A stretch of DNA of 64,000 nt. Origin: Calothrix sp. PCC 7507. GTDB taxonomy: Bacteria; Cyanobacteriota; Cyanobacteriia; Cyanobacteriales; Nostocaceae. The notes below the pieces were generated by a model. The model saw nothing but the letters and a program-made list of their open reading frames with translations. It did not search any database and had not been told where the DNA came from. This document shows, piece after piece, positions 1 to 64,000 of the stretch (position 1 is its first letter; each line of letters begins with the position of its first letter). A program made the translations under genes and the position numbers. The stretch spans positions 4,958,001 to 5,022,000 of the forward strand of contig NC_019682.1 in the NCBI RefSeq assembly GCF_000316575.1, written 5' to 3'.

Positions 1-417
1 CTGTAAAGACTGTCCTTTGGGTAATTGAGAAACTTGATATTGGTCAACTGATTTAGGGATTGGCGGTAGTACTAGCTGACTAGATGTAGGTGGTGGTGGT
101 AATGGGGGTAAACTATTCGCCTGATCACCCAAATTAAAGGGAGGTACTTGGGATGGTAAGGGAAATTGTGATGCTATGGGTAATTGTGATTGTGGGGATG
201 TATTTGTTTGAGGCAAGCGACTTTGGTCCGCTTGACTTAATTCCATGACTCCAACAGCTTTTGACGATGCTGAGTCTTTAGCTTTGTTAGAGTCTACAGG
301 CATGAATGGCACAATCAACGCGATAGCACCGTGGATGCCAAGAGAGGCTATAGCTGCTATCCCGGTTGGCTGACTCAAGATTTCTGGTATGTTTTTTAGT
401 AGGGAGACGTAAGACAT
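1..417 (-). CDS. TonB-like or related membrane-anchored Pro-rich protein (N-terminal part)
   Basis: An open frame of 139 codons runs from an ATG at 417 off the left edge with no stop, so only the N-terminus is visible. Residues about 18-40 form one hydrophobic segment (motif SLGIHGAIALIVPFM), followed by a long linker rich in Pro, Gln and Ser, including PPLPPPP. A single N-terminal anchor followed by a Pro-rich spacer is the layout of TonB-type energy transducers and of a cyanobacterial hypothetical family with the same anchor style (conserved feature near ELSQADQSRLP). The C-terminal domain that would decide between them lies outside the window. The gene points away from cytochrome b at 1023, separated by about 600 bp. 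TonB-like is an inference. Confidence 0.6.
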   Translation of the reverse strand, partial: MSYVSLLKNIPEILSQPTGIAAIASLGIHGAIALIVPFMPVDSNKAKDSASSKAVGVMELSQADQSRLPQTNTSPQSQLPIASQFPLPSQVPPFNLGDQANSLPPLPPPPTSSQLVLPPIPKSVDQYQVSQLPKGQSLQ

Positions 418-1022
418 AGCTGTTATCGTTCACTCGGCTCAGTTGCAATTGACTAGCAATATTATCTTTGGGGCTACTATGGCAAGAGATGCGTCCCTTG
501 AAGAGTAATAACTTTCTATACTGGACTCACAAGGGCAAAACAGCCATTTTTCCCAGGTTTTCACTTTAAAAAAACGCAACATTATAGTTTAGGGTATCAC
601 CTAATGAATAGGCTATTGACAAAATTCTTACTTTTGATGTGTATCAACAAATTACTAAATTCATACTAATAACTTATGGTAGTTGCCCATTTAGGCGATC
701 GCGTCGGCCTTAGTGCATAGACACCCGTAACCTAAGTTACCTATCTTGTTAGCTAACTGTTTTGTAGTGAGGCAGTCCCTTTGATAGATGTCAGGTTTGA
801 TCTTAGTAGATAACTTAATCTGATTCATCCTAGCATGTCAGCCTCTTTTCAGACTATTGACAATTTTCAGCGTTGAGACTACGCTACGCCGCTAATTTTT
901 AATCTAGAGAAACTTCTCACTCCTGCTGCCTTATTTATCAGAGAAGTAAAATAACTTAATACTTCTTAGTTAAAATTGTCATATAAGTACGAATTTTTTA
1001 ACTAAAAGAGAAAAGGTTAGCC
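418..1022. other. Intergenic region between divergent genes
   Basis: About 600 bp that must hold the promoters of the TonB-like gene (left) and the cytochrome b gene (right). I see a HIP1-like site (GCGATCGC) near 695 and a small dispersed-repeat-like stretch near 874-893 (GAGACTACGCTACGCCGCT). No convincing extra gene, RNA or terminator was found. Confidence 0.5.
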
Positions 1023-1682
1023 ATGCAAAGCACCCAATTAGATCGGATTTTGCGGCGACTAGCAACGATATTATCAGTCGTGATCCTTACCCTGAGCCTA
1101 ATTAATGTCACAACTGGAGTTCTGCTGTCCTTTTATTACGAACCGACAGCAGGCGGTGCTTATCACGCCTTGAAAATGATTAATACGGAAGTAACCTACG
1201 GTTGGTTGTTCAAGACTGCCCATGATATCGCCGGGAACGGCGTAATTGCGATCGCCCTGATGCAAATTGTGGTGATGTTTTTAGGTCGGCAATTTCGCCA
1301 GAGTTGGCTGACTGCATGGATTAGTGGAATTTTATTTACCTTAAGTGCGATCGCTCTCGATTGGACAGAAATGATTCTCGGCTGGGATCAAGAAGGTTAC
1401 TGGCGTTTCAACATTGAGCTAGGAACCATCGAAGCGATTCCCTTCATCGGCTCGCAACTGCGAGAAATTTTGACTGGTGGTGGAGCCATTAGCACCATAA
1501 CGGTAGAACATCTTTACGCCATACACAGTTACATTATTTCCGCCGCCGTCATCATTCTCGCCATAGTACATTTGTCTGCTTTACTGTGGCAAGAACAACA
1601 AATGTATGCAGAAGCTTTAGCATCAAAACCCAGTGAAGGTGGCTTCATTCAACCACCAGCTGCTTCACTAGCAGAAAGTTGA
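1023..1682 (+). CDS. Orphan cytochrome b6-like membrane protein lacking one heme ligand
   Basis: This 219-aa protein aligns along its whole length with cytochrome b6: TTGVLLSFYYEPT, the GW(L) turn before helix B, GWDQEGYW, then IEAIPFIGSQL and the last helix with HSYIISA. Four transmembrane helices are expected. Of the four heme-ligand positions, His67, His168 and His183 are present, but the position 14 residues after His67 is Gln81, where b6 has His. The Cys that binds heme c_n in b6 is Ile16. One b heme may therefore be bound normally while the second is lost or altered. It stands alone, without a Rieske protein or subunit IV, so it is not the photosynthetic b6. Its last 34 bp overlap the antiporter gene on the other strand. 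The partner is unknown. Confidence 0.85.
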   Translation: MQSTQLDRILRRLATILSVVILTLSLINVTTGVLLSFYYEPTAGGAYHALKMINTEVTYGWLFKTAHDIAGNGVIAIALMQIVVMFLGRQFRQSWLTAWISGILFTLSAIALDWTEMILGWDQEGYWRFNIELGTIEAIPFIGSQLREILTGGGAISTITVEHLYAIHSYIISAAVIILAIVHLSALLWQEQQMYAEALASKPSEGGFIQPPAASLAES

Positions 1683-3568
1683 GCTAATTTTGCCAGCGGG
1701 ACTTCTTCCACTTCTGGTAATTTCTCTAGAGAGAGAGGAGTAGATTGAGTCGCACCAGATAACCGTTTTAAAAGATTAGGCCTAGGGTCATACAACAAGT
1801 AAATAATGCGATCGCCTACTTCCCACTCTTGAATTGCTGGCATAATCTGTAGGCGTTCCTCTCTCTCTAGCAATAAAGGTAGCAACACCCCAGTCCGGAT
1901 TTTTTCTTGTATGTGTTCCTGTTGACTAGAAAATTCCGACTCATTTAGTGTCGTTGTCCCTAGCTTCACCCGTCCATCATTCAGATACTCATTCCACGTC
2001 TTCACGCCTAAGTCTGGGATAAAAGCCTGATTAACCTTACTATTGGCGCTCAAAGTAGCTTGGGGATCGCGGGGAAAAACAGCCAACACACGCGGCGGAT
2101 TAAATTCCTCGGCGGCTCGTTGCGCCAAGACAAAATTCACCTCACCATTATTAGTCATCGCCAAAAAAGTTCCCATCGAGGCCAGTCCCGCCTCTTCCAA
2201 AACATCAGCATCCAATGCACTGCTAGCAATCACTCGCAAATTTTGAGCTTCAGCCTGGGGAAAAAATTCCGAGTCTGTGTCTATGATGACCACATTTTCT
2301 TCTCGTTCTTGAAAGAAGCGCGCAATCAAGAGGCTTAAAGGATTACAACCCACAATCACCGCTCCAGTCGCCTCTTTAGAGGTTATTTGCAGCAACTTAG
2401 CCACCCAGCCAGCGGTGAGTCCTTGACAGACAACCGTCATGATAATTGTTAAAAAAACCAGGGCTTTAATCGCATCACCACCGTTGATCCCACGCTGTGT
2501 CAGCAAAATTGCAAATAGAGAAGCCACAGAAGCAGAAACAATTCCTCTGGGAGCCACCCAGCTTAAAAATAGTTTCTGTCGCCAGTTGAGGTCACTATTC
2601 CACGTGCAGAAGAGAATGTTAATCGGGCGAACGACAAACATCAATACCAAAACAGTAAATAAACTCCCCCAACCCAAAGCAAACACACTAGCGATCGATA
2701 AATCAGCCGCTAACAGGATAAATAATACAGAAACGCTGAGAATTGTTAGCTGACCCTTAAAGCTGCGTAAAAGGCGTTCCTCTGGCACAGAAGAGTTAGC
2801 AAATACAACTCCAGCCACTACAGTTGTCATGACTCCTGATTCGCTGCGGATCGTCTGTGCCAAGGTAAACAGACCCCATAGCACTGCCAAGACTACCAGA
2901 TTTTTCAACTCGAACGACAGAAAATTGGCGCGCTTAAAAATCAAGCTCATCAGATAGCCGCCAGCAGCACCAATCGCCGCCCCAACCCCCAAGCGCATTG
3001 CTAAACCAATGATGGCGTTGATGGGGTCAGTATCACCGTTCATAATTGTGTCTAAGACAACGAAAGCCAGAATTGCCCCGACTGGATCGATTAAAACCCC
3101 TTCTCCTTCCAGCAGCGTAGCCACTTGGCGATCCACATTGATTTGCTTAAGTAGGGGACTAATGACAGTTGGCCCCGTCACCACAACTATTGAAGCGTAA
3201 AGAAAAGCGATGTTCCACGGAAATTCACCCAACCAATGAGCCGCCATACTACCACCAAGTAGTGTGATCAGCGTTCCTTGGGTAACGAGCAATTGCAGAC
3301 TAACTGAAACTCGACCCAACTCTTGCAGATCCAAGTTGAGTCCGCCTTCAAATAAAATTATTGCCGTTGCCAGAGCGACAATAACTTCCAGTCCTGTACC
3401 TAAGACATGGGGGTGTAAAAGGCCAATACCATCAGACCCCAGCAAAATGCCCAAAAGCAGCAGCAAAACAATGCTGGGTACACGCAAGTATGCAGCCAGC
3501 ACCTGAGCGCTAATGCCTGTAACAACGGCGATTACCATCTGTAGGGTGATTTCAAAAGATGCTTCCAT
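1649..3568 (-). CDS. Na+/H+ antiporter, NhaP/CPA type, with C-terminal nucleotide-binding-like domain
   Basis: A 639-aa membrane protein. The first ~390 residues contain about 12 hydrophobic helices typical of cation:proton antiporters, with VVVTGPTVISPLLKQI and LLEGEGVLIDPVGAI as recognisable family motifs. From about residue 400 a soluble Rossmann-like segment begins (GAVIVGCNPLSLLIARFF, then VVIIDTDSEFF), resembling the N-terminal lobe of TrkA/RCK domains that gate ion transport. The likely role is sodium or potassium export in exchange for protons at the plasma membrane. The gene is convergent with cytochrome b and overlaps its 3' end by 34 bp. The ion cannot be decided from sequence. Confidence 0.9.
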   Translation of the reverse strand: MEASFEITLQMVIAVVTGISAQVLAAYLRVPSIVLLLLLGILLGSDGIGLLHPHVLGTGLEVIVALATAIILFEGGLNLDLQELGRVSVSLQLLVTQGTLITLLGGSMAAHWLGEFPWNIAFLYASIVVVTGPTVISPLLKQINVDRQVATLLEGEGVLIDPVGAILAFVVLDTIMNGDTDPINAIIGLAMRLGVGAAIGAAGGYLMSLIFKRANFLSFELKNLVVLAVLWGLFTLAQTIRSESGVMTTVVAGVVFANSSVPEERLLRSFKGQLTILSVSVLFILLAADLSIASVFALGWGSLFTVLVLMFVVRPINILFCTWNSDLNWRQKLFLSWVAPRGIVSASVASLFAILLTQRGINGGDAIKALVFLTIIMTVVCQGLTAGWVAKLLQITSKEATGAVIVGCNPLSLLIARFFQEREENVVIIDTDSEFFPQAEAQNLRVIASSALDADVLEEAGLASMGTFLAMTNNGEVNFVLAQRAAEEFNPPRVLAVFPRDPQATLSANSKVNQAFIPDLGVKTWNEYLNDGRVKLGTTTLNESEFSSQQEHIQEKIRTGVLLPLLLEREERLQIMPAIQEWEVGDRIIYLLYDPRPNLLKRLSGATQSTPLSLEKLPEVEEVPLAKLAQLSASEAAGG

Positions 3569-3936
3569 GTTGTAGATTTTGAGCGATTTATTTCAAAATC
3601 TTGTGTAAAGAATAGTAAATAATAACTCTACAGGGTACAACATCACACCTTTTGTCCCTTACTAAATTCAGAGCTTGATTCATACTTAGTTCTTGATAAT
3701 ACTCCATTTACAGCTATTTGCCAAACAGAAGTAACACTTGAGCATAATTAAGAGGCAGGGGGAGAAAAACTATTGCCTATTGCCCCAATCCTTCGTTCAA
3801 ATGTCACGATTTTTAGTCATGATTAGCTAGCGATCGCTTCCGCCTTCAACCAATTTAGCCTCTACAATTTTTTTTTGGCGAAAGCTGTTGACATCAACGC
3901 AGAAATTCGCTAATTTATAGAAGGTCTGAATCCAAT
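3569..3936. other. Intergenic region upstream of the antiporter
   Basis: About 370 bp between the antiporter start and tRNA-Glu. It should hold the promoter of the antiporter on the minus strand. One HIP1 site (GCGATCGC) lies near 3831. I see no further gene or convincing structured element. Confidence 0.5.
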
Positions 3937-4009
3937 GCCCCCATCGTCTAGAGGCCTAGGACACCTCCCTTTCACGGAGGTAACGGGGATTCGAATTCCC
4001 CTGGGGGTA
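3937..4009 (+). tRNA. tRNA-Glu (anticodon TTC)
   Basis: A 73-nt cloverleaf: acceptor GCCCCCA pairs with TGGGGGT plus discriminator A; the anticodon stem CCTCC/GGAGG encloses loop CTTTCAC (anticodon TTC); the T arm is GGGGA-TTCGAAT-TCCCC. CCA is not encoded. It stands alone, away from the array at 10.7 kb, and is followed directly by a terminator. In cyanobacteria this tRNA also supplies glutamyl-tRNA for tetrapyrrole synthesis. Confidence 0.97.
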
Positions 4010-4019
4010 CTAAAAAAGT

Positions 4020-4050
4020 AAAAGGTTTGTGTAAAACAAACCTTTTGTTT
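4020..4050 (+). terminator. Rho-independent terminator of tRNA-Glu
   Basis: A perfect 11-bp stem (AAAAGGTTTGT / ACAAACCTTTT) with a 5-nt loop starts 11 nt after the tRNA and is followed by GTTTTG. The A-rich left arm lets it work in both directions. Confidence 0.8.
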
Positions 4051-4111
4051 TGTAAAAATGAAGTTGTATCTACTGGATACGCAGAGTCCATATCATGCAA
4101 CTTTATCTTGC

Positions 4112-4720
4112 TTACAACTGTACTACACGCTGATGAATTGCTAGAAGGTTTACATGCATGTCATTGGTGAGGCGCGGTTCAATGATTTTCAAGGGCATGG
4201 TGAGTTTAGGCCAAACCTGGATTGTGTAGCACAAATCAGTCCCAACTAGATCACCGAAGGAATAAGGCTTTAAACACCAGCTACCAGAAAAGCCCTTAAA
4301 ATCTCCCTCGATCATCCGAAAATTAATTTCTTTGAGAAAGTATTCTTCCAAATCGAGAACTACACGCGCACAGAAGTTGAAGTTCAGTAAGCGCTGAGAA
4401 CCTATTTGTTCTAGTCGAATACCGCCATCAGGATGCTCCAGCAGCCGACTCTTAATGAGATTAGGGATAAAATCAGCCAGAGCTTCATAATCTGTCAGCA
4501 CCTGCCAGGTTTTTTCCACTGGTTGAGGAATTTTGATGCTGGCGCTGATTTGTCGCTGTCGTTCGGCGATTTTATCAATTTGGACAGTCACGGTAGGCAA
4601 GGCAACTGCATCAGTGTCAGAGTTACCTTGGGGGTTAGTTTCCTCACTAGCGGCTTTACCATTCAGATCCGCTGTGGTGTGATTTTTTTCAGTCACTTTC
4701 AGAATATGGTTTGCTTTCAT
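4112..4720 (-). CDS. SRPBCC-family (COQ10/START-like cyclase/dehydrase) protein
   Basis: A 202-aa protein. Residues 1-50 look disordered and polar. From about residue 52 an SRPBCC helix-grip fold is recognisable: ISASIKIPQPVEKTWQVLTD, YEALADFIPNLIKSRLLE, a GGIRLEQIG strand, and a C-terminal helix. Members of this family bind hydrophobic ligands such as quinones or lipids; no catalytic motif is visible, so the ligand is unknown. The gene starts inside the 3' end of the sensor kinase (32-bp overlap) on the same strand, so translation is probably coupled. That suggests ligand sensing or a shared pathway, but this is inference. Confidence 0.8.
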   Translation of the reverse strand: MKANHILKVTEKNHTTADLNGKAASEETNPQGNSDTDAVALPTVTVQIDKIAERQRQISASIKIPQPVEKTWQVLTDYEALADFIPNLIKSRLLEHPDGGIRLEQIGSQRLLNFNFCARVVLDLEEYFLKEINFRMIEGDFKGFSGSWCLKPYSFGDLVGTDLCYTIQVWPKLTMPLKIIEPRLTNDMHVNLLAIHQRVVQL

Positions 4721-6767
4721 CAGAAAACTGGGGGAGGGTGAGGGTAAAGCAAATTTCGCTCAAGTCGGAGTCTGAGATTTGCATACTCTTAACAGCGATC
4801 GCCCCATTCAAATGCTGTACTAAGGATTTAGCCAGAGCAAGACCCAAGCCAGTCCCTGGAGTCCAGCGTCCTTTACCACGACGGAACTTGTCAAAGATAT
4901 AGGTCGCTTCTGCTTCAGAGATACCGCGTCCGATGTTTGTCACTTTAATAATAACTTGATCGGCGAGTTGATCAACTTGGTGAGTGGCCTGTAAATGAAC
5001 GACACTTTCACGCTCAGAGTATTTACAAGCATTAGTTAATAACTCCTGGAGAATCCGGTCAAAACTTTCTACTTCGGTTTGCAGTTTTAACGGCTCATCT
5101 GGTAAATCTACTGTAATACTTAAGCCTTTATCTGCTAGCTTTTGAGAAAAAGCTGCGGTTAAATCTTGAATTCTGAGATTTAAATCAATACTTTGAAATT
5201 GTGGGGCTTCTTGCTGAGACTCTAGTTTCTGGAGTGTGAGTAAGTCATTAATCAGATTGATTTCCTTGGTACATTCTTGTTCGAGAATGTCAAAATACTT
5301 AGTCTGACGTTCTGGAGCGATTCCTGGTAGACGTAAGTTGCGGATTGACATTAGCATATTCGTCAGCGGGTAGCGCAGGCGATCGCTCATATTGCTCAAA
5401 AATTCATCTTTGAGTTCATTAAGTTCTCGTAGCTGCTCAACATATTGCCGCGTTCTCTCATGCAATTTGGCTTGTAGCTCCAAACTACTCTGTAGTTTCG
5501 CTGTCCGCTCATCTACCAAATTCTGAACTTGCCGTAATGTCTGTGATTGAATAATGGCATTGCTGACTTGGGCTGACACCATTTCCACAAGATTTAAGTC
5601 TGCCAGTTGCCAACTGCGAGCAACTGTTTGTTGTAACACCAAGAATCCTAAAACTTTACCTTGATTCTCCAATGGCATTAACAGCACCGCAGGCAACTTG
5701 TCAACCGCAAATAATGGGGCGGCTGTCAAGACCTCTTTTTGGTCTGTGTAGTCGTCGATAATTACTGGCTTTCCGGAGTCGGCAAAAACACGCTGGCATA
5801 AACCACAATCAGAAATAGCAAAAGACTTATCGTCTTTGGTGTCTGGCTGAGTAGTGGGGTAAATCTCTATATCTCTCGTCCATTCACCAATTACTGTGGC
5901 CTTTGCCTTGGGAATTTGTTTTTTCAGTCGAGTTCTAAATAATGGATCTGTATATTTGAGCAGTATGAGCAGACCCCGATCTGCTTGTAGAGACTCAGCA
6001 GTGGAGGCGATTACCAACTGGAGCATTTGGTTTAGCTCCAGGTTGCTGCGGCTCAGTATAGTTAATTGTTTGATCAGACTTTGATGTTGATTGCTTTTTT
6101 GTAAATATTGTTGTTGAGAAGCAATCAACTGTGATTGTGCTACTTGAGAAAAAGCGATCGCACAGGATGACTCAATAGCTTTGAGTAGTTGTTTTTCTGA
6201 CTGACTCCAATCATAGGGTTGAAATTTAATCAGGCTGACTACCCCGTTATTCTTACCGCCAAATCGGGCGGGAATTGCCAAGACAGCTTTTATTGGTAGT
6301 GGTAAAGATTGACAACCCGTCACCAGACTTTTTTGAATAGTCGAAATGTCCTCGATAGTCAATGGTTCTGCTGCACATTGGACTACAGGTAAGTCCATAA
6401 GCAACTGTTCCATCGAGAAAATTTCGTCTAATTGTGGCAACCCTAGATACTTATCAGTACACCAATTAGCGATCGTTGCTTCACTAGATGCCTCACTTGT
6501 CACTGTAACTGAGCAGCAATCTACTTTGAATGCAACCCCTAGCAGCTGGGCCAGTTCTTGGAGCATAGATGCCGTTGCCGGTCTGTTAGCAATGATTTGG
6601 TTAATCTTTTGTACCAACTGCAGGGCTGGTTCTTCCTGATGCTGCATCAGCTTGATTTGGTATGTTTGTAGTCTATCTACATCATCTTGGTACTGTGACG
6701 GCGATGATAAACGCTTTTTCATTCCTGGCACGCTCTTGGATAACGACCCTATGTTATTTGCACCCAA
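4689..6767 (-). CDS. GAF-domain histidine-kinase-like sensor, phosphoacceptor His replaced by Asp
   Basis: A 692-aa soluble protein. Two GAF-like domains lie at about residues 50-205 and 235-410, followed by a coiled segment (about 410-450), a dimerisation helix and an HATPase domain (about 560-680). The ATP site looks intact: N-box LTNACKYS, a GRGIS segment and G-box PGTGLGLALAKSL. The H-box reads FLSNMSDRLRYPLTN, with Asp462 where HisKA domains have the phosphorylated His. It therefore cannot autophosphorylate in the usual way and may be a pseudokinase or allosteric sensor. No transmembrane helix is present, so it is cytosolic. The SRPBCC gene overlaps its 3' end. No response regulator is adjacent. 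Confidence 0.88.
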   Translation of the reverse strand: MGANNIGSLSKSVPGMKKRLSSPSQYQDDVDRLQTYQIKLMQHQEEPALQLVQKINQIIANRPATASMLQELAQLLGVAFKVDCCSVTVTSEASSEATIANWCTDKYLGLPQLDEIFSMEQLLMDLPVVQCAAEPLTIEDISTIQKSLVTGCQSLPLPIKAVLAIPARFGGKNNGVVSLIKFQPYDWSQSEKQLLKAIESSCAIAFSQVAQSQLIASQQQYLQKSNQHQSLIKQLTILSRSNLELNQMLQLVIASTAESLQADRGLLILLKYTDPLFRTRLKKQIPKAKATVIGEWTRDIEIYPTTQPDTKDDKSFAISDCGLCQRVFADSGKPVIIDDYTDQKEVLTAAPLFAVDKLPAVLLMPLENQGKVLGFLVLQQTVARSWQLADLNLVEMVSAQVSNAIIQSQTLRQVQNLVDERTAKLQSSLELQAKLHERTRQYVEQLRELNELKDEFLSNMSDRLRYPLTNMLMSIRNLRLPGIAPERQTKYFDILEQECTKEINLINDLLTLQKLESQQEAPQFQSIDLNLRIQDLTAAFSQKLADKGLSITVDLPDEPLKLQTEVESFDRILQELLTNACKYSERESVVHLQATHQVDQLADQVIIKVTNIGRGISEAEATYIFDKFRRGKGRWTPGTGLGLALAKSLVQHLNGAIAVKSMQISDSDLSEICFTLTLPQFSDESKPYSESD

Positions 6768-7031
6768 CTGCTTGGCTTATGGTGTACTGTTAGTTCTTCG
6801 TGATGCATCCTGATGAATTGCCAATCTTATATAGATAGTTTCTCTCACCTGTTATAGCCCTTTTCTATTGCAGATGACTAAGCTTCTGGTGTGTTAAACG
6901 GATTTCTACATAAATAACTAAGAGGACTGGGATATAGTAAAGCGCTTTAGCTAAATACTTTCTGGCTCAGACGTGTTGAGTTAATTTACTAACGTTTGAC
7001 TTAGAATATCCTGTCTGTAACTATACATAAA

Positions 7032-7097
7032 CCGTAATTTCTCTGTAATTACGGCAAAATCTCCGCAAATAGTCTCCGTGTTCACACGGTTATTTGC
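7032..7097. other. Two adjacent stem-loops in the region upstream of the sensor kinase
   Basis: First hairpin: CCGTAATT / AATTACGG (7032-7039 with 7047-7054). Second: GCAAATA...TATTTGC (7065-7071 with 7091-7097) containing an inner CCGTG-TTCA-CACGG stem. A run of seven T follows about 15 nt later on the plus strand. They lie in the 6768-7588 gap, where no gene is supported. They could be an RNA element or a transcription factor target; I cannot tell which. Confidence 0.4.
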
Positions 7098-7486
7098 AGT
7101 CATGAACGTAATATTTTTTTCACAAAGTGTTACTTAGGTGCGCTACCCCGCTGTTTCTCTGGCTCAAAGAAAGATGTGATTCAACTAGAGTTCAGGAATG
7201 TTTGTGATAGCTGCTAAATATGGACAGTCAGGGATTCATGGGTTATTCTGGCTTAACTCCTATTCTTTGTAATCATTTACTTAATATGCGGATGGCTTTA
7301 GCCTGTCAAGAGTTGTTTGACCCCCTGTAGCTGAAATGGTAGTTCTCTTGAGAGCATCTACCTGATTCATGCTGCTTTTATATAACTTTATAACTATATA
7401 ACTTATTAGCAATAGAGCGAGATAACTGTTGACTGTTGACCAATAATTCCTTGATGGTACAGAGCAACCGGATTTATCCGTGGGGT

Positions 7487-7518
7487 AAATCCAAAATCTA
7501 AAATCTAAAATCCAAAAT
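7487..7518. repeat. Short tandem heptamer repeat (AAATCYA)
   Basis: Four consecutive copies of a 7-bp unit (AAATCCA, AAATCTA, AAATCTA, AAATCCA) plus a partial fifth. Such short tandemly repeated heptamers are a known hallmark of heterocystous cyanobacteria. It sits just downstream of the RHH gene. Confidence 0.8.
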
Positions 7519-7588
7519 TGTCTGACAACTGTGAATGCAGCCCTGTGACTATGGAAGGAAACAAGGCTGCATTCAGTAGAATATAAGA

Positions 7589-7924
7589 CTATTCGGCCAA
7601 ACTCTCGATACTCAAAGGAACCATATCGCCGTTCTTTGTCAGTCCTAAAAGCATTGGTTGTTGCGACTGAATGAGTTGACCTGTGAGTACGCAACGTTCT
7701 TCTTGTTGAGCGGTAGCGGCTATGCTAGCCCGAATATCAGCGCGGGAAAATCTGGGTTTCCACTCACCTGATTTTTGCTGTACATAATTCCAGAGGATAT
7801 CTCGAATCAGGGCTTGATATCCTTGATTGCCAGACATCTCTTTGAGTTTCTCTTTCAGTTCCCGTTCTAGGCGAATGCTGGTAACTTCCATATCGGTGGT
7901 TGGGGTGCGAGCGATCGTATGCAT
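7589..7924 (-). CDS. Small ribbon-helix-helix-like DNA-binding protein
   Basis: A 111-aa protein. Residues about 12-50 fit an RHH (Arc/MetJ-like) fold: a strand TSIRLERELKEKL followed by helices ending in LIRDILWNYVQQ. The C-terminal 60 residues have no recognised domain. RHH proteins usually act as dimeric repressors or antitoxins. There is no toxin gene next to it; the neighbour across the divergent gap is an HNH endonuclease. An AAGGAG-type ribosome-binding site (reverse complement of the bases near 7931-7938) supports the ATG at 7924. Regulator or orphan antitoxin is an inference. Confidence 0.65.
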   Translation of the reverse strand: MHTIARTPTTDMEVTSIRLERELKEKLKEMSGNQGYQALIRDILWNYVQQKSGEWKPRFSRADIRASIAATAQQEERCVLTGQLIQSQQPMLLGLTKNGDMVPLSIESLAE

Positions 7925-8272
7925 GACTTTTTCTCCTTAAAGGTATGGACAGGATAGTAATACAAGTGTAGTATGTTTAAAGGAATGTTCAATAGGTGAA
8001 ATTTTCTGTGAAATCCAATTACCCCATCTCTACTTCTTTACGCGCTATCGACTGCCGAGCCAGTCGGGAATTAGTAGCGGCGGGAGTGGAGTATTTTTTT
8101 ATGGGTGATGGTAGCCAAAAACATGGGCAAATCGCAGAGGGTAATAATGATTTTAGATATTTGGGCATTAGTGGGCTGAATGCCAAACCACAACTAGACA
8201 TAGGAAGCGGGAGGTACAGACTGAAAAATACTGTACCGATATAGACCAGAAGACATAATGGTCAATTTTCTA
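7925..8272. other. Gap between RHH protein and HNH gene; doubtful 82-codon frame
   Basis: About 350 bp. A GTG-started 82-codon frame (7996-8244, plus strand) exists and is followed by a strong terminator, but it lacks a clear ribosome-binding site and resembles nothing I know, while a similar frame is open on the other strand. A short transcribed leader or small RNA ending at the terminator is equally possible. Confidence 0.3.
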
Positions 8273-8309
8273 CCCCCGCTTCAACCAGACAAGAAGCGGG
8301 GGTTTTTTT
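8273..8309 (+). terminator. Strong rho-independent terminator upstream of the HNH gene
   Basis: A 10-bp perfect GC-rich stem (CCCCCGCTTC / GAAGCGGGGG) with a 10-nt loop and seven T. It ends only 15 bp before the HNH start codon. It therefore either ends an upstream transcript (small RNA or the doubtful frame) or acts as an attenuator of the HNH gene. Confidence 0.8.
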
Positions 8310-8324
8310 ATAAGGAGTCAAGCT

Positions 8325-8843
8325 GTGACGAGCGCGATGCAAGTGTTAGAGCAATCCGTGGTGGTATTTTCTCAAAATTACTTACCATTGTGTCGGGTGA
8401 ATATTAAGCGGGCGATTGTGCTGTTGGTAAGCAATAAGGCTGAACCATTAGGTTTTTCCACAGCAGGTGGATGGCGAGTTCACTCACCTAGCTTGGTACT
8501 TGACGTACCAAAACATATTCGCTTGACAATAACTTCTGGTGAGCGGATGTGGAAAGTTCCACCTGTAAATCGGCGGGAAGTGTTGCGAAGAGATCATAAC
8601 AGTTGCCAATATTGCGGTAGTAACAAACGTCTGACGCTAGATCATGTGATTCCTCGTTCTCAAGGGGGGCCACACACGTGGAATAACGTAGTCACAGCTT
8701 GTGAAAGATGTAACTCCCATAAAAGTAACCGCACCCCATTTGAAGCGGGTATGCAACTACGTACCAAGCCAAAAGCGCCAGTCCATCCGACGGTTTCTTT
8801 TGCTGAACAATTTTGGATAAATGTGCAAGCAAACCTGGAATAA
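8325..8843 (+). CDS. HNH endonuclease family protein
   Basis: A 172-aa protein beginning at GTG, with an AAGGAG ribosome-binding site 8 bp upstream. The C-terminal half carries the HNH core with zinc-binding cysteines: CQYCG, LTLDHVIPRSQGG, NNVVTACERCNSHK. The N-terminal ~80 residues are the family-specific extension common in cyanobacterial and actinobacterial stand-alone HNH proteins. It presumably cuts or nicks nucleic acid, but its biological target is unknown and there is no phage or intron context. A gene of unknown function follows after 16 bp, probably in the same transcript. Confidence 0.9.
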   Translation: MTSAMQVLEQSVVVFSQNYLPLCRVNIKRAIVLLVSNKAEPLGFSTAGGWRVHSPSLVLDVPKHIRLTITSGERMWKVPPVNRREVLRRDHNSCQYCGSNKRLTLDHVIPRSQGGPHTWNNVVTACERCNSHKSNRTPFEAGMQLRTKPKAPVHPTVSFAEQFWINVQANLE

Positions 8844-8859
8844 CAGGAGAGCATAAGGA

Positions 8860-9249
8860 ATGCTGAAATTAACTTACACCGAGAGGAGCTTTTATTTAGA
8901 GTGTCTGACTCTATCGCTGGAAGAATGGGTAGCACAGCGAGTGATTTTGGCATTGCGAGTTGGTCAATCTCTGAGCATTGAACCCAGCACGGCTTCCTTT
9001 TTGCTTCCTGTTGATTTACCAGGAGTGGAGAGGCTAAAGGCTGAGGTGCAACGAAATGACAGTGAAATTATTGCACTGTCTACTTGTGATGTCGAATATC
9101 TAGAAGTTACTCTCTGGGGTTCTTGGTTATCCGAGGGTTCTGAGGAGGCTGTGGGTGTATTTGTCACAGCGATGAGCGATCGCTCTGAGTTTTATGTCCA
9201 TCAACTTTGGCAGGAGGCGCAAGCTTGCGCCTCTGTGATGAGTGAATAA
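8860..9249 (+). CDS. Conserved cyanobacterial hypothetical protein
   Basis: A 129-aa soluble protein, 16 bp downstream of the HNH gene and preceded by an AGGAG-like site (CAGGAGAGC near 8844). No signal peptide, membrane segment or catalytic motif is visible; the sequence alternates hydrophobic and acidic stretches (LYLECLTLSLEEWVAQRV, then CDVEYLEVTLWGSWL). The tight spacing suggests co-expression with the HNH protein. I do not recognise the family beyond general cyanobacterial character. Confidence 0.7.
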   Translation: MLKLTYTERSFYLECLTLSLEEWVAQRVILALRVGQSLSIEPSTASFLLPVDLPGVERLKAEVQRNDSEIIALSTCDVEYLEVTLWGSWLSEGSEEAVGVFVTAMSDRSEFYVHQLWQEAQACASVMSE

Positions 9250-9260
9250 TGTTTATGGGG

Positions 9261-9288
9261 AATAGGCAATAGGCAATAGGCAATAGGC
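9261..9288. repeat. Tandem heptamer repeat AATAGGC x4
   Basis: Four perfect head-to-tail copies of AATAGGC in the gap between two convergent genes. This is another short tandemly repeated heptamer of the cyanobacterial type. Confidence 0.85.
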
Positions 9289-9327
9289 GATGATGACCCT
9301 TGACTCTTAACAAATGACCAATGACCA

Positions 9328-10245
9328 TTAATTTTGCATTTGCAGTAATTCGGGAACGGTGACAAATCGGTAGCCTTGCTGTTTGAGTCCGCTGATGATT
9401 TGGGGTAGGGCTTGTACAGTTCTGCGGCGATCGCCTCCACCATCATGCATCAAGACAATAGAACCAGGTTTGGCATCTCTTAATACATTCTTCACAAATA
9501 CTTGCGGTTTGGCACGAGGATCGGTGTCGGCGGAAGTTTGTGACCACATGACTACAGCATATTTCTGATTTTTGGCGTAAGCAGCTAGTCCGTTGTTTAA
9601 AACACCTCCAGGAGGACGAAACAGAGTAGTTTTGACTCCGGTTGTTTTGTAAATGAGTTCGGCTGTGAGTTCAATTTCTCGATTGGCTGTGGCTTGATCC
9701 ATTTGTCGATACCAATGATGCCATGTGTGGTTGCCGATGGCGTGTCCTTCGGCTACAACTCGCTTGGCTATGTCGGGATTTGCTTCTAAGGCTTGTCCTA
9801 CCCAAAAGAATGTTGCTTTAACATTATTTTGCTTGAGGATATCCAGCATTTGTGAGGTGGTGTTTGGCCAGGGCCCATCATCGATGGTTAAGGCAATTAC
9901 TTTCTCTTGACTACTAGGTTGTACTCGATAAACTATTTTTCCTTGAAATGTCGCTGGGACTGTAAAGGTGAGGTTTTCTACTTTGCTTGGTGCGGACAAT
10001 TGGGAATTTGCTTGTTGTTGCGGAACTGTAGCTTGGAGTTTGCTGATTGGTTGATTATTGCTCAATTGTGGGGGCACACCTGGAGAAATACTACAAGCTG
10101 TTACAGAAAGGGCGCAGGCAAAGATCGCAGTTATACCAATTATCCTTTGTTGCTGGCGGTGATTGTCTGCCACATGAGAATTCCAAAAACTCACATCATC
10201 ATAAACTGTAGTTTCAATTTTGGGAGAGGTTAACAGGTCAAGCAT
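9328..10245 (-). CDS. NodB-type polysaccharide deacetylase, probable lipoprotein
   Basis: A 305-aa protein with an N-terminal hydrophobic segment (about residues 34-50) ending in VTAC (Cys51), which fits a lipobox. If that is used, a later start than the one annotated is possible. The NodB domain spans about 110-300 with all metal-binding and catalytic motifs: TIDDGP (Asp122, Asp123), GNHTWHHW (His173 and His177), RPPGG (Arg210), a WSQTSADT segment and VLMHDGGG. The family removes N-acetyl or O-acetyl groups from peptidoglycan, chitin oligomers or exopolysaccharide. The location is likely periplasmic. It may act on envelope sugars, but nothing adjacent specifies the substrate. Confidence 0.92.
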   Translation of the reverse strand: MLDLLTSPKIETTVYDDVSFWNSHVADNHRQQQRIIGITAIFACALSVTACSISPGVPPQLSNNQPISKLQATVPQQQANSQLSAPSKVENLTFTVPATFQGKIVYRVQPSSQEKVIALTIDDGPWPNTTSQMLDILKQNNVKATFFWVGQALEANPDIAKRVVAEGHAIGNHTWHHWYRQMDQATANREIELTAELIYKTTGVKTTLFRPPGGVLNNGLAAYAKNQKYAVVMWSQTSADTDPRAKPQVFVKNVLRDAKPGSIVLMHDGGGDRRRTVQALPQIISGLKQQGYRFVTVPELLQMQN

Positions 10246-10294
10246 CTAGAATAGAAATACTTTTAGGTAATCTCAAAAAACTTTCCTAAACCCC

Positions 10295-10324
10295 TTGACA
10301 CTTTTTGTAGTATTTGTGTAGTAT
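10295..10324 (+). promoter_or_regulatory. Putative sigma-70-type promoter of the tRNA array
   Basis: A perfect -35 TTGACA (10295-10300) and a -10 TAGTAT (10319-10324) with 18-bp spacing. It is the only good promoter I see upstream of the nine tRNAs and would give a leader of about 340 nt. Confidence 0.5.
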
Positions 10325-10667
10325 AAATGTAATGAAGCAAGAGACAAAGCTTCTCAAGGGTTAAAAGCCATGTTCTACATCCAAGTAGTGGATAAACGCT
10401 AGAATCAGCCAGAGTCCTCATTAAACAAAAGCACTTCCTGCTGCTAAACCATCTGTATTAGAGGCACAGCAAGAAAAAAATAAGTTTTTCAAGACAAAAA
10501 TTACCGATTATATCCGTAATACACAAAATGTTTATTACTTAGAACGTCGGTTGTTTTCCTAATAGTTAATAGTAATTTTTCTGAACCTTGAAAACTAAAT
10601 AATAAATGAGCAATTTCAGCAATAATCTGTGTATAAAAACCTAAAATTCAACACAGATATCAAATTT
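10325..10667. other. Leader region before the tRNA array
   Basis: About 340 AT-rich bases with no intact gene. A short open stretch ending near 10561 (reading ...YYLERRLFS) lacks a start codon and may be a gene remnant. No tRNA-like cloverleaf was found here. Confidence 0.4.
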
Positions 10668-10748
10668 GGGTCGGCTCGCCTATTGGTGTGGGCAGCGCTC
10701 TGTAAAAGCGTCCTTTCCTGGTTGCAGATTCAAATTCTGCCCGACCCA
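10668..10748 (+). tRNA. tRNA-Tyr (anticodon GTA), array member 1
   Basis: Acceptor GGGTCGG pairs with CCGACCC, discriminator A. Anticodon arm GCGCT-CTGTAAA-AGCGT gives anticodon GTA. The variable region is about 12 nt, shorter than in normal class II tyrosine tRNAs. T arm GCAGA-TTCAAAT-TCTGC is perfect. Confidence 0.88.
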
Positions 10749-10752
10749 TTGC

Positions 10753-10839
10753 GGAGAGGTGGCTGAGTGGCTTAAAGCGTCCTCCTGCTAAGGGGAAACG
10801 GTTTAACACCCGTCGAGGGTTCAAATCCCTCTCTCTCCA
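10753..10839 (+). tRNA. tRNA-Ser (anticodon GCT), array member 2
   Basis: An 87-nt class II tRNA. Acceptor GGAGAGG with TCTCTCC (one G-T), anticodon loop CTGCTAA (GCT), a long variable arm, and T arm GAGGG-TTCAAAT-CCCTC. It starts only 4 nt after tRNA-Tyr. Confidence 0.92.
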
Positions 10840-10845
10840 TTTTAT

Positions 10846-10920
10846 CCTCCGGTAGCTCAGTTGGTAGTTAGCGCCTGCCTGAAAAGCAGGAGGTCGTCGG
10901 TTCGATTCCGACCTGGGGGG
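10846..10920 (+). tRNA. tRNA-Phe (anticodon GAA), array member 3
   Basis: Acceptor CCTCCGG with CTGGGGG (two G-T pairs), discriminator G, anticodon arm CCTGC-CTGAAAA-GCAGG (GAA), T arm GTCGG-TTCGATT-CCGAC. The D arm has an irregular loop (GTAGTTAGC). The divergent acceptor and G discriminator are unusual for tRNA-Phe, as is common in tRNA arrays. Confidence 0.85.
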
Positions 10921-10925
10921 CTGTT

Positions 10926-10955
10926 GCCTTGTAGCTCAATGGTAGAGCGATCGCA
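10926..10955 (+). pseudogene. 5' fragment of a tRNA gene
   Basis: The bases GCCTTGT followed by a perfect D arm (AGCTC-AATGGTA-GAGC) match the 5' third of a tRNA, then run into a HIP1 octamer (GCGATCGC). No matching anticodon arm, T arm or 3' acceptor follows before the next tRNA. It is probably a decayed array member. Confidence 0.6.
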
Positions 10956-10978
10956 TGGAGTCACTTTTTCAACGATAT

Positions 10979-11052
10979 GCCCTTGTAGCCCAACTGGAAG
11001 AGGCGCTTTGCTTAGAACAAAGAGGTTACTGGTTCAAGTCCAGTCAGGGGTA
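10979..11052 (+). tRNA. tRNA with Leu anticodon (TAG) but short variable loop, array member 4
   Basis: Acceptor GCCCTTG with CAGGGGT, discriminator A; anticodon arm CTTTG-CTTAGAA-CAAAG reads TAG, which decodes CUA; T arm ACTGG-TTCAAGT-CCAGT. The variable loop is only about 5 nt. Genuine bacterial leucine tRNAs are class II with a long variable arm, so charging by leucyl-tRNA synthetase is doubtful. The cloverleaf itself is sound. Confidence 0.75.
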
Positions 11053-11062
11053 TTTGGTGATT

Positions 11063-11136
11063 TGCGGGGATGAAGCAAGAGCGGCTTGGAGGTCTCATAA
11101 GCCTCACATCAGCAGGTGCAACTCCTGCCCCCGTCA
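11063..11136 (+). tRNA. tRNA-Met-like (anticodon CAT), array member 5
   Basis: Anticodon arm GAGGT-CTCATAA-GCCTC gives CAT; T arm GCAGG-TGCAACT-CCTGC; D stem AAGC/GCTT. The acceptor TGCGGGG with CCCCGTC has one mismatch at the first pair. The T loop begins TGC instead of TTC. With CAT it could be elongator Met or Ile2 (lysidine-modified); the sequence does not decide. Confidence 0.75.
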
Positions 11137-11142
11137 CCTGAG

Positions 11143-11241
11143 GGTGTCTGTTGGCGTAGCCGCTCCTCTGGAGCTAGCCAAAGCGGACGCGGCACTGGTT
11201 TGTGGAACCAGTCATAACGGATTTAAGTCCCGTCAGACACC
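11143..11241 (+). tRNA. tRNA-His (anticodon GTG) carrying a 24-nt insertion, array member 6
   Basis: Acceptor GTGTCTG with CAGACAC, plus the His-specific extra pair G-1 (11143) with C73 (11241). The anticodon arm CTGGT-TTGTGGA-ACCAG reads GTG. T arm ACGGA-TTTAAGT-CCCGT has one mismatch. Between position 8/9 and the D arm (GCC...GGC) there are 24 extra nucleotides (11151-11174) that belong to no tRNA. Removing them restores a standard 75-nt tRNA-His. Unless the insertion is tolerated or removed, this gene should be non-functional. Confidence 0.85.
11151..11174 (+). repeat. 24-nt palindromic mini-insertion in tRNA-His
   Basis: The inserted bases contain a hairpin core GCTCC-TCT-GGAGC, and the left end TTGGC can pair with the adjoining D-arm bases GCCAA. 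The size and palindromic form match the class of very small dispersed repeats (about 21-27 nt) known in heterocystous cyanobacteria. The exact edges could shift by one base. Confidence 0.7.
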
Positions 11242-11248
11242 TCTGAAT

Positions 11249-11331
11249 GGAAGATGCTGCTCAAGGGAGGGCAACTAGTCTTGAAAACTAGAGCAGGGTA
11301 ACACCTGGGGGTTCAATTCCTCCATCTTCCG
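11249..11331 (+). tRNA. tRNA-Ser (anticodon TGA), array member 7
   Basis: Class II tRNA: acceptor GGAAGAT with ATCTTCC, discriminator G, anticodon arm CTAGT-CTTGAAA-ACTAG (TGA), long variable arm (GCAGGGTAACACCTG), T loop TTCAATT with one G-T in the stem. The distance to tRNA-His is 7 nt. Confidence 0.9.
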
Positions 11332-11335
11332 TTAT

Positions 11336-11407
11336 CCACCTGAAGCCGAGAAGCGAGGCACTGTGCTGATAACACAGACATAGGAGGGGCAGTACCTCCC
11401 TGGTGGA
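11336..11407 (+). tRNA. tRNA-Ile (anticodon GAT), divergent, array member 8
   Basis: Acceptor CCACCTG with CTGGTGG (one T-T mismatch), discriminator A, anticodon arm CTGTG-CTGATAA-CACAG (GAT), D stem GCC/GGC. The T loop is GGCAGTA instead of the near-invariant TTCRANY, so folding or function may be weakened. Confidence 0.75.
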
Positions 11408-11432
11408 CTGATATCTCGATTTTTAAATTTAT

Positions 11433-11504
11433 GGGTGATTGGCATAGCGGCTGTGCAGCGGGCTTTTAATCCGCACTAGAGAGGTTCAACTCCTCTATCA
11501 CCCA
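11433..11504 (+). tRNA. tRNA-Lys (anticodon TTT), array member 9
   Basis: Acceptor GGGTGAT with ATCACCC, discriminator A, anticodon arm GCGGG-CTTTTAA-TCCGC (TTT), T arm AGAGG-TTCAACT-CCTCT. It is the last array member, separated by 25 nt from tRNA-Ile. Confidence 0.92.
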
Positions 11505-11887
11505 CTGTTTTTCTCTGTAGGTTAACTGGCTGGTGTAGTGTGAACTTTCAGTTATAATCAAAGCTTAATTGCTCTGATAACGGTAGTTAATGTGAACTTT
11601 TAAAGAATAAATATCAAGTGTTAAAGATTATGCCCTTGATCTATCTAGAGAATGATTTTATGAAAGAACAAAATAGAAAAAACTTCATTCTCTAGGACGA
11701 TTCACAGGTCATTAAATTCCCAGTAAAAATAGGTTACACAAGCCTTGAATGAAGAGGCGAGCATTAATAAAACCTCATGCTATTACTAAATTCCGAATAT
11801 GGCATTAGCTAATTAGTGTTCATGACTCAATCAATGCAGAAGTGCAAGGATTGTTTATTCTTCATAGGTTTATTGATTACGAGCTTA
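11505..11887. other. Gap after the tRNA array, with an inverted repeat
   Basis: No gene is supported. An 11-bp perfect inverted repeat (CTAGAGAATGA at 11645-11655 and TCATTCTCTAG at 11685-11695) encloses 29 AT-rich bases. It may be the terminator region of the array or a small RNA. A TATAAT box occurs near 11553. Confidence 0.4.
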
Positions 11888-11957
11888 CTGAAAAAAGTCA
11901 ATCTTGATATGCTAATTGCTCATATTTTTAATTAGCCAAGATATATACTTTTTTCAG
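11888..11957 (+). promoter_or_regulatory. Long imperfect stem-loop just upstream of the secreted-protein gene
   Basis: The outer arms are CTGAAAAAAGT (11888-11898) and ACTTTTTTCAG (11947-11957), a perfect 11-bp match. Inside, GCTAATT pairs with AATTAGC and TCTTG with CAAGA. The structure ends 38 bp before the ATG at 11996, so it could be a leader RNA, an operator or a terminator for an upstream transcript. Confidence 0.45.
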
Positions 11958-11995
11958 CAGTTCAACATTGTTGATGCTGTTATTGAGGATTTCAC

Positions 11996-12352
11996 ATGAA
12001 GGTAATTCCCTTGGTTATTTCTGTCTTACGCCCAGCCCGGTTTTTAATTGTAGTTTTTACCTGTGCTGTACTACTTTTATCTAATACATTTCCCGCTTTT
12101 GCAATTGATAGCTACCAAAGTGATCCCAGGGAAGGTACTACACAACTGCTAGAAATTCAGCGCAAAACTGACGAAATTGCTAAATCAGCACCGCCTAATT
12201 TGGAGAAAGTTCAAAAGGAATCTAACAAAGGACTTAATGAAGTTCAAGGAGATGCTGATATTGATCAACAAAAGCGTCCTTCTAATTCCCAAAGTTCGAC
12301 TTCCGTTGAAGACAATGTGAAAACATTTTTAGACAAAGTTACAGGTAAGTAA
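11996..12352 (+). CDS. Small secreted hydrophilic protein
   Basis: A 118-aa protein with a clear signal peptide: basic start, hydrophobic stretch FLIVVFTCAVLLLSN, and cleavage after AFA near residue 36. The mature ~80 residues are polar, rich in Gln, Ser, Lys and Asp, and predicted mostly helical or disordered (TTQLLEIQRKTDEIAKSAPP). Similar small exported proteins are common in Nostocales but have no known role. The adjacent genes are stress proteins (Dps, ChaB-domain), so envelope or desiccation stress is a guess only. Confidence 0.75.
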   Translation: MKVIPLVISVLRPARFLIVVFTCAVLLLSNTFPAFAIDSYQSDPREGTTQLLEIQRKTDEIAKSAPPNLEKVQKESNKGLNEVQGDADIDQQKRPSNSQSSTSVEDNVKTFLDKVTGK

Positions 12353-12487
12353 GGCATGATTAATGTTATCAGTAATGGTTCAGAGGTAATAGTTGAAAGT
12401 TTAATTATTGGCTCCATTACTAGTTAGCATTTTTACACTTACATCTGCTGAGTCTGTTATGTAAATAGGTTTTCTTGAATTTCATAA

Positions 12488-12524
12488 AAGACATCTTGAT
12501 TAAAATAAATAATCAAGATGTCTT
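12488..12524 (+). terminator. Perfect 15-bp stem-loop downstream of the secreted-protein gene
   Basis: The arms AAGACATCTTGATTA (12488-12502) and TAATCAAGATGTCTT (12510-12524) are perfectly complementary around a 7-nt AT loop. It lies 135 bp after the stop codon and is followed by an AT-rich rather than pure T tail, so terminator is likely but not certain. Confidence 0.55.
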
Positions 12525-12572
12525 GTCATATTTTAACGCTGATGCAAATTGATTGTGCAAAAAGTTTATTGG

Positions 12573-12871
12573 CTAGGATACTACTATTTGATTTCTTAAA
12601 TATATGTAGGGTGGGCATTGCCCACCGTATTATAGTTTTGGTGGGCATTGCCTAGGGTGTTGACTCTGAGGGTTTTCAGCCCAAAATGCATCATACAAAA
12701 TAATAGTAGTTAACGTTCTCACCAGGGCACGGCAGTGCCGATGCCCCTACGGTAAACACAAAAAATGCATGATAATTTTTAGCTAATTTCGTACAAAGTC
12801 AACAGCCCAGGCATTGCCCACCCTACTACAGATACTGAGATTTTTTCAATAATTAGATCAGATTCTTATAG
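12573..12871. repeat. GGTGGGCATTGCCCACC-type palindromic element, interrupted copy
   Basis: The ends CTAGGATACTACTATTTGAT and the 3' ...GATTCTTATAG match the termini of the complete copy at 22081-22211, and the core GTAGGGTGGGCATTGCCCACC is present twice. The second core is split by a different element at 12653-12810. Confidence 0.75.
12653..12810. mobile_element. 158-bp MITE with 8-bp target duplication, nested in another repeat
   Basis: Flanked on both sides by GCATTGCC (12645-12652 and 12811-12818). Ends are imperfect inverted repeats: TAGGGTGTTGACTCTG on the left and the complement of CTGGGCTGTTGACTTTG on the right. A second copy in opposite orientation lies at 31073-31233. No coding capacity, so mobilisation would be in trans. 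Confidence 0.85.
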
Positions 12872-12983
12872 AATTATCCCAAACATATACTATTATGAAT
12901 ATCACTATCTTTCCTTTGGCTGATGTTGATTCACTATGGAATTTGAGAACTTAGAGAGTAAGTTCGCTTAGGGATGGAAAATA

Positions 12984-13523
12984 ATGCCTAAAATCAACAT
13001 TGGTTTGTCGGAAGAACAGCGTCAAGGTGTGATTAATCTTTTGAATCAAGATTTAGCAGATTCCTATTTGCTGTTAGTGAAAACTAAAAAATACCACTGG
13101 GATGTAGTTGGCCCCCAGTTTCGCTCTCTGCATCAGCTTTGGGAAGAACACTACGAAAAACTGACTCTAAATATTGATGCTTTGGCTGAACGGGTGCGGG
13201 CTTTGGGTGGTTACCCAATTGGCACGATGGAGGGATTTCTGAAGATTGCTACTCTCAAGGAACATGGTGGCAAAGTCCCTTCAGCAACTGGGATGGTAGC
13301 TCGATTGGTGGAAGATCACGAACAGATTATTCGGAACTTAAGGGAGCATATAGACCATTCTAGTGAGCAATTCCATGATCAGGGAACTGCTGATTTTTTA
13401 ACTGGATTAATGGAAGAGCATGAGGAGATAGCTTGGATGCTGCGCTCGTTTATTGAGGGAGAGGCAATAGAACCAGATGGTAAACAGCCTGTAGCAAAAG
13501 CTCAAACTCCTGTAGGTGTGTAG
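12984..13523 (+). CDS. dps: Dps-family ferritin (DNA-binding protein from starved cells)
   Basis: A 179-aa protein with the Dps four-helix fold. Ferroxidase residues sit at the canonical spacing: His38 (KKYHWDV), His50 (SLHQLWEEH), Asp65 and Glu69 (NIDALAERV). The family forms 12-subunit shells that oxidise and store iron with hydrogen peroxide and protect DNA. The C-terminal 25 residues (EPDGKQPVAKAQTPVGV) form a short flexible tail with two lysines. Cyanobacteria carry several Dps paralogues; which one this is cannot be said. It heads a run of stress-related genes. Confidence 0.93.
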   Translation: MPKINIGLSEEQRQGVINLLNQDLADSYLLLVKTKKYHWDVVGPQFRSLHQLWEEHYEKLTLNIDALAERVRALGGYPIGTMEGFLKIATLKEHGGKVPSATGMVARLVEDHEQIIRNLREHIDHSSEQFHDQGTADFLTGLMEEHEEIAWMLRSFIEGEAIEPDGKQPVAKAQTPVGV

Positions 13524-13635
13524 CTAAATAGCTTAAGCAATTAAGTTTGAGTTGAGAATGGCAGTTTGTGGTTAGAAAAATCTCTCTACATCTGCCTTTT
13601 TAGCCTGTGCTTTAAAAAAGTAAGATTTAAGGAGT

Positions 13636-14409
13636 ATGAAAGTGCCAGATTTATCTCAAGCAGAATCTACTATCTCTGCAGTGTTTAAAGAACAAAAGCA
13701 AGTTGATGATGTGATTCGACGCTTATTAGACAGAGATGTACCCAGAGATAATATTTCCGTTTTGGGAAGAAATTTTCAGTCGGAAACTCGAATTGCTGGT
13801 TTTATTACTAAGAAAGATGTGATTCTGGGAGGTTTGAAAACAGGCGCAATTTTTGGTTCCTTGTTTGGTTCTTTCCTCAGTTTGCTCACGGGTGTAGGGG
13901 TGCTGTTTATTCCTTTTGTTGGTCCAATTGTGGCAGCAGGACCGATCAGTGCGGTGTTGCTTGGGGCTGCTGGTGGGGCGATCGCAGGTAGTGCTGGTGC
14001 AGGTTTAGTATCGGTTTTGACCACGTTAGGTATGCCAGAAGAGAAAGCAGCGGTTTACCAAACTCGCTTGGAAGCTGGCGAGTTTCTATTGATGGTAGAA
14101 GTTCCACGCGATCGCACTGGGGAATTTCAATTGCTGCTAGAAAGCGCTGGGGGTGAAGAAGTTCACACTAGTGAAAAAACCCTGGCTCGTCCTTGTCTGG
14201 GCCCTTGCAACGGACCGAATGATTTGTCTCCAGAAGTTCGCGCTCATCTTTCTCAGGAAGCTCAACGCACATTCATTGAGCGTTATAACAATGTACTAGA
14301 TGAAACAAGTGATGAATTCACCGCTGAACAAGCTGCTTGGGAAGCAGTTCGTCAACAATTTGATGAAGATGAGAATGGGGTTTGGTCAAAAGCTAAGGTG
14401 AGTGTCTAA
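13636..14409 (+). CDS. GSP17M-like membrane-associated protein with C-terminal ChaB domain
   Basis: A 257-aa two-part protein. Residues about 10-60 resemble the general stress protein 17M/YflT fold ([20 protein letters not shown] then ISVLGR). Residues about 70-135 are Gly/Ala-rich and hydrophobic ([15 protein letters not shown] and [17 protein letters not shown]), typical of glycine-zipper stress proteins. The C-terminal 60 residues match ChaB ([18 protein letters not shown]...[10 protein letters not shown]). An AAGGAG site precedes the ATG. The role is unknown; the combination is recurrent in cyanobacteria. Location 110 bp after dps suggests joint stress regulation. Confidence 0.8.
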
Positions 14410-14410
14410 C

Positions 14411-14450
14411 AGTTATCAGTTATCAGTTATCAAATTCACTGATAACTGAT
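14411..14450. repeat. AGTTATC triple repeat forming a stem-loop between convergent genes
   Basis: Three tandem AGTTATC units (14411-14431), followed by GATAACTGAT that can pair back to ATCAGTTATC. Its position between two convergent genes suggests a bidirectional terminator as well as a short tandem repeat. Confidence 0.6.
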
Positions 14451-14852
14451 TTAGGGCGATTTATAGCTAGCAACACGAATAGTTAACTTACCTTGTTTAG
14501 GGTTCTGGCTAAATATAAATGCTCCTTTCTCTATTTCACTGCTAGATAAAAAATCAATTTGTTGTTCTCCCGTTTCTATAACTTTGCCATTAATTTGTAA
14601 CTCAGCTATAATCTGCACTAGTTCTGCTGTTTCTCCACCAGTATTAATGATTTCAAAAGGAACATAAAAATGTCCCTCGTTTTCTCGGATTGTCTGTTTT
14701 TGAGTCACAGATAGAACGGGAGGTTGATTATTATCGTTCACCCAAATGTATATTACGAGGCTAACAATTACTACGAGAATAAATGAGGCTGCACCGAATG
14801 TCACCCACTCAGCTAGTGAGCGCTCTGATTGCGGTTGTTCTGTTTTATTCAT
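14451..14852 (-). CDS. TIGR02588-type membrane-anchored protein
   Basis: A 133-aa protein with one N-terminal transmembrane helix (FILVVIVSLVIYIWV, about residues 22-37) followed by an immunoglobulin-like beta domain (GHFYVPFEIINTGGETAEL). It overlaps the preceding membrane-protein gene by 4 bp (ATGA), so translation is coupled. The pair matches the TIGR02587/TIGR02588 gene pair that recurs together in cyanobacteria and proteobacteria; no function has been assigned to it. The family name is from memory of sequence and order. Confidence 0.75.
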   Translation of the reverse strand: MNKTEQPQSERSLAEWVTFGAASFILVVIVSLVIYIWVNDNNQPPVLSVTQKQTIRENEGHFYVPFEIINTGGETAELVQIIAELQINGKVIETGEQQIDFLSSSEIEKGAFIFSQNPKQGKLTIRVASYKSP

Positions 14853-15736
14853 ATTGCTAATCTACCTGCTGCGCCACCAATAGTTGCAGGTAAACCTAGT
14901 AGTAATGTATGGTCTAACCACATTGTCCAAGGGTCACTAAGACTCAATTTTTGAAAAAACCATAGCATAAAAGTACCTGCTAATAGTGATACTAAATAAG
15001 ACATTGTGGTTTCGCTTAATGGTCTTTGAAAAATCCCTTTTTGTTGTCTACGTTTTTGCTGGTCTGAAAAGCCTGCCTGAAATACAATTCCATAGGAAAT
15101 TAGCAAAGAAGTGGCGATAATTGCTAACAACCAAGGTGGCGAAGCTGCGGCTGCTAACATGGAGATTTCATCTGTTGGAGCAATGTTAAATGCAATTACA
15201 GTTGCACCAATTAAGGTTGCACCAATATCTGCGAATGTGGCGTTTAAATCGTTCTGTTGTTTCTTCGCCGGTTGATTTGCTTGATAACCTGCTTGTTCTT
15301 CTTTATTGGTGTTACTAGTATTTTCTAAAAACTGATTGGCTAATGCTACACCTAGAGTAAAGGGTACACTTTCAAAGATAATTTTACCTAAAGATTCTTT
15401 GAGTGAAGTTTCGGGTGTCAGTTCTTGCAATAGGAATAGCATAAATGTAGAGCAGAAGAGTCCGATCGCTATTGCTTCTATAGTATCTATTATTGTTTGA
15501 TCTATTCTGGATTTACGTCTGCGTTTACGAAAGCCTTCAGTTTGATTAAGCAAGAAAACCACTATAAACGTCAATGCGATCGCTAGCATCATCAGTTGTG
15601 GTTTTGCTTGTGATCCAACCCACCACACTTCCATTGTATACAGTAATGGGATACCAAATAAAAATCCTCCACAAGCACCTCGAATAATGTCATTTATTTC
15701 ACTGTTCCAGATATTTTGCTTACGCTTTATTGTCAC
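14849..15736 (-). CDS. TIGR02587-type integral membrane protein
   Basis: A 295-aa protein with about eight hydrophobic segments (for example MLAIALTFIVVFLL and GATVIAFNIAP) and a polar loop near residues 145-165 containing NTNKEEQAGYQANQPAKKQQ. It is the upstream member of a two-gene unit, overlapping the TIGR02588-type gene by four bases. No transport or catalytic motif is recognised. The function is unknown; the pairing of an integral membrane protein with an anchored beta-domain partner suggests a complex. Confidence 0.75.
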   Translation of the reverse strand: MTIKRKQNIWNSEINDIIRGACGGFLFGIPLLYTMEVWWVGSQAKPQLMMLAIALTFIVVFLLNQTEGFRKRRRKSRIDQTIIDTIEAIAIGLFCSTFMLFLLQELTPETSLKESLGKIIFESVPFTLGVALANQFLENTSNTNKEEQAGYQANQPAKKQQNDLNATFADIGATLIGATVIAFNIAPTDEISMLAAAASPPWLLAIIATSLLISYGIVFQAGFSDQQKRRQQKGIFQRPLSETTMSYLVSLLAGTFMLWFFQKLSLSDPWTMWLDHTLLLGLPATIGGAAGRLAI

Positions 15737-16014
15737 GTTTATACTACCCTTATAATTCTATTTTTCTCTAATCTTATTGTTAAGTAGTATTAACTGATTA
15801 ATATCAAAATAATTTGAGAAAATAAAATTTATTTCAATAAAGATGGATAATTTCTAATTAAATAGATTCTTATCTATTTAAGACTTATACATCTATCTTA
15901 GGTATAAATAATTAAAAAAAGTTAATCTACCTGATGATAGATGCTTAAATCGATGCAAAATCATAGATTCATTTATGGTTAGTGATTCAATCAACTAAAG
16001 GTGAAATTAAAAAT

Positions 16015-16197
16015 ATGAGCATTGAAAAAAGAGTAGAAGCCACTGCAAAAAATATTGAGGGCAAGATTCAAGAAGTTATAGGTGAAGTAACAGGCAATCC
16101 AGCAGATAAGGCCGAAGGTCAGGCAAAGCAAGCTGAAGCCCAAGTTACTCATACTGTAGAAAATGTCAAAGATGAAGTGAAGAAGGTTTTAGAGTAG
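16015..16197 (+). CDS. CsbD-family stress protein
   Basis: A 60-aa protein from the ATG at 16015, chosen over an upstream in-frame start because it begins with the usual MSIEKRVEATAKNIEGK and has an AAAGGTGA site upstream. The repeated pattern K-N-I-E-G-K-I-Q-E and ADKAEGQAKQAEA is the CsbD hallmark. Such small charged helical proteins are induced by general stress, but their molecular role is unknown. A terminator follows at 16271, so the gene is monocistronic. Confidence 0.88.
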   Translation: MSIEKRVEATAKNIEGKIQEVIGEVTGNPADKAEGQAKQAEAQVTHTVENVKDEVKKVLE

Positions 16198-16270
16198 TTC
16201 TCCATATCAAGTATTTGGGTGTAACTATTAGGCTCTAAGAACAATTTCGTTTATTTAACTAAGGTTTATG

Positions 16271-16306
16271 ACTCCACTATCTTAAAAGAAGTGGAGTATT
16301 TTATTT
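16271..16306 (+). terminator. Terminator downstream of the CsbD gene
   Basis: An 8-bp stem (ACTCCACT / AGTGGAGT) with an 11-nt loop followed by ATTTTATTT. It separates the CsbD gene from the convergent GlsB-type gene. Confidence 0.75.
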
Positions 16307-16378
16307 ATTTGTATTTGCCAAGAGCAACTACTAGCTTGTAACAACTGGGTTCTGACCATGATTTTGCTGGTTATTCAA

Positions 16379-16651
16379 TTAATAACTGGAGCGTCCAGTC
16401 ATTAATCCCCAAATAAAAATGGCAATTATAGCACCAATAATGGCTATAATTATACCAGGAATACTAAGAGTTGCAGCAGTAAGTTGCAGTCTTCCTGTTT
16501 CTAAAAGAGTAGCTATAATTCCTCCAATTATTGAACCGATTAGTCCTAAAATCATTGTTGCTACGATTCCGCCACCTTGACGGCCTGGATAAATAGCTTT
16601 AGCGATCGCTCCGGCTAAAAGACCCAGAATTATCCATGCAATAATATTCAT
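16379..16651 (-). CDS. GlsB/YeaQ/YmgE family stress-response membrane protein
   Basis: A 90-aa very hydrophobic protein with three membrane helices. The family signature is clear: start MNIIAWIILGLLAGAIAKAI, then PGRQGGG and a GLIGSIIGG glycine-rich helix. Formerly called transglycosylase-associated proteins, they sit in the plasma membrane and are induced by general or acid stress; the mechanism is unknown. It lies convergent to the CsbD gene, consistent with a local stress gene group. Confidence 0.9.
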   Translation of the reverse strand: MNIIAWIILGLLAGAIAKAIYPGRQGGGIVATMILGLIGSIIGGIIATLLETGRLQLTAATLSIPGIIIAIIGAIIAIFIWGLMTGRSSY

Positions 16652-16820
16652 ATATAAGCCAGTAAGAAACTGAATACTAGCTTATGAATTTAAATCTGGG
16701 TTTCCTTCTATCGCCAGAGATAAGCTGTGAGGTATATAATTTTCCCGTATTGACTTAGGAACAGGATGAAGGAGTAATTAACGAATTTTCCACAGTTACA
16801 AATAATAAATTATACTAACA

Positions 16821-17369
16821 TCAAAATTCAGTTTTTTGTAGGTACTCAGGCGGTACCGTATCTACTAACCAAACACCATTTTCAGAACAGTAAAATTTGT
16901 GTCCAGCTTTATGCATTGCTGCAGTATCCACGACAAAAATTACTGGTTTTCCATGCCTTGCACCTACTATTTTTGCTGTAGCTATATCTTGTGATAAATG
17001 AACATGGTGTCTTGACATCTTCACAAGTCCTATTTGCATAACTGACTCCACAGCTTTTTGTCCCGTACCGTGATACAAAACATTTGGTGGTGCAACAGGT
17101 TCTAACTGTAAATCAACTTCTACACTATGTCCTTGGTTAGCACGAATAAGAGTGCCTGTAGAGTCAAAAGAAAACCGTTTTTTATCACTAGTAGTTACTA
17201 CTTCATCCAGTTCTTGACGAGTGATAGGAAATTGGTTGTTTGCACAAGCTGCTAGAAGTTGATCGATATTAACCCAGCCACCAGCAGCAAGTTGAATACC
17301 AATTTTATCAGGTTGGTGTCGTAGGTGCTTGCTAAGATATTTACTGATTGTAACTAGCCGAGAATTCAT
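16821..17369 (-). CDS. kptA: RNA 2'-phosphotransferase, Tpt1/KptA family
   Basis: A 182-aa protein with all Tpt1 landmarks: SKHLRH (Arg17, His18), the winged N-terminal part with GWVNIDQLL, RANQGHS (Arg76, His81), YHGT (100-102) and RHHVHLS (120-126). The enzyme moves a 2'-phosphate from RNA to NAD+, giving ADP-ribose cyclic phosphate. In eukaryotes it acts at tRNA splice junctions; in bacteria the natural substrate is unsettled. Five kilobases away is a tRNA array containing an interrupted tRNA, a suggestive but unproven link. The length is normal for bacterial KptA. Confidence 0.93.
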   Translation of the reverse strand: MNSRLVTISKYLSKHLRHQPDKIGIQLAAGGWVNIDQLLAACANNQFPITRQELDEVVTTSDKKRFSFDSTGTLIRANQGHSVEVDLQLEPVAPPNVLYHGTGQKAVESVMQIGLVKMSRHHVHLSQDIATAKIVGARHGKPVIFVVDTAAMHKAGHKFYCSENGVWLVDTVPPEYLQKTEF

Positions 17370-17402
17370 AATTTCACTCTTAGAGTATGTATAAGAATTT
17401 AG

Positions 17403-17623
17403 TAGTTAGAATACGGGACATAGAATTATTAAAGCATGGGTAATAATTTTATTGTTGAATATAAAAGTATTTGTAGGGTGGGCAATGCCCACCAAAACCC
17501 GGATATGGTGGGTATTGCCCACCCTACGTATATTTCAAAAATCAAATAGTAGTCCTATAGTTAGAAGACGGGATATAGAATTATTAAAGCATGGGTAATA
17601 ATTTTATTGTTGAATATAAAAGT
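17403..17623. repeat. 66-bp direct duplication flanking a palindromic element
   Basis: The segments 17403-17468 and 17558-17623 differ at only about two positions and enclose an 89-bp GGTGGGCAATGCCCACC-type palindrome whose right end reads TCAAATAGTAGTCCTAT. The duplicated unit is far too long for a normal target duplication. The region lies upstream of both KptA (minus) and the GTPase (plus). Confidence 0.85.
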
Positions 17624-17710
17624 CTCAAATTTAGTTCTCAGTAGCATTACTGAGCCTTTTTTGACAATAATTTTTATAAGATGTAGAAGAATCTTATCTA
17701 CATACTCTAT

Positions 17711-20176
17711 ATGTCATACTTGTCGCCTCAGTCTCAAAACCTGAAAGAACAGGTTGAATCTATATTACAACTTTTGCAACAAGAATCAACACTGCGTTCC
17801 CATGATATTGCACCTATCCAAACTTCTCTAAACAAAGCAATTTCACCCAAGTTTGAGATTGTGTTTGCGGGTGCATTTAGTGCGGGTAAATCAATGCTGA
17901 TAAATGCGTTATTGGAAAGAGAATTGCTGTATAGTGCAGAGGGACACGCTACAGGTACAGAATGTAGGATTGAGTATGCAGAAGCAGATAAAGAGCATGT
18001 TGTTTTAACCTTTTTGAGTGAAGCTGAGATTCGAGAACAAGCTATTTCTTTATGTCAGCAATTGGGATTCAAGACAGTAGCAAATATTAATCAAGTTGAT
18101 GTAGTTAACTTACTCAATCAAGGTTGTGAAGCTATTATTCAACAGGAAGGTGGTGAGAGTAAATCGGAACGTGCAAAACAAGCAAAAGCATTAATATTAT
18201 TGCTGGAAGGGTATGTGGCAAACCGTGAACATATCCACACAATAAATAATGCCACGTATTCAATGGAGCAATTTAACTTTTCTAATCTTAAAGAAGCTGC
18301 GGGATATGCGCGTCGTGGTAGTAACAGTGCTGTTTTGCAACGGATTGAATATTATTGCAACCATCCATTGTTGCGTGATGGTAATGTGATTATCGACACG
18401 CCTGGGATTGATGCACCCGTCGAGAAAGATGCACGATTAACCTACGCTAAAATTCAGCATCCTGATACTTCGGCTGTGGTGTGTGTGCTAAAACCTGCTG
18501 CAGCGGGTGATATGACAAAAGAAGAAACGGAACTTTTGGAAACAATGCGAGGAAATGCGGGAATACGCGATCGCGTTTTTTATATCTTTAACCGCATCGA
18601 TGAAACTTGGTATAATACCCAGCTAAGGCAACGATTGGATGATTTAATCAGCAGACAGTTTCGGGATACGACCAGGGTTTATAAAACCAGTGGCCTACTA
18701 GGATTTTACGGCAGTCAGATTAAACAAACAAGTAAGAGCGATCGCTTTGGTTTAGATTCTATCTTTGCTGAAAGTGTCAAATCTGGAGACGGTAAGGAAG
18801 AAACGCCGCAATTCGTGTATGCGTTTAACAACTACTGTGTGAGTGCTGGTAAGCTTTCTCCTAGCGACTTTCGGATTTCCATTAATGGTTTTGAAACTCC
18901 AAATCAGAACTATGAGCGAATTTTATCTGAACAGGGAACGCCACTAATTAACCAGCTAATTCAAGATAGTGGTATTGAAGAATTTAGAACAGCTATTACT
19001 CGCTATCTCACGGAAGAAAAGCGTCCACAACTTTTTAAAAATCTCGCCGATGACTTAGAAGATATTTGTATTAAACTCAAGAAAAACTATCAGGCATCAC
19101 AACGATATTTAGATAGTCAGCCACGAGAAATTGAGACGATGAAAGCGCAGGAGTTACAGCGACTTAATCAGCAATTACAAGAAGTTGGCAGAGACTTTAA
19201 TCAGCATATTACAGAAGAAGTTAACCAAGTAATTAATAATGGCTGTGATGCTTTTGAGACAGATTTTCGCCAATTACAATCACGGATGATTCGCCGTTTG
19301 GATGAGTTACTAGATACCTTTTCTGTCGCTGATGCTTATCAACGTTCGACTCTAAGTCATCCTCGCAACGCTACCGCACCTCTAATTGCTATTTTAGTAG
19401 AGGCGTTTTATTATTTAGCAAATCAATTAGAAGATATTTTAATAGAGTCTTCTCAGCAAGTAGTTAGCAATTTGTTTCAGCGGTTAACCGAAAAGATTCG
19501 GAAGTCAGAATATTATCGCCAATTATATCGTTTATTGGGTAATGATGGCGGCATTGAACAAGAGATAAAAATCTTAGAGAAACTTGTTTCTCAAGCCTTG
19601 ATTAGTGCAGCTTGTGTAGAGTGCGATCGCTTCGTGCGCGAAAGTCCTAGATTTTATGATGAAGGCACTTTTTCAATATATCAATTTCGGCAGACTTTGC
19701 AACAAACTTCCCAAGGTTATGACTGCGAAAGTATGGTAGAAGCCGAACCAGCAATTAGGCAATTATTGAAGTTAGATTTTGAGCCAAAGGTATCTCACAC
19801 TATTCGTAAATCTTTCCGTCAAACCATCAATCAAACTATCAAAACCCAGTTTTTACCGATGGCGGATAAACAAGCCGATGAGATTTTGCAGCAATACCCA
19901 CAGGCGCGTGCTTATTTAGAAACAACACTAGAACAAGAAGCTGAAGAGAAGATTATAAAGAATCGGCATTTATTGAGTAATCTTGAGCAGAAAATCGAGG
20001 TATATAATTCAGCAGTGAATAGCATTAATAATTGTTTAAAATCGATGCATTTATCTGACCATTTATTGCCTCTAATTGATGATTATTTTACTGATAATGA
20101 CGTTATTGATAGTAAATTCACTGCTAATGGATTTGCTCTCTCAGATAGATTATTAGATAGCGTACCAGAAGTTTAG
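17711..20176 (+). CDS. Dynamin-like large GTPase
   Basis: An 821-aa protein. G-domain motifs: P-loop GAFSAGKS (residues 54-61), switch Thr in HATGTECRI, DTPGID (about 229-234) and FNRIDE (about 294, the N/TKxD position). After about residue 430 the sequence is largely helical with long coiled stretches, and a hydrophobic patch (PLIAILVEAFYYLANQL, about 555-575) could be the membrane paddle. Bacterial dynamin-like proteins of Nostoc bind and remodel membranes; this one is somewhat longer than the structurally known one of about 690 aa. No second dynamin gene is adjacent. A role in membrane maintenance is inferred from family. Confidence 0.88.
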   Translation: MSYLSPQSQNLKEQVESILQLLQQESTLRSHDIAPIQTSLNKAISPKFEIVFAGAFSAGKSMLINALLERELLYSAEGHATGTECRIEYAEADKEHVVLTFLSEAEIREQAISLCQQLGFKTVANINQVDVVNLLNQGCEAIIQQEGGESKSERAKQAKALILLLEGYVANREHIHTINNATYSMEQFNFSNLKEAAGYARRGSNSAVLQRIEYYCNHPLLRDGNVIIDTPGIDAPVEKDARLTYAKIQHPDTSAVVCVLKPAAAGDMTKEETELLETMRGNAGIRDRVFYIFNRIDETWYNTQLRQRLDDLISRQFRDTTRVYKTSGLLGFYGSQIKQTSKSDRFGLDSIFAESVKSGDGKEETPQFVYAFNNYCVSAGKLSPSDFRISINGFETPNQNYERILSEQGTPLINQLIQDSGIEEFRTAITRYLTEEKRPQLFKNLADDLEDICIKLKKNYQASQRYLDSQPREIETMKAQELQRLNQQLQEVGRDFNQHITEEVNQVINNGCDAFETDFRQLQSRMIRRLDELLDTFSVADAYQRSTLSHPRNATAPLIAILVEAFYYLANQLEDILIESSQQVVSNLFQRLTEKIRKSEYYRQLYRLLGNDGGIEQEIKILEKLVSQALISAACVECDRFVRESPRFYDEGTFSIYQFRQTLQQTSQGYDCESMVEAEPAIRQLLKLDFEPKVSHTIRKSFRQTINQTIKTQFLPMADKQADEILQQYPQARAYLETTLEQEAEEKIIKNRHLLSNLEQKIEVYNSAVNSINNCLKSMHLSDHLLPLIDDYFTDNDVIDSKFTANGFALSDRLLDSVPEV

Positions 20177-20296
20177 TAATTATCTGTAGGGTGGGCAATG
20201 CCCACCCAATATGATTCTATCTAGTGACAAATTATATTTTACAGGCATATACTTAATAAGTATATTTTGTAGATAAAATCAAAAACTTAAGTTTAT

Positions 20297-20689
20297 ATGG
20301 AAGATAAATTCAAACCGATTGAGTGTAACGATGGTGATGTTATAGAGTTTGGTAATAATACCTACAAAATTGATAGATTTATAAAAGCAGTACATCAATC
20401 ATGTAATGCATCACTAGGGTATCAACTGCATCAAGAATTAAATAAGCAAAGAATCAATATAAATTCTAGTAGTTTTAATGCATGTTTCGGAGAAAGTAAA
20501 GGTATAGATTGTCAAATTCTTAAACTAGGTTCTAAAACTTGGAAAAAAGGAAAATTAAGATTTCAAGTCAGCGTTGAATTTTATATTGAGGATGATATAA
20601 ATACAGAAAAAAACCAGTATTCAGAAATCACCGAGCTTGAATCACCTCTTGATGACCTGCGTCGCATAATAAATGAGGATAAATCATGA
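20297..20689 (+). CDS. KGK-domain protein
   Basis: A 130-aa soluble protein. The pattern LGSKTWKKGKLRFQVSVEF, with a central KGK, and the N-terminal DGDVIEFGNNTYKI match the cyanobacterial KGK family, whose function is unknown. The last four bases overlap the start of the HNH gene (ATGA), so the two are translationally coupled. It follows the GTPase by 120 bp, interrupted by half of a palindromic repeat. In other cyanobacteria KGK proteins are scattered, so coupling to an HNH protein is notable. Confidence 0.75.
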   Translation: MEDKFKPIECNDGDVIEFGNNTYKIDRFIKAVHQSCNASLGYQLHQELNKQRININSSSFNACFGESKGIDCQILKLGSKTWKKGKLRFQVSVEFYIEDDINTEKNQYSEITELESPLDDLRRIINEDKS

Positions 20690-20931
20690 ATAAAACTCCA
20701 CGAATTCGCATTCCTCCAGAGGTGAGAAAATACGTTTTTGAACGCGATAAATATCAATGTCAAAGCTGTGGTAAAACAACAACTGAAATAGACCTCACTA
20801 TTGACCATATTATTCCCCTGTCCCGTAGCGGACAAAACGATATTAGTAACTTACAAACTCTCTGTTGTACCTGCAACCAGCAAAAAACAGACAATATAGA
20901 TCCTCGCTTCAGACGCCATTTTGATCTCTAA
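20686..20931 (+). CDS. Small HNH endonuclease
   Basis: An 81-aa protein that is almost only the HNH core: two zinc-binding Cys pairs (CQSCG and CCTCN), LTIDHIIPLSRSG and NDISNLQTL. The catalytic His is in the DHI motif. It begins with the basic segment TPRIRIPPEVRKYVFERD usual for minimal HNH proteins. It overlaps the KGK gene by 4 bp. A minimal HNH paired with a small acidic partner could be a nuclease and its inhibitor or targeting factor, but this is untested. Confidence 0.9.
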   Translation: MNKTPRIRIPPEVRKYVFERDKYQCQSCGKTTTEIDLTIDHIIPLSRSGQNDISNLQTLCCTCNQQKTDNIDPRFRRHFDL

Positions 20932-21150
20932 TACAGCGTTTTTCAAGTAAATGAATTACACAGGTAGTAGCAAAACAATGTTGTTACCTGAAGATTATCT
21001 GTACCTCAGCAAGTTGTAATCTTTCATATAAAAAAATAATTATTTCTTTAGAGCCTGACTACACAAGTAAGTTGATAAATCAAAAGTGTAAATAAACTGT
21101 ATTGGCAGATACGACAAATATTGTTCTAAAAAATTACATTTTTAGTATGC

Positions 21151-21180
21151 ATTGCCACTGTTTGTTAGGCAATATTTTTT
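21151..21180 (+). terminator. Rho-independent terminator
   Basis: Stem ATTGCC / GGCAAT with an 11-nt loop, followed by ATTTTTT. It lies about 220 bp after the HNH gene in the 20932-21286 gap, in which I see no other feature. Confidence 0.6.
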
Positions 21181-21286
21181 GTTTACAAGTAGGTTGCTTG
21201 TGGAGTTTTCACTTGTTCGACATCAGGGTGTATTTTGTAAGGATTTTAACGTTTTTTAGTCGTTGAGAAAGGTAATTTATGACAGA

Positions 21287-22072
21287 ATGAATCGTTACTT
21301 ATTAGGAGCTACTTTTGATTTATTTAGCGCTTTATTTTTCATGTTGTCTGCTGCTTTTGCAATTGGCATACCCACCATTAAATTAGTTTATGGGGGCGTA
21401 GAATCTATCTCAGGATTTGGCACATCATCAAGAAGACTCAATTCTCTATTTGCCAATGATGATGCTGTGGGAGTTTTAGCTATTTGTGTAGCTGAAGGAA
21501 ATTGTGAGATTAATGGTAGAAAAACCCGGAACTATTTTGCCAACATTGATCCAGGTAATGGCTTGATAAATAGAGGTTGGTGTTCGGATCAAGGTAGGGG
21601 AGGTTCTAATCTGAAAAATGCCGATGCTGGCTGTCTAAGTCGTACACAAAGCCGCATTCCCCGCCTCATGCAAAGAATGGAGCGTGTGGGGCTAAATCCT
21701 GAACACTACGTAGAAGCTTTTGTGAATGCAGCAGATTTATGGAACCAAGCATCTCCCAGGGTTAGTGATGCTTTCCCCAATACTTATCGCATAGCAATTG
21801 AGCAGGGATTTAAAGGACAAGAGGCAATTTTGTGGGCACGGGTAGAAGCTTTTCGTGATAATTCAGGAGAACTATCAGCTGGTAATATCAATCTAAGTAG
21901 AGGTGTGTATAGAGGTTTGTTTGGTGTTTGTGCAAACCCACAAAATACTTATTACCAAAGCCGCTTGAGAAATTATTCTTTGATGTCAGAAAAATGGCGT
22001 TGGTCTTGCATCGCGTTAGATCAAAGAAGACGGGTTAAAGCTATTCAAAGTGTTTTCACTAGAATTAGTTGA
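21287..22072 (+). CDS. Membrane-anchored protein of unknown function
   Basis: A 261-aa protein from the ATG at 21287; an in-frame TTG 24 bp upstream is possible, and a GAAAGG site sits nearer to that region, so the start is uncertain. A hydrophobic segment (about residues 5-27, LFSALFFMLSAAFAIGIP) anchors or exports it. The remaining ~230 residues contain several cysteines that could form disulfides (ICVAEGNCEIN, RGWCSDQGRGG, DAGCLSR, GVCANPQ, RWSCIALD), which suggests an extracytoplasmic domain. The spacing of acidic and aromatic residues recalls lysozyme-like domains, but no motif is decisive. I do not recognise the family. Confidence 0.65.
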   Translation: MNRYLLGATFDLFSALFFMLSAAFAIGIPTIKLVYGGVESISGFGTSSRRLNSLFANDDAVGVLAICVAEGNCEINGRKTRNYFANIDPGNGLINRGWCSDQGRGGSNLKNADAGCLSRTQSRIPRLMQRMERVGLNPEHYVEAFVNAADLWNQASPRVSDAFPNTYRIAIEQGFKGQEAILWARVEAFRDNSGELSAGNINLSRGVYRGLFGVCANPQNTYYQSRLRNYSLMSEKWRWSCIALDQRRRVKAIQSVFTRIS

Positions 22073-22080
22073 TGCAATTT

Positions 22081-22211
22081 CTATAGGAATCCTATTTGAT
22101 TTTTGAAATAATACGTAGGGTGGGCATTGCCCACCTTATCCGGGTTTTGGTGGGCATTGCCCACCCTACAAATACTTAGATTTTTTCAAAAATTAACCCG
22201 GATTCCTATAG
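22081..22211. repeat. Complete 131-bp palindromic MITE-like element
   Basis: Ends CTATAGGAATCC and GGATTCCTATAG are perfect 12-bp inverted repeats, followed inward by TTTGATTTTTGA and TCAAAAATTAA, then GTAGGGTGGGCATTGCCCACC cores around a short spacer. Degenerate or interrupted copies occur at 12573, 17469, 20187, 23053, 46511 and 53538. The rest of this gap (22212-22410) holds another small palindrome (GGCATGGCACTGCCATGCCCC, near 22284) and nothing else. Confidence 0.85.
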
Positions 22212-22410
22212 CAAAAGTTCTGGTTGATGATTACAAACCATAGATATAGCATTTCTCGACAAGCGTGAGGTACATCGGTAAGGGCATGGCACTGCCATGC
22301 CCCTACACAGCGTGATATATTTTTGTACTTCATTTGAATGGGAAGCGCTATAAACACAAATAGGGCGAACAACCGTTCGCCCCTACATCATTTTGCAAAA
22401 TGTTGGGTTT

Positions 22411-23022
22411 TCACTGCCAAATGTAGATTAGGACAAACAAAATAATCCAGATAACATCGACGAAGTGCCAGAATAATGAGGTTGCATTCACGCCAAAGTG
22501 ACTTGAGTTTTCGCCGGCGGGAATGAAAGAGTATGCAAGAATAATTAACTGCAACAGAATGCCTGTGAAGACGTGCAAACCGTGGAAACCTGTTAGCAGG
22601 TAGAACATCCCACCAAATACCCCTGAGGTGAAGCCAAAGGTGAGGCTGTGCCATTCTATGGCTTGTCCTACTAAAAAGTAGCTACCCATAGCTATTGTAG
22701 CCAAAAGATACAGGCGAAATTTCGTGAGATTGTGGCTTTGCAAAGCGCGTTCTGCTAAATAAATCACAAAGCTGCTAGAAACCAGAATCACTGTGTTGAT
22801 TGCAGGTTCTTTGATTTCTAATCCAGAAACACCGGCTGGTAACCAGTTAGGAGTTGTGGTTTTGTAGATAATATAACCAGCAAAAAAACTCAAGAAAATG
22901 ACGCTTTCAGACATCAAGAAGACAATAAAGCCAAACATCTTGCTGCCTTCTTCGTCATGACTATGTTCACCGCTTGAGTGATGCAAAGGCGTCTGCAATT
23001 TATCTGCAGTGAAACTATCCAT
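22411..23022 (-). CDS. coxC3: Cytochrome oxidase subunit III (ARTO/Cox3 type)
   Basis: A 203-aa protein with about five membrane helices. Family landmarks: KMFGFIVFLMSESVIFLSFF, the loop before helix V, GMFYLLTGFHGLHVFTGILL, and a C-terminal SLFWHFVDVIWIILFVLIY. Subunit III stabilises the catalytic subunit and helps proton uptake. It is the last gene of the oxidase operon, but separated from coxA by about 240 bp that contain two nested repeat elements; read-through could be reduced. The cox3 assignment rests on CoxB and operon order. Confidence 0.9.
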   Translation of the reverse strand: MDSFTADKLQTPLHHSSGEHSHDEEGSKMFGFIVFLMSESVIFLSFFAGYIIYKTTTPNWLPAGVSGLEIKEPAINTVILVSSSFVIYLAERALQSHNLTKFRLYLLATIAMGSYFLVGQAIEWHSLTFGFTSGVFGGMFYLLTGFHGLHVFTGILLQLIILAYSFIPAGENSSHFGVNATSLFWHFVDVIWIILFVLIYIWQ

Positions 23023-23085
23023 GAATTCTCCTTGAGATTACTTGAAAATTTTGTAGGGTGGGCATTGCCCACATATTCGTTTTTT

Positions 23086-23217
23086 AGCGTTGCTGAATTG
23101 CGATATGAAATGTCAAAATCACCTTTTTTTTCTTTTTACCTTTGCGCCTTTGCGCCTTTGCGTGTTAGCGAAGCGGGGCATAGCCCGGCAGATTCATATT
23201 TTCAATCAGCAACGCCT
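23086..23217. mobile_element. 132-bp MITE between coxA and coxC with 7-bp target duplication
   Basis: Flanked by GTTTTTT on both sides (23079-23085 and 23218-23224). Ends are inverted: AGCGTTGCTGAATTG and the complement of CAATCAGCAACGCCT. It is inserted inside a GGTGGGCATTGCCCACC-type palindrome, whose two halves are at 23053-23072 and 23225-23244. A relative with the same termini is at 60361-60498. Confidence 0.8.
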
Positions 23218-23261
23218 GTTTTTTGGTGGGCATTGCCCACCCTACTTTGGTGGTAAAGAGA

Positions 23262-24935
23262 TTAATGAGGGTTAAGATGGTCAGCATTAGCTACTAATGG
23301 TTCAGACTTGCCGTAACCGTAAGGTTCGCTAATAACGATGGGGAGTTCTTCAAAGTTTTCTACTGGAGGTGGTGAAGAAACTAACCACTCCAAGCCAATG
23401 GCGCGCCAGGGGTTAGCTGGGGCTTTCTCACCTTGCATTGAGGAAACTACCATATTGAAGATGAAAGGTAAGGTAGACATTCCCAACAGAAATCCGCCAA
23501 GACTGGCAATAATATTCCAGAATTCATATTCTGGGGCGTAGGAAGAAACTCGACGTAACATCCCTTGCAAGCCTAATGGGTGCATAGGCAAAAAGTTGAG
23601 GTTAGTGCCGATGAATGACAACCAAAAATGTAACTTACCCCAGCCTTCAAAATACATCCGCCCGGTCATTTTGGGGAACCAGTGGTAGAAGGCTGCATAC
23701 AAGCCCATCGTCACTGTACCGAAAAGGACGTAGTGGAAGTGACCAACGACAAAATAGGTATTGTTAACGTGGACATCAACTGGTACAGAGGAAAGCATGA
23801 TGCCTGTGATACCTGCAAACACAAACATCACTAATCCACCCAAGGCAAATAACATGGGTGTATTCAACCGCAACTTACCGCCCCAAATGGTCGCTACCCA
23901 AGCGAACACTTTAATACCTGTGGGTACGGAGACGAACATTGTCGTCAACATGAAAATCATCCGCATCCAGCCAGGTGTGCCACTGACGTACAAGTGGTGT
24001 ACCCAAACAATACCGCTGACTACGGCAATTAAAAGGGATGAAATGGCAACTACTTTATAGCCAAATAGGGGTTTGCGGCTATAGACAGGGAATATTTCCG
24101 AGAAGATGCCGAAGACGGGCAAAATGATCACGTAAACGGCAGGGTGAGAGTAGAACCAGAAGTAATGCTGGAAGAGAATCGGATTACCGCCCTTGCTGGG
24201 GTCGAAAAAGGCAGTACCTGCGGTGAGGTCAAGTAACAACATGACTGCACCTGCTGTCAGTGCAGGTAATCCGAACAGCTGGATAATCTGGGCGCTAAAT
24301 ACTGCCCAGACAAAGAGGGGCATCCGGAAGAAGGTCATACCGGGTGCGCGCATCTTGACGATGGTGGTGACAAAGTTGACAGCGCCCATAATGGAAGAGA
24401 CGCCGGATATTGCCACTGCTAATAGCCAAACAACTTGACCGTTAATTAAGTTACCTGTGGGGTTTTGCAGACTGACTGGTGGGTATGACCACCAACCAGC
24501 TTGGGCGGGGCCACCAGGGACTAAAAAGCTGCCCATGAGGAGGATTCCGACTACAGGCACCATCCAAAAGGCAACGGCATTCAGGCGGGGAAAGGCCATG
24601 TCTCGCGCCCCAATCATCAAGGGTACGAGATAGTTAGCAAACCCAACTAGAGACGGAAATGTCCACAGAAATAGCATGACAGTGCCATGCATGGTGAACA
24701 TGCCGTTGTAGACAGTTCGGTCTACTAGGTCTGATTCGGGTGTAATTAGTTCTCCCCGAATCACCATTGCAAAGATACCGCCGACTAAGAAGAAGATGAA
24801 TGAGGTGACGAGGTATTGGATACCAATAACCTTGTGGTCGGTGCTAAAGCTGAAGTATTGCTTCCAGCCGTTTGGGGGTTCGTGATGAGGCTTTTCAGTA
24901 GGGATACTGATGCCTTCGAGGGGAATATTTGTCAT
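23262..24935 (-). CDS. coxA3: Heme-copper oxidase subunit I (ARTO/Cox3 type)
   Basis: A 557-aa protein with twelve membrane helices. Ligands are all present: His83 (TMHGT), His264 and the cross-linking Tyr268 (FYSHPAVYV), His313-His314 (WVHHLYVSG), and His399/His401 (GHFHYVLFG). The D-channel glutamate of A1-type oxidases is replaced: the motif is YSHPAVY rather than GHPEVY, the signature of A2-type enzymes. It reduces oxygen to water while moving protons. The gene starts 4 bp after coxB. With a CoxB lacking CuA, the electron donor is expected to be a quinol or another non-cytochrome donor. Confidence 0.93.
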   Translation of the reverse strand: MTNIPLEGISIPTEKPHHEPPNGWKQYFSFSTDHKVIGIQYLVTSFIFFLVGGIFAMVIRGELITPESDLVDRTVYNGMFTMHGTVMLFLWTFPSLVGFANYLVPLMIGARDMAFPRLNAVAFWMVPVVGILLMGSFLVPGGPAQAGWWSYPPVSLQNPTGNLINGQVVWLLAVAISGVSSIMGAVNFVTTIVKMRAPGMTFFRMPLFVWAVFSAQIIQLFGLPALTAGAVMLLLDLTAGTAFFDPSKGGNPILFQHYFWFYSHPAVYVIILPVFGIFSEIFPVYSRKPLFGYKVVAISSLLIAVVSGIVWVHHLYVSGTPGWMRMIFMLTTMFVSVPTGIKVFAWVATIWGGKLRLNTPMLFALGGLVMFVFAGITGIMLSSVPVDVHVNNTYFVVGHFHYVLFGTVTMGLYAAFYHWFPKMTGRMYFEGWGKLHFWLSFIGTNLNFLPMHPLGLQGMLRRVSSYAPEYEFWNIIASLGGFLLGMSTLPFIFNMVVSSMQGEKAPANPWRAIGLEWLVSSPPPVENFEELPIVISEPYGYGKSEPLVANADHLNPH

Positions 24936-24939
24936 CAGT

Positions 24940-25857
24940 TCAACTGGAAGAATTGACTAGAGGTGGTGCTGCTGGGATAACTGTTACCCAACCATTTTTG
25001 ACTGGTTGACTGCTGGTTTGGGCATACTCAAAGGCTGCCTGATTGTGTGCGGGTGCCAATTTGTGAGTTGATGTTTTGGCTAACCACTCGTGATACTCTG
25101 CGGGTGATTCGACGATGACATCCGCTTGCATGGTGGCGAAGTATGTACCGCTGTATTGAGAATCTGTGAGTCGGTATTTGCCGTTGCGGATGGGGGTAAA
25201 TTCAAAATCGATGTTGTGGTTGGGAATGATGTCTTGTTTGAGGCGGAAAGCTGGGATGTAGAAGCCGTGGAGTACATCCTCTGATTTGAGATTTAAACGA
25301 ACTCGGCGATCGCTTGGTAAATGCAATTCGGTAGTGGTAACATTTCTCTCTGGGTAGTAGAAGATCCATGCCCACTGTTTAGAAATCACATCAATTTTTT
25401 CCACTGGTTCAGCTGCAATGGATGCATCTTCTGTTGCTGCATAAGCTGACTCCATACCCATTGGGTTATGCAGGTGTACCAGTTCCATCGGCCCTTGGAT
25501 GGCCATTTTTTCGTAGGTTTGGTAGCTATAACCTGCAATCCAAATCACCAACAGAATGGGGATGGCTGTCCAGACAACTTCTAGGGTGATATTACCTTCA
25601 ATTGCTGGGCCATCGCTCAAATCATGCTGGGCGGCGCGATGGAAAATTACCGAATACATGAGAGTCCCAGTCACTCCCAGAAAGATGAACGCACCAAGCG
25701 TCACCAAGAAGCTAATCAAATCATCAATGAGTTGGGATTCAGCGGCTGCTTGTGGAGGAAGCCAAAAATAAGCCTGTCTACCAATCCAAATACTGATGGT
25801 GGCGAGAGCGATCGCGATCGTAATCAACGTTAAAATCTTGAAAGGTTTCATGGTCAT
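24940..25857 (-). CDS. coxB3: Oxidase subunit II lacking the CuA site (ARTO/Cox3 type)
   Basis: A 305-aa protein with two N-terminal membrane helices (about 8-28 and 47-72, with another hydrophobic stretch near 97-110) and a periplasmic cupredoxin domain. The first CuA histidine is kept (DVLHGFYIP, His197), but the CxxxCGxxHxxM loop reads DSQYSGTYFATM: both Cys are replaced (Asp232, Ser236) and the second His is Phe240; Met243 remains. It therefore cannot bind CuA, the property that defines the alternative respiratory terminal oxidase of cyanobacteria. It is unlikely to accept electrons from cytochrome c or plastocyanin directly. Confidence 0.93.
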   Translation of the reverse strand: MTMKPFKILTLITIAIALATISIWIGRQAYFWLPPQAAAESQLIDDLISFLVTLGAFIFLGVTGTLMYSVIFHRAAQHDLSDGPAIEGNITLEVVWTAIPILLVIWIAGYSYQTYEKMAIQGPMELVHLHNPMGMESAYAATEDASIAAEPVEKIDVISKQWAWIFYYPERNVTTTELHLPSDRRVRLNLKSEDVLHGFYIPAFRLKQDIIPNHNIDFEFTPIRNGKYRLTDSQYSGTYFATMQADVIVESPAEYHEWLAKTSTHKLAPAHNQAAFEYAQTSSQPVKNGWVTVIPAAPPLVNSSS

Positions 25858-25924
25858 GAGTCAGAATAAAGCAAAAGTAAAAAGTCAAAAGGCAAAAGAA
25901 AGAATAAAAAGAAAGGGAGTATCG

Positions 25925-25940
25925 CCCCTAAATTTAGGGG
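25925..25940. repeat. Perfect 16-bp palindrome between DUF2231 and coxB genes
   Basis: CCCCTAAATTTAGGGG, flanked by A-rich and T-rich tracts on the two sides, in the 114-bp gap between coxB and the upstream gene. It could be an RNA-processing or partial termination site within the operon. Confidence 0.55.
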
Positions 25941-25971
25941 TATTCTCTTTTTACTTTTTACTTTGATCTTT

Positions 25972-26577
25972 TTACTTCAATACTGTGTTGAGGTCTTCGC
26001 CCAATCGCAGCAAGCTATCTGCGGTATTGTGTACGCCAAATTCAGCCGCCAGTTGTGCCCCTAAGGTGCCGTGGAGGTACATGACAAACATGACTGTCAC
26101 ACCCGCTAATAGATAACTCCACTGCACTTGTCTATCTTCCTCTGGGCGCCAAACGTAGCGCTGGTATCCTCTCCAGATAGTCATGCCGATAATCAGCGCT
26201 AATAACACAACACCACCTACGCCATGCCAAATCATGGTATCCATAGCCTGGAATCCCCAAGCACTTTTCACATTAGCTGGTGGCCGTGCCAGCAGCATTT
26301 CATAAAAGCCAGCTGCTACTGTGAAAAAGGTGATGATGGATGAAGCCACCATGTTGTACCAGCCAACATCAAAAAAGTTGGCACGTTCTACAGAAATTGC
26401 TAAAAATTTGAAGACCCATTTTTCCAGGGGTAAGAAGACACCAATGATATCAAAGGTAACCCCGATGATGAACAAACCTAGGGTGAGGTGAACTAGGTTG
26501 GGATGAACTGGAATGCTGTAAGGTAGGCCATTAGGACCCAGTTGCCCACTCAATTGCTCAATTAGTTCTGGGTTCAT
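25972..26577 (-). CDS. DUF2231 membrane protein 2 of the oxidase operon
   Basis: A 201-aa protein with four hydrophobic helices. DUF2231 features include IPVHPNLVHLTLGLFIIGVTFD and a His-bearing helix near WHGVGGVVLLALIIGM. It overlaps the upstream paralogue by 4 bp and precedes coxB. Two such genes ahead of coxBAC are also known in the cox3 locus of Anabaena. The histidines in the membrane helices suggest heme or quinone binding, which would make the pair a candidate electron-delivery module for the CuA-less oxidase; that is inference. Confidence 0.85.
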   Translation of the reverse strand: MNPELIEQLSGQLGPNGLPYSIPVHPNLVHLTLGLFIIGVTFDIIGVFLPLEKWVFKFLAISVERANFFDVGWYNMVASSIITFFTVAAGFYEMLLARPPANVKSAWGFQAMDTMIWHGVGGVVLLALIIGMTIWRGYQRYVWRPEEDRQVQWSYLLAGVTVMFVMYLHGTLGAQLAAEFGVHNTADSLLRLGEDLNTVLK

Positions 26578-27074
26578 GGCAACATACCGTCCTTAATTGC
26601 TTCTACAACTGGTACTGTATGCAATCCATATATCCAAACCAATTCATCACCGAGATATACCTGCAAGCCAACGATCGCTGTTAAAATTAACCCCACTCCT
26701 AGATAATAAATTGATATTCTGTGTGGGTTTCTGGTCCGAATTACATAGCGCCATGCTGTAATTGCAGCGATAAATCCTGAAAGTGACCAGCCAATCATTG
26801 TATGTAAATTTAATACTGACTTAGCTACTTCGTAAGGCTGTGCCAAGCCAGCTTCAAATTGACCAAAAATTATCGCCACAAAGATGGAAATTGTAGCAAT
26901 AAACATATTCCACCAACTCACCTCAAACAGTCGGGAGTTGCCAGTAAAATAGCCAACTACATCACAAAAGAAAGCAAATAGCACCATCGCAATTACGAAG
27001 TGGATGACGATGGGATGAATCGCATCCGGATACGGTAAGTTGTGGTCGTTTAAATTTGTAAGATACTCAAGCAC
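26574..27074 (-). CDS. DUF2231 membrane protein 1 of the oxidase operon
   Basis: A 166-aa protein with four helices and paired membrane histidines (DAIHPIVIHFVIAMVLFAFF and LNLHTMIGWSLSGFIAA). The start is a GTG preceded by AGGAGA at good distance. It is the first gene of the five-gene operon DUF2231-DUF2231-coxB-coxA-coxC. The His pattern resembles small membrane b-type cytochromes, but heme binding is not proven. The two paralogues probably form a heterodimer. Confidence 0.85.
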   Translation of the reverse strand: MLEYLTNLNDHNLPYPDAIHPIVIHFVIAMVLFAFFCDVVGYFTGNSRLFEVSWWNMFIATISIFVAIIFGQFEAGLAQPYEVAKSVLNLHTMIGWSLSGFIAAITAWRYVIRTRNPHRISIYYLGVGLILTAIVGLQVYLGDELVWIYGLHTVPVVEAIKDGMLP

Positions 27075-27671
27075 GGTATTCTCCTAGGCATATCTACAGC
27101 ACCTCAAATAAACTTCCATGATTGACACCCACTCAGATCAATACCAATATCTACACATGACCAAGATAAATACATGGAGAGAGTTTCCAGGGATTCACGT
27201 GTCAGATTTATGGTAAATAACTTGGGTGAATTTGGTTCAATTTTTTGGGAAGGATTTCGGCGTTAATTCAGTTATCAGTTATCAAGTTCACTGTTTACTG
27301 TTCACTCTTGACTGATTTAATCTTTCTCAAGAAAGTCGCTGGTGTTTTTGGCATTGGCTAGACTTATCTATTAGTTTAAGTAAAGTTTTGTTATCTGTCA
27401 AAAGAGCAGAAAATAAAAGTTTTAAGAGTTTCTTAGCAACAAAATATTTTTTATAAATGTAGCTATTTTAGCTATTTGAAACAGATGAATATGTAAATAA
27501 TTTTACATATATCAATTCTTGATTTGTAATATCAGCCACAAAATATCCATTATTTAGCAACACCAAATTAACAGAACTATATGGCAATAGGAAAAGGGCA
27601 AAATCCTAAAACCTTTTTCCTGAGAAAAGTTGACATAAATTAATTGGCTGACAAATTCTACCGATCTAGAT
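27075..27671. other. Upstream region of the oxidase operon
   Basis: About 600 AT-rich bases between the oxidase operon (minus) and the RNA element. A short repeat AGTTATCAAGTTCACTG-type stretch lies near 27273-27292. A -35-like TTGACA is at 27630-27635, suitable for the RNA element downstream. No gene was found. Confidence 0.4.
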
Positions 27672-27778
27672 GCGCTTTACCTCTATGGTAAAGCTAGCTA
27701 GAGCGTTTCCGAAAGGAGACGGAAAGAAAAAGCGCGATACCAGGGGACTCTTAACAGGCTGGAAAGTCTCTTGGTGTC
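27672..27778 (+). ncRNA. Unassigned structured RNA / 5' leader element
   Basis: Three strong structures lie in series: GCTTTACC-TCTAT-GGTAAAGC (27674-27694); CGTTTCC-GAAA-GGAGACG with a GNRA tetraloop (27704-27721); and a 14-bp helix GATACCAGGGGACT / AGTCTCTTGGTGTC (27736-27749 with 27765-27778) with a 15-nt loop. Alternatively GCGCT (27672-27676) pairs with AGCGC (27731-27735), closing a three-way junction. A TTGACA box lies about 40 bp upstream. The MMADHC-like gene starts 230 bp downstream on the same strand. It does not match the consensus of any riboswitch I can recall. Confidence 0.6.
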
Positions 27779-28010
27779 CGTATCCCAGACTTGGCGATCG
27801 TGGCTGCCTACTTCAACAACTTGAAATCTGCTCTATCATCACGATAGGTTAATAAAAGATGAATATTTGACTAAAACTTAATAATTTATTCATAATAACT
27901 TTAAAGAAACTTAAATAGTCGTAAAAAATTGATGATTTTTCTGAAGTTTAAAGAGTTATCATCAATACCAAGGATTAAAGTCAAAAACTTGCAAAAACCG
28001 AATCAATTTA

Positions 28011-28568
28011 GTGAACTATCCTAAAGTTTACACTTCGGAGCAAGGCTGTCCAATTAATTTAGTTGGCAAAACAGGACAAGCCGTTCAAATTTCGATTCAT
28101 TCGCCCAGTCAGTATATCTGTGCCAACTGCGAACGGATCATACCAGATTGGAAACAGCAGTCTTTTTTGTGGGTAGTGATTGTTTTACAACAGTCACGAT
28201 ATGAATTAGTTGAAAGAACGGCGAAAATAGAGACAGAAAAAGAACGTTTGCGCGAAAAGTTTATGAGGTTCGGCTGTGATTTGGCATTTAATCTGCGCGA
28301 TCATGGTTATTTAACAGACCTCATAGATCCCCGTACTGGCTATCCTTTACTTTCCCATCCAGGTGCAGTTCCCCACGATGACACAGCAGTGGCGACAGCT
28401 TTACTTAAATATCAAGTAATTCAAAATAAATGTCGTGTGCTAGTACACCCATACTGGGGCACAGCAGTTTATCCCAGCACCTTGATATCAGAAGCACCAC
28501 CAATGATCATTGAATCGCTCATTAAAGGTATAGCACCTATGCATGGGTGGCAAGAAATGATTCAATAG
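28011..28568 (+). CDS. MMADHC-like protein (cobalamin trafficking homologue)
   Basis: A 185-aa protein starting at GTG. The C-terminal part resembles the human methylmalonic aciduria and homocystinuria type D protein: LIDPRTGYPLLSHPG, then CRVLVHPYWGTAVYPSTLI and EAPPMIIESLIKG. In animals this protein directs cobalamin to its two target enzymes; the role of the cyanobacterial homologue is not established. A CANC motif near residue 38 could bind metal or cobalt. It stands alone, downstream of a structured leader RNA that may regulate it. The start is uncertain because no strong ribosome-binding site is visible. Confidence 0.78.
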   Translation: MNYPKVYTSEQGCPINLVGKTGQAVQISIHSPSQYICANCERIIPDWKQQSFLWVVIVLQQSRYELVERTAKIETEKERLREKFMRFGCDLAFNLRDHGYLTDLIDPRTGYPLLSHPGAVPHDDTAVATALLKYQVIQNKCRVLVHPYWGTAVYPSTLISEAPPMIIESLIKGIAPMHGWQEMIQ

Positions 28569-28630
28569 TAAGACTAAAGCTGCGTGTCATATTTTTTCCA
28601 TAGGGGTTATCAATGGTCAAAAGTCAATAG

Positions 28631-28659
28631 TCAAGAGTCCAAAATGTGGGGACTCTTGA
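28631..28659. terminator. Bidirectional stem-loop between convergent genes
   Basis: TCAAGAGTCC (28631-28640) pairs with GGACTCTTGA (28650-28659) around a 9-nt loop. It lies between the MMADHC-like gene and the convergent hydrolase gene. Confidence 0.55.
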
Positions 28660-28709
28660 CTCCCATAAAAGAAGATATTTGTGTCAATCGCGTAAGTCCT
28701 CAACAGATA

Positions 28710-29519
28710 TCAATCAAGATTAGAGCTGATTAGGAACTTGAGCATAGCTGAGGACACAGCTTCAGGTGCTTCAATTAAGAAGCCATGACCAACACCATCA
28801 AGAATAACAAGTTCAGCGTTGGCAATACCTTGAGTAAGTTGCTCAGAAAACTTTACTGGAGTAAGAATATCTTGTTTGCCGACTATCACTAAGGTAGGAC
28901 AGTGAATATCTTTAAGGCGGTCTTTTGTATCGCTATCTAGAATAGCACGGCTTTGATGATAAATTCCCTTTGGTGTTGGTGGGAAGGGGTTGTTTATCCG
29001 CATATTAATAATCATCTCAATCATGCCTGGTGTTGAGTAAAACCCATCGGTAAATATCCAAGGCAAGATAATTTGTTGATAAAGTTTTGGATCTACAGTG
29101 TAGGGGAGGTAGCCCCAAGTTTCAATAATACTATTAAATAGAGCATCACCCTTCGCCCAGGACGAGAGTAGGGTGAGACTTTGTACCTTTTCTGGGTGTG
29201 CTAACACTATTTCTTGGGCAATTTGACCACCCATTGAATGACCTGCTAAATGCACTTTTTTGATGCCGATGTGATTTAGCAGTGCTGCTACATCACTTGC
29301 CATTTGTTGAGTGCTATAAGGGTCTTCAGGAGCAGAAGTTTGTCCTATATCTCGGTTGTCTAAGTGAATGACTTGATACTTTTTGAGGAGGGACGGCATC
29401 AGCAGCGACCAATAAGTATGATCGCATAAGAAGCCGGCAATTAATAGTAAAGGCTCGCCCTCTCCCTTGATGTCGTAGAACAAATCAATTCCGTTAACAT
29501 GAACCTTTGGCATAGTCAA
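28710..29519 (-). CDS. Alpha/beta hydrolase
   Basis: A 269-aa soluble enzyme of the alpha/beta-hydrolase fold. The nucleophile elbow GHSMGGQ (Ser near residue 95), oxyanion region LLIAGFLCDHTYWS, an acidic residue in TLVIVGKQDILTP and the C-terminal His in GVGHGFLIEAP make the triad. The substrate is unknown; relatives hydrolyse esters, lactones or beta-ketoadipate enol-lactone. It lies 82 bp downstream of the MFS transporter on the same strand and near a siderophore receptor. A role in siderophore-ester processing is possible but speculative. Confidence 0.88.
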   Translation of the reverse strand: MTMPKVHVNGIDLFYDIKGEGEPLLLIAGFLCDHTYWSLLMPSLLKKYQVIHLDNRDIGQTSAPEDPYSTQQMASDVAALLNHIGIKKVHLAGHSMGGQIAQEIVLAHPEKVQSLTLLSSWAKGDALFNSIIETWGYLPYTVDPKLYQQIILPWIFTDGFYSTPGMIEMIINMRINNPFPPTPKGIYHQSRAILDSDTKDRLKDIHCPTLVIVGKQDILTPVKFSEQLTQGIANAELVILDGVGHGFLIEAPEAVSSAMLKFLISSNLD

Positions 29520-29601
29520 ACAATTTTGGATTATGGATGGCTGCGAGCAAGATGCTCGAACTACAAAATAAATTTGCCAAATGGGAATGCACCCCAGGAT
29601 T

Positions 29602-30810
29602 TTATGTAAATCCTATACGCTGCTTCTGCTTAACTAGCCAGAAAGAGAGTAGAGCGATCGCTATTCCAGCGAAAATAAAACAGGGAACATAGCCGAAATT
29701 ATCCACTACTCTACCAAACACGGCTGCACCTATTCCTTGGCCAATAAACAAATTGAAGGCGAACAGTGATACCGCCGTTCCTCTTGCTTCTGGTGCTAAC
29801 TCTGTCGCTTGGGTTTGCAGGGTGCTATGCATCATATAGAAGCCTAATCCCATGATGATGCTTAAAGGGACAAAAAGTATCCAGTTTTGGAATAATGCGA
29901 TCGCTAAAAATGAGATACACATTAACAGTCCACCCACACCCATCAAACCGCGTTCACCCAGTCTACTTACCAACCACTTCACAGCGCGACTGTAAATCAA
30001 TCCTCCCAATCCAAAACCACTCAGCATAAATCCAATCGCCACATAGGGCAAATTATATCTGTCTCGCAGAAATGCACCAACATAAGCAAATCCACCAAAC
30101 AGACAAAAGCCTTCAATAAATACTCCTACAATCACAGTCCGCGCCACTGGTTGCGTCAGCAGTTGGAAATAAGGCCGGAATGTAAACCTAGCTACTTGAC
30201 TTTGAGGACGATGCCCATCACTGAGATGACGCATCCCACGCCACAATAATATAGCAACGCCAAGAGAGATAATCCCAAATACTAAAAAGATATCTCGCCA
30301 ACTAATATATTCACCAAAAATGCCGCCCAAACTACCGCCGAGGATTTGACCTAATACTAAAGCACTCAGATATTTACCGATAGCAGCTTGGCGTTCTTCA
30401 TAAGGAAAATTATCACCAATATAAGCTAACGTGACAGGGATAATCCCCGCTGCAAACATCCCCGTAAGAAACCGTAGCAAGGTAAGTAGAATAATATTAG
30501 GCATGAAAGCACAAGCAGCGGTACCCACCGCAAAAGCTGTCAGTGCGGCCGTAATCACCTTGAGTTTGCCGATGTGATCGCCTAATGGACCATAAACTAA
30601 TTGAAACAGTCCATAGGGAATTGTATATGCTGAAACAATCACCGCCGCACTGCCCACACCGACTTTAAACTCATCAGCAATAATGTGCAGTAGTGGGTCA
30701 ATCACCCGCACATCTGCAATTACCATGAAAGCAGCCGCACCCAACAATCCTAATGAAACAGGTTTCTTACCTGCTTTTTCAGTTGCGAACCTACTCATAC
30801 TTGAGATCAA
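29602..30810 (-). CDS. Major facilitator superfamily transporter
   Basis: A 402-aa protein with twelve predicted helices. MFS motif A is seen in the loop between helices 2 and 3 (GPLGDHIGKLK), and the second half repeats the pattern (LVSRLGERGLM). It resembles the drug/proton antiporter group with an FARTFLTGMF-like helix 4 pattern (LLRFLTGMFAAGIIPVTLAY). The gene is divergent from the TonB receptor, with about 700 bp of repeats between them. Export of a siderophore or other small molecule is plausible from context, but the substrate is unknown. Confidence 0.88.
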   Translation of the reverse strand: MISSMSRFATEKAGKKPVSLGLLGAAAFMVIADVRVIDPLLHIIADEFKVGVGSAAVIVSAYTIPYGLFQLVYGPLGDHIGKLKVITAALTAFAVGTAACAFMPNIILLTLLRFLTGMFAAGIIPVTLAYIGDNFPYEERQAAIGKYLSALVLGQILGGSLGGIFGEYISWRDIFLVFGIISLGVAILLWRGMRHLSDGHRPQSQVARFTFRPYFQLLTQPVARTVIVGVFIEGFCLFGGFAYVGAFLRDRYNLPYVAIGFMLSGFGLGGLIYSRAVKWLVSRLGERGLMGVGGLLMCISFLAIALFQNWILFVPLSIIMGLGFYMMHSTLQTQATELAPEARGTAVSLFAFNLFIGQGIGAAVFGRVVDNFGYVPCFIFAGIAIALLSFWLVKQKQRIGFT

Positions 30811-31041
30811 AAATTACTCATAGGATACCAAACAATCAATTACCCAATAGACATCTCCGTAAAAGAATGTAGAGACGGGGAATTCCAGTATCTTTCTCCT
30901 ATCCTCCCCTGCCTTTTGGTCAATATCGTGAGAGATAAATCTTTGGGCAATTGTGATGGCGATGCCTAGGTTGGGCTACGCCTACGCTCTGAAGATGAAA
31001 GATTTGTGGGAGCATCACCCATACGTATTTCAGACTTTGTA

Positions 31042-31062
31042 TGCACCGTAGCCTTTAGAGGG
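31042..31062. repeat. Possible remnant of an IS end
   Basis: The bases TGCACCGTAGCC followed by TTTAGAGGGGAGGG closely match the right end and flank of the IS at 34171-35661 (TACACCGTAGCC then TTATAAAGGGGAGGG). It may mark a lost or decayed insertion in the same kind of target. Confidence 0.4.
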
Positions 31063-31072
31063 GAGGGTTAGG

Positions 31073-31233
31073 GTAGGCTGTTGACTTTGTACGAAATTAG
31101 CTAAAAATTATCATGCAATTTTTGTGTTTACCGTAGGGGCATCGGCACTGCCGTGCCCTGATGAGAACGTTAACTACGACTATTATTTTGGATGATGCAT
31201 TTTGGGCTGAAAACCCTCAGAGTCAACACCCTA
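31073..31233. mobile_element. Second copy of the 158-bp MITE, inverted
   Basis: Reverse-complement relative of 12653-12810: it begins GTAGGCTGTTGACTTTG and ends AGAGTCAACACCCTA, with the same internal segments (GGGGCATCGGCACTGCCGTG and TTTTGGGCTGAAAACCCTCAG). No simple target duplication flanks it by itself. Confidence 0.8.
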
Positions 31234-31343
31234 GTGGTTTGTCAATTTTGTTTTGAGGGGTTTTTGGTAGTGCGGGCCGAAAAGCCCGCGTGAGCGAGAC
31301 GCTCACACTACAGTCCCTCATTTCAACCCTGACAGACTACTAG
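31231..31343. mobile_element. 113-bp palindromic MITE adjoining the previous element
   Basis: Ends TAGTGGTTTGTCA and TGACAGACTACTA are imperfect inverted repeats of about 28 bp; the centre holds two hairpins (GCGGGC/GCCCGC and GTGAGCG/CGCTCAC). The block of both elements is flanked by AGGGTTAGGGT on each side (31064-31074 and 31342-31352). Confidence 0.75.
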
Positions 31344-31374
31344 GGTTAGGGTGGGGTCAAATTCATCCATGAAC

Positions 31375-31415
31375 AGTCCGGATTGAAGAGAAAAAAGTCC
31401 GGCTTGAAGAGAAAA
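31375..31415 (+). promoter_or_regulatory. Tandem 21-bp operator-like repeat upstream of the siderophore receptor
   Basis: AGTCCGGATTGAAGAGAAAA (31375-31394) and AGTCCGGCTTGAAGAGAAAA (31396-31415) differ at one base and repeat with a 21-bp period, two helical turns. A TATACT -10 box lies at 31433-31438, so the second repeat covers the -35 position. This layout fits activation by a dimeric AraC-family regulator such as PchR, which controls siderophore receptors. The regulator gene is not in the window. Confidence 0.65.
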
Positions 31416-31519
31416 CTATCATCTAAATCTCATATACTACTTGCAAATAATTTTTAATTAGTCTAAAAAATCAGGTACTGTTGCCAGTCAGATTAACAAG
31501 TGTGGTGTGTGGGACGACA

Positions 31520-34111
31520 ATGTTTAAACGACAACTCTCCATGATAGGTGTGCTTTCTGTGCTGTTGACTTCGCCAGCTTTTGCAGAAGCAATTGAGCAA
31601 ATACCTCAGACAAAAAAGGACAAAAGCGGGTCAGTAGTAGCGAAAATCCGCCGATTGAGTGAGATAGATATACCTGCGACCAATATTAAAGATTGGCTAT
31701 CTCAATCTTCAACTCCTAATGCTCAATCTCCAGTACAAGTGACAGGAGTCCGTGTTAACCGCACCGAGACTGGCATAGAGGTAATTCTTGAAACCAAAGA
31801 AGGTGAAAAATTAAAGCCAATAAGTCGCAATGAGCAGAACACATTAATCACAGATATTACTAATAGTCAATTAGCTTTGCCAAATGCGAAGGACTTCCGC
31901 TCAGACAACCCAGTCGCGGGAATTACTGCTGTTACTGTTACCCAAGTGGATAGCAATAGTATTCGGGTGACAGTGACGGGTGAAGCGGGAGCGCCAAAAG
32001 TTGAGTTATTTGATAGTGATGAAGGCTTAATTTTTGGTTTAACGCCAGTCGTATCTGCTGCACAGCAATCGCCAACGCAAAACCCCACCTTGCCAAGGGA
32101 AGGGGCACAAGAAAATCAGCCGGAAAAACCATCAGCTAACACCGATGAACCGATTGAACTGGTGGTGACTGGTGAACAGGATGGATATCGTGTGCCAGAA
32201 GCATCAACTGCAACCAGGACTGATACACCTTTACGTGATATTCCCCAGTCAATTCAGGTGATTCCCCAGCAGGTAATCAGGGATCAAGGAATTACACGAA
32301 TTACCGATGCGACTCGCAACGTTTCCGGCACAACACTCGCATCAGGCTACGGCAATCTCATCGGCGATGTCCGTGTTCGTGGCTTCTATAGTGGTATTTT
32401 GAGAGATGGATTCTCCACTGGTGCTTTAAATTTCTTCATTGATGGCGGCAATATTGAACAGGTAGAGGTGGTAAAAGGGCCTGCTTCAGTGCTGTATGGA
32501 GCGTTGGAGCCTGGTGGAATCGTGAATTATGTCACCAAAAAACCCTTGCGTACTCCCTACTATGCAGCCGATGTTACCGTCGGCAGCTACGACTTCTACA
32601 AGGGTGCGATCGACTTGACTGGTCCATTGAGTCAAGACGAACGATTGCTGTATCGCTTGAATGTTTCTTATGAAAACTCCGGTAGCTACCGGGATTTTGT
32701 TGATAATGATATCCTTTTTATCGCTCCTGTTCTCACCTATCAGTTTAGCGACGCAACCAACCTCACCTTCGCCTATGAATATCTCAACGCGAAACTGGGG
32801 TTCGATCGCGGCTTGCGACCTGTCTCTGCTTTCCTCAATGTGCCGATAAATCTGAATATTGCCGAACCTGACGATTTTCAAAACATTGAGGAACATCGCG
32901 TTAATTTAACGCTGAACCATCGGTTTAATCAGCATCTGAGCCTCAGAAGCGGCTTCACCTACCTCTCTGAGAAGGGAGACAGTTTTGTGACTCAACCCGG
33001 AGAACTCGACGCAGACGGGCGCACGTTGACAGATCGAGGGTACTTTGGTGGACCGGGTTTCGGTGACAACTATGCGTTGCAAACGGATTTGATTAGTGAC
33101 TTCAAGACGGGTGCGATCGCTCATCAACTGCTGTTGGGGTTAGAATGGCGCAAAAGATATCAGGCTGATCAGGGTATCGGTGGGGTTTATGAGGGGACAT
33201 TCGATATTTTCAATCCCGTCTATGGCTTACCCCGCATACCAGATCCCGATAGTTTCTTCGAGCAAACAACAACCACCACTGGCATTTACCTGCAAGATCA
33301 GGTGACATTGCTCCCAAATCTCAAATTACTCGCTGGCGGCAGATATGATTTTGTGGAATACAGTAGTGGCGACGGTCAATCAGCGCCCACTGAATTTTAT
33401 GATAGTGCTTTTTCACCCCGCGTTGGCATTGTCTATCAGCCCATTGAACCGATATCGCTCTATGCCAGCTACAGTCGTTCCTTTACTCCCAATAATTCTA
33501 GAACTGCTAGTGGAGAGCCGCTAGAGCCTTCGCGGGCAACTCAGTTTGAAGTGGGTGTGAAAGCTGAACTGTTTGATCAACGACTGTCAGCCACACTTGT
33601 AGCTTATGACATCACCAAAACCAATATTCCTACGACAGATCCTGATAACGACGAGTTCTCGATTGCCGTCGGAGAAGTGAAAAGCCGAGGTATTGAACTG
33701 GATATTGCGGGAGAGATTTTACCCGGCTGGAAGGTGATTGCTTCTGGTTACTTGAATGATGGATTTGTCAGTAAAGATAATAATCTTCCCGAAGGTCGCC
33801 GCTTGACAAATGCACCAACTCATGGAGCAAGTCTGTGGACAACTTATGAAGTGCAAACGGGTGACTGGAAAGGCTTGGGAATTGGGGCAGGAATGTTTTT
33901 TGTAGGCGATCGCACTGCCAATATCGACGATCCATTAACCCTTCCCTCTTATGTCAGAACCGATGCTTCTATCTCTTACAAACGCGATAAATGGCGGGCG
34001 GCGCTCAACTTTAAGAACATCTTCAATGTCAAATATTACGAATCAAACGACTACCTCACTTTCCCCCAAGCACCATTTACGGTTCAGGGCACAATTTCTG
34101 TGGAGTTTTGA
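31520..34111 (+). CDS. TonB-dependent siderophore receptor with AMIN domain
   Basis: An 863-aa outer-membrane protein from the ATG at 31520 (an upstream TTG in frame adds 13 unlikely residues). Signal peptide MFKRQLSMIGVLSVLLTSPA ends at FAEA. An AMIN domain follows (about 70-180, VTGVRVNRTETGIEVILETK), as in many cyanobacterial receptors. The plug starts near residue 230 (DTPLRDIPQSIQVIPQQVI), with GYGNLIGDVRVRGF, and the 22-strand barrel ends in the typical terminal Phe (TISVEF). It imports ferric siderophores using TonB energy. The PepSY gene that follows was probably in the same operon before the IS inserted. Confidence 0.94.
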   Translation: MFKRQLSMIGVLSVLLTSPAFAEAIEQIPQTKKDKSGSVVAKIRRLSEIDIPATNIKDWLSQSSTPNAQSPVQVTGVRVNRTETGIEVILETKEGEKLKPISRNEQNTLITDITNSQLALPNAKDFRSDNPVAGITAVTVTQVDSNSIRVTVTGEAGAPKVELFDSDEGLIFGLTPVVSAAQQSPTQNPTLPREGAQENQPEKPSANTDEPIELVVTGEQDGYRVPEASTATRTDTPLRDIPQSIQVIPQQVIRDQGITRITDATRNVSGTTLASGYGNLIGDVRVRGFYSGILRDGFSTGALNFFIDGGNIEQVEVVKGPASVLYGALEPGGIVNYVTKKPLRTPYYAADVTVGSYDFYKGAIDLTGPLSQDERLLYRLNVSYENSGSYRDFVDNDILFIAPVLTYQFSDATNLTFAYEYLNAKLGFDRGLRPVSAFLNVPINLNIAEPDDFQNIEEHRVNLTLNHRFNQHLSLRSGFTYLSEKGDSFVTQPGELDADGRTLTDRGYFGGPGFGDNYALQTDLISDFKTGAIAHQLLLGLEWRKRYQADQGIGGVYEGTFDIFNPVYGLPRIPDPDSFFEQTTTTTGIYLQDQVTLLPNLKLLAGGRYDFVEYSSGDGQSAPTEFYDSAFSPRVGIVYQPIEPISLYASYSRSFTPNNSRTASGEPLEPSRATQFEVGVKAELFDQRLSATLVAYDITKTNIPTTDPDNDEFSIAVGEVKSRGIELDIAGEILPGWKVIASGYLNDGFVSKDNNLPEGRRLTNAPTHGASLWTTYEVQTGDWKGLGIGAGMFFVGDRTANIDDPLTLPSYVRTDASISYKRDKWRAALNFKNIFNVKYYESNDYLTFPQAPFTVQGTISVEF

Positions 34112-34170
34112 CTCCATCCTCACCCTTTCTTGATGAAGAAGACACCCCACCCTAACCCTCCCCTTATAAA

Positions 34171-35661
34171 GGCTACGGTGTACACACAAGTGCTAGTAAA
34201 CTACTAAGGGAAGGAGTTGTGGGGAGTAAAAGGTGGTGGAAAATCCAATAATGATTCACGCTCAACAGTGGGATGGAATTGCTTTTGGCGACCCAAGGTT
34301 GATAAAAAGGGGGCAGCATTGTACCAAGCAATGGAAAAACATCAATCAGTCAGCATTCGCCAAATAAGTAGAAATAGAGCAGAACAGGTGGGGTACTACC
34401 GCTTTTTGTCGAATGAGAATGTGACAATAGGGGAATTAGTCGGCAGCCTATCAGACCACTGTGTATCACAGGTAGAAGACAAGCATATATTAGCCATCAG
34501 TGATAGTAGCGAAATTAACTTGCAGTCTCATGTTGGTAGGTTGAAAGCAGAGGGTCTAGGTGTAGTCGGAAACAACACAGACGTAGGGTTTTATATTCAT
34601 CCAACTTTAGTATTGGATGCAGAGAATGGATTTCCATTGGGATTAAGCACAGTACAACTGTGGACGCGAGAGATAGACCATGCCGATAAGCATGAACGAA
34701 ATTACAAAAAGTTACCGATAGAGGAAAAAGAATCATACAAATGGCTGCGTTCAGCCGATGAAACCCAAAGATGTTTAAGTATTGGTAATGCCAAAATGGT
34801 GACTCATATCGCCGATAGAGAAAGCGATATGTATGAAGAATTTACGACCGTACCAAATCGCAAAAATCACGTGTTGGTCAGAGCGCGCATTGACCGTCGC
34901 CTCATAGGAAAGACCCAATCGCTGTATGCGTATTTAAACCAACAACCTAGCGAGGGGACTTATACCGTGGATGTTCCAGCAGATTCACGTATTGGTAGAA
35001 CCGCAAGAGAGGCATTATTAATTGTGCGCTGTGCGCTGGTAAAAATTCAACGTCCAGAGAAATTGAGTGCCAAAGATTATCCCCCTAGTGTAACGCTTTA
35101 CGCCGTGGAAGCTGTGGAAGTCAACCCACCTGCGGGTACGGAACCGATTCATTGGCGATTGTTGACCACCCACCAAGTTGTTTGTCTAGAACAAGCACTA
35201 CAAATCATTAGATGGTACACATGGAGATGGCGAATTGAACAACTATTTGCCATCCTCAAAACTGCTGGTTTAAATCTCGAAGCTACTCAGCTTGAGTCCA
35301 TTGCTGCCATTAAGCGACTGAGTGTTTTAGCTTTGTCAGTAGCTGTGCGAATTTTACAAATGATTCAGGGACGGGATAATCCTGAGTTGTCTGCAAATCT
35401 AGCTTTTTCGGATGAGCAACAGCAATGTTTATCTACTCTTGCACCAACTGTAGAAGGTCACACTCCACGTCAACAAAATCCCTATCCTCCTCATTCCTTA
35501 CCTTGGGCTACCTGGATTATTGCTCGTCTTGGTGGTTGGTCTGGTTACAAGTCTCAAAAACCTCCAGGAATTACTACTTTGACTCGGGGGCTTAAGCAGT
35601 TTGAATCCACCTTTTTTGGCTGGAAACTCGCTCTGGGTCTACTTGTGTGTACACCGTAGCC
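34171..35661 (+). mobile_element. IS4-family insertion sequence, 1491 bp
   Basis: The ends are perfect 21-bp inverted repeats (GGCTACGGTGTACACACAAG plus T, and its complement). A 7-bp target duplication TTATAAA flanks it (34164-34170 and 35662-35668). The target is the centre of a palindrome, CCCTCCCC-TTATAAA-GGGGAGGG. The intact ends, intact transposase and exact duplication indicate a recent insertion. It lies between the siderophore receptor and the PepSY gene. Confidence 0.95.
34217..35659 (+). CDS. IS4-family DDE transposase
   Basis: Up to 480 aa from a TTG; a later start is possible because no good ribosome-binding site precedes it. The DDE triad is visible: AISDSSEI (first Asp), HIADRESDMYEEF (second Asp) and the IS4 signature Y-x2-R-x3-E-x6-K in YTWRWRIEQLFAILK. 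The N-terminal part (QISRNRAEQVGYYRFLSNEN) corresponds to the DNA-binding region of Tn5-like transposases. The stop codon lies inside the right inverted repeat, so the last residues (VCTP) are encoded by the IS end. It appears intact. Confidence 0.93.
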   Translation: MWGVKGGGKSNNDSRSTVGWNCFWRPKVDKKGAALYQAMEKHQSVSIRQISRNRAEQVGYYRFLSNENVTIGELVGSLSDHCVSQVEDKHILAISDSSEINLQSHVGRLKAEGLGVVGNNTDVGFYIHPTLVLDAENGFPLGLSTVQLWTREIDHADKHERNYKKLPIEEKESYKWLRSADETQRCLSIGNAKMVTHIADRESDMYEEFTTVPNRKNHVLVRARIDRRLIGKTQSLYAYLNQQPSEGTYTVDVPADSRIGRTAREALLIVRCALVKIQRPEKLSAKDYPPSVTLYAVEAVEVNPPAGTEPIHWRLLTTHQVVCLEQALQIIRWYTWRWRIEQLFAILKTAGLNLEATQLESIAAIKRLSVLALSVAVRILQMIQGRDNPELSANLAFSDEQQQCLSTLAPTVEGHTPRQQNPYPPHSLPWATWIIARLGGWSGYKSQKPPGITTLTRGLKQFESTFFGWKLALGLLVCTP

Positions 35662-35760
35662 TTATAAAGGGGAGGGAACATGATTCTTCTTCCCCCCTTT
35701 CCAAGGGGGGATTGAGGGGGGTAATTATTAAGCCTGAAATCGTGCAAAGGAGCATCTACC

Positions 35761-36897
35761 ATGAACTCTAAATCACTGCGAAACTGGATATTCACCCTGC
35801 ACCGCTACTTAGGCCTAGCCTTGGGACTGATAGCAATCATCATTGGCTTGACGGGTAGTTTATTGATCTTCCATGCGGAAATTCAGCAATATGATGAGCA
35901 TCTACAATCAGGCACCATTACCCCTCAAGGGGAAAAACTACCGATTGAAACTGTCCTTAACACCGTCAAAAAAGCCTATGTTGACCAACCAGACGCAACT
36001 GTTAAAAGATATTACCCATCTATAAAGCCAGATCAACCAATCAAGGTGATCCTTAAAACCAAAGAAAGTGACTGGAATCAACTCTTCGTCAACCCCTACA
36101 CAGGGGTAATCCTCAACCCCAACCCCAAGCCAAGCTCGATCCAAAAGGTATATGACATTATCTATCCCCTCCACTACAACCTTTTAGGCGGTGACATTGG
36201 TACCAAGTTTGTGGGAATTGTGGGATTATTGTTCACAATCTTGAGCATTACAGGCATTATCCTCTGGCCTGGTTGGCGCAAATTGATCGCTGGCTTCAAA
36301 ATTAAGTGGAATGCTCATCCCAAACGTGTGAATTTTGATGTTCACAAAGTTGCTGGTGTGATTACAGCCACGTTTCTGATTTTTACCTTTTTCACAGGGT
36401 TTTGCTGGAATTTTTCGGAATTTGTCAACCCGATAATCTATGCGGCTACTTTCTCCAAAGCAAATGTTGATTTGGTTTCTGTACCCATTTCCGGTAAGGC
36501 TCCACTAAGAGTTGCAGAGCAGGTAAAAATCGCTCAAGCTGCTATTCCTGATGCACCACTCCGACTAATTGCTTTTCCAAGTAAACCAGAAGAAGCAACG
36601 TGGTTGAGCTTTAATCTTCCCCAAGGTGGTGAGGGAGATGTTTTTCTTGACCAGTATAGTGGCAAGGTACGGGTGTCTACGCCAACTACTAAATCATTAG
36701 GCGATCGCATCCTCTATTCCTTTAACGATTTGCACTATGGCACTTTCTGGGGAATTCCATCCCGGATTCTCTACCTATTTGTCGGACTTGCACCGTTAGT
36801 TTTATTTATGACAGGCTTTGTGATGTGGCGGTATCGTCGTCTGCAGAATCACGGAGTAGAAAGGAAAGTGCTACAGATGGATGGTATTGAAAAATAG
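35761..36897 (+). CDS. PepSY-associated transmembrane protein
   Basis: A 378-aa protein with four membrane helices: NWIFTLHRYLGLALGLIAII (about 9-28), a pair near 145-170 (GIVGLLFTILSITGIILWP) and 200-225 (KVAGVITATFLIFTFFTGF), and the last near 345-365. PepSY-like periplasmic segments lie between. The start HRYLGL, with conserved His, is the family hallmark. These proteins accompany siderophore receptors and probably reduce or release iron in the periplasm. An AAGGAG site precedes the ATG. Upstream lies the IS, so native co-transcription with the receptor is likely broken. Confidence 0.88.
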   Translation: MNSKSLRNWIFTLHRYLGLALGLIAIIIGLTGSLLIFHAEIQQYDEHLQSGTITPQGEKLPIETVLNTVKKAYVDQPDATVKRYYPSIKPDQPIKVILKTKESDWNQLFVNPYTGVILNPNPKPSSIQKVYDIIYPLHYNLLGGDIGTKFVGIVGLLFTILSITGIILWPGWRKLIAGFKIKWNAHPKRVNFDVHKVAGVITATFLIFTFFTGFCWNFSEFVNPIIYAATFSKANVDLVSVPISGKAPLRVAEQVKIAQAAIPDAPLRLIAFPSKPEEATWLSFNLPQGGEGDVFLDQYSGKVRVSTPTTKSLGDRILYSFNDLHYGTFWGIPSRILYLFVGLAPLVLFMTGFVMWRYRRLQNHGVERKVLQMDGIEK

Positions 36898-37023
36898 TGG
36901 GAAGGGATAAGCTAAAATGCTGATTCATTGCACAATCAATCATTTTTCTTTGTTGACGGTTGACAGTTGACAGTGAACGGTCTACACGATGAAATATGCA
37001 ACTTAAATGCCGCAGTCGCTTAT

Positions 37024-38418
37024 TTATGTTTCTCCTCCCACCACTACATCTCGAATTCGTAAACTAGGGCCACCACAGCCAACTGGTAAACCATTTTGTC
37101 CACCTTTACCACAACCCCCAGATTCATCCCAATAAAAATCTTCGCCAACGGCTTCAATATCTGCAAGGGTCTGGAAAACATTACCAGAAAGTGTCACATC
37201 CCGCACAGGTTCGGCAATTTTGCCGTTTCTAATCATCCAGGCTTCCCCAGCGCTAAATGTGAACATTTCGCCATTTGTCATCCCACCCAGCCAATTACAG
37301 GCATATACTCCTTCGGCGATGTCTGTGAATAAGTCTGTAACAGGCGTTTTCCCCCGTTCAATCCAAGTATTTGTCATCCGCACAATCGGAGTGAAGTGAT
37401 AATTAAGACAGCGTGCATTACCTGTGGGTGCTTCCTCTAATTTGCCCGCTGTTTCACGGGAATGTAAGCGCCCCACCAAAACGCCATCTTTAATGAGTTG
37501 GGTAGTAGTAGCAGGTGTGCCTTCGTCATCGTAAAAATAGCTACCTCGATGACCTTCAGGAGCAGCGCCGTCAAAAATCTGGAGTTCTTCAGGGCCAAAA
37601 CGCCGTCCAATAGTCATGACTTCTAACAAATCTGGGTTTTCGTAAGCCATATCAGCCTCAGATAGATGTCCAAAGGCTTCATGGACAAACAAACCTGTGA
37701 GAACGGGGTCAATGACTACAGTGTAGGTGTTACCTTTGACTGGGGGCAAAGATAAAGCTGCAACGGCTCTTTGAGCAGCGCTCTTAATTTGTGCATCCAA
37801 ATTAGTTAAATCTTCATAGGCTTTGCGGGAGCCGGTAGTTTCCCTACCTGTTTGCACGGTGTCTCCATTTCTCGCAGTAGCTGCAAAACGCATTTCCATA
37901 TCCACCCAAGATTGTTCAATCAGAGTTCCTTCTGAGGTGGCGAGAATAATTCGTTGAGCGCTGTCACCGTAGCGCACCGAAGTAGTAGTGATGCGGGGAT
38001 CTACACTTTTAAGTAAATCAGAATAGCGATCGCACAATTCTTTTTTCTGACTTAAACTCACATTCCGGGGATTAGTACCTGTCAGCGGTAGATTGCATAT
38101 TGCTTGCACTGGGTCAATGGGAGCGAGTAAAGTTTCTTCATCACCCACAATTCGCGCTGCAGCGATCGCTTCTTCTATCCGCTCTTTAATGGTAGACAGC
38201 TGGTTAAAGCAGCTCAACCCCCACCCACCTTTATAACAAGCGCGAATATGTCCCCCAATTGAGATCCCTTCGCTCAGGGTTTCTACCTTATCACCACGTA
38301 AAAAGATATCGGTGCCTTCGGCTTCTTCCAGGCGAATCATCAGATAATCTACTTGGGATGAGTAGCGGGCAATCAAATCAGCAAGCAAATTATTTACCTC
38401 AGCAAATGTAGTCGGCAT
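37024..38418 (-). CDS. tldD: TldD/PmbA-family metalloprotease
   Basis: A 464-aa protein. The zinc motif HEAFGHLSEAD (HExxxH, near residue 247) and the C-terminal GGCGKGGQNGLPVGCGGP region identify TldD. TldD works with TldE in a heterodimeric protease that trims unfolded peptides; it also removes leader peptides of some ribosomally made natural products and antitoxins. The partner TldE (PmbA) gene is not adjacent. The gene appears complete and single, with short repeats on both sides. Confidence 0.93.
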   Translation of the reverse strand: MPTTFAEVNNLLADLIARYSSQVDYLMIRLEEAEGTDIFLRGDKVETLSEGISIGGHIRACYKGGWGLSCFNQLSTIKERIEEAIAAARIVGDEETLLAPIDPVQAICNLPLTGTNPRNVSLSQKKELCDRYSDLLKSVDPRITTTSVRYGDSAQRIILATSEGTLIEQSWVDMEMRFAATARNGDTVQTGRETTGSRKAYEDLTNLDAQIKSAAQRAVAALSLPPVKGNTYTVVIDPVLTGLFVHEAFGHLSEADMAYENPDLLEVMTIGRRFGPEELQIFDGAAPEGHRGSYFYDDEGTPATTTQLIKDGVLVGRLHSRETAGKLEEAPTGNARCLNYHFTPIVRMTNTWIERGKTPVTDLFTDIAEGVYACNWLGGMTNGEMFTFSAGEAWMIRNGKIAEPVRDVTLSGNVFQTLADIEAVGEDFYWDESGGCGKGGQNGLPVGCGGPSLRIRDVVVGGET

Positions 38419-38583
38419 TTCTAAATATTAATAATAATGAACTCCATTTATTTTGCAACTATTCGGTCAATATTTGCTATTTAATTGTCATTGGTCATTT
38501 GTCACTTGTACTGAGCATACTCCTACGGGGCAAGCTACGCGTAGCGTCTCGCAGAGAAGTCAACAGTCATCAGTCCCCAATCC

Positions 38584-39048
38584 CTATTCCATAACGTACT
38601 TCTCAGCTACTTTCCAATAACGAGAGAACCGCTTGAGGTCAATATGGCCATCGTAGTCAAAAAATGGTTCCACCTCAAACACTTCCAATGCTAAAGAACG
38701 CTCAAGTCTCGACTCCGCTCGGCTTGAGCAGTGAGCGAAGCCGAACTGCTCAATTTTGTCGCAGATATTATTAAACCTGGGACTGGGACTGTTTGCTGTT
38801 ACGATTAAATCGGCTTCGTGTTCTTTAGCAAAAGCCAAAACTTCCTGTGCTACATCTCCACGGCGGATGTCAACGGGTAATTCTAACAAGCATTCATAGA
38901 TAAATGTCAGGCGTTTGAGGCTGAGTTGCCATTCTTCTATCAAAGCATCGTCCCAAACCCAGATGGCTGGTGCATCGGGGTATTCTTGTAGTGCAGGGTT
39001 GTGTGGACTGAGGCAATCTCCATGCACCCAAACAATTGGTTTACTCAT
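38584..39048 (-). CDS. Photolyase-like alpha/beta (antenna) domain alone, with repeat-encoded insert
   Basis: A 154-aa protein from the ATG at 39048; the start SKPIVWVHGDCLSPHNPAL corresponds to the first strand and loop of photolyases (WFRRDLRLHDNPAL). The fold continues with APAIWVWDDAL and ADLIVTANSP, then PFFDYDGHIDLKRFSRYWK, which matches the linker end of the antenna domain. No FAD domain follows; that half is encoded 850 bp away at 39900. Residues about 99-116 come from a palindromic repeat (38701-38752). The product may bind the catalytic half as a two-chain photolyase or act separately. Confidence 0.75.
   Translation of the reverse strand: MSKPIVWVHGDCLSPHNPALQEYPDAPAIWVWDDALIEEWQLSLKRLTFIYECLLELPVDIRRGDVAQEVLAFAKEHEADLIVTANSPSPRFNNICDKIEQFGFAHCSSRAESRLERSLALEVFEVEPFFDYDGHIDLKRFSRYWKVAEKYVME
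38701..38752. repeat. Small palindromic repeat inside the photolyase-half gene
   Basis: Contains TCGGCTT (38719-38725) and AAGCCGA (38738-38744), plus nested CTCAAG and TGCTCAA ends. It looks like a mobile palindrome inserted in frame in the coding sequence, adding about 17 residues (FGFAHCSSRAESRLE region). Confidence 0.65.
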
Positions 39049-39253
39049 CAGTCGTGCGCTAAAAAGCAAAGCGATGCCTACGGTGGGCTGTGCCTACACA
39101 CTCTATCATCACTCAACTTACTTTTGGGACTCCTAGTATTGCACCACATTCAGCGGATCTGCTAGATCCCCGACAAGAGCGCTAAAGCGCAACTTCACCG
39201 AATTGTCCGCATAACCGCTAGAGTTTAGTTGAGCATAATTGAGGATGTTGCAG

Positions 39254-39874
39254 ATGGCATACAGTGATTTTACACTTGCTAAAGTTCGAGAAACATTTCA
39301 ACTTGTAATTGATGAAAAGCGCAATCTATTCAAAGATGTGTCGCCTATTCAACCTTCTGCTACCTTAACAACGCTCTTAGAAGAATATACTCAACTAGCA
39401 ACTGCCATTAACACCGAAAAAGCTCGTTCAGAATTACTAATCATGCCAGTTCTTACAGAAGTTAGGCGACAGCTAAATTATCAAATCTCACTGTTTTCTG
39501 GAACAGATTTTGATGTAGATAGTAGTCAAGGATTAAATGGGTTTTGTGATTTCGTTCTCTGTATTTCCGAAGAACAGTTTTATATTAAAGCGCCTGTCCT
39601 GACGATTGTTGAGGCTAAGAATGAAAATATTAAAAGTGGTTTAGGACAATGTATTGCCACTATGATAGCTGCCCAATTATTCAATCAAAATACTCAACAA
39701 GAAGTTAAGAAAATCTATGGAGTTGTCACTAGTGGCACAAACTGGCGGTTTTTAATGTTGGCAGGACTAACAGCATATATTGATACAGTCGAATACTACA
39801 TCAATGATGTTGATAAAATTCTGGGCATTCTGTTGCAACCATTTCAATCTGCTTTGCTACCAGCATCTTCGTGA
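39254..39874 (+). CDS. Cyanobacterial hypothetical protein with PD-(D/E)xK-like motif
   Basis: A 206-aa protein; the ATG at 39254 has a GAGG site 9 bp upstream and gives the familiar start MAYSDFTLAKVRETFQL. The central part has LNGFCDFVLC followed by APVLTIVEAKNENI, that is Asp then Glu-x-Lys in the spacing of PD-(D/E)xK nucleases. Many copies of this family exist in cyanobacteria, with no proven function. It lies between the two photolyase halves but on the opposite strand. Confidence 0.8.
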   Translation: MAYSDFTLAKVRETFQLVIDEKRNLFKDVSPIQPSATLTTLLEEYTQLATAINTEKARSELLIMPVLTEVRRQLNYQISLFSGTDFDVDSSQGLNGFCDFVLCISEEQFYIKAPVLTIVEAKNENIKSGLGQCIATMIAAQLFNQNTQQEVKKIYGVVTSGTNWRFLMLAGLTAYIDTVEYYINDVDKILGILLQPFQSALLPASS

Positions 39875-39899
39875 CATTGTCCTACATAGATGTGGCTTA

Positions 39900-40736
39900 T
39901 CATTTCTTCTTCCCTCGTTGCCAACTTTGGCTATTGGCTTGTTTGGTAAATTCGCCATTGGGAAAAAGCCGCTGTTCTATTTCTTCGTAGCTACCTTCAA
40001 AGTCGCAATGACCATAAAGGGGACATTGTTGACAATACACGCTTTTTGTGTATTTCTCTAAATTTTCGCGGTTGAAAAAATAGGGTTTATGGCTAAAGGT
40101 ACTAGCAACCCACTGCCATGACATATTATTGCTAGCAGGATCACCATCAAGCAGGTGTTGGAGAAACCACTTGGCTCCCGCTTGCCAACGGATGCGCCGC
40201 CAATGGACAATATAAGCAGCTAGCCACATGCGGATGTGGTTGTGTAAATAGCCTGTTGCTTGTAAGTCGTGGCTGAAGCTGTCGATGCAAACTAGCCCTG
40301 TAGTGCCTTGTTGGATGTCCTGTGGTAGATCCGCTGCGTAATTTTTGGCTTGATAGCCAGTTTTATATTCTTCCTGGTCTTGCCAGACACCATGACCAAG
40401 CTTGACATATAACCGCTGCCAATAGTCTCGCCAGCCTAATTCATTAATCAGCTTAGTTGCATCGTGTGGATGCTTGACATGCTCAAGCACATAATCTCGA
40501 ATTTCTCGCAAGCTAAGAACGCCATAGCGAATGTAGGGTGAAAGTCGCGTTACACTGCCAGTTAAAAAGTTACGAGTTTTTGCGTAGGCTGCTGGATCTA
40601 CTTTTTGCAGTGCTTGCTCGGCTGCTTGCCTTCCTCCTACAGTATCGCTGATGCAATTATCTGTTTCTGCTACAGTGGGAAATTGTTGACGAAGATAGGC
40701 TATTAATTCATCGCGATTAGCAAATTCACGTAGCAT
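39900..40736 (-). CDS. Photolyase/cryptochrome FAD-binding domain alone
   Basis: A 278-aa protein equal to the catalytic domain of photolyases without the antenna domain. Recognisable: LTGSVTRLSPYIRYGVLSLR (FAD-loop), the ELGWRDYWQRLY helix, and NHIRMWLAAYIVHWRRIRW, then LLDGDPASNNMSWQWV (FAD contacts with Asp and Asn). A C-terminal cysteine-rich tail (CQQCPLYGHCDFEG) may bind a metal or cluster. With the antenna half at 38584 it could form a split enzyme for DNA repair or signalling. The lipoxygenase gene starts 31 bp away, divergently. Confidence 0.85.
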   Translation of the reverse strand: MLREFANRDELIAYLRQQFPTVAETDNCISDTVGGRQAAEQALQKVDPAAYAKTRNFLTGSVTRLSPYIRYGVLSLREIRDYVLEHVKHPHDATKLINELGWRDYWQRLYVKLGHGVWQDQEEYKTGYQAKNYAADLPQDIQQGTTGLVCIDSFSHDLQATGYLHNHIRMWLAAYIVHWRRIRWQAGAKWFLQHLLDGDPASNNMSWQWVASTFSHKPYFFNRENLEKYTKSVYCQQCPLYGHCDFEGSYEEIEQRLFPNGEFTKQANSQSWQRGKKK

Positions 40737-40767
40737 TTTTTTATTATTTTATACTTTTAGGTTAATC

Positions 40768-42708
40768 ATGTCACACGATGTATCTATTACCGCACAACAA
40801 GGTCATTATCGCTACAATCCTGTTGGTTTAGAACAGAAAGGCCCTGCACGGATATTTCCATATGCTGGGGAAGATGGGGTGCTGCGCTATATTCTCACGA
40901 AACTGCGTCAAAATCATCTCTATCAGGGACAGTTATCTCAACCTTGGACTCTGCTGTTGATACAGCTAGAAGCAACAATCCAAACTCTAGAAGAAGACTG
41001 GGTGAAAATCTCCACTTTGTTGGCAGACTGGGAGATTTGGCAATCGGGATGGTTTAATTTTGATTTGCCGCCAAATGAGCAATTTAATGCTAGTTATGTT
41101 CAGGAACGGCGGAGTATGGGACAACGGCTTTTGGCGGCAACGAAAGCAGCCGAAATAGCCAATGAGCAGAGCCAGCTTTCTGTCACAATAAGGAATGAGT
41201 TGCAACGATCGCTATTTTACGAAGCTTTAGAAAAAAGTGGACAAGGCGATCGCTATTTACCAACACGTCCAGTAGTCAGCCTAATTTGGCAACGAGATGG
41301 TGGTTTAAGTGATCGTGAGTTCGCCCGTCAAAGATTAGCTGGACAAAATCCCATCATCATACGGCGTGTACAGTCAGCCGAACAACAAGTTCTCCAAACT
41401 TGGGCTAATCATCCTTATCAGTTAGCTGACGGTAGCACAATAGACTTAATCCAGTCAGCCGATGCAAACCGTCTATTTATTGCCGATTATCCCCTATTGC
41501 AAGACCTCAAAGCCGCAGATTTGCAGCATGGTCGATATGTGGGTAGTCCAGTGGCGTTATTTTACCGCACTGAGAGCGGACTAGAACCAGTCCTGATCGA
41601 AGTGGAAAAAGGTAGGGTGGTGACTCCGGACAATGTTGGGGGTGCTACAGACCAATGGACACGGGCTAAACTTTATGTACAGACAGCCGATGTCACATAT
41701 CACGAATTGATTTCTCACTTAGCTTACACCCATTTAGCGATTGAGACATTGGCGATCGCTACTCCGCGACAGTTACCCCATAACCATCCTCTCTATCGGC
41801 TATTAAGTCCCCATCTACAATTTTTGCTCGCAATTAATACGCGGGGTAATAAAATATTACTGGGTGAGGGTGCTGCCATTGATAAATTGATGGCTCCCAC
41901 GAGAGAGGCTTCTTTAGGGTTAATTAACAAGGCATATCGACAACGCCCATTTACAGAATACTCACTGCTCAATGATATTCAGCGTCGAGGAATCGAATCT
42001 GAGTTTCTTAGCGAATTCCCTTATCGAGATGATGCTTTATTGTTGTGGGAGGCGATCGCCAAATATACAACCCACTACTTACAACGCTATTATTTAGATG
42101 ACCAAGCGGTGCAACAAGACCCATATCTGCAAGCTTGGGCTGCAGAACTAGGTACACCACTCGACTCCCGTCCCCCATCAGAGTTTCCCCAAGCACCAAC
42201 TTGGATACCAACAGAATGGGTGATAGCCACAGCATTAAAACCTGAGTTACCAAACTATCCCCGCATACCTGGGTTCGGAGCAATCACCAGTCTCCAACAA
42301 CTCATAGATATTGCAACTGTAATTATATTTACCTCCGGGCCTCAGCACGCAGCAGTCAATTTCAGCCAATTTGATTATGTAAACTACGTACCCAACGCAC
42401 CTTTAGCACTCTATAGCCGACCAGACACACCAAGTACCCTAGAAGAATTGCTACCCTCAACTCAGCAAGATTTGGGACAAATGCAGTTAACTTTTTCTTT
42501 GAGTGGGATTTATTGGGGAAAATTGGGAAGTGCTGATTTAATTAAATTTATAGATCAAGGCGATCGTCAAATCCTCTCCCAGTTCCAGCAAGAATTAGCG
42601 GAGATTGAAAACACCATCAAAACCCGTAATCAATCGCGTCTAGCAGATAGTGGTGTTGAGTATCCCTACCTTCTACCCTCCCGGATTCCCAACAGCATCA
42701 ATATTTAG
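40768..42708 (+). CDS. Lipoxygenase
   Basis: A 646-aa enzyme. The iron ligands match the family in sequence and spacing: His312 and His317 (HELISH), His527 and Asn531 (QHAAVNF), and the C-terminal carboxylate of Ile646 (NSINI). A further His cluster (LPHNHPLYRLL, near residue 338) is typical of the region between the two. No plant-type PLAT domain precedes it, as in other cyanobacterial enzymes. It dioxygenates polyunsaturated fatty acids to hydroperoxides. The close divergent neighbour encodes the photolyase catalytic half, sharing a 31-bp promoter gap, so light or stress co-control is possible. Confidence 0.93.
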   Translation: MSHDVSITAQQGHYRYNPVGLEQKGPARIFPYAGEDGVLRYILTKLRQNHLYQGQLSQPWTLLLIQLEATIQTLEEDWVKISTLLADWEIWQSGWFNFDLPPNEQFNASYVQERRSMGQRLLAATKAAEIANEQSQLSVTIRNELQRSLFYEALEKSGQGDRYLPTRPVVSLIWQRDGGLSDREFARQRLAGQNPIIIRRVQSAEQQVLQTWANHPYQLADGSTIDLIQSADANRLFIADYPLLQDLKAADLQHGRYVGSPVALFYRTESGLEPVLIEVEKGRVVTPDNVGGATDQWTRAKLYVQTADVTYHELISHLAYTHLAIETLAIATPRQLPHNHPLYRLLSPHLQFLLAINTRGNKILLGEGAAIDKLMAPTREASLGLINKAYRQRPFTEYSLLNDIQRRGIESEFLSEFPYRDDALLLWEAIAKYTTHYLQRYYLDDQAVQQDPYLQAWAAELGTPLDSRPPSEFPQAPTWIPTEWVIATALKPELPNYPRIPGFGAITSLQQLIDIATVIIFTSGPQHAAVNFSQFDYVNYVPNAPLALYSRPDTPSTLEELLPSTQQDLGQMQLTFSLSGIYWGKLGSADLIKFIDQGDRQILSQFQQELAEIENTIKTRNQSRLADSGVEYPYLLPSRIPNSINI

Positions 42709-42739
42709 GGACTTCCAACTAAAAAAATATCCTATCGCT

Positions 42740-42780
42740 TTCTTGGCAGGGGGCAGGGAGCAGGGGGCAGGGGGAGAAAG
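42740..42780 (+). repeat. G-rich repeat tract after the lipoxygenase gene
   Basis: Repeated GGCAGGG/GGGCAGGG units (about 42747-42776) give several runs of three or more G. The stretch could form a quadruplex. Similar CAGGGGG tracts occur near 3758 and 58660. Confidence 0.45.
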
Positions 42781-42924
42781 AAAAATATTGTCTGAGTAAA
42801 TTGGATAATTTATTTTCTGGAATTTCCTTAAATCAGTCGTGAGTTATCAGTCATCAGTCATCACGGTTTCAGCCGGATAATAATTACTACAATAAAATCA
42901 CACCTTGACTCTGGAGTTCTAGCA

Positions 42925-43500
42925 GTGGGCTTATTTGATGATTTGAGTCGGTTTCTGGAAAACCGTTTAGAAGAATTCTTGCGTAATAATCCCCATTTGG
43001 AGTTAGAAGCGCTGTTAGAACAACTGCGCGAGCAAGAGGAAGATACTTTAAAGCTGATTGCAGATTTACAATTACAGGAAAAGCGATCGCAAGATGAAAT
43101 CCTGACCACCGCTCAAGAAATTCAGCGTTGGCACATCCGTGTTCAGAAAGCTAAAGCCTCCGGTAGAGAGGATTTAGCCACTGCAGCCCAAGCCAGAGAA
43201 GCAGCCCTGTTGCGCGAAGGAAATCAGCGCTGGGGACACATGCAAGGCTTAAAAGAACGGATTGAGCAATCTCAGCAACTACTCAAGAAAATTCAGTTGC
43301 GACGACAAGAAGTCCAAACCAAAGCCGCTGAAGCACAGACAGCACGTGCTAAAGCTCAAACCCAGCAGCGCTTAGAAACACAAGGTTGGTCGAATTCAAC
43401 TAGTAGCTCTGCTAGTGGGTTTGACGACTTAGAAGAAAAGTTTCGCCGTTGGGAAACCCAAGATGAATTAGAACAAATGAAACGTAATTTAGGGAAATAA
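42925..43500 (+). CDS. TIGR04376-like coiled-coil protein
   Basis: A 191-aa protein starting at GTG, with long charged helices. It begins with the conserved GLFDDLSRFLENRLEEFLR and continues with heptad-rich segments (ELEALLEQLREQEED and QEIQRWHIRVQKAKASG). The composition is Gln-, Glu- and Arg-rich, without membrane segments. It matches a cyanobacteria-wide family of unknown function that I remember as TIGR04376. A stem-loop (43511-43537) follows the stop codon. Confidence 0.75.
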   Translation: MGLFDDLSRFLENRLEEFLRNNPHLELEALLEQLREQEEDTLKLIADLQLQEKRSQDEILTTAQEIQRWHIRVQKAKASGREDLATAAQAREAALLREGNQRWGHMQGLKERIEQSQQLLKKIQLRRQEVQTKAAEAQTARAKAQTQQRLETQGWSNSTSSSASGFDDLEEKFRRWETQDELEQMKRNLGK

Positions 43501-44076
43501 TCATTTGATGATTGGTAATTGTTAACAAATTACCAATTATCTCCTAAAAAAAAATTAATATTATTATTTCACATTTTGGAGTAGGAGTATTCAGTCTGTG
43601 CCTTTTTCGGGAGTGATCATCTATGCAAAATATATGTCATTGCTACGCTCCGTACCCTACGGGAAGGCTTCGCCTACGCAATGGCAATCAGGAGACTTTA
43701 CACGGACACAGAAATAGCATGAACCAAAACCCGGGAAATTCCATCAAAGTCAACAGCCTAGGCTATGCCTTATACCTATTTTGTATGAAGATGCACATAA
43801 TAATATCCCCCTGTAGTCCCCCCTTGGTAAGGGGGGACGGCGATAGCCGGGGGGTGAATTATATGCAGCTTCACAAAGAAACGGTATTACCTACGGATTA
43901 TTTCAAAAATCAAATAAGTCCTATAGATTATTGAGATATTATTTAATTTATTAATTAAGCTTTCATTTTCTGATAAATTTTACTTAAGCAAATTTACATC
44001 CAGTTCTCTTACTTGTCTAATCGCTATTTTTTGATTGCCGCAGTGTTTCCCAGACGTTACAATTGAGAACTGAGGC
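43501..44076. other. Repeat-rich gap before the permease gene
   Basis: It holds a 10-bp perfect stem-loop (ATTGGTAATT / AATTACCAAT, 43511-43537, probably a terminator), a palindromic small repeat near 43639-43682 (TACGCTCCGTACCCTACGGG), a CCCCCCTTGGTAAGGGGGG hairpin near 43817, and a decayed palindromic-element end (TTTCAAAAATCAAAT near 43901). A 103-codon frame in it is not supported. Confidence 0.55.
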
Positions 44077-44652
44077 ATGGAACAAACTATATTTATAGAC
44101 GTTTTAGCTAGCCTGCAGAAATTTTTTGTAGGTTATATTCCAGCCGCTGTATTAGGTAGCTTTATTGGCTACCTAATAGGTATAAATGGTACGGTTTATC
44201 AGATATTTAGGCGGATATTTCAGCTACCCCATAGTATCCCACCTATTGCTTTGCTACCAATTATGCTGCTGGTTTTTAGAGAAAGTGAGCCTGCTGCCAT
44301 AATAGTAATTTTTATCGGCACTCTATGGACGGTTATTATTAATACGGCGATAGGGATGCGGCATTTTCATCGACAAAATAACAATTTTCGTGTAGCCATC
44401 TTTCATTTATTTCATGCTCTAAAAGTTGGCGTTTGGGTAGCATGGTTTACAGTTATTGCCATAGAAATGTTGATTGGTCCAAAAGGACTAGGATTTCTCG
44501 CTTGGAATGCTTATAAAGCTGGCAACACTACTTATATAATTCAGGCGATACTCTACATTGGTATTATTGGCAGTTTGTTAGATCAGTTTTTAGATGTCAT
44601 AGGATATCTTCTTTCTCAAATTGTTGCCGACGGGAAAAAATCTGCTGAGTAA
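44077..44652 (+). CDS. ABC transporter permease, NrtB/SsuC type, orphan
   Basis: A 191-aa protein with about five membrane helices. The inner-membrane component signature is seen near residue 125-150 (EMLIGPKGLGFLAWNAY), like NrtB, SsuC and TauC (EAa-G-x9-I-x-LG loop relatives). It is shorter than the usual 250-280 residues, lacking the first helix region. No binding protein or ATPase gene is beside it, so it must share partners encoded elsewhere or be a leftover. Its 3' end overlaps the convergent collagen-like gene by 37 bp. Confidence 0.8.
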   Translation: MEQTIFIDVLASLQKFFVGYIPAAVLGSFIGYLIGINGTVYQIFRRIFQLPHSIPPIALLPIMLLVFRESEPAAIIVIFIGTLWTVIINTAIGMRHFHRQNNNFRVAIFHLFHALKVGVWVAWFTVIAIEMLIGPKGLGFLAWNAYKAGNTTYIIQAILYIGIIGSLLDQFLDVIGYLLSQIVADGKKSAE

Positions 44653-45065
44653 TTAGTGTAATAAACATTGAGGGAACCGCCATTTCCCCCATCTCCGCCT
44701 TTACCGCCATCTCCACCAGCGCCGCCATTGGGTGCTTTGACATTGTGATCCACGTTGTCTCTTAGCCCACTGCAGTCAGGTTCATAACCACGTCTACCAT
44801 CCTCACCATCCTCGCCATCCTGACCCGACAGGTCAAGATTGATTGGTGAAGCATCAATAAAAACAGTCTGATTTTGACCGTCACGGCCATTTCTCCCGGT
44901 TCGCCCATCGCTACCTTTGCTACCATCTGTGCCATAGTTTTTAGTTGATTTACTGTATCCGTCGTCAGCAATGGCTGAACAGAAAACTGCACCAGAGGCG
45001 GGTATAAAGCTAGTAAATAAACAGAATATTAGCAGGAGTGGCAGTTGAAAAAAGCCCTTATACAT
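44616..45065 (-). CDS. Secreted collagen-like Gly-rich protein, possibly 3'-truncated
   Basis: A 149-aa protein. Signal peptide LPLLLIFCLFTSFIPASGA, then Gly-x-x repeats: GSKGSDGRTGRNGRDGQ (about 50-66), GQDGEDGEDGRRG (about 82-94) and GGAGGDGGKGGDGGNGGS (about 114-131). Relatives I recall continue past the NVYYTN strand with more Gly repeats and a cysteine-rich end, whereas this one stops 11 residues later, at the overlap with the permease gene. It may therefore have lost its C-terminus. The location would be the cell surface or sheath. The truncation is an inference. Confidence 0.75.
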   Translation of the reverse strand: MYKGFFQLPLLLIFCLFTSFIPASGAVFCSAIADDGYSKSTKNYGTDGSKGSDGRTGRNGRDGQNQTVFIDASPINLDLSGQDGEDGEDGRRGYEPDCSGLRDNVDHNVKAPNGGAGGDGGKGGDGGNGGSLNVYYTNYSADFFPSATI

Positions 45066-45307
45066 CGATTGAGATTTAAATCATTGGTATTATTTATGAC
45101 TGTCAGTTTGATCAATTTGCTCCCTGAAAGCAAAAGTTGATACAAATAGGCAGTAGCGAGAAAGAATTAGAGATAAGTATTCCGTGAAATGGTGTCACAC
45201 CCTAGGTTATAGCCACTATTGGGATAAAATTTCCCGCTCATTTTCTATGCATCCTAATATTGAAAAAATCAGAGAGAAATTCTGTAACTAGCAAAATATA
45301 GATAATC

Positions 45308-45356
45308 TGGCTCTTACTTTAGACAGATTTATAACTCCTGTCTAAAGATAGAGCCA
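45308..45356. other. Long stem-loop in the gap before the exopolysaccharide cluster
   Basis: TGGCTCT-TA-CTTTAGACA (45308-45325) pairs with TGTCTAAAG-AT-AGAGCCA (45339-45356): 16 pairs around a two-base internal loop. There is no T-run, so it is not a plain terminator. It lies 220 bp upstream of the first glycosyltransferase gene. The rest of the 45066-45577 gap holds one HIP1 site and no gene. Confidence 0.5.
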
Positions 45357-45577
45357 ACTACGCGATCGCAGACGCTATCCTGAATCAAATTGAACCTGCG
45401 TAATAATTAGAACTCAATACACCATAAAGCTTTATACACAGGTTCTGATCAGCTATAACGTCTAAATTTATCTAGCCGACTGTCATTTCTACCGAAGAAT
45501 TTCTACTGACTTGATCCCTGTTTCTATCCATTAATGAGCATCCCGTCAAAAAATCGGTAATTTAGTTATTTCTTTGC

Positions 45578-46456
45578 ATGAAAGCTTTTTTTGACTTAAA
45601 AACCCATCAGTTTGGTAGTCCCAAAATCCAAACTGTAAGTACACCAAACTGCACTACTAATGCTAGTAGTGTAAAAAAAGTACCCGCTTTTACAGTTTAC
45701 CTGTTAGAACGACGGATAAATTGTATGACTATCCCTGCGATAGTGGAAGCCATTCAGAAAGCATGTATTGAAAGTAGGAAAATAACTGTAGCAAACACCA
45801 ATATCCACAGTTTCAATTTGTCAATGCAATTCCCCTGGTTCTACGAATTTCTCCAAAGTTCAGAGATTGTTCACTGTGACAGCGTGGGAATATTAAAGGC
45901 CATCAGTTATATGGGTCTAAATTTACCATTAGACTACCGAGCTTCCTATTCATTACTAATGCCAAAAATTTTGGAAAATTGCAACCACAACAGATTTTCG
46001 GTGTTTTTGTTAGGTGCTGAACCCCAATATTTAAAAGCAGCGCTTGAGAAATTGAGAGCAAGTTATCCTAATGTTTCCTTTGCCGGACATCACGGATATT
46101 TTGATCAAGAAGACCCCATAGAAAATCAAGCTGTGATTCAGCAAATTAATCAAGTAAAGCCAAATATTCTGCTTATGGGTATGGGGATGCCAGTTCAAGA
46201 ATATTGGGTAAAAAAGCACCGTAATAACTTACAAGTCAATGCCATTCTGCTAGGCGGAGCAATTATTGACCGCATGGCTGGTGTTGTTCCTGATTGTCCA
46301 AGCTATATATCAAATGTAGGTTTGGAGTGGTTATATCGTCTCTGGCGTGAACCAAAACGCCTAGCTGCTCGCTACTTATTAGGAAATCCAGCTTTTGTAT
46401 TGCATGTTATGTTGGCGAAATTCTACGCGAACTCCCTGCGAGTTGAACGCATGTAA
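45578..46456 (+). CDS. WecG/TagA/CpsF-family glycosyltransferase
   Basis: A 292-aa cytosolic or membrane-associated enzyme. The family block is clear: VANTNIHSFNLSMQFPWFYE, the HCDSVGI segment with catalytic Asp, FLLGAEPQYLKAALEKLRAS, and GMGMPVQEYWVKKHR. The first ~40 residues are an extra N-terminal tail and the true start may be later. It adds a sugar (N-acetylmannosamine-uronic acid in WecG) to a lipid-linked precursor. It opens the exopolysaccharide cluster, separated from the next gene by a repeat element. Confidence 0.9.
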   Translation: MKAFFDLKTHQFGSPKIQTVSTPNCTTNASSVKKVPAFTVYLLERRINCMTIPAIVEAIQKACIESRKITVANTNIHSFNLSMQFPWFYEFLQSSEIVHCDSVGILKAISYMGLNLPLDYRASYSLLMPKILENCNHNRFSVFLLGAEPQYLKAALEKLRASYPNVSFAGHHGYFDQEDPIENQAVIQQINQVKPNILLMGMGMPVQEYWVKKHRNNLQVNAILLGGAIIDRMAGVVPDCPSYISNVGLEWLYRLWREPKRLAARYLLGNPAFVLHVMLAKFYANSLRVERM

Positions 46457-46510
46457 ATTCAGGAGAATTCTGATTTTTTCTATGACTTCACCCAATTAGT
46501 TGAAGGAGAT

Positions 46511-46682
46511 ATAGGACTCCTATTTGATTTTTGAATTACACGTAGGTAGGGCTATGCCTTACAAAACCCGGATATGGTGGGCAATGCCCAACGCCACTCC
46601 TCTCAACGCGGGAAACCCGCGCACAAGGGTGGCTCCCCTACCAATACTTAAATATATTCAAAAATCAAACCGGATTGCTATG
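46511..46682. repeat. Diverged palindromic element copy
   Basis: Starts ATAGGACTCCTATTTGATTT and ends TCAAAAATCAAACCGGATTGCTATGG, matching the termini of the element at 22081. The core is degraded and contains an extra hairpin (GCGGGAAACCCGC). It fills most of the 46457-46843 gap. Confidence 0.7.
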
Positions 46683-46843
46683 GAGCTATTTGTTTGTAAA
46701 TAGCTCTCATTCTCTCAGCAGATAGTTGCAGCTTATAGCAATGTCTTAATGCAGATTACAGATTGTTTCTCCTCTTTTGTGTATATTTGCGTTCGTCAGG
46801 CATTTTTGAATAGTTGATATTATCAGCCTCATCAAGAAAAAAC

Positions 46844-47782
46844 ATGAAAATTGCTTACTTGATACAATCACATACCAATCCTGAACAAATCTATCGACTG
46901 GTTGAGATTATTCAGAAATCAACTCATGATGCCAAAATTATTGTAAGCCATGATTTTTCAAGTTGTAATTTGGATACCTTGGCTTTACAAAAATCTGGTG
47001 TACAAGTATTAATAGGTAAAGGTGGACGTGGTGACTTTGTGGTAATTCAAGCTTATCTCAATGCCATCAAATGGTTGATTGAGCATCAGATAAATTATGA
47101 TTGGTTGATTTATCTTTCTGGTCAGGATTACCCCATAAAACCAATATCAGAAATTGAGAATTTTTTAGCTAAAACTAGTTATGATGGATTTCTAGAATAC
47201 TTTGATGTTTTTTCAACAGCAAGTCATTGGAGTATTCACGAAGGCAAAAGCCGTTATTTATTTAAATATCAAAAAATTAATACTTTGAGCAAATTACCAG
47301 CAGGATTGAAAACAATACTCACACCTATAAAAATAGTTAATTATTTGCAGCCTCTAATCCGAATAAATTTAGCGTATGGTATGTTAGGTATAAAAGTATC
47401 ATCGTTATTTAATGAGCAATTCATTTGTTATGGTGGTTCTTTTTTCACTACTTTATCGAGAAAATGTGTAGAATATTTATACCAATTTTGCCAAAATCAT
47501 CCGGAAGTAGTCGCATATTATCAAAAAGTCTGTGTGGCGGATGAATCTTTTGTTCAGACAATATTAATTAATAGTAAATTATTTAATCTATCTGATGATA
47601 ACAAGCGCTATTTTGATTTTTCTCAAACTAGTGATGGACGTCCTAAAATTTTAACAATTAATGATTATGATGCATTAGTACAAAGTAACGCACACTTTGC
47701 GAGAAAATTTGATGTCCATAAAGATATTAAAATTTTAGATACTTTGGATGAGAAAATTCTGCAATTTGTCTTGCATAGCTAA
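46844..47782 (+). CDS. Branch-type (core-2/I) beta-glycosyltransferase
   Basis: A 312-aa protein from the ATG at 46844 (an upstream TTG would add ten residues without a binding site). The Branch family is recognised from KIAYLIQSHTNPEQIYRL at the start, YDWLIYLSGQDYPIKPI in the centre, and FICYGGSFFTTLSRKCVEYL followed by VADESFVQTIL. The family includes N-acetylglucosaminyl- and xylosyltransferases of the GT14 type, which branch glycan chains. It is cytosolic here and without a membrane anchor. The likely role is adding side chains to the exported polysaccharide of this cluster. Confidence 0.85.
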   Translation: MKIAYLIQSHTNPEQIYRLVEIIQKSTHDAKIIVSHDFSSCNLDTLALQKSGVQVLIGKGGRGDFVVIQAYLNAIKWLIEHQINYDWLIYLSGQDYPIKPISEIENFLAKTSYDGFLEYFDVFSTASHWSIHEGKSRYLFKYQKINTLSKLPAGLKTILTPIKIVNYLQPLIRINLAYGMLGIKVSSLFNEQFICYGGSFFTTLSRKCVEYLYQFCQNHPEVVAYYQKVCVADESFVQTILINSKLFNLSDDNKRYFDFSQTSDGRPKILTINDYDALVQSNAHFARKFDVHKDIKILDTLDEKILQFVLHS

Positions 47783-47804
47783 TTTTTAAGGAGATTAATC
47801 AGTA

Positions 47805-48773
47805 ATGCTTACCACACCAAAAGTTAGTGTCGTAGTTCCTGCTTATAATGTGAGCAGCTACATTCAAAAAGCACTAACTTCCCTAGAACTGCAAACTTTT
47901 AGAAACTTTGAAGTGTTGGTTGTTGATGATGGTTCAATTGATGACACAGTGGCTGTAGCACAACAATTTTGCCAGCGAGATTCTCGCTTTCAGTTATTGC
48001 AGAAATCAAATGGAGGTTTATCATCGGCACGCAACTATGGTATTTGCCATGCACGGGGTGAATATATTGCCATGCTAGATGCTGATGATGTTTACCACGC
48101 AGATAAATTAGCAAACCATGTAACTCGATTAGATAAAGAGGCTGATGTTGGTGTAGTTTATAGCGCCTCCCGGACAATTCGTGACGATGGCCGATTAACA
48201 TTCATGACTTTGAGTGGTAAACCAATAAATTCTCATCCCTTGCTTGCTTTGTTGTGTAAAAACTTTGTCGGACATGGTTCTAATGCGGTATTCCGTCGTT
48301 GCTTGGTGGAAGAAGTAGGTGGGTTTGATGAAGAGTTACGCAGTTGGGAAGATGTGGATTTTTGGTTGCGGATAGCAGCAACGCAGAAATGGCGTTTTTA
48401 TCGAGAAAAGCGTATTTTATCTTACTACCGTGTCCGTCCATCTGGACTGTCTTTTAATCTAGTGCAAATGCGGATTAGTGGTGAACAGGTGATTACAAAG
48501 GCTTATCAACGATCGCCCACCTTAATTAAGCCACATTTACCAACTGTCTACGCCTATACCTACCGCTACTTGGCGCGGTTATGTTTACAAGGCGGCGACA
48601 CGGAAACAGCCCGTGATTTTATTGATTTGGCTTTGCTTTGTGACAGGTCGATATTTTATCGTGATTTGCGATCGCTCCTCACCCTCATATCGATCAGACT
48701 ATCACCACTCACAAAATTAGCGATCGCCTGTTCGCTTGGTGTTGCGAATTCAGTACAGGCTAAGAATCCATGA
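47805..48773 (+). CDS. GT2-family glycosyltransferase
   Basis: A 322-aa enzyme with the GT-A fold at the N-terminus: VSVVVPAYNVSSYIQKALTS, VVDDGSIDDT, the nucleotide-binding ARNYG segment and the DxD motif LDADDV. The acceptor-site ED occurs in RSWEDVDFWLRIA. An AAGGAG site precedes the ATG. The stop overlaps the flippase start by 4 bp. It adds one sugar during repeat-unit assembly; donor and linkage are unknown. Confidence 0.92.
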   Translation: MLTTPKVSVVVPAYNVSSYIQKALTSLELQTFRNFEVLVVDDGSIDDTVAVAQQFCQRDSRFQLLQKSNGGLSSARNYGICHARGEYIAMLDADDVYHADKLANHVTRLDKEADVGVVYSASRTIRDDGRLTFMTLSGKPINSHPLLALLCKNFVGHGSNAVFRRCLVEEVGGFDEELRSWEDVDFWLRIAATQKWRFYREKRILSYYRVRPSGLSFNLVQMRISGEQVITKAYQRSPTLIKPHLPTVYAYTYRYLARLCLQGGDTETARDFIDLALLCDRSIFYRDLRSLLTLISIRLSPLTKLAIACSLGVANSVQAKNP

Positions 48774-50209
48774 TCAAAACAACTACTCTCCTCAAAAGTA
48801 GCTTCTGGATTACTTACGCCACATTTATCACCCGGATTTTTGGCTTTCTCAGTAGCTTAATTTTAGCTAGGTTACTGCAACCATCGGACTTTGGTGTCGT
48901 TGGTATCGCCTATGTCTTCTGGTCTTTTTTTACACTCTTTACCCAAGACACCGCCGGCGCTTTCATCATTTACAAGGGAATAGAAAACCCCAAATACGTT
49001 AACACCGCCTACACAATCAGCTTATTAGTTGGCTTAAGTCTGGCACTAGGGGTAGCAGGTATAGCCCCTTTTATAGCCATCTTTTTTCAAGAACCAGTTC
49101 TCACCGGGATCTTAATCGCCTTCGCCTTTAATCTTCTCCTGTCATCTGCAAGCTATGTTTACTTTGGCGTGATGATCCGACAGATGAAATATCAAGCGAT
49201 CGCTAATATTAACTTAGCCAGTTCCATGACGCGATTGCTATTTACAATTGCGTCTGCTTTTTTGGGGATGAAGTATTGGTCTTTTATTATTGGTGACACC
49301 GCTTCCTGGATTGTTAATTGTCTTTTAGGTAAATACTACTCAAAACAACAATTCCGTTTTCAGATTGATCCCCAGATCAAATCTGAAGTTCTATCTTTTT
49401 ACTTAGGCGCTGTTGGTTCCAGTTTCGGTTTATATGTCAACTTTAATATTGATAACTTCACTGTCGGCAAACTACTAGGCAGTATCAATCTTGGCTACTA
49501 CAATCTTGCTTATCAATTAACCACAGTATTATCAACAATTTTTAGCTCAGTTCTCAATCAACTGGGGATGCCAATCTTTGCCCAACTTTCAGATGATCAA
49601 CAACAAGAAAATGCCCTGCTCACAGTAGTGCGAGAAACTGCCATTTTTACTGCTCCCATCTACGCTTTAATTTTTATCATCATCGATCCACAAGTGGTGA
49701 CATTTATTTTTGGCTCTAAGTGGATACCTATTTGTACAGTCATTCCCGGATTACTGATTTTTTCTTACTTTCGTGTCCTTAACTCCTCCCTTTATTCCAT
49801 GTTAGTTGCTAAAGGTCGTCCTGATATTAACGCCAAAGTTAATCTCCAAATGGCACCAATTGCAGTTTTTAGTTTTATTTTTGGCGCTCAACAAGGTGGC
49901 ATATTAGGAGTTAGCTTTGCAGTAGCAATAGTATTAGGATTTAGCTGGACTATTTACTGGTGGTGGGTTAGTTGCCACAAATTAGGCTGGTCATTAAAAC
50001 AGTTTATTTATCCTATTTTCTTACCCCTAATCTTGATTATTCCAGGAGTCCTGATTTCATTATATTTGCCTTTATTTTTCAGACCTTTCGTACTAGTTAT
50101 AAGTTACACTATATTTATACGTATTTTCCTACCTAAATATTTTTATCTCTCTCAAACAAGACTCAATCAATTATCAAATCATTTGATAAAAAAGCTTTCT
50201 AGTCGCTAG
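48770..50209 (+). CDS. Polysaccharide flippase (Wzx/PST family)
   Basis: A 479-aa protein with about 12-14 membrane helices. The family start is seen in SSFWITYATFITRIFGFLSS and LILARLLQPSDFGVVGIAY. It overlaps the preceding glycosyltransferase gene by 4 bp. It flips lipid-linked repeat units across the plasma membrane before polymerisation. Together with the polymerase at 53876 and the kinase-linked chain regulator at 55239 it forms a complete Wzy-type export set. Confidence 0.92.
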   Translation: MIKTTTLLKSSFWITYATFITRIFGFLSSLILARLLQPSDFGVVGIAYVFWSFFTLFTQDTAGAFIIYKGIENPKYVNTAYTISLLVGLSLALGVAGIAPFIAIFFQEPVLTGILIAFAFNLLLSSASYVYFGVMIRQMKYQAIANINLASSMTRLLFTIASAFLGMKYWSFIIGDTASWIVNCLLGKYYSKQQFRFQIDPQIKSEVLSFYLGAVGSSFGLYVNFNIDNFTVGKLLGSINLGYYNLAYQLTTVLSTIFSSVLNQLGMPIFAQLSDDQQQENALLTVVRETAIFTAPIYALIFIIIDPQVVTFIFGSKWIPICTVIPGLLIFSYFRVLNSSLYSMLVAKGRPDINAKVNLQMAPIAVFSFIFGAQQGGILGVSFAVAIVLGFSWTIYWWWVSCHKLGWSLKQFIYPIFLPLILIIPGVLISLYLPLFFRPFVLVISYTIFIRIFLPKYFYLSQTRLNQLSNHLIKKLSSR

Positions 50210-50235
50210 CAGTCCACTTATCATCTGATAAATCC

Positions 50236-51153
50236 ATGCAGAAAAAACTCCTATTTTTAATGCCCTATTTCGGCAAGTGGCCAGAATGGTTCCCACTGTA
50301 TTTAGAATCCTGCCGTTGGAACCCAACGATTGATTGGCTATTCTTTACAGATTGTCCCGTACCAGAAAATGCTCCCACTAATGTTAAATTCATTAGCATG
50401 AGCTTTCCAGATTACCAACAACTAGTTTCCGAACGTTTGGGTATCAGTTTTCAACCGGAAGCTGCCTATAAAATTTGCGATCTCAAACCTGCTTTCGGAT
50501 TTATTCATCAGGAATATCTCAAAGGATACGATTACTTTGGTTTCAGTGACATAGATATCATCTATGGTAATCTCCGGGCTTTCTACACCAATGAAGTCCT
50601 TCGCTACAATACATTATCCACTCATGCTGACAGAGTTTCTGGACATCTCTTTTTATTCAAAAATGATGAGCAATGGATTAATGTATTTCGGAAAATACCC
50701 AATTGGCAAGAACTAATGACTCAGCCATCCAACCTATGTTTAGATGAGGGTTGGTTAACCAAGATATTACTTGGAAGTAGACGAATTCCCCCAGCCATAC
50801 GTCAAGTATGGGGAATATTTGATTCTGATAAACGCAATCACCTTTTTCAAGAACGCTTTAGTACTGTTTTAGCGCCGTTACCCTGGAAAGATGGCAGGGA
50901 TAACTACCCTAATAAATGGTTTTGGTATCAAGGAAAATTAACAATAGAATCTGGTGAAGAAATGATGTACCTACATTTTATGAATTGGAAATCAAATCAG
51001 TATCTTCGTAAACATTATGGAGAGCGAGCCGCTTGGGAATTACTCCCACAAATCATTGATCCTAACCTCACAGATTTCAGTCAAGGATTCTGTATCAGTC
51101 ACCTAGGATTTACACCATTCAATAGCAAAAATAGTTGCTTAATATCAGCATAA
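50236..51153 (+). CDS. DUF6625-like glycosyltransferase-associated protein
   Basis: A 305-aa protein. The start KLLFLMPYFGKWPEWFPLYL and WNPTIDWLFFTDCPVPE, followed by ICDLKPAFGFI and YFGFSDIDIIYGNL with a DxD motif, resemble a family I remember as DUF6625. The DxD and general order suggest a GT-A-type transferase. The C-terminal half contains MMYLHFMNWKSNQYL. It lies inside the exopolysaccharide cluster, so a sugar-transfer role is likely, though unproven. Confidence 0.78.
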   Translation: MQKKLLFLMPYFGKWPEWFPLYLESCRWNPTIDWLFFTDCPVPENAPTNVKFISMSFPDYQQLVSERLGISFQPEAAYKICDLKPAFGFIHQEYLKGYDYFGFSDIDIIYGNLRAFYTNEVLRYNTLSTHADRVSGHLFLFKNDEQWINVFRKIPNWQELMTQPSNLCLDEGWLTKILLGSRRIPPAIRQVWGIFDSDKRNHLFQERFSTVLAPLPWKDGRDNYPNKWFWYQGKLTIESGEEMMYLHFMNWKSNQYLRKHYGERAAWELLPQIIDPNLTDFSQGFCISHLGFTPFNSKNSCLISA

Positions 51154-51259
51154 AATTAATAACTTGAAATGCCAAATAGAGGATTTACCCGACATGATAA
51201 GTATTGGGGACTAGATTAAAAATCCTGAGGCGTAGAAAAAGCATATCAAGGAGTTAAGA

Positions 51260-52408
51260 GTGTTTAATTTTGGTTTTGTCATAGAACAGGCACTAGGACA
51301 TGTTACCCATTACCAAAACTTACAGCGTTGGGTAGCTGCAGATGCTGACATCTGTCCAATTTGGATGCCTATAGGCGGTGGAATAAATGATATTTGGGAA
51401 TACCTACCAATAATTCGTAATAACTGGTCACTGCAAGTTAGTATACGTGCCCGCGACGCCATCAAAGTGGCTAGGCGCACACAACCCATAGACGCACTAT
51501 TTTTGCATACGCAGACGTTGGCGCTGTTCGCCACTCCTTTGATGCGTCACATACCAACCATAATTTCTACTGATGCCACACCCTTCAACTACGATGTTGT
51601 CGGCACAGGTTACAACCACAAGGTAGGCGGTAACTCTTTAGTTGAACGTCGCAAATTTTTGTGGAACAAAAGCACATATCACACTGCTACAGCTATAGTC
51701 ACATGGTGTCAGTGGGCTAAAGATTCCCTAGTTGCTGATTATGGTGTACCCGCCGAGAAAGTGACAGTTATTCCACCAGGAGTAGATTTGGCACAGTGGC
51801 ATTTTCAACGGGACAAAACTGAGAATCAACTTTCCTCAAATCCCTTGCGGTTATTGTTTGTGGGAGGGGATTTTGCTCGTAAAGGTGGCTACACTCTGCT
51901 GGAGGCATTTCGCAACGGTTTAAACCAATATTGCCAATTAGACATTGTTACCAAAGATGCAAGTATTGAGCGGGAATTGGCGGGAATTGCAAACATCCGA
52001 GTACATTACGGTTTAACCCCCAATAGCCAACCACTCAGACGACTTTATGCTCAAGCTGATATTTTTGTCTTTCCCACCCAAGCAGATTGTTTACCCAGCG
52101 CTATTTCCGAAGCAATGGCAGCAGGCTTACCAATAATTACTACTGATGTCGGTGCATTACGTGAACAAGTAGAACATGGAGTTAATGGCTTAATAGTACC
52201 GCCCTCAGATACCACCGCCCTTGTTAATGCAGTATGTACCTTGGAAAATAATGAGACAACAAGATCTGCGATGGCTGTTGCTAGCCGCCGCATAGCAGAA
52301 GAACGCTTTGATGCTCGCCGTAACTATGGGGCGATTCTGACTTTGATGAAAAGTATATCCCAGCAATATCTGTCACAGCGCACTGCTATAAGTTTTGATC
52401 ATGCCTAA
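51260..52408 (+). CDS. GT4-family glycosyltransferase 1
   Basis: A 382-aa enzyme of the GT-B fold, from a GTG at 51260 with an AAGGAG site. The C-terminal donor domain shows RLLFVGGDFARKGGYTLLEAF, then ADIFVFPTQADCLPSAISEAMAAGLPII with the E-x7-E motif and TTDVGALREQVEHGVNGLIV. The N-terminal domain has GHVTHYQNL. It overlaps the following transferase gene by 8 bp, so the two are translated together. The sugar is unknown. Confidence 0.92.
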   Translation: MFNFGFVIEQALGHVTHYQNLQRWVAADADICPIWMPIGGGINDIWEYLPIIRNNWSLQVSIRARDAIKVARRTQPIDALFLHTQTLALFATPLMRHIPTIISTDATPFNYDVVGTGYNHKVGGNSLVERRKFLWNKSTYHTATAIVTWCQWAKDSLVADYGVPAEKVTVIPPGVDLAQWHFQRDKTENQLSSNPLRLLFVGGDFARKGGYTLLEAFRNGLNQYCQLDIVTKDASIERELAGIANIRVHYGLTPNSQPLRRLYAQADIFVFPTQADCLPSAISEAMAAGLPIITTDVGALREQVEHGVNGLIVPPSDTTALVNAVCTLENNETTRSAMAVASRRIAEERFDARRNYGAILTLMKSISQQYLSQRTAISFDHA

Positions 52409-53540
52409 ATCTTCGCCTGATATTACAATTTTTTTACGGTGCCTTTATGGGGGTGGTGCTGAACGAGTCATGCTCAATTTGGCACGTCATTTTTTAGAGC
52501 AAAAATTCACAGTTGATATGGTAGTTGCTTTCACAGCCGGTTCTTTAACAGAACAATTACCGCCAGGAATTAGACTGATAAATTTAAATGTAGAATCTAA
52601 GCTGGCTATCCTGCCTAAATTAGTTAAATACTTACAGCAAGAGCGCCCAATAAGTATGTTGGCAGCACTACATTATCCTTGCGAAATTGCGATTTTAGCC
52701 AAGCGAATTGCTGGAGTATCTACAAAAGTAGTAGTTTCTGAACACAATCATCTTTCTCAAGAAGCGAAACGTACTCCACAATTATCAGTGAAGTTAACAC
52801 CACTAGCAGCAAAAATTTTTTACCCTTGGGCAGATGGCATTGTTGCAGTTTCTCAAGGAGTAGCTGAGGATTTAGCTAATGTCACTCAAATACCAAAAGA
52901 ACGCATTGATTTAATTCACAATCCAGTGATTACGCCTGAGTTGTTAATTAAGGCAAAAGCAGCAGTAGATCACCCGTGGTTTCAACCTGGAGAACTGCCC
53001 GTCATTCTAGCTGTCGGGAGGTTACATCCACAGAAAGATTATCCTACTTTGATACGTGCTTTTGCTCAATTACGGCAAGTACGTCGCAGTCGATTAGTAA
53101 TTTTAGGAGAAGGTTCAGAAATAGTCAATCTGAATATTTTAATTACTGAATTAGGTTTAGAGGAGGATGTTGCATTGCTAGGTTTTGTAGACAATCCTTA
53201 TGCTTATATGGCCAATGCTGCAGTTTTTGTGTTGTCTTCTGCTTGGGAAGGTTTTGGCAATGTACTTGTAGAAGCATTAGCTGTGGGAACTCCAGTAGTA
53301 TCTACAAATTGCGAAAGTGGGCCAGCAGAAATTTTGGCTAATGGTAATTATGGTGATTTAACACCAGTTGGCGATTCTCAGGCAATGGCTGAGGCTATTT
53401 TAAATGTGCTTGCTGGTAATATCAAAAAAGTAGACTCTAGTTGGTTAAATCAATTTACTTTAGCAACCTGTGCCGCACAATATCTACAAGTATTAGGTAT
53501 ACCAACCAAAGTATTAGCTCCCAAGGCAATATATCTGTAG
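52401..53540 (+). CDS. GT4-family glycosyltransferase 2
   Basis: A 379-aa enzyme from the ATG at 52401, which overlaps the previous stop (ATGCCTAA). GT-B fold: FLRCLYGGGAERVMLNLARH, ILAVGRLHPQKDYPTLIRAF, and AAVFVLSSAWEGFGNVLVEA with the E-x7-E motif followed by GTPVVSTNCESGPAEIL. It is close to the group of N-acetylgalactosamine and galactose transferases in pathways of this type. Its 3' end is followed by repeats that split the cluster. Confidence 0.92.
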   Translation: MPKSSPDITIFLRCLYGGGAERVMLNLARHFLEQKFTVDMVVAFTAGSLTEQLPPGIRLINLNVESKLAILPKLVKYLQQERPISMLAALHYPCEIAILAKRIAGVSTKVVVSEHNHLSQEAKRTPQLSVKLTPLAAKIFYPWADGIVAVSQGVAEDLANVTQIPKERIDLIHNPVITPELLIKAKAAVDHPWFQPGELPVILAVGRLHPQKDYPTLIRAFAQLRQVRRSRLVILGEGSEIVNLNILITELGLEEDVALLGFVDNPYAYMANAAVFVLSSAWEGFGNVLVEALAVGTPVVSTNCESGPAEILANGNYGDLTPVGDSQAMAEAILNVLAGNIKKVDSSWLNQFTLATCAAQYLQVLGIPTKVLAPKAIYL

Positions 53541-53875
53541 GGTGGGCATCGCCCACCATAACCCTGATATGCTGCAATACGTTTCAGTTAAGGGCTATTG
53601 GTGTAAATTATTGGTCTTTCAAGACGCGTAGACGCACGAAGTGCGGCTTCTCGTAGAGTAAAATCGCGTCTCTACATCAGGGTTTTGGGCTGATCTGAAC
53701 TGTATTGGCGGTGGGCAATGCCCACCCTACTACTTAGTACATGTAGGGTGTGTTACGGTTTCCGTAACGCACCACCCGAAGATTTTGGTGCGTTAGGTAT
53801 ATTTCAAAAATCAAATAGGAGTTTTATCACAACAAAAATTTTAGCTGATTTGAAAAGTTTATAATATTTAAAAAA
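53541..53875. repeat. Composite palindromic repeats with an inserted MITE
   Basis: A GTAGGGTGGGCATCGCCCACC core (53538-53558) and its partner GGTGGGCAATGCCCACCCTAC (near 53711-53731) are separated by an element of about 135 bp with inverted ends (CAATACGTTTCAGTTAAG and complement of CTGATCTGAACTGTATTG). It is followed by GTGTGTTACGGTTTCCGTAACGCACC-type palindrome pieces. No gene is present. Confidence 0.7.
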
Positions 53876-55213
53876 ATGATAGATTTTAGCTCCATTACAA
53901 AAACTACTTATCACCAGTCCGAGTCTAAACTCGGTGCATTATCATTTGCTGAAAAATTAATTTATTGGACAATTATCCTCACACCTCTTTGGTGGTTGTT
54001 GGGGGCACAAACTATTGTCTATCCAGTTGTGAGTGTGTTGTTGCTATTTGCAGGTTTGAACCTTGATAAGTTGATTAAAAAATCGCTGCCAATTTGCAAT
54101 TGGACATGGTTAGCAATGACCCTAGTGGCACTGTGGACAAATATTTTGGGGCTAGAACAAATAGGTTTTTATACTGTAAAAACATCTGCTACTTTATTTA
54201 CTTTGTTTAAAGGTTATTTCATGATATTTGCCTGCATGACTGTACCCTTTTGGCATAGTATTAGAGTAAAAGTAATTACACGGGCTGTATCATGGATGGC
54301 AGTCAGCTTCATAGTCGCACTGACTATTCAACTGCTAATACTTGTTGCGATTGGGCCTCACGAACCTTTTTTACCTCCCATAGCCCGGTTAATTCCGGGT
54401 GAAAAGGTCAGTATGATGGTAAAATTCGCGATTATTCAGCCGTTTTTTGGTATTCCTTTACCGAGGACAGACCTCTATACTGCTGATCCGCCAATTTTGG
54501 GTGTTTCTGCTCTTTTATGTTGCTTTATTTGCTGGGGTGAAAGCAACAAACGTCTGCGGAATTTTGGGTTAGCTGGCTCGTTGCTGGCTTTGATAATTTC
54601 TCAAAGTCGTCTAGCTTGGGCGTGCTTTCCCTTAGTATTTGTGATTATTGCTTGTTTTCGGAGTGGTTTGGCTCGACAAGGTTCTTTGTGGTTAGCGTCG
54701 TTTACTTCGTTATTTTGTGCTGTGTTGGGTTTGGCTTTGCAAGATGTCATTAAAGCACCTTTAGCAACTTTTAACAGTGCGCGTGCTGACTCATCAAAAG
54801 ACAGAGAATATGTTGTCAATGCAACTATGGAAGCTTGGAGAGAGTCACCTTGGGTGGGGTGGGGAATTATGGATAGAACAGTAACTTGGGGAAATGGAGC
54901 CTTTGAATTACCATTAGGAACCTTTTCTTCCTATGCCCAAGTGCTTTATCTGCATGGATTAGTTGGGTTTGTTTTTTTTGCGATCGCCCTAATTTCTACA
55001 GTGTGCAGTTTCTGGGAACCATCGCTGCGGGGAAATCGTAATTGTCAAAAGGCTTTTGCCTGTTTGATCGCTTTATATATATTATGTCAAGCCACAAACT
55101 TGACTTGGATGGCAATTTATATTTGGTTCTTTTTTCTGTGGTTGGGATCAATTCTTGCAGATATCCAGCAGCAAAGACGCAAGGTGATGACTTGGGAGCA
55201 GCTTTCACTCTAA
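53876..55213 (+). CDS. O-antigen polymerase/ligase-like membrane protein (Wzy type)
   Basis: A 445-aa protein with 10-12 membrane helices. The Wzy_C-type segment is recognisable: SLLALIISQSRLAWACFPLV and, in the large loop, SSKDREYVVNATMEAWRESPWVGWGIMD, then LPLGTFSSYAQVLYLHGLVG. It joins flipped repeat units into long chains at the outer side of the membrane. The chain-length regulator gene follows after 25 bp. Confidence 0.88.
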   Translation: MIDFSSITKTTYHQSESKLGALSFAEKLIYWTIILTPLWWLLGAQTIVYPVVSVLLLFAGLNLDKLIKKSLPICNWTWLAMTLVALWTNILGLEQIGFYTVKTSATLFTLFKGYFMIFACMTVPFWHSIRVKVITRAVSWMAVSFIVALTIQLLILVAIGPHEPFLPPIARLIPGEKVSMMVKFAIIQPFFGIPLPRTDLYTADPPILGVSALLCCFICWGESNKRLRNFGLAGSLLALIISQSRLAWACFPLVFVIIACFRSGLARQGSLWLASFTSLFCAVLGLALQDVIKAPLATFNSARADSSKDREYVVNATMEAWRESPWVGWGIMDRTVTWGNGAFELPLGTFSSYAQVLYLHGLVGFVFFAIALISTVCSFWEPSLRGNRNCQKAFACLIALYILCQATNLTWMAIYIWFFFLWLGSILADIQQQRRKVMTWEQLSL

Positions 55214-55238
55214 AATACTCAAAAATTTTTCAGGAATT

Positions 55239-57284
55239 ATGATCATGAATAAACTAGTAGCGATCGCCATTCGACATTGGAAACCACTCATACTTTGGAA
55301 CCTCCTAGTTTTAGGGACAACTATTACTATTGCTGCCCTTGCACCACGCGTGTGGATGGCGACTACACAGTTAACTGTTCCTGGCTCTAAAGGCAATTTG
55401 GACGCTAGTTTAGGTGTACTGGGTTCCTTAAAAAATGGTGGTGCTGATATTGCTAAATCTGGGGATAGCAAATTGAAATTGCAGGAAAGTATTCTCAACA
55501 GCGATACTTTAATGGAAAAACTGCTGGCGAATGACCCAGAAAAAGCTAAATTTAAAAGATTAACTCTATACAAACAGCTATTTAAAGTTAGTATAGAAGA
55601 ATCTTCTCCTATCATTTCGATTACTGCTAATGGTTCCCAGCCAGAATTAGCTAAAGGGCGAGCAAATCGCCTCACAGAATTGTTTCAGCAACGACTGAAT
55701 GAACTACGTCAAACCAATCGTAATTCTCGTAGGCAGTTCAGTAACAAGGAACTAGAAGAATCTCACAAAAATTTGCTATCAGGACAACAATCTCTAGCAC
55801 AGTTTCAGCAGTCTAGTGGATTAGTTAATGCCGATGAACAAACCAAGTCAATTGTGTCTACGATTGATAGTTTAACTAAATCTCAATCTGAAGCCCTATC
55901 CCAAGCTGCCTATAGTCAAAATCGTGTGGCGACGCTCTCCACTCGCCTGAAAATGCTTCCCGATAAAGCTATCCGATCTTTGAGTTTAGGAGAAAATAAA
56001 GAGTACCAGTTTTTTAGAGGCAAACTATCAGAAGTAGATGCAAATTTAGCTAGCATCAGAAGTAAATTTAATGATGATCATCCTCTTATTCAACAACTCT
56101 TGCAACAGCGAGAGACATTACTTAACCAGATGAAAAGCCAGATTCAGCAAGCCGCTGCTGGTACGGCTATAGACACAACAGTAAGCAGCGAAGGCGAAGG
56201 ACGTGCCCGTTTAATTGAACAGTTAATTTTGGCAGAAACTGAAGCTAGCGGTCAACAGCGGCGTGCCCAACAAATCCAAATTCAACTCAACGAACTCAAA
56301 GCTAATTTAAATTCGATCCCCGCACGACAAGCAAAATTAGCGGAACTACAACGGAGTGTTGATGTCGCCGAAGGTGTTTATAAAGGTTTAGTTGCTCAAG
56401 TGCAGCAAACTAATATTGATGTCTTTGATGTTTATCCCAACGTGGAAGTCTTAGATACACCCAGAGTTGATAGTAAGCCTGTTTCTCCTAAGTTATCTTT
56501 AATGGTCTTGAATGCCTTATTAGGGGGCATAATTGGTAGTGTTGCTTTATTATTGCTCCTAGAAAGACGCAACCCGCTGTTGAGTCCCCAAGACTTGCAA
56601 GATATGAAGTTCCCGATAGTTGTCTCGATTCCCCGCCTGAAGACTGCGGAACTGATTTGGGAACTGGATGATGACAAACAAGTGAAGTTCCAGCGTTTGG
56701 CTTCGGCTGTCAGCTTGCAACCTCTAGAAAACCGCCGTTTGTTGATTACTAGTGCAATGGAAGGTGAGGGTAAAACAACCGTTACCTTGGGGTTAGCGAG
56801 AGCGTTGGTAGATTTAGGTTTTCGGGTGCTAGTTGTAGATGGAGATTTTTTCCAGGCAGAACTCAGTAGTAAGTTGGGTTATATCCCACAATCTCACAGC
56901 GCTCCTACACCTATTGTCATAGAACCCCAGCTGGATTTATTACCTGCAATTGCCCAGCAAGGCAAAATTTTGAAGTTGGTATCGCGGGGACAGTTTAAAA
57001 AAGCGTTAGCGGATGCTGAAGCTCATAGTGTATATGATTATGTCCTGGTTGATACTGCTCCTCTCAGTAATACTACGGCTACAGCCTTGATGACAGCCCA
57101 AATTCCCAATGTGTTATTTGTTGTGCGTCAGGGTATCAGTTACAGTAACTGTGTGCGTGACAGTTTAGAACAACTGGCACAGCATCAGGCACAAATTTTA
57201 GGTTTGGTGGTGAATGGGGTGGAAACTGCGGCTAAACCTTATATGCAGCGTTTACCTGATGGACTGATGAGTCAATCAACATGA
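55239..57284 (+). CDS. Chain-length regulator fused to BY-kinase (Wzc/GumC type)
   Basis: A 681-aa protein. Wzz domain: a first membrane helix (LWNLLVLGTTITIAALAP, about residues 17-37), a long periplasmic coiled coil, and a second helix near 425-445 (LSLMVLNALLGGIIGSVALL) preceded by the Pro-rich PRVDSKPVSPKL. The cytoplasmic kinase has Walker A SAMEGEGKTT (about 505), Walker A' VLVVDGDFF (about 530) and Walker B YVLVDTAPL (about 602). A C-terminal tyrosine cluster, usual in Wzc, is nearly absent (tail YMQRLPDGLMSQST), so autophosphorylation may differ. It sets polymer length and links assembly to export. Confidence 0.9.
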   Translation: MIMNKLVAIAIRHWKPLILWNLLVLGTTITIAALAPRVWMATTQLTVPGSKGNLDASLGVLGSLKNGGADIAKSGDSKLKLQESILNSDTLMEKLLANDPEKAKFKRLTLYKQLFKVSIEESSPIISITANGSQPELAKGRANRLTELFQQRLNELRQTNRNSRRQFSNKELEESHKNLLSGQQSLAQFQQSSGLVNADEQTKSIVSTIDSLTKSQSEALSQAAYSQNRVATLSTRLKMLPDKAIRSLSLGENKEYQFFRGKLSEVDANLASIRSKFNDDHPLIQQLLQQRETLLNQMKSQIQQAAAGTAIDTTVSSEGEGRARLIEQLILAETEASGQQRRAQQIQIQLNELKANLNSIPARQAKLAELQRSVDVAEGVYKGLVAQVQQTNIDVFDVYPNVEVLDTPRVDSKPVSPKLSLMVLNALLGGIIGSVALLLLLERRNPLLSPQDLQDMKFPIVVSIPRLKTAELIWELDDDKQVKFQRLASAVSLQPLENRRLLITSAMEGEGKTTVTLGLARALVDLGFRVLVVDGDFFQAELSSKLGYIPQSHSAPTPIVIEPQLDLLPAIAQQGKILKLVSRGQFKKALADAEAHSVYDYVLVDTAPLSNTTATALMTAQIPNVLFVVRQGISYSNCVRDSLEQLAQHQAQILGLVVNGVETAAKPYMQRLPDGLMSQST

Positions 57285-58636
57285 TACGACGAAGAGATGT
57301 TTTGAAATTGGGGGTATCAAGCGCAGCAGCAGTAACGTTATGGCATTGTATACCCCAGAGAATATCAGCCCAGGCGAATACGCAAGTTAGTGTAGATTGG
57401 CAAACATCCGTAGCTAAATCGACAGTCAACATTTTTGGTTCTAATGATTATGAAATTATCTACCCCGAACGGGCGCGAGACTCTGCCTACCAAAAATTAT
57501 TATCTGAGTTGAATATTAGATTAGTTCGCATCCATCAGGGTGGATTGAGCGATCGCTGGTCGAATGCCACCACTAAAACCTGGGATATGAGTAAAATCAA
57601 AGCAGGCTACGATGCATCCTATCCCCAAAAACCAACCATTGTGCAAAACATCTCCGGTTGGACGCAATGGATGCGCCAAACTGCCGATGGTTTGTTAGAT
57701 CCCTCAGAATACGATCGCTATGCGGCTTTTTGTGCCGAATTAGTCGTAATTATTAATCAACGTCTAGGTCGCAATGTCCAGTATTGGGAACCCTTAAACG
57801 AACAGGATGTGCGCTACGAAAAAGCGGGAAAGCTAGACGAACTTTGGCGCATCTACAACAAAGTCGCCCAAGCCATGAAAGCCAAAGACCCTCAAATTAA
57901 AATTGGCGGGCCTGTCCTGAATTGGGATGAACCAAACCGACTGCGATCGTTTCTGCAAAACTGCAGACCCCATGTAGACTTTATCTCTTGGCATCGTTAC
58001 GCTACTGGTGATGCTAATGAGTCTACAGACAAAATCATGGCTTACACGCCTAATTACGGTCAACAGGTGCGGGAATTTAGGAAAATCACCCAACAATATA
58101 TTCCCCAGCGTCACATACCCTTATTCTTGAGCGAATACAACATCAACTACGCTTGGGATTCAGGCGAAAAGCGGCAAAATAATCATATTGGTGCAGTTTG
58201 GTTTGCTTCTGTCCTCAAACATCTCGCAGAAGCAGGCGTAGATATGGCGACCTCCTGGCATTTAAAAGACGGAATTTATGGCATGATTGACCCAGCCAAT
58301 CGCTTGCGCCCAGCTGCAACTGTATTTTCCTGGGGAATCAAGTATTTAACTGGTACGGTAGTTAAGACAACAAGCAATAACTCCTCTATTGAAGCGTTGG
58401 CAGTCAAAAATGACAATGGGGGAGCGTCTTTACTCTTAATCAATAAATCTGCACAGCCGCAACAACTCACCTTTACAGGGATATCGGGGATAAAACTTCC
58501 TGAGATGTTACCTATTGTTTATCTCAATACCAATGGTGTCAAAAAAGAAGCTATAGCGAAAACAAAACTCTTAGGAAACACTTTTAATTTGTCAGCCTAT
58601 TCTCTAGCTTTAGTGCGTTTATCTGGTAGCCTGTAG
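57281..58636 (+). CDS. Tat-exported glycoside hydrolase, GH39-like
   Basis: A 451-aa protein starting inside the previous stop (ATGA). The start MIRRRDVLKLGVSSAAAVTL is a twin-arginine signal with cleavage near ISAQA. The TIM-barrel resembles GH39/clan A: acid-base Glu in YWEPLNEQD (about residue 170) and nucleophile Glu in LFLSEYNINYAW (about residue 283), with the VDFISWHRYATGD strand. A C-terminal beta-domain follows. Being last in the exopolysaccharide operon, it may trim or release the polymer outside the plasma membrane. Confidence 0.85.
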   Translation: MIRRRDVLKLGVSSAAAVTLWHCIPQRISAQANTQVSVDWQTSVAKSTVNIFGSNDYEIIYPERARDSAYQKLLSELNIRLVRIHQGGLSDRWSNATTKTWDMSKIKAGYDASYPQKPTIVQNISGWTQWMRQTADGLLDPSEYDRYAAFCAELVVIINQRLGRNVQYWEPLNEQDVRYEKAGKLDELWRIYNKVAQAMKAKDPQIKIGGPVLNWDEPNRLRSFLQNCRPHVDFISWHRYATGDANESTDKIMAYTPNYGQQVREFRKITQQYIPQRHIPLFLSEYNINYAWDSGEKRQNNHIGAVWFASVLKHLAEAGVDMATSWHLKDGIYGMIDPANRLRPAATVFSWGIKYLTGTVVKTTSNNSSIEALAVKNDNGGASLLLINKSAQPQQLTFTGISGIKLPEMLPIVYLNTNGVKKEAIAKTKLLGNTFNLSAYSLALVRLSGSL

Positions 58637-59152
58637 GTTTTATTGATGACCGGAAGAGGCAGGGGGAAAAAGCCCTTTCCCCCAACGTGCTTTTCGTCGG
58701 TGCGGAACACGGGTACAAGCCCCGTCCCGGTCTTCCCCCTTGCTCCCTTGACCATATTTGAAACAGTTTTATCCTCAAGCTAAACTGTGCCCCTTGTCAA
58801 AATGTGAATTTGGAATTGCTGGGTTGGGCTACACCTAAGCATTTGCTATTTTCAAGACCACAATTGCCATTTCAGTAGTCGCTTGACTTTTAAGACAGTC
58901 GCTACGGTTTTTTTTGCATCATTTTAGTCCTGTCACACTACTACAACGGCGATCGCACTGGTAGCCTGTAGATTTTCAGCTTCATACTATTTCATCGTTA
59001 CAAGCTGGTAATTATTTGGGAATACTTTTATAAGAGTGACACACAGGGAAATGAGGCTATAGCCTTTAAATCGGCTATGCTCATCACCGTATTATCACTG
59101 CCATTACTCAAAAATAATTGTATTCATACCTAAATAACCAGGAGTAAGCATA
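58637..59152. other. Gap after the exopolysaccharide cluster
   Basis: Just after the GH39 gene an 8-bp stem (GGGGGAAA 58662-58669 / TTTCCCCC 58676-58683) could act as a terminator. Further on are G/C-rich repeat pieces (GTACAAGCCCCGTCCCGG) and one GCGATCGC. No gene is supported in these ~500 bases. Confidence 0.5.
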
Positions 59153-60349
59153 ATGGGATTCACCGAAGATATTGCCAAGGTTTCTGAACACGTTCGTAAG
59201 CGGGCTGATCAGGTTGTTGGGGAAGAAGCTGCTAAGATGGCGTTGATTGTTCCTTTCTTGAGCGCTCTTGGTTACGATGTGTATGATCCCAACGAAGTAA
59301 TGCCAGAATATGTGGCAGACTTTGCTACTAGAAAAGCAGGACAGTTTGAAAAAGTAGATTATGCCTTAGCTATCAACGGTACTACAGTTATGCTACTAGA
59401 AGCAAAAGCTCGTGGTCAAAAAGTTGAGGCACATGATGGACAATTAAGAAAATATTTTAACGCACTCGTAACAACAAAAGTCGGTATCGTCACGAACGGT
59501 ATTGAGTACCGTTTCTTTACTGATCTACATAGCCAAAATATAATGGACAATGAGCCATTTTTCGCTTTTAATATCCTTGAATATGATTCAAAAGATATTG
59601 ATAATCTCAAATTTTTTCATCGTGATAACTTTGATGCGACAGCTATTACAAGTCATGCTGAAGAAATGGTATATGTAAACGGCATGACTCAGCTTGTGGG
59701 AAATCTTTTGCGCTCTCCTTCTGATGAATTTATTCATTTTTTAATAGGCAAACTTGGAACAATTTCTCCGAAGTACGAATTTAAAGGAAAGAAAAATTCT
59801 AATGTTATTGAAAAATTCAAGCCGATTGTCAAAAAATCAATTCAGGGAAGTTTAGTAGATTTGATGACACGTTCACTCAATCAAGAGATTTCTCAGCCCG
59901 TAGAAGAATTAGAACAAGTATCCGAAGAAGAGGATAAACCAGAAGAATCCCAAGAATCAAGAATAGTGACAACGGCTGAAGAAATTACAGCTTTTGAGAA
60001 AATTAAAACCATAACCAAAGCTTCAAAAAATTACAATTTTGAACTCAAATATAAGGATACTACATCCTACTTTGGTATAAATCTTGGTAAATCAACATGG
60101 TGGTTTCTACGTCTTTATCTGTCTTCGCAGAAAAAAAGTTTTATTATTCGGCTAAATGTAGATGAAGTAAAGTCCTTAGCACCAAATTTTGAAGTGCAGG
60201 AAGTGACTGCTTCTCTGGGAGATGCGGCATCGAAAATAATCATTTCGTCAGCCGATGATTTCGATAAACTTGCATCACTTATTCTTAGAAGTTATGAAGT
60301 AGAAGCTTCTAAGCATCAAGCATTGATACCAGATGCAAAATCAGCTTAA
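59153..60349 (+). CDS. HsdR N-terminal-type (PD-(D/E)xK) protein
   Basis: A 398-aa protein with an AGGAG site before the ATG. Residues about 10-175 match the type I restriction enzyme R-subunit N-terminal domain: EEAAKMALIVPFLSALGYDV, EKVDYALAINGTTVMLLEAK (the D...ExK nuclease motif), and KVGIVTNGIEYRFFTDL. There is no helicase part. An acidic linker (QVSEEEDKPEESQES, about residues 260-275) leads to a second domain that starts TTAEEITAFEKIKTI and holds STWWFLRLYLSSQKK. The stand-alone form is common in bacteria and of uncertain role, possibly defence. Confidence 0.85.
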   Translation: MGFTEDIAKVSEHVRKRADQVVGEEAAKMALIVPFLSALGYDVYDPNEVMPEYVADFATRKAGQFEKVDYALAINGTTVMLLEAKARGQKVEAHDGQLRKYFNALVTTKVGIVTNGIEYRFFTDLHSQNIMDNEPFFAFNILEYDSKDIDNLKFFHRDNFDATAITSHAEEMVYVNGMTQLVGNLLRSPSDEFIHFLIGKLGTISPKYEFKGKKNSNVIEKFKPIVKKSIQGSLVDLMTRSLNQEISQPVEELEQVSEEEDKPEESQESRIVTTAEEITAFEKIKTITKASKNYNFELKYKDTTSYFGINLGKSTWWFLRLYLSSQKKSFIIRLNVDEVKSLAPNFEVQEVTASLGDAASKIIISSADDFDKLASLILRSYEVEASKHQALIPDAKSA

Positions 60350-60360
60350 CTGCCAAAATC

Positions 60361-60498
60361 AGGCGTTGCTAAATCAGAATATGAAATACCAAGTATACCT
60401 TTATTTTTCTTTGTACATTTGCGTCTTTGTGCCTACCCTGGGGGAACAATTTCGTCGAATGTGTGAGATAAATTCATATCTCAATTCAGCAACGCCCA
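60361..60498. mobile_element. 138-bp MITE related to the one in the cox operon
   Basis: Ends AGGCGTTGCTAAATCAG and the complement of CTCAATTCAGCAACGCCC are inverted repeats shared with the element at 23086-23217, as is the internal ATTCATAT. It starts 11 bp after the HsdR_N-type gene. A clear target duplication was not seen. Confidence 0.7.
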
Positions 60499-60618
60499 CC
60501 GTCACAAATCTCATACCATTTTAGATTTTTGATTTTGGATATCGCTATTCCCAACCCAGCACCTACAGCACCCTGCGCTACAATAGCCAAAGCCTTCCAT
60601 TTCTGGGGCGATAGTGCC

Positions 60619-60882
60619 ATGACTCCACAACTCCAGCAAATCCTCCACAGCCTCAACCAACTCACCCAGTCAGAACGTTGGCAAGTATTTGACTACCTCG
60701 TCAACCATCTCAAAAATTCTCTCACCCGTTTTGATGTCCTCGATCGCTCTGCCTCTCAACAACCCCCAAAACGCTCACCCCAGGAAATCTTTGCATCGAC
60801 CCAAGGCAGTTGGAGCCACCAAACTCGTGACGAAATCGATGCTCAACTTGCCTCCCAACGGCAACTAGATTGGGGCGAGTAA
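60619..60882 (+). CDS. Antitoxin-like protein of a PIN toxin pair
   Basis: An 87-aa protein from the ATG at 60619; an upstream in-frame extension has no binding site. The first half is helical (TPQLQQILHSLNQLTQSERW, then VFDYLVNHLKN), the second half polar (QPPKRSPQEIFASTQGSW). Such small proteins precede PIN genes in cyanobacteria as antitoxins. The toxin start lies 8 bp after its stop. Because the toxin is broken, this may be an orphan antitoxin now. Confidence 0.7.
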   Translation: MTPQLQQILHSLNQLTQSERWQVFDYLVNHLKNSLTRFDVLDRSASQQPPKRSPQEIFASTQGSWSHQTRDEIDAQLASQRQLDWGE

Positions 60883-60890
60883 GCGAAAAG

Positions 60891-61295
60891 ATGATGAAAT
60901 ATCTTTTCGACAGCAATATCCTGATTTACCACCTCAGAGGTAGCCTTAATCAGCGCGGTAGCGACCTGATTCTTGAAGGACTGACGGGAGAAGGAGCCTA
61001 CTCGATTATCTCGAAAATCGAATTGCTCGGCTTTAATCAAACCCCTGCCGAAGAGCAACAAGCCAGACTATTCCTTTCTGGGCTGCAGGAACTGGAACTA
61101 ACTTCCGATATTGCCGAACAGACAATTCAACTTAGAAAAAACTACAAAATCAAGTTACCAGATGCTGCGAACTGACAAGTCAGCGCTTGCGCTATCGTCG
61201 CCACTGCGCTCATCCACCAGTTAACACTAATCACCCGAAACACCAGTGACTTCCTCAGAATTGCAGGGCTGAATATCATCAACCCCCTCACCTAA
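60891..61295 (+). pseudogene. PIN-domain toxin interrupted by a 24-nt palindromic insertion
   Basis: The original protein of about 125 aa begins MMKYLFDSNILIYHLRG (first acidic residue), has SIISKIELLGF (Glu) and KLPDA (third acidic residue). After GAT-GCT (61161-61166) there are 24 foreign bases (61167-61190) including an in-frame TGA (61173-61175); then GCT repeats and the reading continues as IVATALIHQLTLITRNTSDF and ends in NPLT with TAA at 61293. Both sides match the PIN family perfectly, so this is a recent insertion with a 3-bp duplication GCT. A shortened ~94-residue product would lack the C-terminal strand and helices. Confidence 0.88.
61167..61190 (+). repeat. 24-nt palindromic mini-insertion in the PIN gene
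   Basis: Contains CTGAC-AA-GTCAG as a hairpin core and is flanked by GCT on both sides. It has the same length as the tRNA-His insertion but a different sequence, fitting the class of very small dispersed repeats of Nostocales. Confidence 0.75.
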
Positions 61296-62227
61296 TTCCC
61301 GCTTACTAACAAACGAGCGATCGCATGACTAATCGGTTGACCTGTCGCCTGTTGGTAATAAGAAAACCCAGGAGAAGGATTGACCTCGAAGCAATACCAT
61401 TCATCATCTGGTGTCCGGCGTAAATCTATCCCACACAGCGGTAACCCGATGGCTTTTGCCATTACCCAACAACGCTCTTCTATCTCTTCCGGAATCCGAG
61501 CGGCGCGAATCTCGGTACTTTCATCGTCCTGCGCTGCATAGCGGTAATCATCGGCTTGGGAAATCACCTCGGAGGCAAAAACCTCTGTACCGACAACATG
61601 GACGCGATAATCGCTACCGGGGATATATTGCTGGAACTGCGTTGGACACCAAGAAACGTTTGTCAGACGGTCAAAATGCTCTGCTCCTAAACGGGAAACC
61701 TTGCTGCGTATACCACTGACTGATTTGTAAATAACATTACCGTGCTGTTGCCAAAATTCTTTCACAGCTTCGGGGTCGGTAGTGACGAGGGTTTCAGGAA
61801 CTTTAAAGCCCAGCGAGCGAATTTGCTCTAGTTGGTAAGGCTTGGAGCTATTAGGAGCCATAGCTGCTGGGCGATTGAGTACGAGGGCGGGTGTAATTTC
61901 TGCCCAACATAACAAAGTATCATCAAAGGCGATCGCATGTTGCCAAGCCCGACTATTCACACCAGAGGCGACAATTTGCGGCAGACGGCGCGAGTCATAG
62001 GGACGAATATAAGCAGCGGTGATGTCGCTCAAATCAACTTTTTCGCACCAAGTACGCAGTTGTCCTTGAATGATGGCATCTGAGGAATTACTGACAGTCA
62101 GTTCAATTTCCGTCTCTAAAATATCTCGTTGGTCAAGCAATATTGTCGGTACACCCAGCCGAGTCAGTTCTGAGTGGACTGCTGCTAAAGGCGGTTCATC
62201 GGCAATTCCCCACAACAAAATCAGCAT
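61292..62227 (-). CDS. ATP-grasp ligase (RimK-like)
   Basis: A 311-aa protein. Residues about 1-110 form a pre-ATP-grasp domain (LILLWGIADEPPLAAVHSEL). The ATP-grasp part has VIYKSVSGIRSKVSRL (ATP-binding lysine and loop), FQQYIPGSDYRVHVVGTEVF, and the magnesium-binding end ADDYRYAAQDD... GIDLRRTPDDEWYCFEVNPS (Asp, Glu, Asn). Enzymes of this kind join a carboxylate to an amine using ATP, in peptide or cofactor synthesis. It overlaps its upstream neighbour by 7 bp. Its stop overlaps that of the convergent PIN gene by 4 bp. Confidence 0.85.
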   Translation of the reverse strand: MLILLWGIADEPPLAAVHSELTRLGVPTILLDQRDILETEIELTVSNSSDAIIQGQLRTWCEKVDLSDITAAYIRPYDSRRLPQIVASGVNSRAWQHAIAFDDTLLCWAEITPALVLNRPAAMAPNSSKPYQLEQIRSLGFKVPETLVTTDPEAVKEFWQQHGNVIYKSVSGIRSKVSRLGAEHFDRLTNVSWCPTQFQQYIPGSDYRVHVVGTEVFASEVISQADDYRYAAQDDESTEIRAARIPEEIEERCWVMAKAIGLPLCGIDLRRTPDDEWYCFEVNPSPGFSYYQQATGQPISHAIARLLVSGN

Positions 62228-62916
62228 CTAGCATTACCTCCACTCAAATACTCAAAAATGGCATCGGCTACTTCTGGCGTAGAAGTATCAGTCGAGAGGT
62301 CAGCACCCAAAAATTCGTCACCACTAAAATGAACCGTTAATAAGTCAACTTTAGCCGCATCAGCGAGATTTCTGGCATAATGTGCGAGGGTTTTGTCTAC
62401 AGCACCTAAGCAGCGATTACCCACTACAGTCACCGTTGCTGAAGGCTTTGGCAAAACTTGCGGCACAATATTAGGTGATAGGATGACTTGTCGCTGTCTG
62501 GGACGTACCGGAATACCTATTTGGGCGGCTGCATAAATCCATTGTTCCGCGCGCCAAGCCGGGCCTAACAGGTATGTTGGTGTTGGTCGGTTCAATACAG
62601 GACATGGCAATTGCGATAGCCAGGAAATCAGAAATGCATTCATTTCCGCAGCCACATAGGCCCGGTCATCAGGGACAATGTGGAGCAGTTCTCGCTCAAA
62701 AATACAGGGTAGGCGAGTGAAAACACCAGTAATTTTTTCCAGTGCCATCGCCTGACCACCAATTACGGCTGTAGAATCCTGAGGAGAACTCAGGTAGTGT
62801 CGCCATCCAGCCACCGATAAGTCTTCACATGTCAGCAGGCTGGCACCATGAACCGCCCAACGAGCAACCAGCGCCTCAGCGGCTTTATCATGACGACTGG
62901 CGACAACAACTAGCAT
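62221..62916 (-). CDS. Companion protein of the ATP-grasp ligase
   Basis: A 231-aa protein, overlapping the ATP-grasp gene by 7 bp. It resembles a pre-ATP-grasp half: FTRLPCIFERELLHIVPDD, RAYVAAEMNAFLISWLSQLP, CPVLNRPTPTYLLGPAWRAE and QWIYAAAQIGIPVRP, but the ATP-binding loop and the metal triad are absent. It is likely a non-catalytic partner or substrate-recognition half. The C-terminal end (EVADAIFEYLSGG) has no match I know. The pairing suggests a two-subunit ligase. Confidence 0.7.
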   Translation of the reverse strand: MLVVVASRHDKAAEALVARWAVHGASLLTCEDLSVAGWRHYLSSPQDSTAVIGGQAMALEKITGVFTRLPCIFERELLHIVPDDRAYVAAEMNAFLISWLSQLPCPVLNRPTPTYLLGPAWRAEQWIYAAAQIGIPVRPRQRQVILSPNIVPQVLPKPSATVTVVGNRCLGAVDKTLAHYARNLADAAKVDLLTVHFSGDEFLGADLSTDTSTPEVADAIFEYLSGGNARC

Positions 62917-62921
62917 GAGTT

Positions 62922-63770
62922 CTAATTCCTTGCTTGATTGACTATTTGTTCACCAACGCTGGGGCGTTCTTGGGACTGGATAAAAGATTTCCCATTTGCT
63001 AGACGCTGTTCTAAATCATCCAGTCGTTGCGCCATCAAACCGAGTATTTGTTGTGCGCCATTTGAGAACACTGGAGTGGGAAATTCGATTGGGCCTGTTT
63101 CAGATATTTTGGGATCTGGAATTGTGTCGGGGATTTTGTTCTCGATTTCTTTAATTTCGTTCTTTTCTTTAATCTCGCCCTTCTCTTTAATCTCTTTAAT
63201 TTCGCTCTTTAGTTCTTTGGCAGGTTTTGCTGGGCCGAGGAGTGTAAATTTGCTACTACCATTAGCTGTAGGTAAAGCATACGCTAACTGGTCGAAGTCA
63301 GGAATAGCGACGGCTAAGTTTTGAGGTAGGAATGTACCTCTGTGTTCTGGTGTCAATAGCAAGTCAACAGAATTTGGCGCAAAGGGAGAAATTAAGAAGA
63401 TTTCTGCATAGCCGCGAATTTCTAGGTTTTTGGCTGCTAGGACTTCTGGCTTACTCACATCGGGTAGTAAGGTAATCAACGCTGTATCGTTAGCGGGAAT
63501 ACCGACATTAAAAGTGAATCTTTTGGGATCACCGACAACGGAAGTTAGGTCACTAAAAATGTTAGCACCTGTGACATCACTGATTGTCACCGTGTCCGCA
63601 ATATTTAACTCAGGTGTCGTTGCAGTGAATTGCAGTCTGAGTCTGACATTAGCATTGCTAGTATTAGCAATGGTTAAAAAGTAACCTTGAACGACGGTAC
63701 GAGCTACAGCAGCCGGACCAACGGGTGAAATAGGCTTGACTAGGAGTTCAAAGGTTGATAAAAGAGCCAT
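62922..63770 (-). CDS. Unknown protein heading the ATP-grasp operon
   Basis: A 282-aa protein from the ATG at 63770, which has a GAGG site at good distance; an upstream in-frame start adds nine residues. Residues 1-170 look like an all-beta domain (STFELLVKPISPVGPAAVAR, then GYFLTIANTSNANVRLRLQF). Residues about 185-225 are a charged low-complexity run of EIKE/KEK repeats, followed by a Pro-rich linker and a coiled-coil-like end (GLMAQRLDDLEQRLANG). The gene starts the three-gene unit with only 5 bp to the next. It may be the substrate or scaffold of the ligase. I know no family for it. Confidence 0.7.
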   Translation of the reverse strand: MALLSTFELLVKPISPVGPAAVARTVVQGYFLTIANTSNANVRLRLQFTATTPELNIADTVTISDVTGANIFSDLTSVVGDPKRFTFNVGIPANDTALITLLPDVSKPEVLAAKNLEIRGYAEIFLISPFAPNSVDLLLTPEHRGTFLPQNLAVAIPDFDQLAYALPTANGSSKFTLLGPAKPAKELKSEIKEIKEKGEIKEKNEIKEIENKIPDTIPDPKISETGPIEFPTPVFSNGAQQILGLMAQRLDDLEQRLANGKSFIQSQERPSVGEQIVNQARN

Positions 63771-63886
63771 ATATTTACCTCTTGAGTACATATACAACCT
63801 AACTGCCTATACCTATGGACGGACAGTACCCTTGCGGGTGATATTTAAGACACAAAAAAAGTAGCTTAGAATACAATTTTTCTCAT

Positions 63887-63916
63887 AAAAAAAATGGCTC
63901 TGTTAAACACAGAACC
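63887..63916 (-). terminator. Terminator of the partial gene at the right edge
   Basis: On the minus strand a 7-bp stem GGTTCTG / CAGAGCC (one T-G) with a 7-nt loop is followed by A then eight T. It lies 26 bp after the stop codon of the partial gene. Confidence 0.8.
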
Positions 63917-63941
63917 ACTAAAGCTTTTACACAACTAAAAC

Positions 63942-64000
63942 TTAGCGAGCTAGTCCTTGAGCAGAAGCAGCATCAATCGGCTTCATCAAGTACAGCCGCA
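63942..64000 (-). CDS. C-terminal end of an unidentified protein
   Basis: The last 18 codons of a gene entering from the right edge read RLYLMKPIDAASAQGLAR and stop at TAA (63942-63944). A strong terminator follows. The fragment is too short to identify. The direction is the same as the ATP-grasp operon, but the terminator separates the two. Confidence 0.75.
   Translation of the reverse strand, partial: RLYLMKPIDAASAQGLAR

Follow-up and report, generated by a model that had tools for sequence, protein, structure and literature searches.

tRNA genes are among the least insertion-tolerant of genes. The closest described relatives of the insertion reported here are the small dispersed repeats SDR4, SDR5 and SDR6 of Nostoc, which are 21-27 nt long; SDR5 occurs only inside HIP1 (GCGATCGC). 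These repeats, the subject of Elhai et al. 2008, are said to share a two-hairpin shape, placement in HIP1 and dispersed copies. Short inserts within tRNA genes have been described as introns: in the available parts of one account, a 22-nt 'group I intron' occupies nt 39-60 of tRNA-Arg(ACG) in Nostoc PCC 7524, and a short one is also given for tRNA-Gly(TCC) of Nostoc PCC 7107 (PMC5733544).

The host locus has a described counterpart as well. The trn operon of Anabaena PCC 7120 is reported to comprise 26 tRNA genes and to be silent until translational stress. TrcR represses it at TGTAGTAT, and with it rtcB and an HNH gene; in a trcR mutant rtcB is de-repressed together with the operon (PMC10272220). 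Here we describe a tRNA-His gene interrupted by a 24-nt repeat in a 64,000-nt stretch of Calothrix sp. PCC 7507 (NC_019682.1, positions 4,958,001 to 5,022,000). We refer to this whole stretch as the window and number its positions from its first letter.

An accessory tRNA array in the window

The array lies on the plus strand at 10667-11505. Direct reading together with ARAGORN gives the gene order Tyr, Ser, Phe, Leu, Met-like, His, Ser, Ile-like and Lys. ARAGORN called seven tRNAs in the window, including the Tyr, Ser, Phe, Leu, Ser and Lys genes of the array; the tRNA-His gene at 11143-11241, between Leu and the second Ser, was not among them, and Rfam at its gathering score reported no tRNA there. 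The Met-like and Ile-like genes (11065-11137 and 11335-11407) have odd T arms and were not called by ARAGORN, nor was an Asn-like 5' remnant at 10922-10977, which contains a HIP1 octamer at 10947. The genome (G000; 7.02 Mb, one contig) holds a second, longer array at G000:C1:5193021-5195523.

Upstream of the first array, two copies of TGTAGTAT, published as the sequence that TrcR binds at the promoter of the trn operon, span 10306-10324 on the plus strand and begin at 10306 and 10317. The window contains six such sites where 2.0 are expected, a count reached in 3 of 100 shuffles. By its sequence, then, the locus has the arrangement of a trn operon, with dense co-directional tRNA genes behind a predicted TrcR-type promoter. 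It shares the dense array, the redundant isoacceptors and the TGTAGTAT promoter sites with the Anabaena PCC 7120 operon (PMC10272220). That operon is on a megaplasmid; Calothrix has two arrays, both on the only contig of its genome, and the one in the window is short and holds several odd genes.

An ORF resembling an HNH endonuclease is also present in the window, at 8325-8843. Of 108 array loci, many of which end too close to the array to show one, 28 have a relative upstream in the orientation of the array; in 18 of these 28 the distance to the first called tRNA is about 220-252 bp.

The tRNA-His gene and its insert

The sequence-only reading had recognized a tRNA-His gene here, and direct reading of the 99 nt bears it out. 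The gene consists of GGTGTCTG, 24 inserted nucleotides, and a remainder running from TAGCC to CAGACACC. Positions 11143-11150 pair with 11234-11241 to form the acceptor stem, which includes G-1:C73; the GTG anticodon stands at 11202-11204, so that both tRNA-His identity features are present. On the 3' side of the insert, TAGCC leads into the D loop and GGC, after which come the anticodon stem, all of its pairs intact, the T arm and CAGACACC.

Comparison with 77 insert-free sequences defines the empty site as GTCTG^AAGCC and the insert, TTGGCGTAGCCGCTCCTCTGGAGC on the plus strand, as a net gain of 24 nt. It sits at the 8/9 junction, with the edge ambiguous by one base (11151-11174 or 11152-11175); insert-free genes mostly have A8 A9. 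It contains two small hairpins, and both appear in a cloverleaf-constrained fold. Hairpin 1, GGC-GTA-GCC (11153-11161), reads CGC-GTA-GCG in copies borne by HIP1, and hairpin 2, GCTCC-TCT-GGAGC (11162-11174), has its outer G-C replaced by T-A in two genomes (G059, G162). Both thus vary pairwise, GGC/GCC against CGC/GCG and GCTCC/GGAGC against TCTCC/GGAGA, as judged by eye and with no statistics.

The 27-mer occurs a single time in the window at up to three mismatches (0 in 100 shuffles), and the core has no second copy in its own genome at up to three mismatches. Nine places there match the looser pattern GGCGTAGCCGCTCC-N4-GGAGC at two to three mismatches, with a loop one base longer than that of the window insert and four bases free; the reversed control gave none. 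Among 192 genomes of the same family (Nostocaceae), 11 match the 22-mer core at up to two mismatches: Calothrix itself, G005, which matches exactly and twice, and nine others with two mismatches. These ten genomes besides its own uphold the expectation that the 24-mer has relatives elsewhere in the Nostocales. In G048, G050 and G069 the relative CGCGTAGCGGCTCCTCTGGAGC sits outside tRNA, between the halves of a HIP1 octamer (GCGAT...ATCGC), and in G057 and at a second place in G048 relatives of the element occupy HIP1-like sites. Those of G059 and G162 have hairpin 2 altered to TCTCC-GGAGA, and G010 has a relative present three times at 144-base spacing in an apparent repeated coding stretch. 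A single chance palindrome is ruled out by the empty site together with these relatives.

The insert resembles the SDR4/5/6 repeats, in the features generally ascribed to them, in its size (net 24 nt), its two-hairpin structure with compensatory changes (by eye) and its relatives in HIP1, and may do so in dispersal, if the nine looser matches in its genome count as copies. It differs from SDR5 in the strict sense: the window copy lies at CTG^AA of a tRNA gene, within GTCTG^AAGCC, and because it is not in HIP1 we file it, on its sequence features, as SDR-like rather than as SDR5.

We rejected a group I intron, which has a catalytic core of about 200 nt or more and its usual place in the anticodon loop, for an insert of 24 nt at the 8/9 junction in a window with no Rfam intron match. 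The tRNA-Arg(ACG) gene of another array locus (L178) carries a net 21-nt SDR-like insert, TTCGCGTAGCGTGGCGTAGCC. No group I intron is known to be as short as some 22 nt, and an SDR reading fits the Nostoc 'introns' better, which suggests that the short 'group I introns' of cyanobacterial tRNA genes are repeats. The L178 insert and the Nostoc PCC 7524 tRNA-Arg(ACG) 'intron', as the available parts of that account present it, are probably the same phenomenon; inserts in tRNA-His are absent from those parts (PMC5733544). A search of titles and abstracts, covering few subscription journals, returned no paper on small repeats in tRNA genes except that one, and nothing on SDR insertions in tRNA-His or T loops.

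Insertions at the same site in other tRNA-His genes

The His-Ser stretch has matches in 89 of the 192 genomes, and loci were drawn from part of those matches. From 113 loci, some overlapping, we obtained 83 distinct array tRNA-His sequences. A further 25 searched loci had no tRNA-His, 19 of them having been retrieved on account of the repeat rather than an array; the array loci with no His match are six (L130, L164, L166, L177, L178 and L179). One sequence with an inverted anticodon arm (L145) was omitted from the comparison and the tree, leaving 82. This L145 gene (G099, minus strand) carries, as read by eye, a different 24-mer at the 8/9 site, and its anticodon arm reads as if reverse-complemented, a change that would alter the anticodon.

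At the 8/9 site 77 of the 82 sequences have no insert and mostly read GTCTG-A-AGCC. They include that of a genome of the same genus (L047) and that of the second Calothrix array, which lacks an insert at 8/9 but has a different one of about 25 nt in its T loop. The view that 24 foreign, hairpin-bearing nucleotides separate position 8 from the D stem is thereby confirmed, and the bases are not common to all homologous array genes. The insert recurs at the same site of tRNA-His in three other genomes, as the exact core at two loci of G005 and as two-mismatch forms in G127 and G174; in G085 a longer variant occupies the site. The proposal of a mobile-looking element inside a tRNA therefore stands as regards a small repeat but not as regards a one-off, since exact copies occupy the same place in the same gene of G005.

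On the His tree of 82 sequences, the five insert-bearing ones need 4 changes, at least 3 of them forced by well-supported branches. When the label was shuffled, the average rose to 4.9 changes, and 29 of 500 shuffles were as compact as the insert label. The insert at this site therefore probably arose more than once in the family. Because the tree is short (76 columns) and its forks are mostly weak, independent hits on one target and a single old insertion spread by recombination are both possible; we lean towards repeated insertion rather than recombination. The flank TGTCTG^AAG is also found at related-repeat inserts in the anticodon loop of array tRNA-Phe, and CTG^AA or CCG^AA at inserts in Arg-acg. 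These flanks suggest that the element may prefer the target CTG^AA, common to tRNA-His and the anticodon loop of array tRNA-Phe.

Condition of the split tRNA-His gene

The T arm of the window gene (11217-11233) has two lesions: A53 (11221) stands opposite C61 (11229), and T (11224) replaces C56. The universal G53:C61 and C56 of functional tRNA-His are thus absent; the acceptor, D and anticodon stems are still fully paired. The change from C56 to T also occurs in four insert-free sequences (L070, L108, L118, L163).

Counting as a lesion any broken stem pair or lost universal residue, we found lesions in 4 of 5 sequences with the 8/9 insert (mean 1.6) and in 17 of 70 that have no insert at all (mean 0.43; Mann-Whitney p 0.0026, relatedness ignored). 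Two or more lesions occur in 3 of 5 and 7 of 70, respectively (Fisher p 0.015, again ignoring relatedness and with only five insert-bearing sequences, two of which also have a T-loop insert). For this comparison T-loop inserts were replaced by T at position 55 and not counted as lesions, and L145, L147 and L152 were left out.

On these features the window gene is probably failing, impaired or dead. The search for a second, intact tRNA-His that had been suggested was successful: the same genome has an intact housekeeping gene (L035). Because of this gene the array copy would be redundant, and hence presumably tolerated.

Inserts in array tRNA genes across the family

An insert in a tRNA gene is not the isolated rarity that had been supposed, as many array tRNAs carry other inserts. 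In 108 array loci, with 1888 ARAGORN calls and 2037 intact-like genes by homology, a blast scan gave 206 candidates and an alignment scan 212 tRNA genes split by 14-95 nt. A strict filter (84% identity, gain of 15%) dropped 64 of the latter and is blind within about 11 bases of either gene end, and so misses the His 8/9 site. It left 148 split genes in 73 of the 108 loci (for example L002, L155 and L172), which are not independent, as the array loci of one genome can be near copies (G005, G189). As a weak control, 45 ARAGORN tRNAs at 42 other loci of the Calothrix genome with a call measure 72-94 nt; these loci were picked by good Rfam score (150 of 454 candidates scored), so that split tRNAs could be missed.

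The T loop accounts for 10% of insertion points and for 113 of the 148 inserts as placed; the anticodon loop has 17, the variable loop 9, and 9 are elsewhere, including stems, with placements in tied ranges ambiguous and a few variable-loop or D-loop assignments doubtful. T-loop inserts affect genes of 29 isoacceptor labels; with every tied placement counted, the genes number 117, in 64 loci. These inserts often take the form GGT[ACCC...CTA or GAA]CAA, and some are nested; several repeat families are represented among the split genes.

Other unusual genes were seen as well. At seven loci (L105, L113, L115, L119, L129, L142, L144) tRNA-Glu CTC has a 45-79-nt structured insert adjoining the anticodon; unlike in SDRs, its ends are conserved (ACGGCAGTCGCTACAAC...GCTGCCT) around a middle that varies. 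In two genomes tRNA-Thr TGT (L143, L150) has a 47-48-nt hairpin insert at the D stem, on its 3' side. ARAGORN labelled as 'Pyl' the tRNA genes with a CTA anticodon at L044 and in eight calls in array loci; these are possible amber-reading tRNAs. Locus L187 of the Calothrix genome (G000:C1:5421300-5422700, minus strand) holds clustered tRNA-like genes whose anticodon region contains a conserved insert (about TTGCCTGAAAAGGCCGACGAATTAGGGTTATCG); the cluster lies directly before an ORF that by eye resembles a Ro60/TROVE protein. We take these genes to be, probably, tRNA-mimicking Y RNAs; two of them carry T-loop repeats of the SDR kind.

Base pairing in the split genes

With the insert left out, 99 of the 148 split genes retain all the stem pairs present in their closest insert-free reference. 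Lost pairs per gene were compared at equal divergence with intact genes and with chance placement of the same changes. At 0-3% divergence split genes have lost 0.18 pairs (n=49), intact genes 0.08 (n=1344) and random placement about 0.6; at 3-6% the values are 0.25 (n=55), 0.33 (n=289) and 1.50; at 6-10%, 0.71 (n=28), 0.56 (n=163) and about 2.4; and at 10-20%, 3.56 (n=16), 0.68 (n=73) and about 4.1. Over all divergences the figures are 0.68 for split and 0.19 for intact genes. Much of the divergence of split genes may predate their inserts.

Among T-loop split genes less than 10% diverged, G18 and G19 have each changed once in 105 and C56 and A58 not at all in 106; position 53 is altered in 10 of the 106, and position 55 in 97. 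Because T55 is not recovered, removal of the insert could not restore the exact T loop in most of them. In 56 pairs of like genes with the same insert, which are not independent, 88 stem pairs have changed: a one-sided change left 38 of them paired, two-sided changes left another 23 paired, and 27 are broken. The same repeat can enter twice, which bears on pairs sharing an insert.

The pattern fits genes that would have been hit recently while under selection, together with some older, decayed ones, and is compatible with function. The idea that whole arrays are dead finds no support: insert-free genes in insert-rich arrays are paired as well as those in insert-free arrays, the loss per gene being 0.185 pairs in the 7 arrays that have at least 4 strict inserts and 0.244 in 35 arrays with none.

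Discussion

We conclude, with a probability of about 0.7, that a HIP1-associated, two-hairpin SDR-like repeat was inserted at an apparently preferred site in a redundant, probably impaired or dead array tRNA-His gene. A repeat of about 24 nt has entered between the acceptor stem and the D stem of a redundant tRNA-His belonging to a stress-type accessory array, and a preference for CTG^AA would have caused the His 8/9 site to be struck more than once in the family. The insert would then enter the transcript as two hairpins, with no removal expected, and the damaged copy would be tolerated, the housekeeping tRNA-His covering its function.

Three outcomes had been offered by the sequence-only reading, and a dead or dying gene is the best supported, by the excess of lesions; an extra helix and removal by processing stay beside it as lesser candidates. 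Two hairpins projecting from the 8/9 junction of a still-working tRNA-His would agree with an insertion site in a junction and not a stem, with intact acceptor, D and anticodon stems, and with a constrained fold in which the window gene forms the cloverleaf and both insert hairpins only 1.0 kcal/mol above the predicted minimum, where the insert pairs with the D arm. Such a molecule is nonetheless unlikely: the window copy has lost G53:C61 and C56, the 8/9-insert class as a whole shows excess lesions, and the cloverleaf lies 3.4 kcal/mol above the minimum in the G127 gene and 10.2 kcal/mol above it in that of G005, in which three anticodon-stem pairs cannot form. That the 24 nt are an original part of this type of tRNA-His, lost elsewhere, is disfavoured and the least credible of the readings. 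The same insert is found in four genomes, Calothrix included, but 77 of 82 sequences spread over the His tree do without it and related elements exist outside tRNAs.

The insert might also be excised from the precursor RNA, with RtcB as one candidate for joining the two halves; its gene is co-regulated with the trn operon in Anabaena PCC 7120 (PMC10272220). Also in favour of this, at 3-6% divergence split array tRNAs have lost 0.25 pairs against 0.33 in intact genes and 1.50 by chance, and T-loop split genes keep G18, G19, C56 and A58. However, with all divergences pooled split genes have lost more pairs than intact ones (0.68 against 0.19, and 0.18 against 0.08 at 0-3%), they are decayed at 10-20% (3.56, n=16, against 0.68, n=73), and their divergence may largely predate the insertions. 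Removal from the T loop would leave a base other than T at position 55 in 97 of 106 genes, taking the earliest tied placement, and we know of no bacterial endonuclease for such hairpins. Processing is accordingly improbable for the window gene. We are just as sceptical of its general form, in which loop and junction inserts of array tRNAs would be mini-introns: these mobile hairpins, about 19-27 nt long, would be excised from the stress-induced transcript of the array and their flanks rejoined by co-regulated RtcB; if true, repeats would persist inside tRNA genes without killing them.

The insertion in the window gene is real and well supported; the element is of a known kind, its location is unusual, and the gene that it interrupts is probably failing. 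On its own the case is moderately interesting; the inserts at fixed loop positions throughout the family are more so. Accessory arrays seem to be places where very small repeats keep landing at fixed positions in tRNA loops, chiefly the T loop. They raise the question of how repeats of twenty-odd bases, without genes of their own, pick their sites and, with two thirds of the split genes keeping all their stem pairs, whether insert-bearing, stress-induced tRNAs are ever matured.
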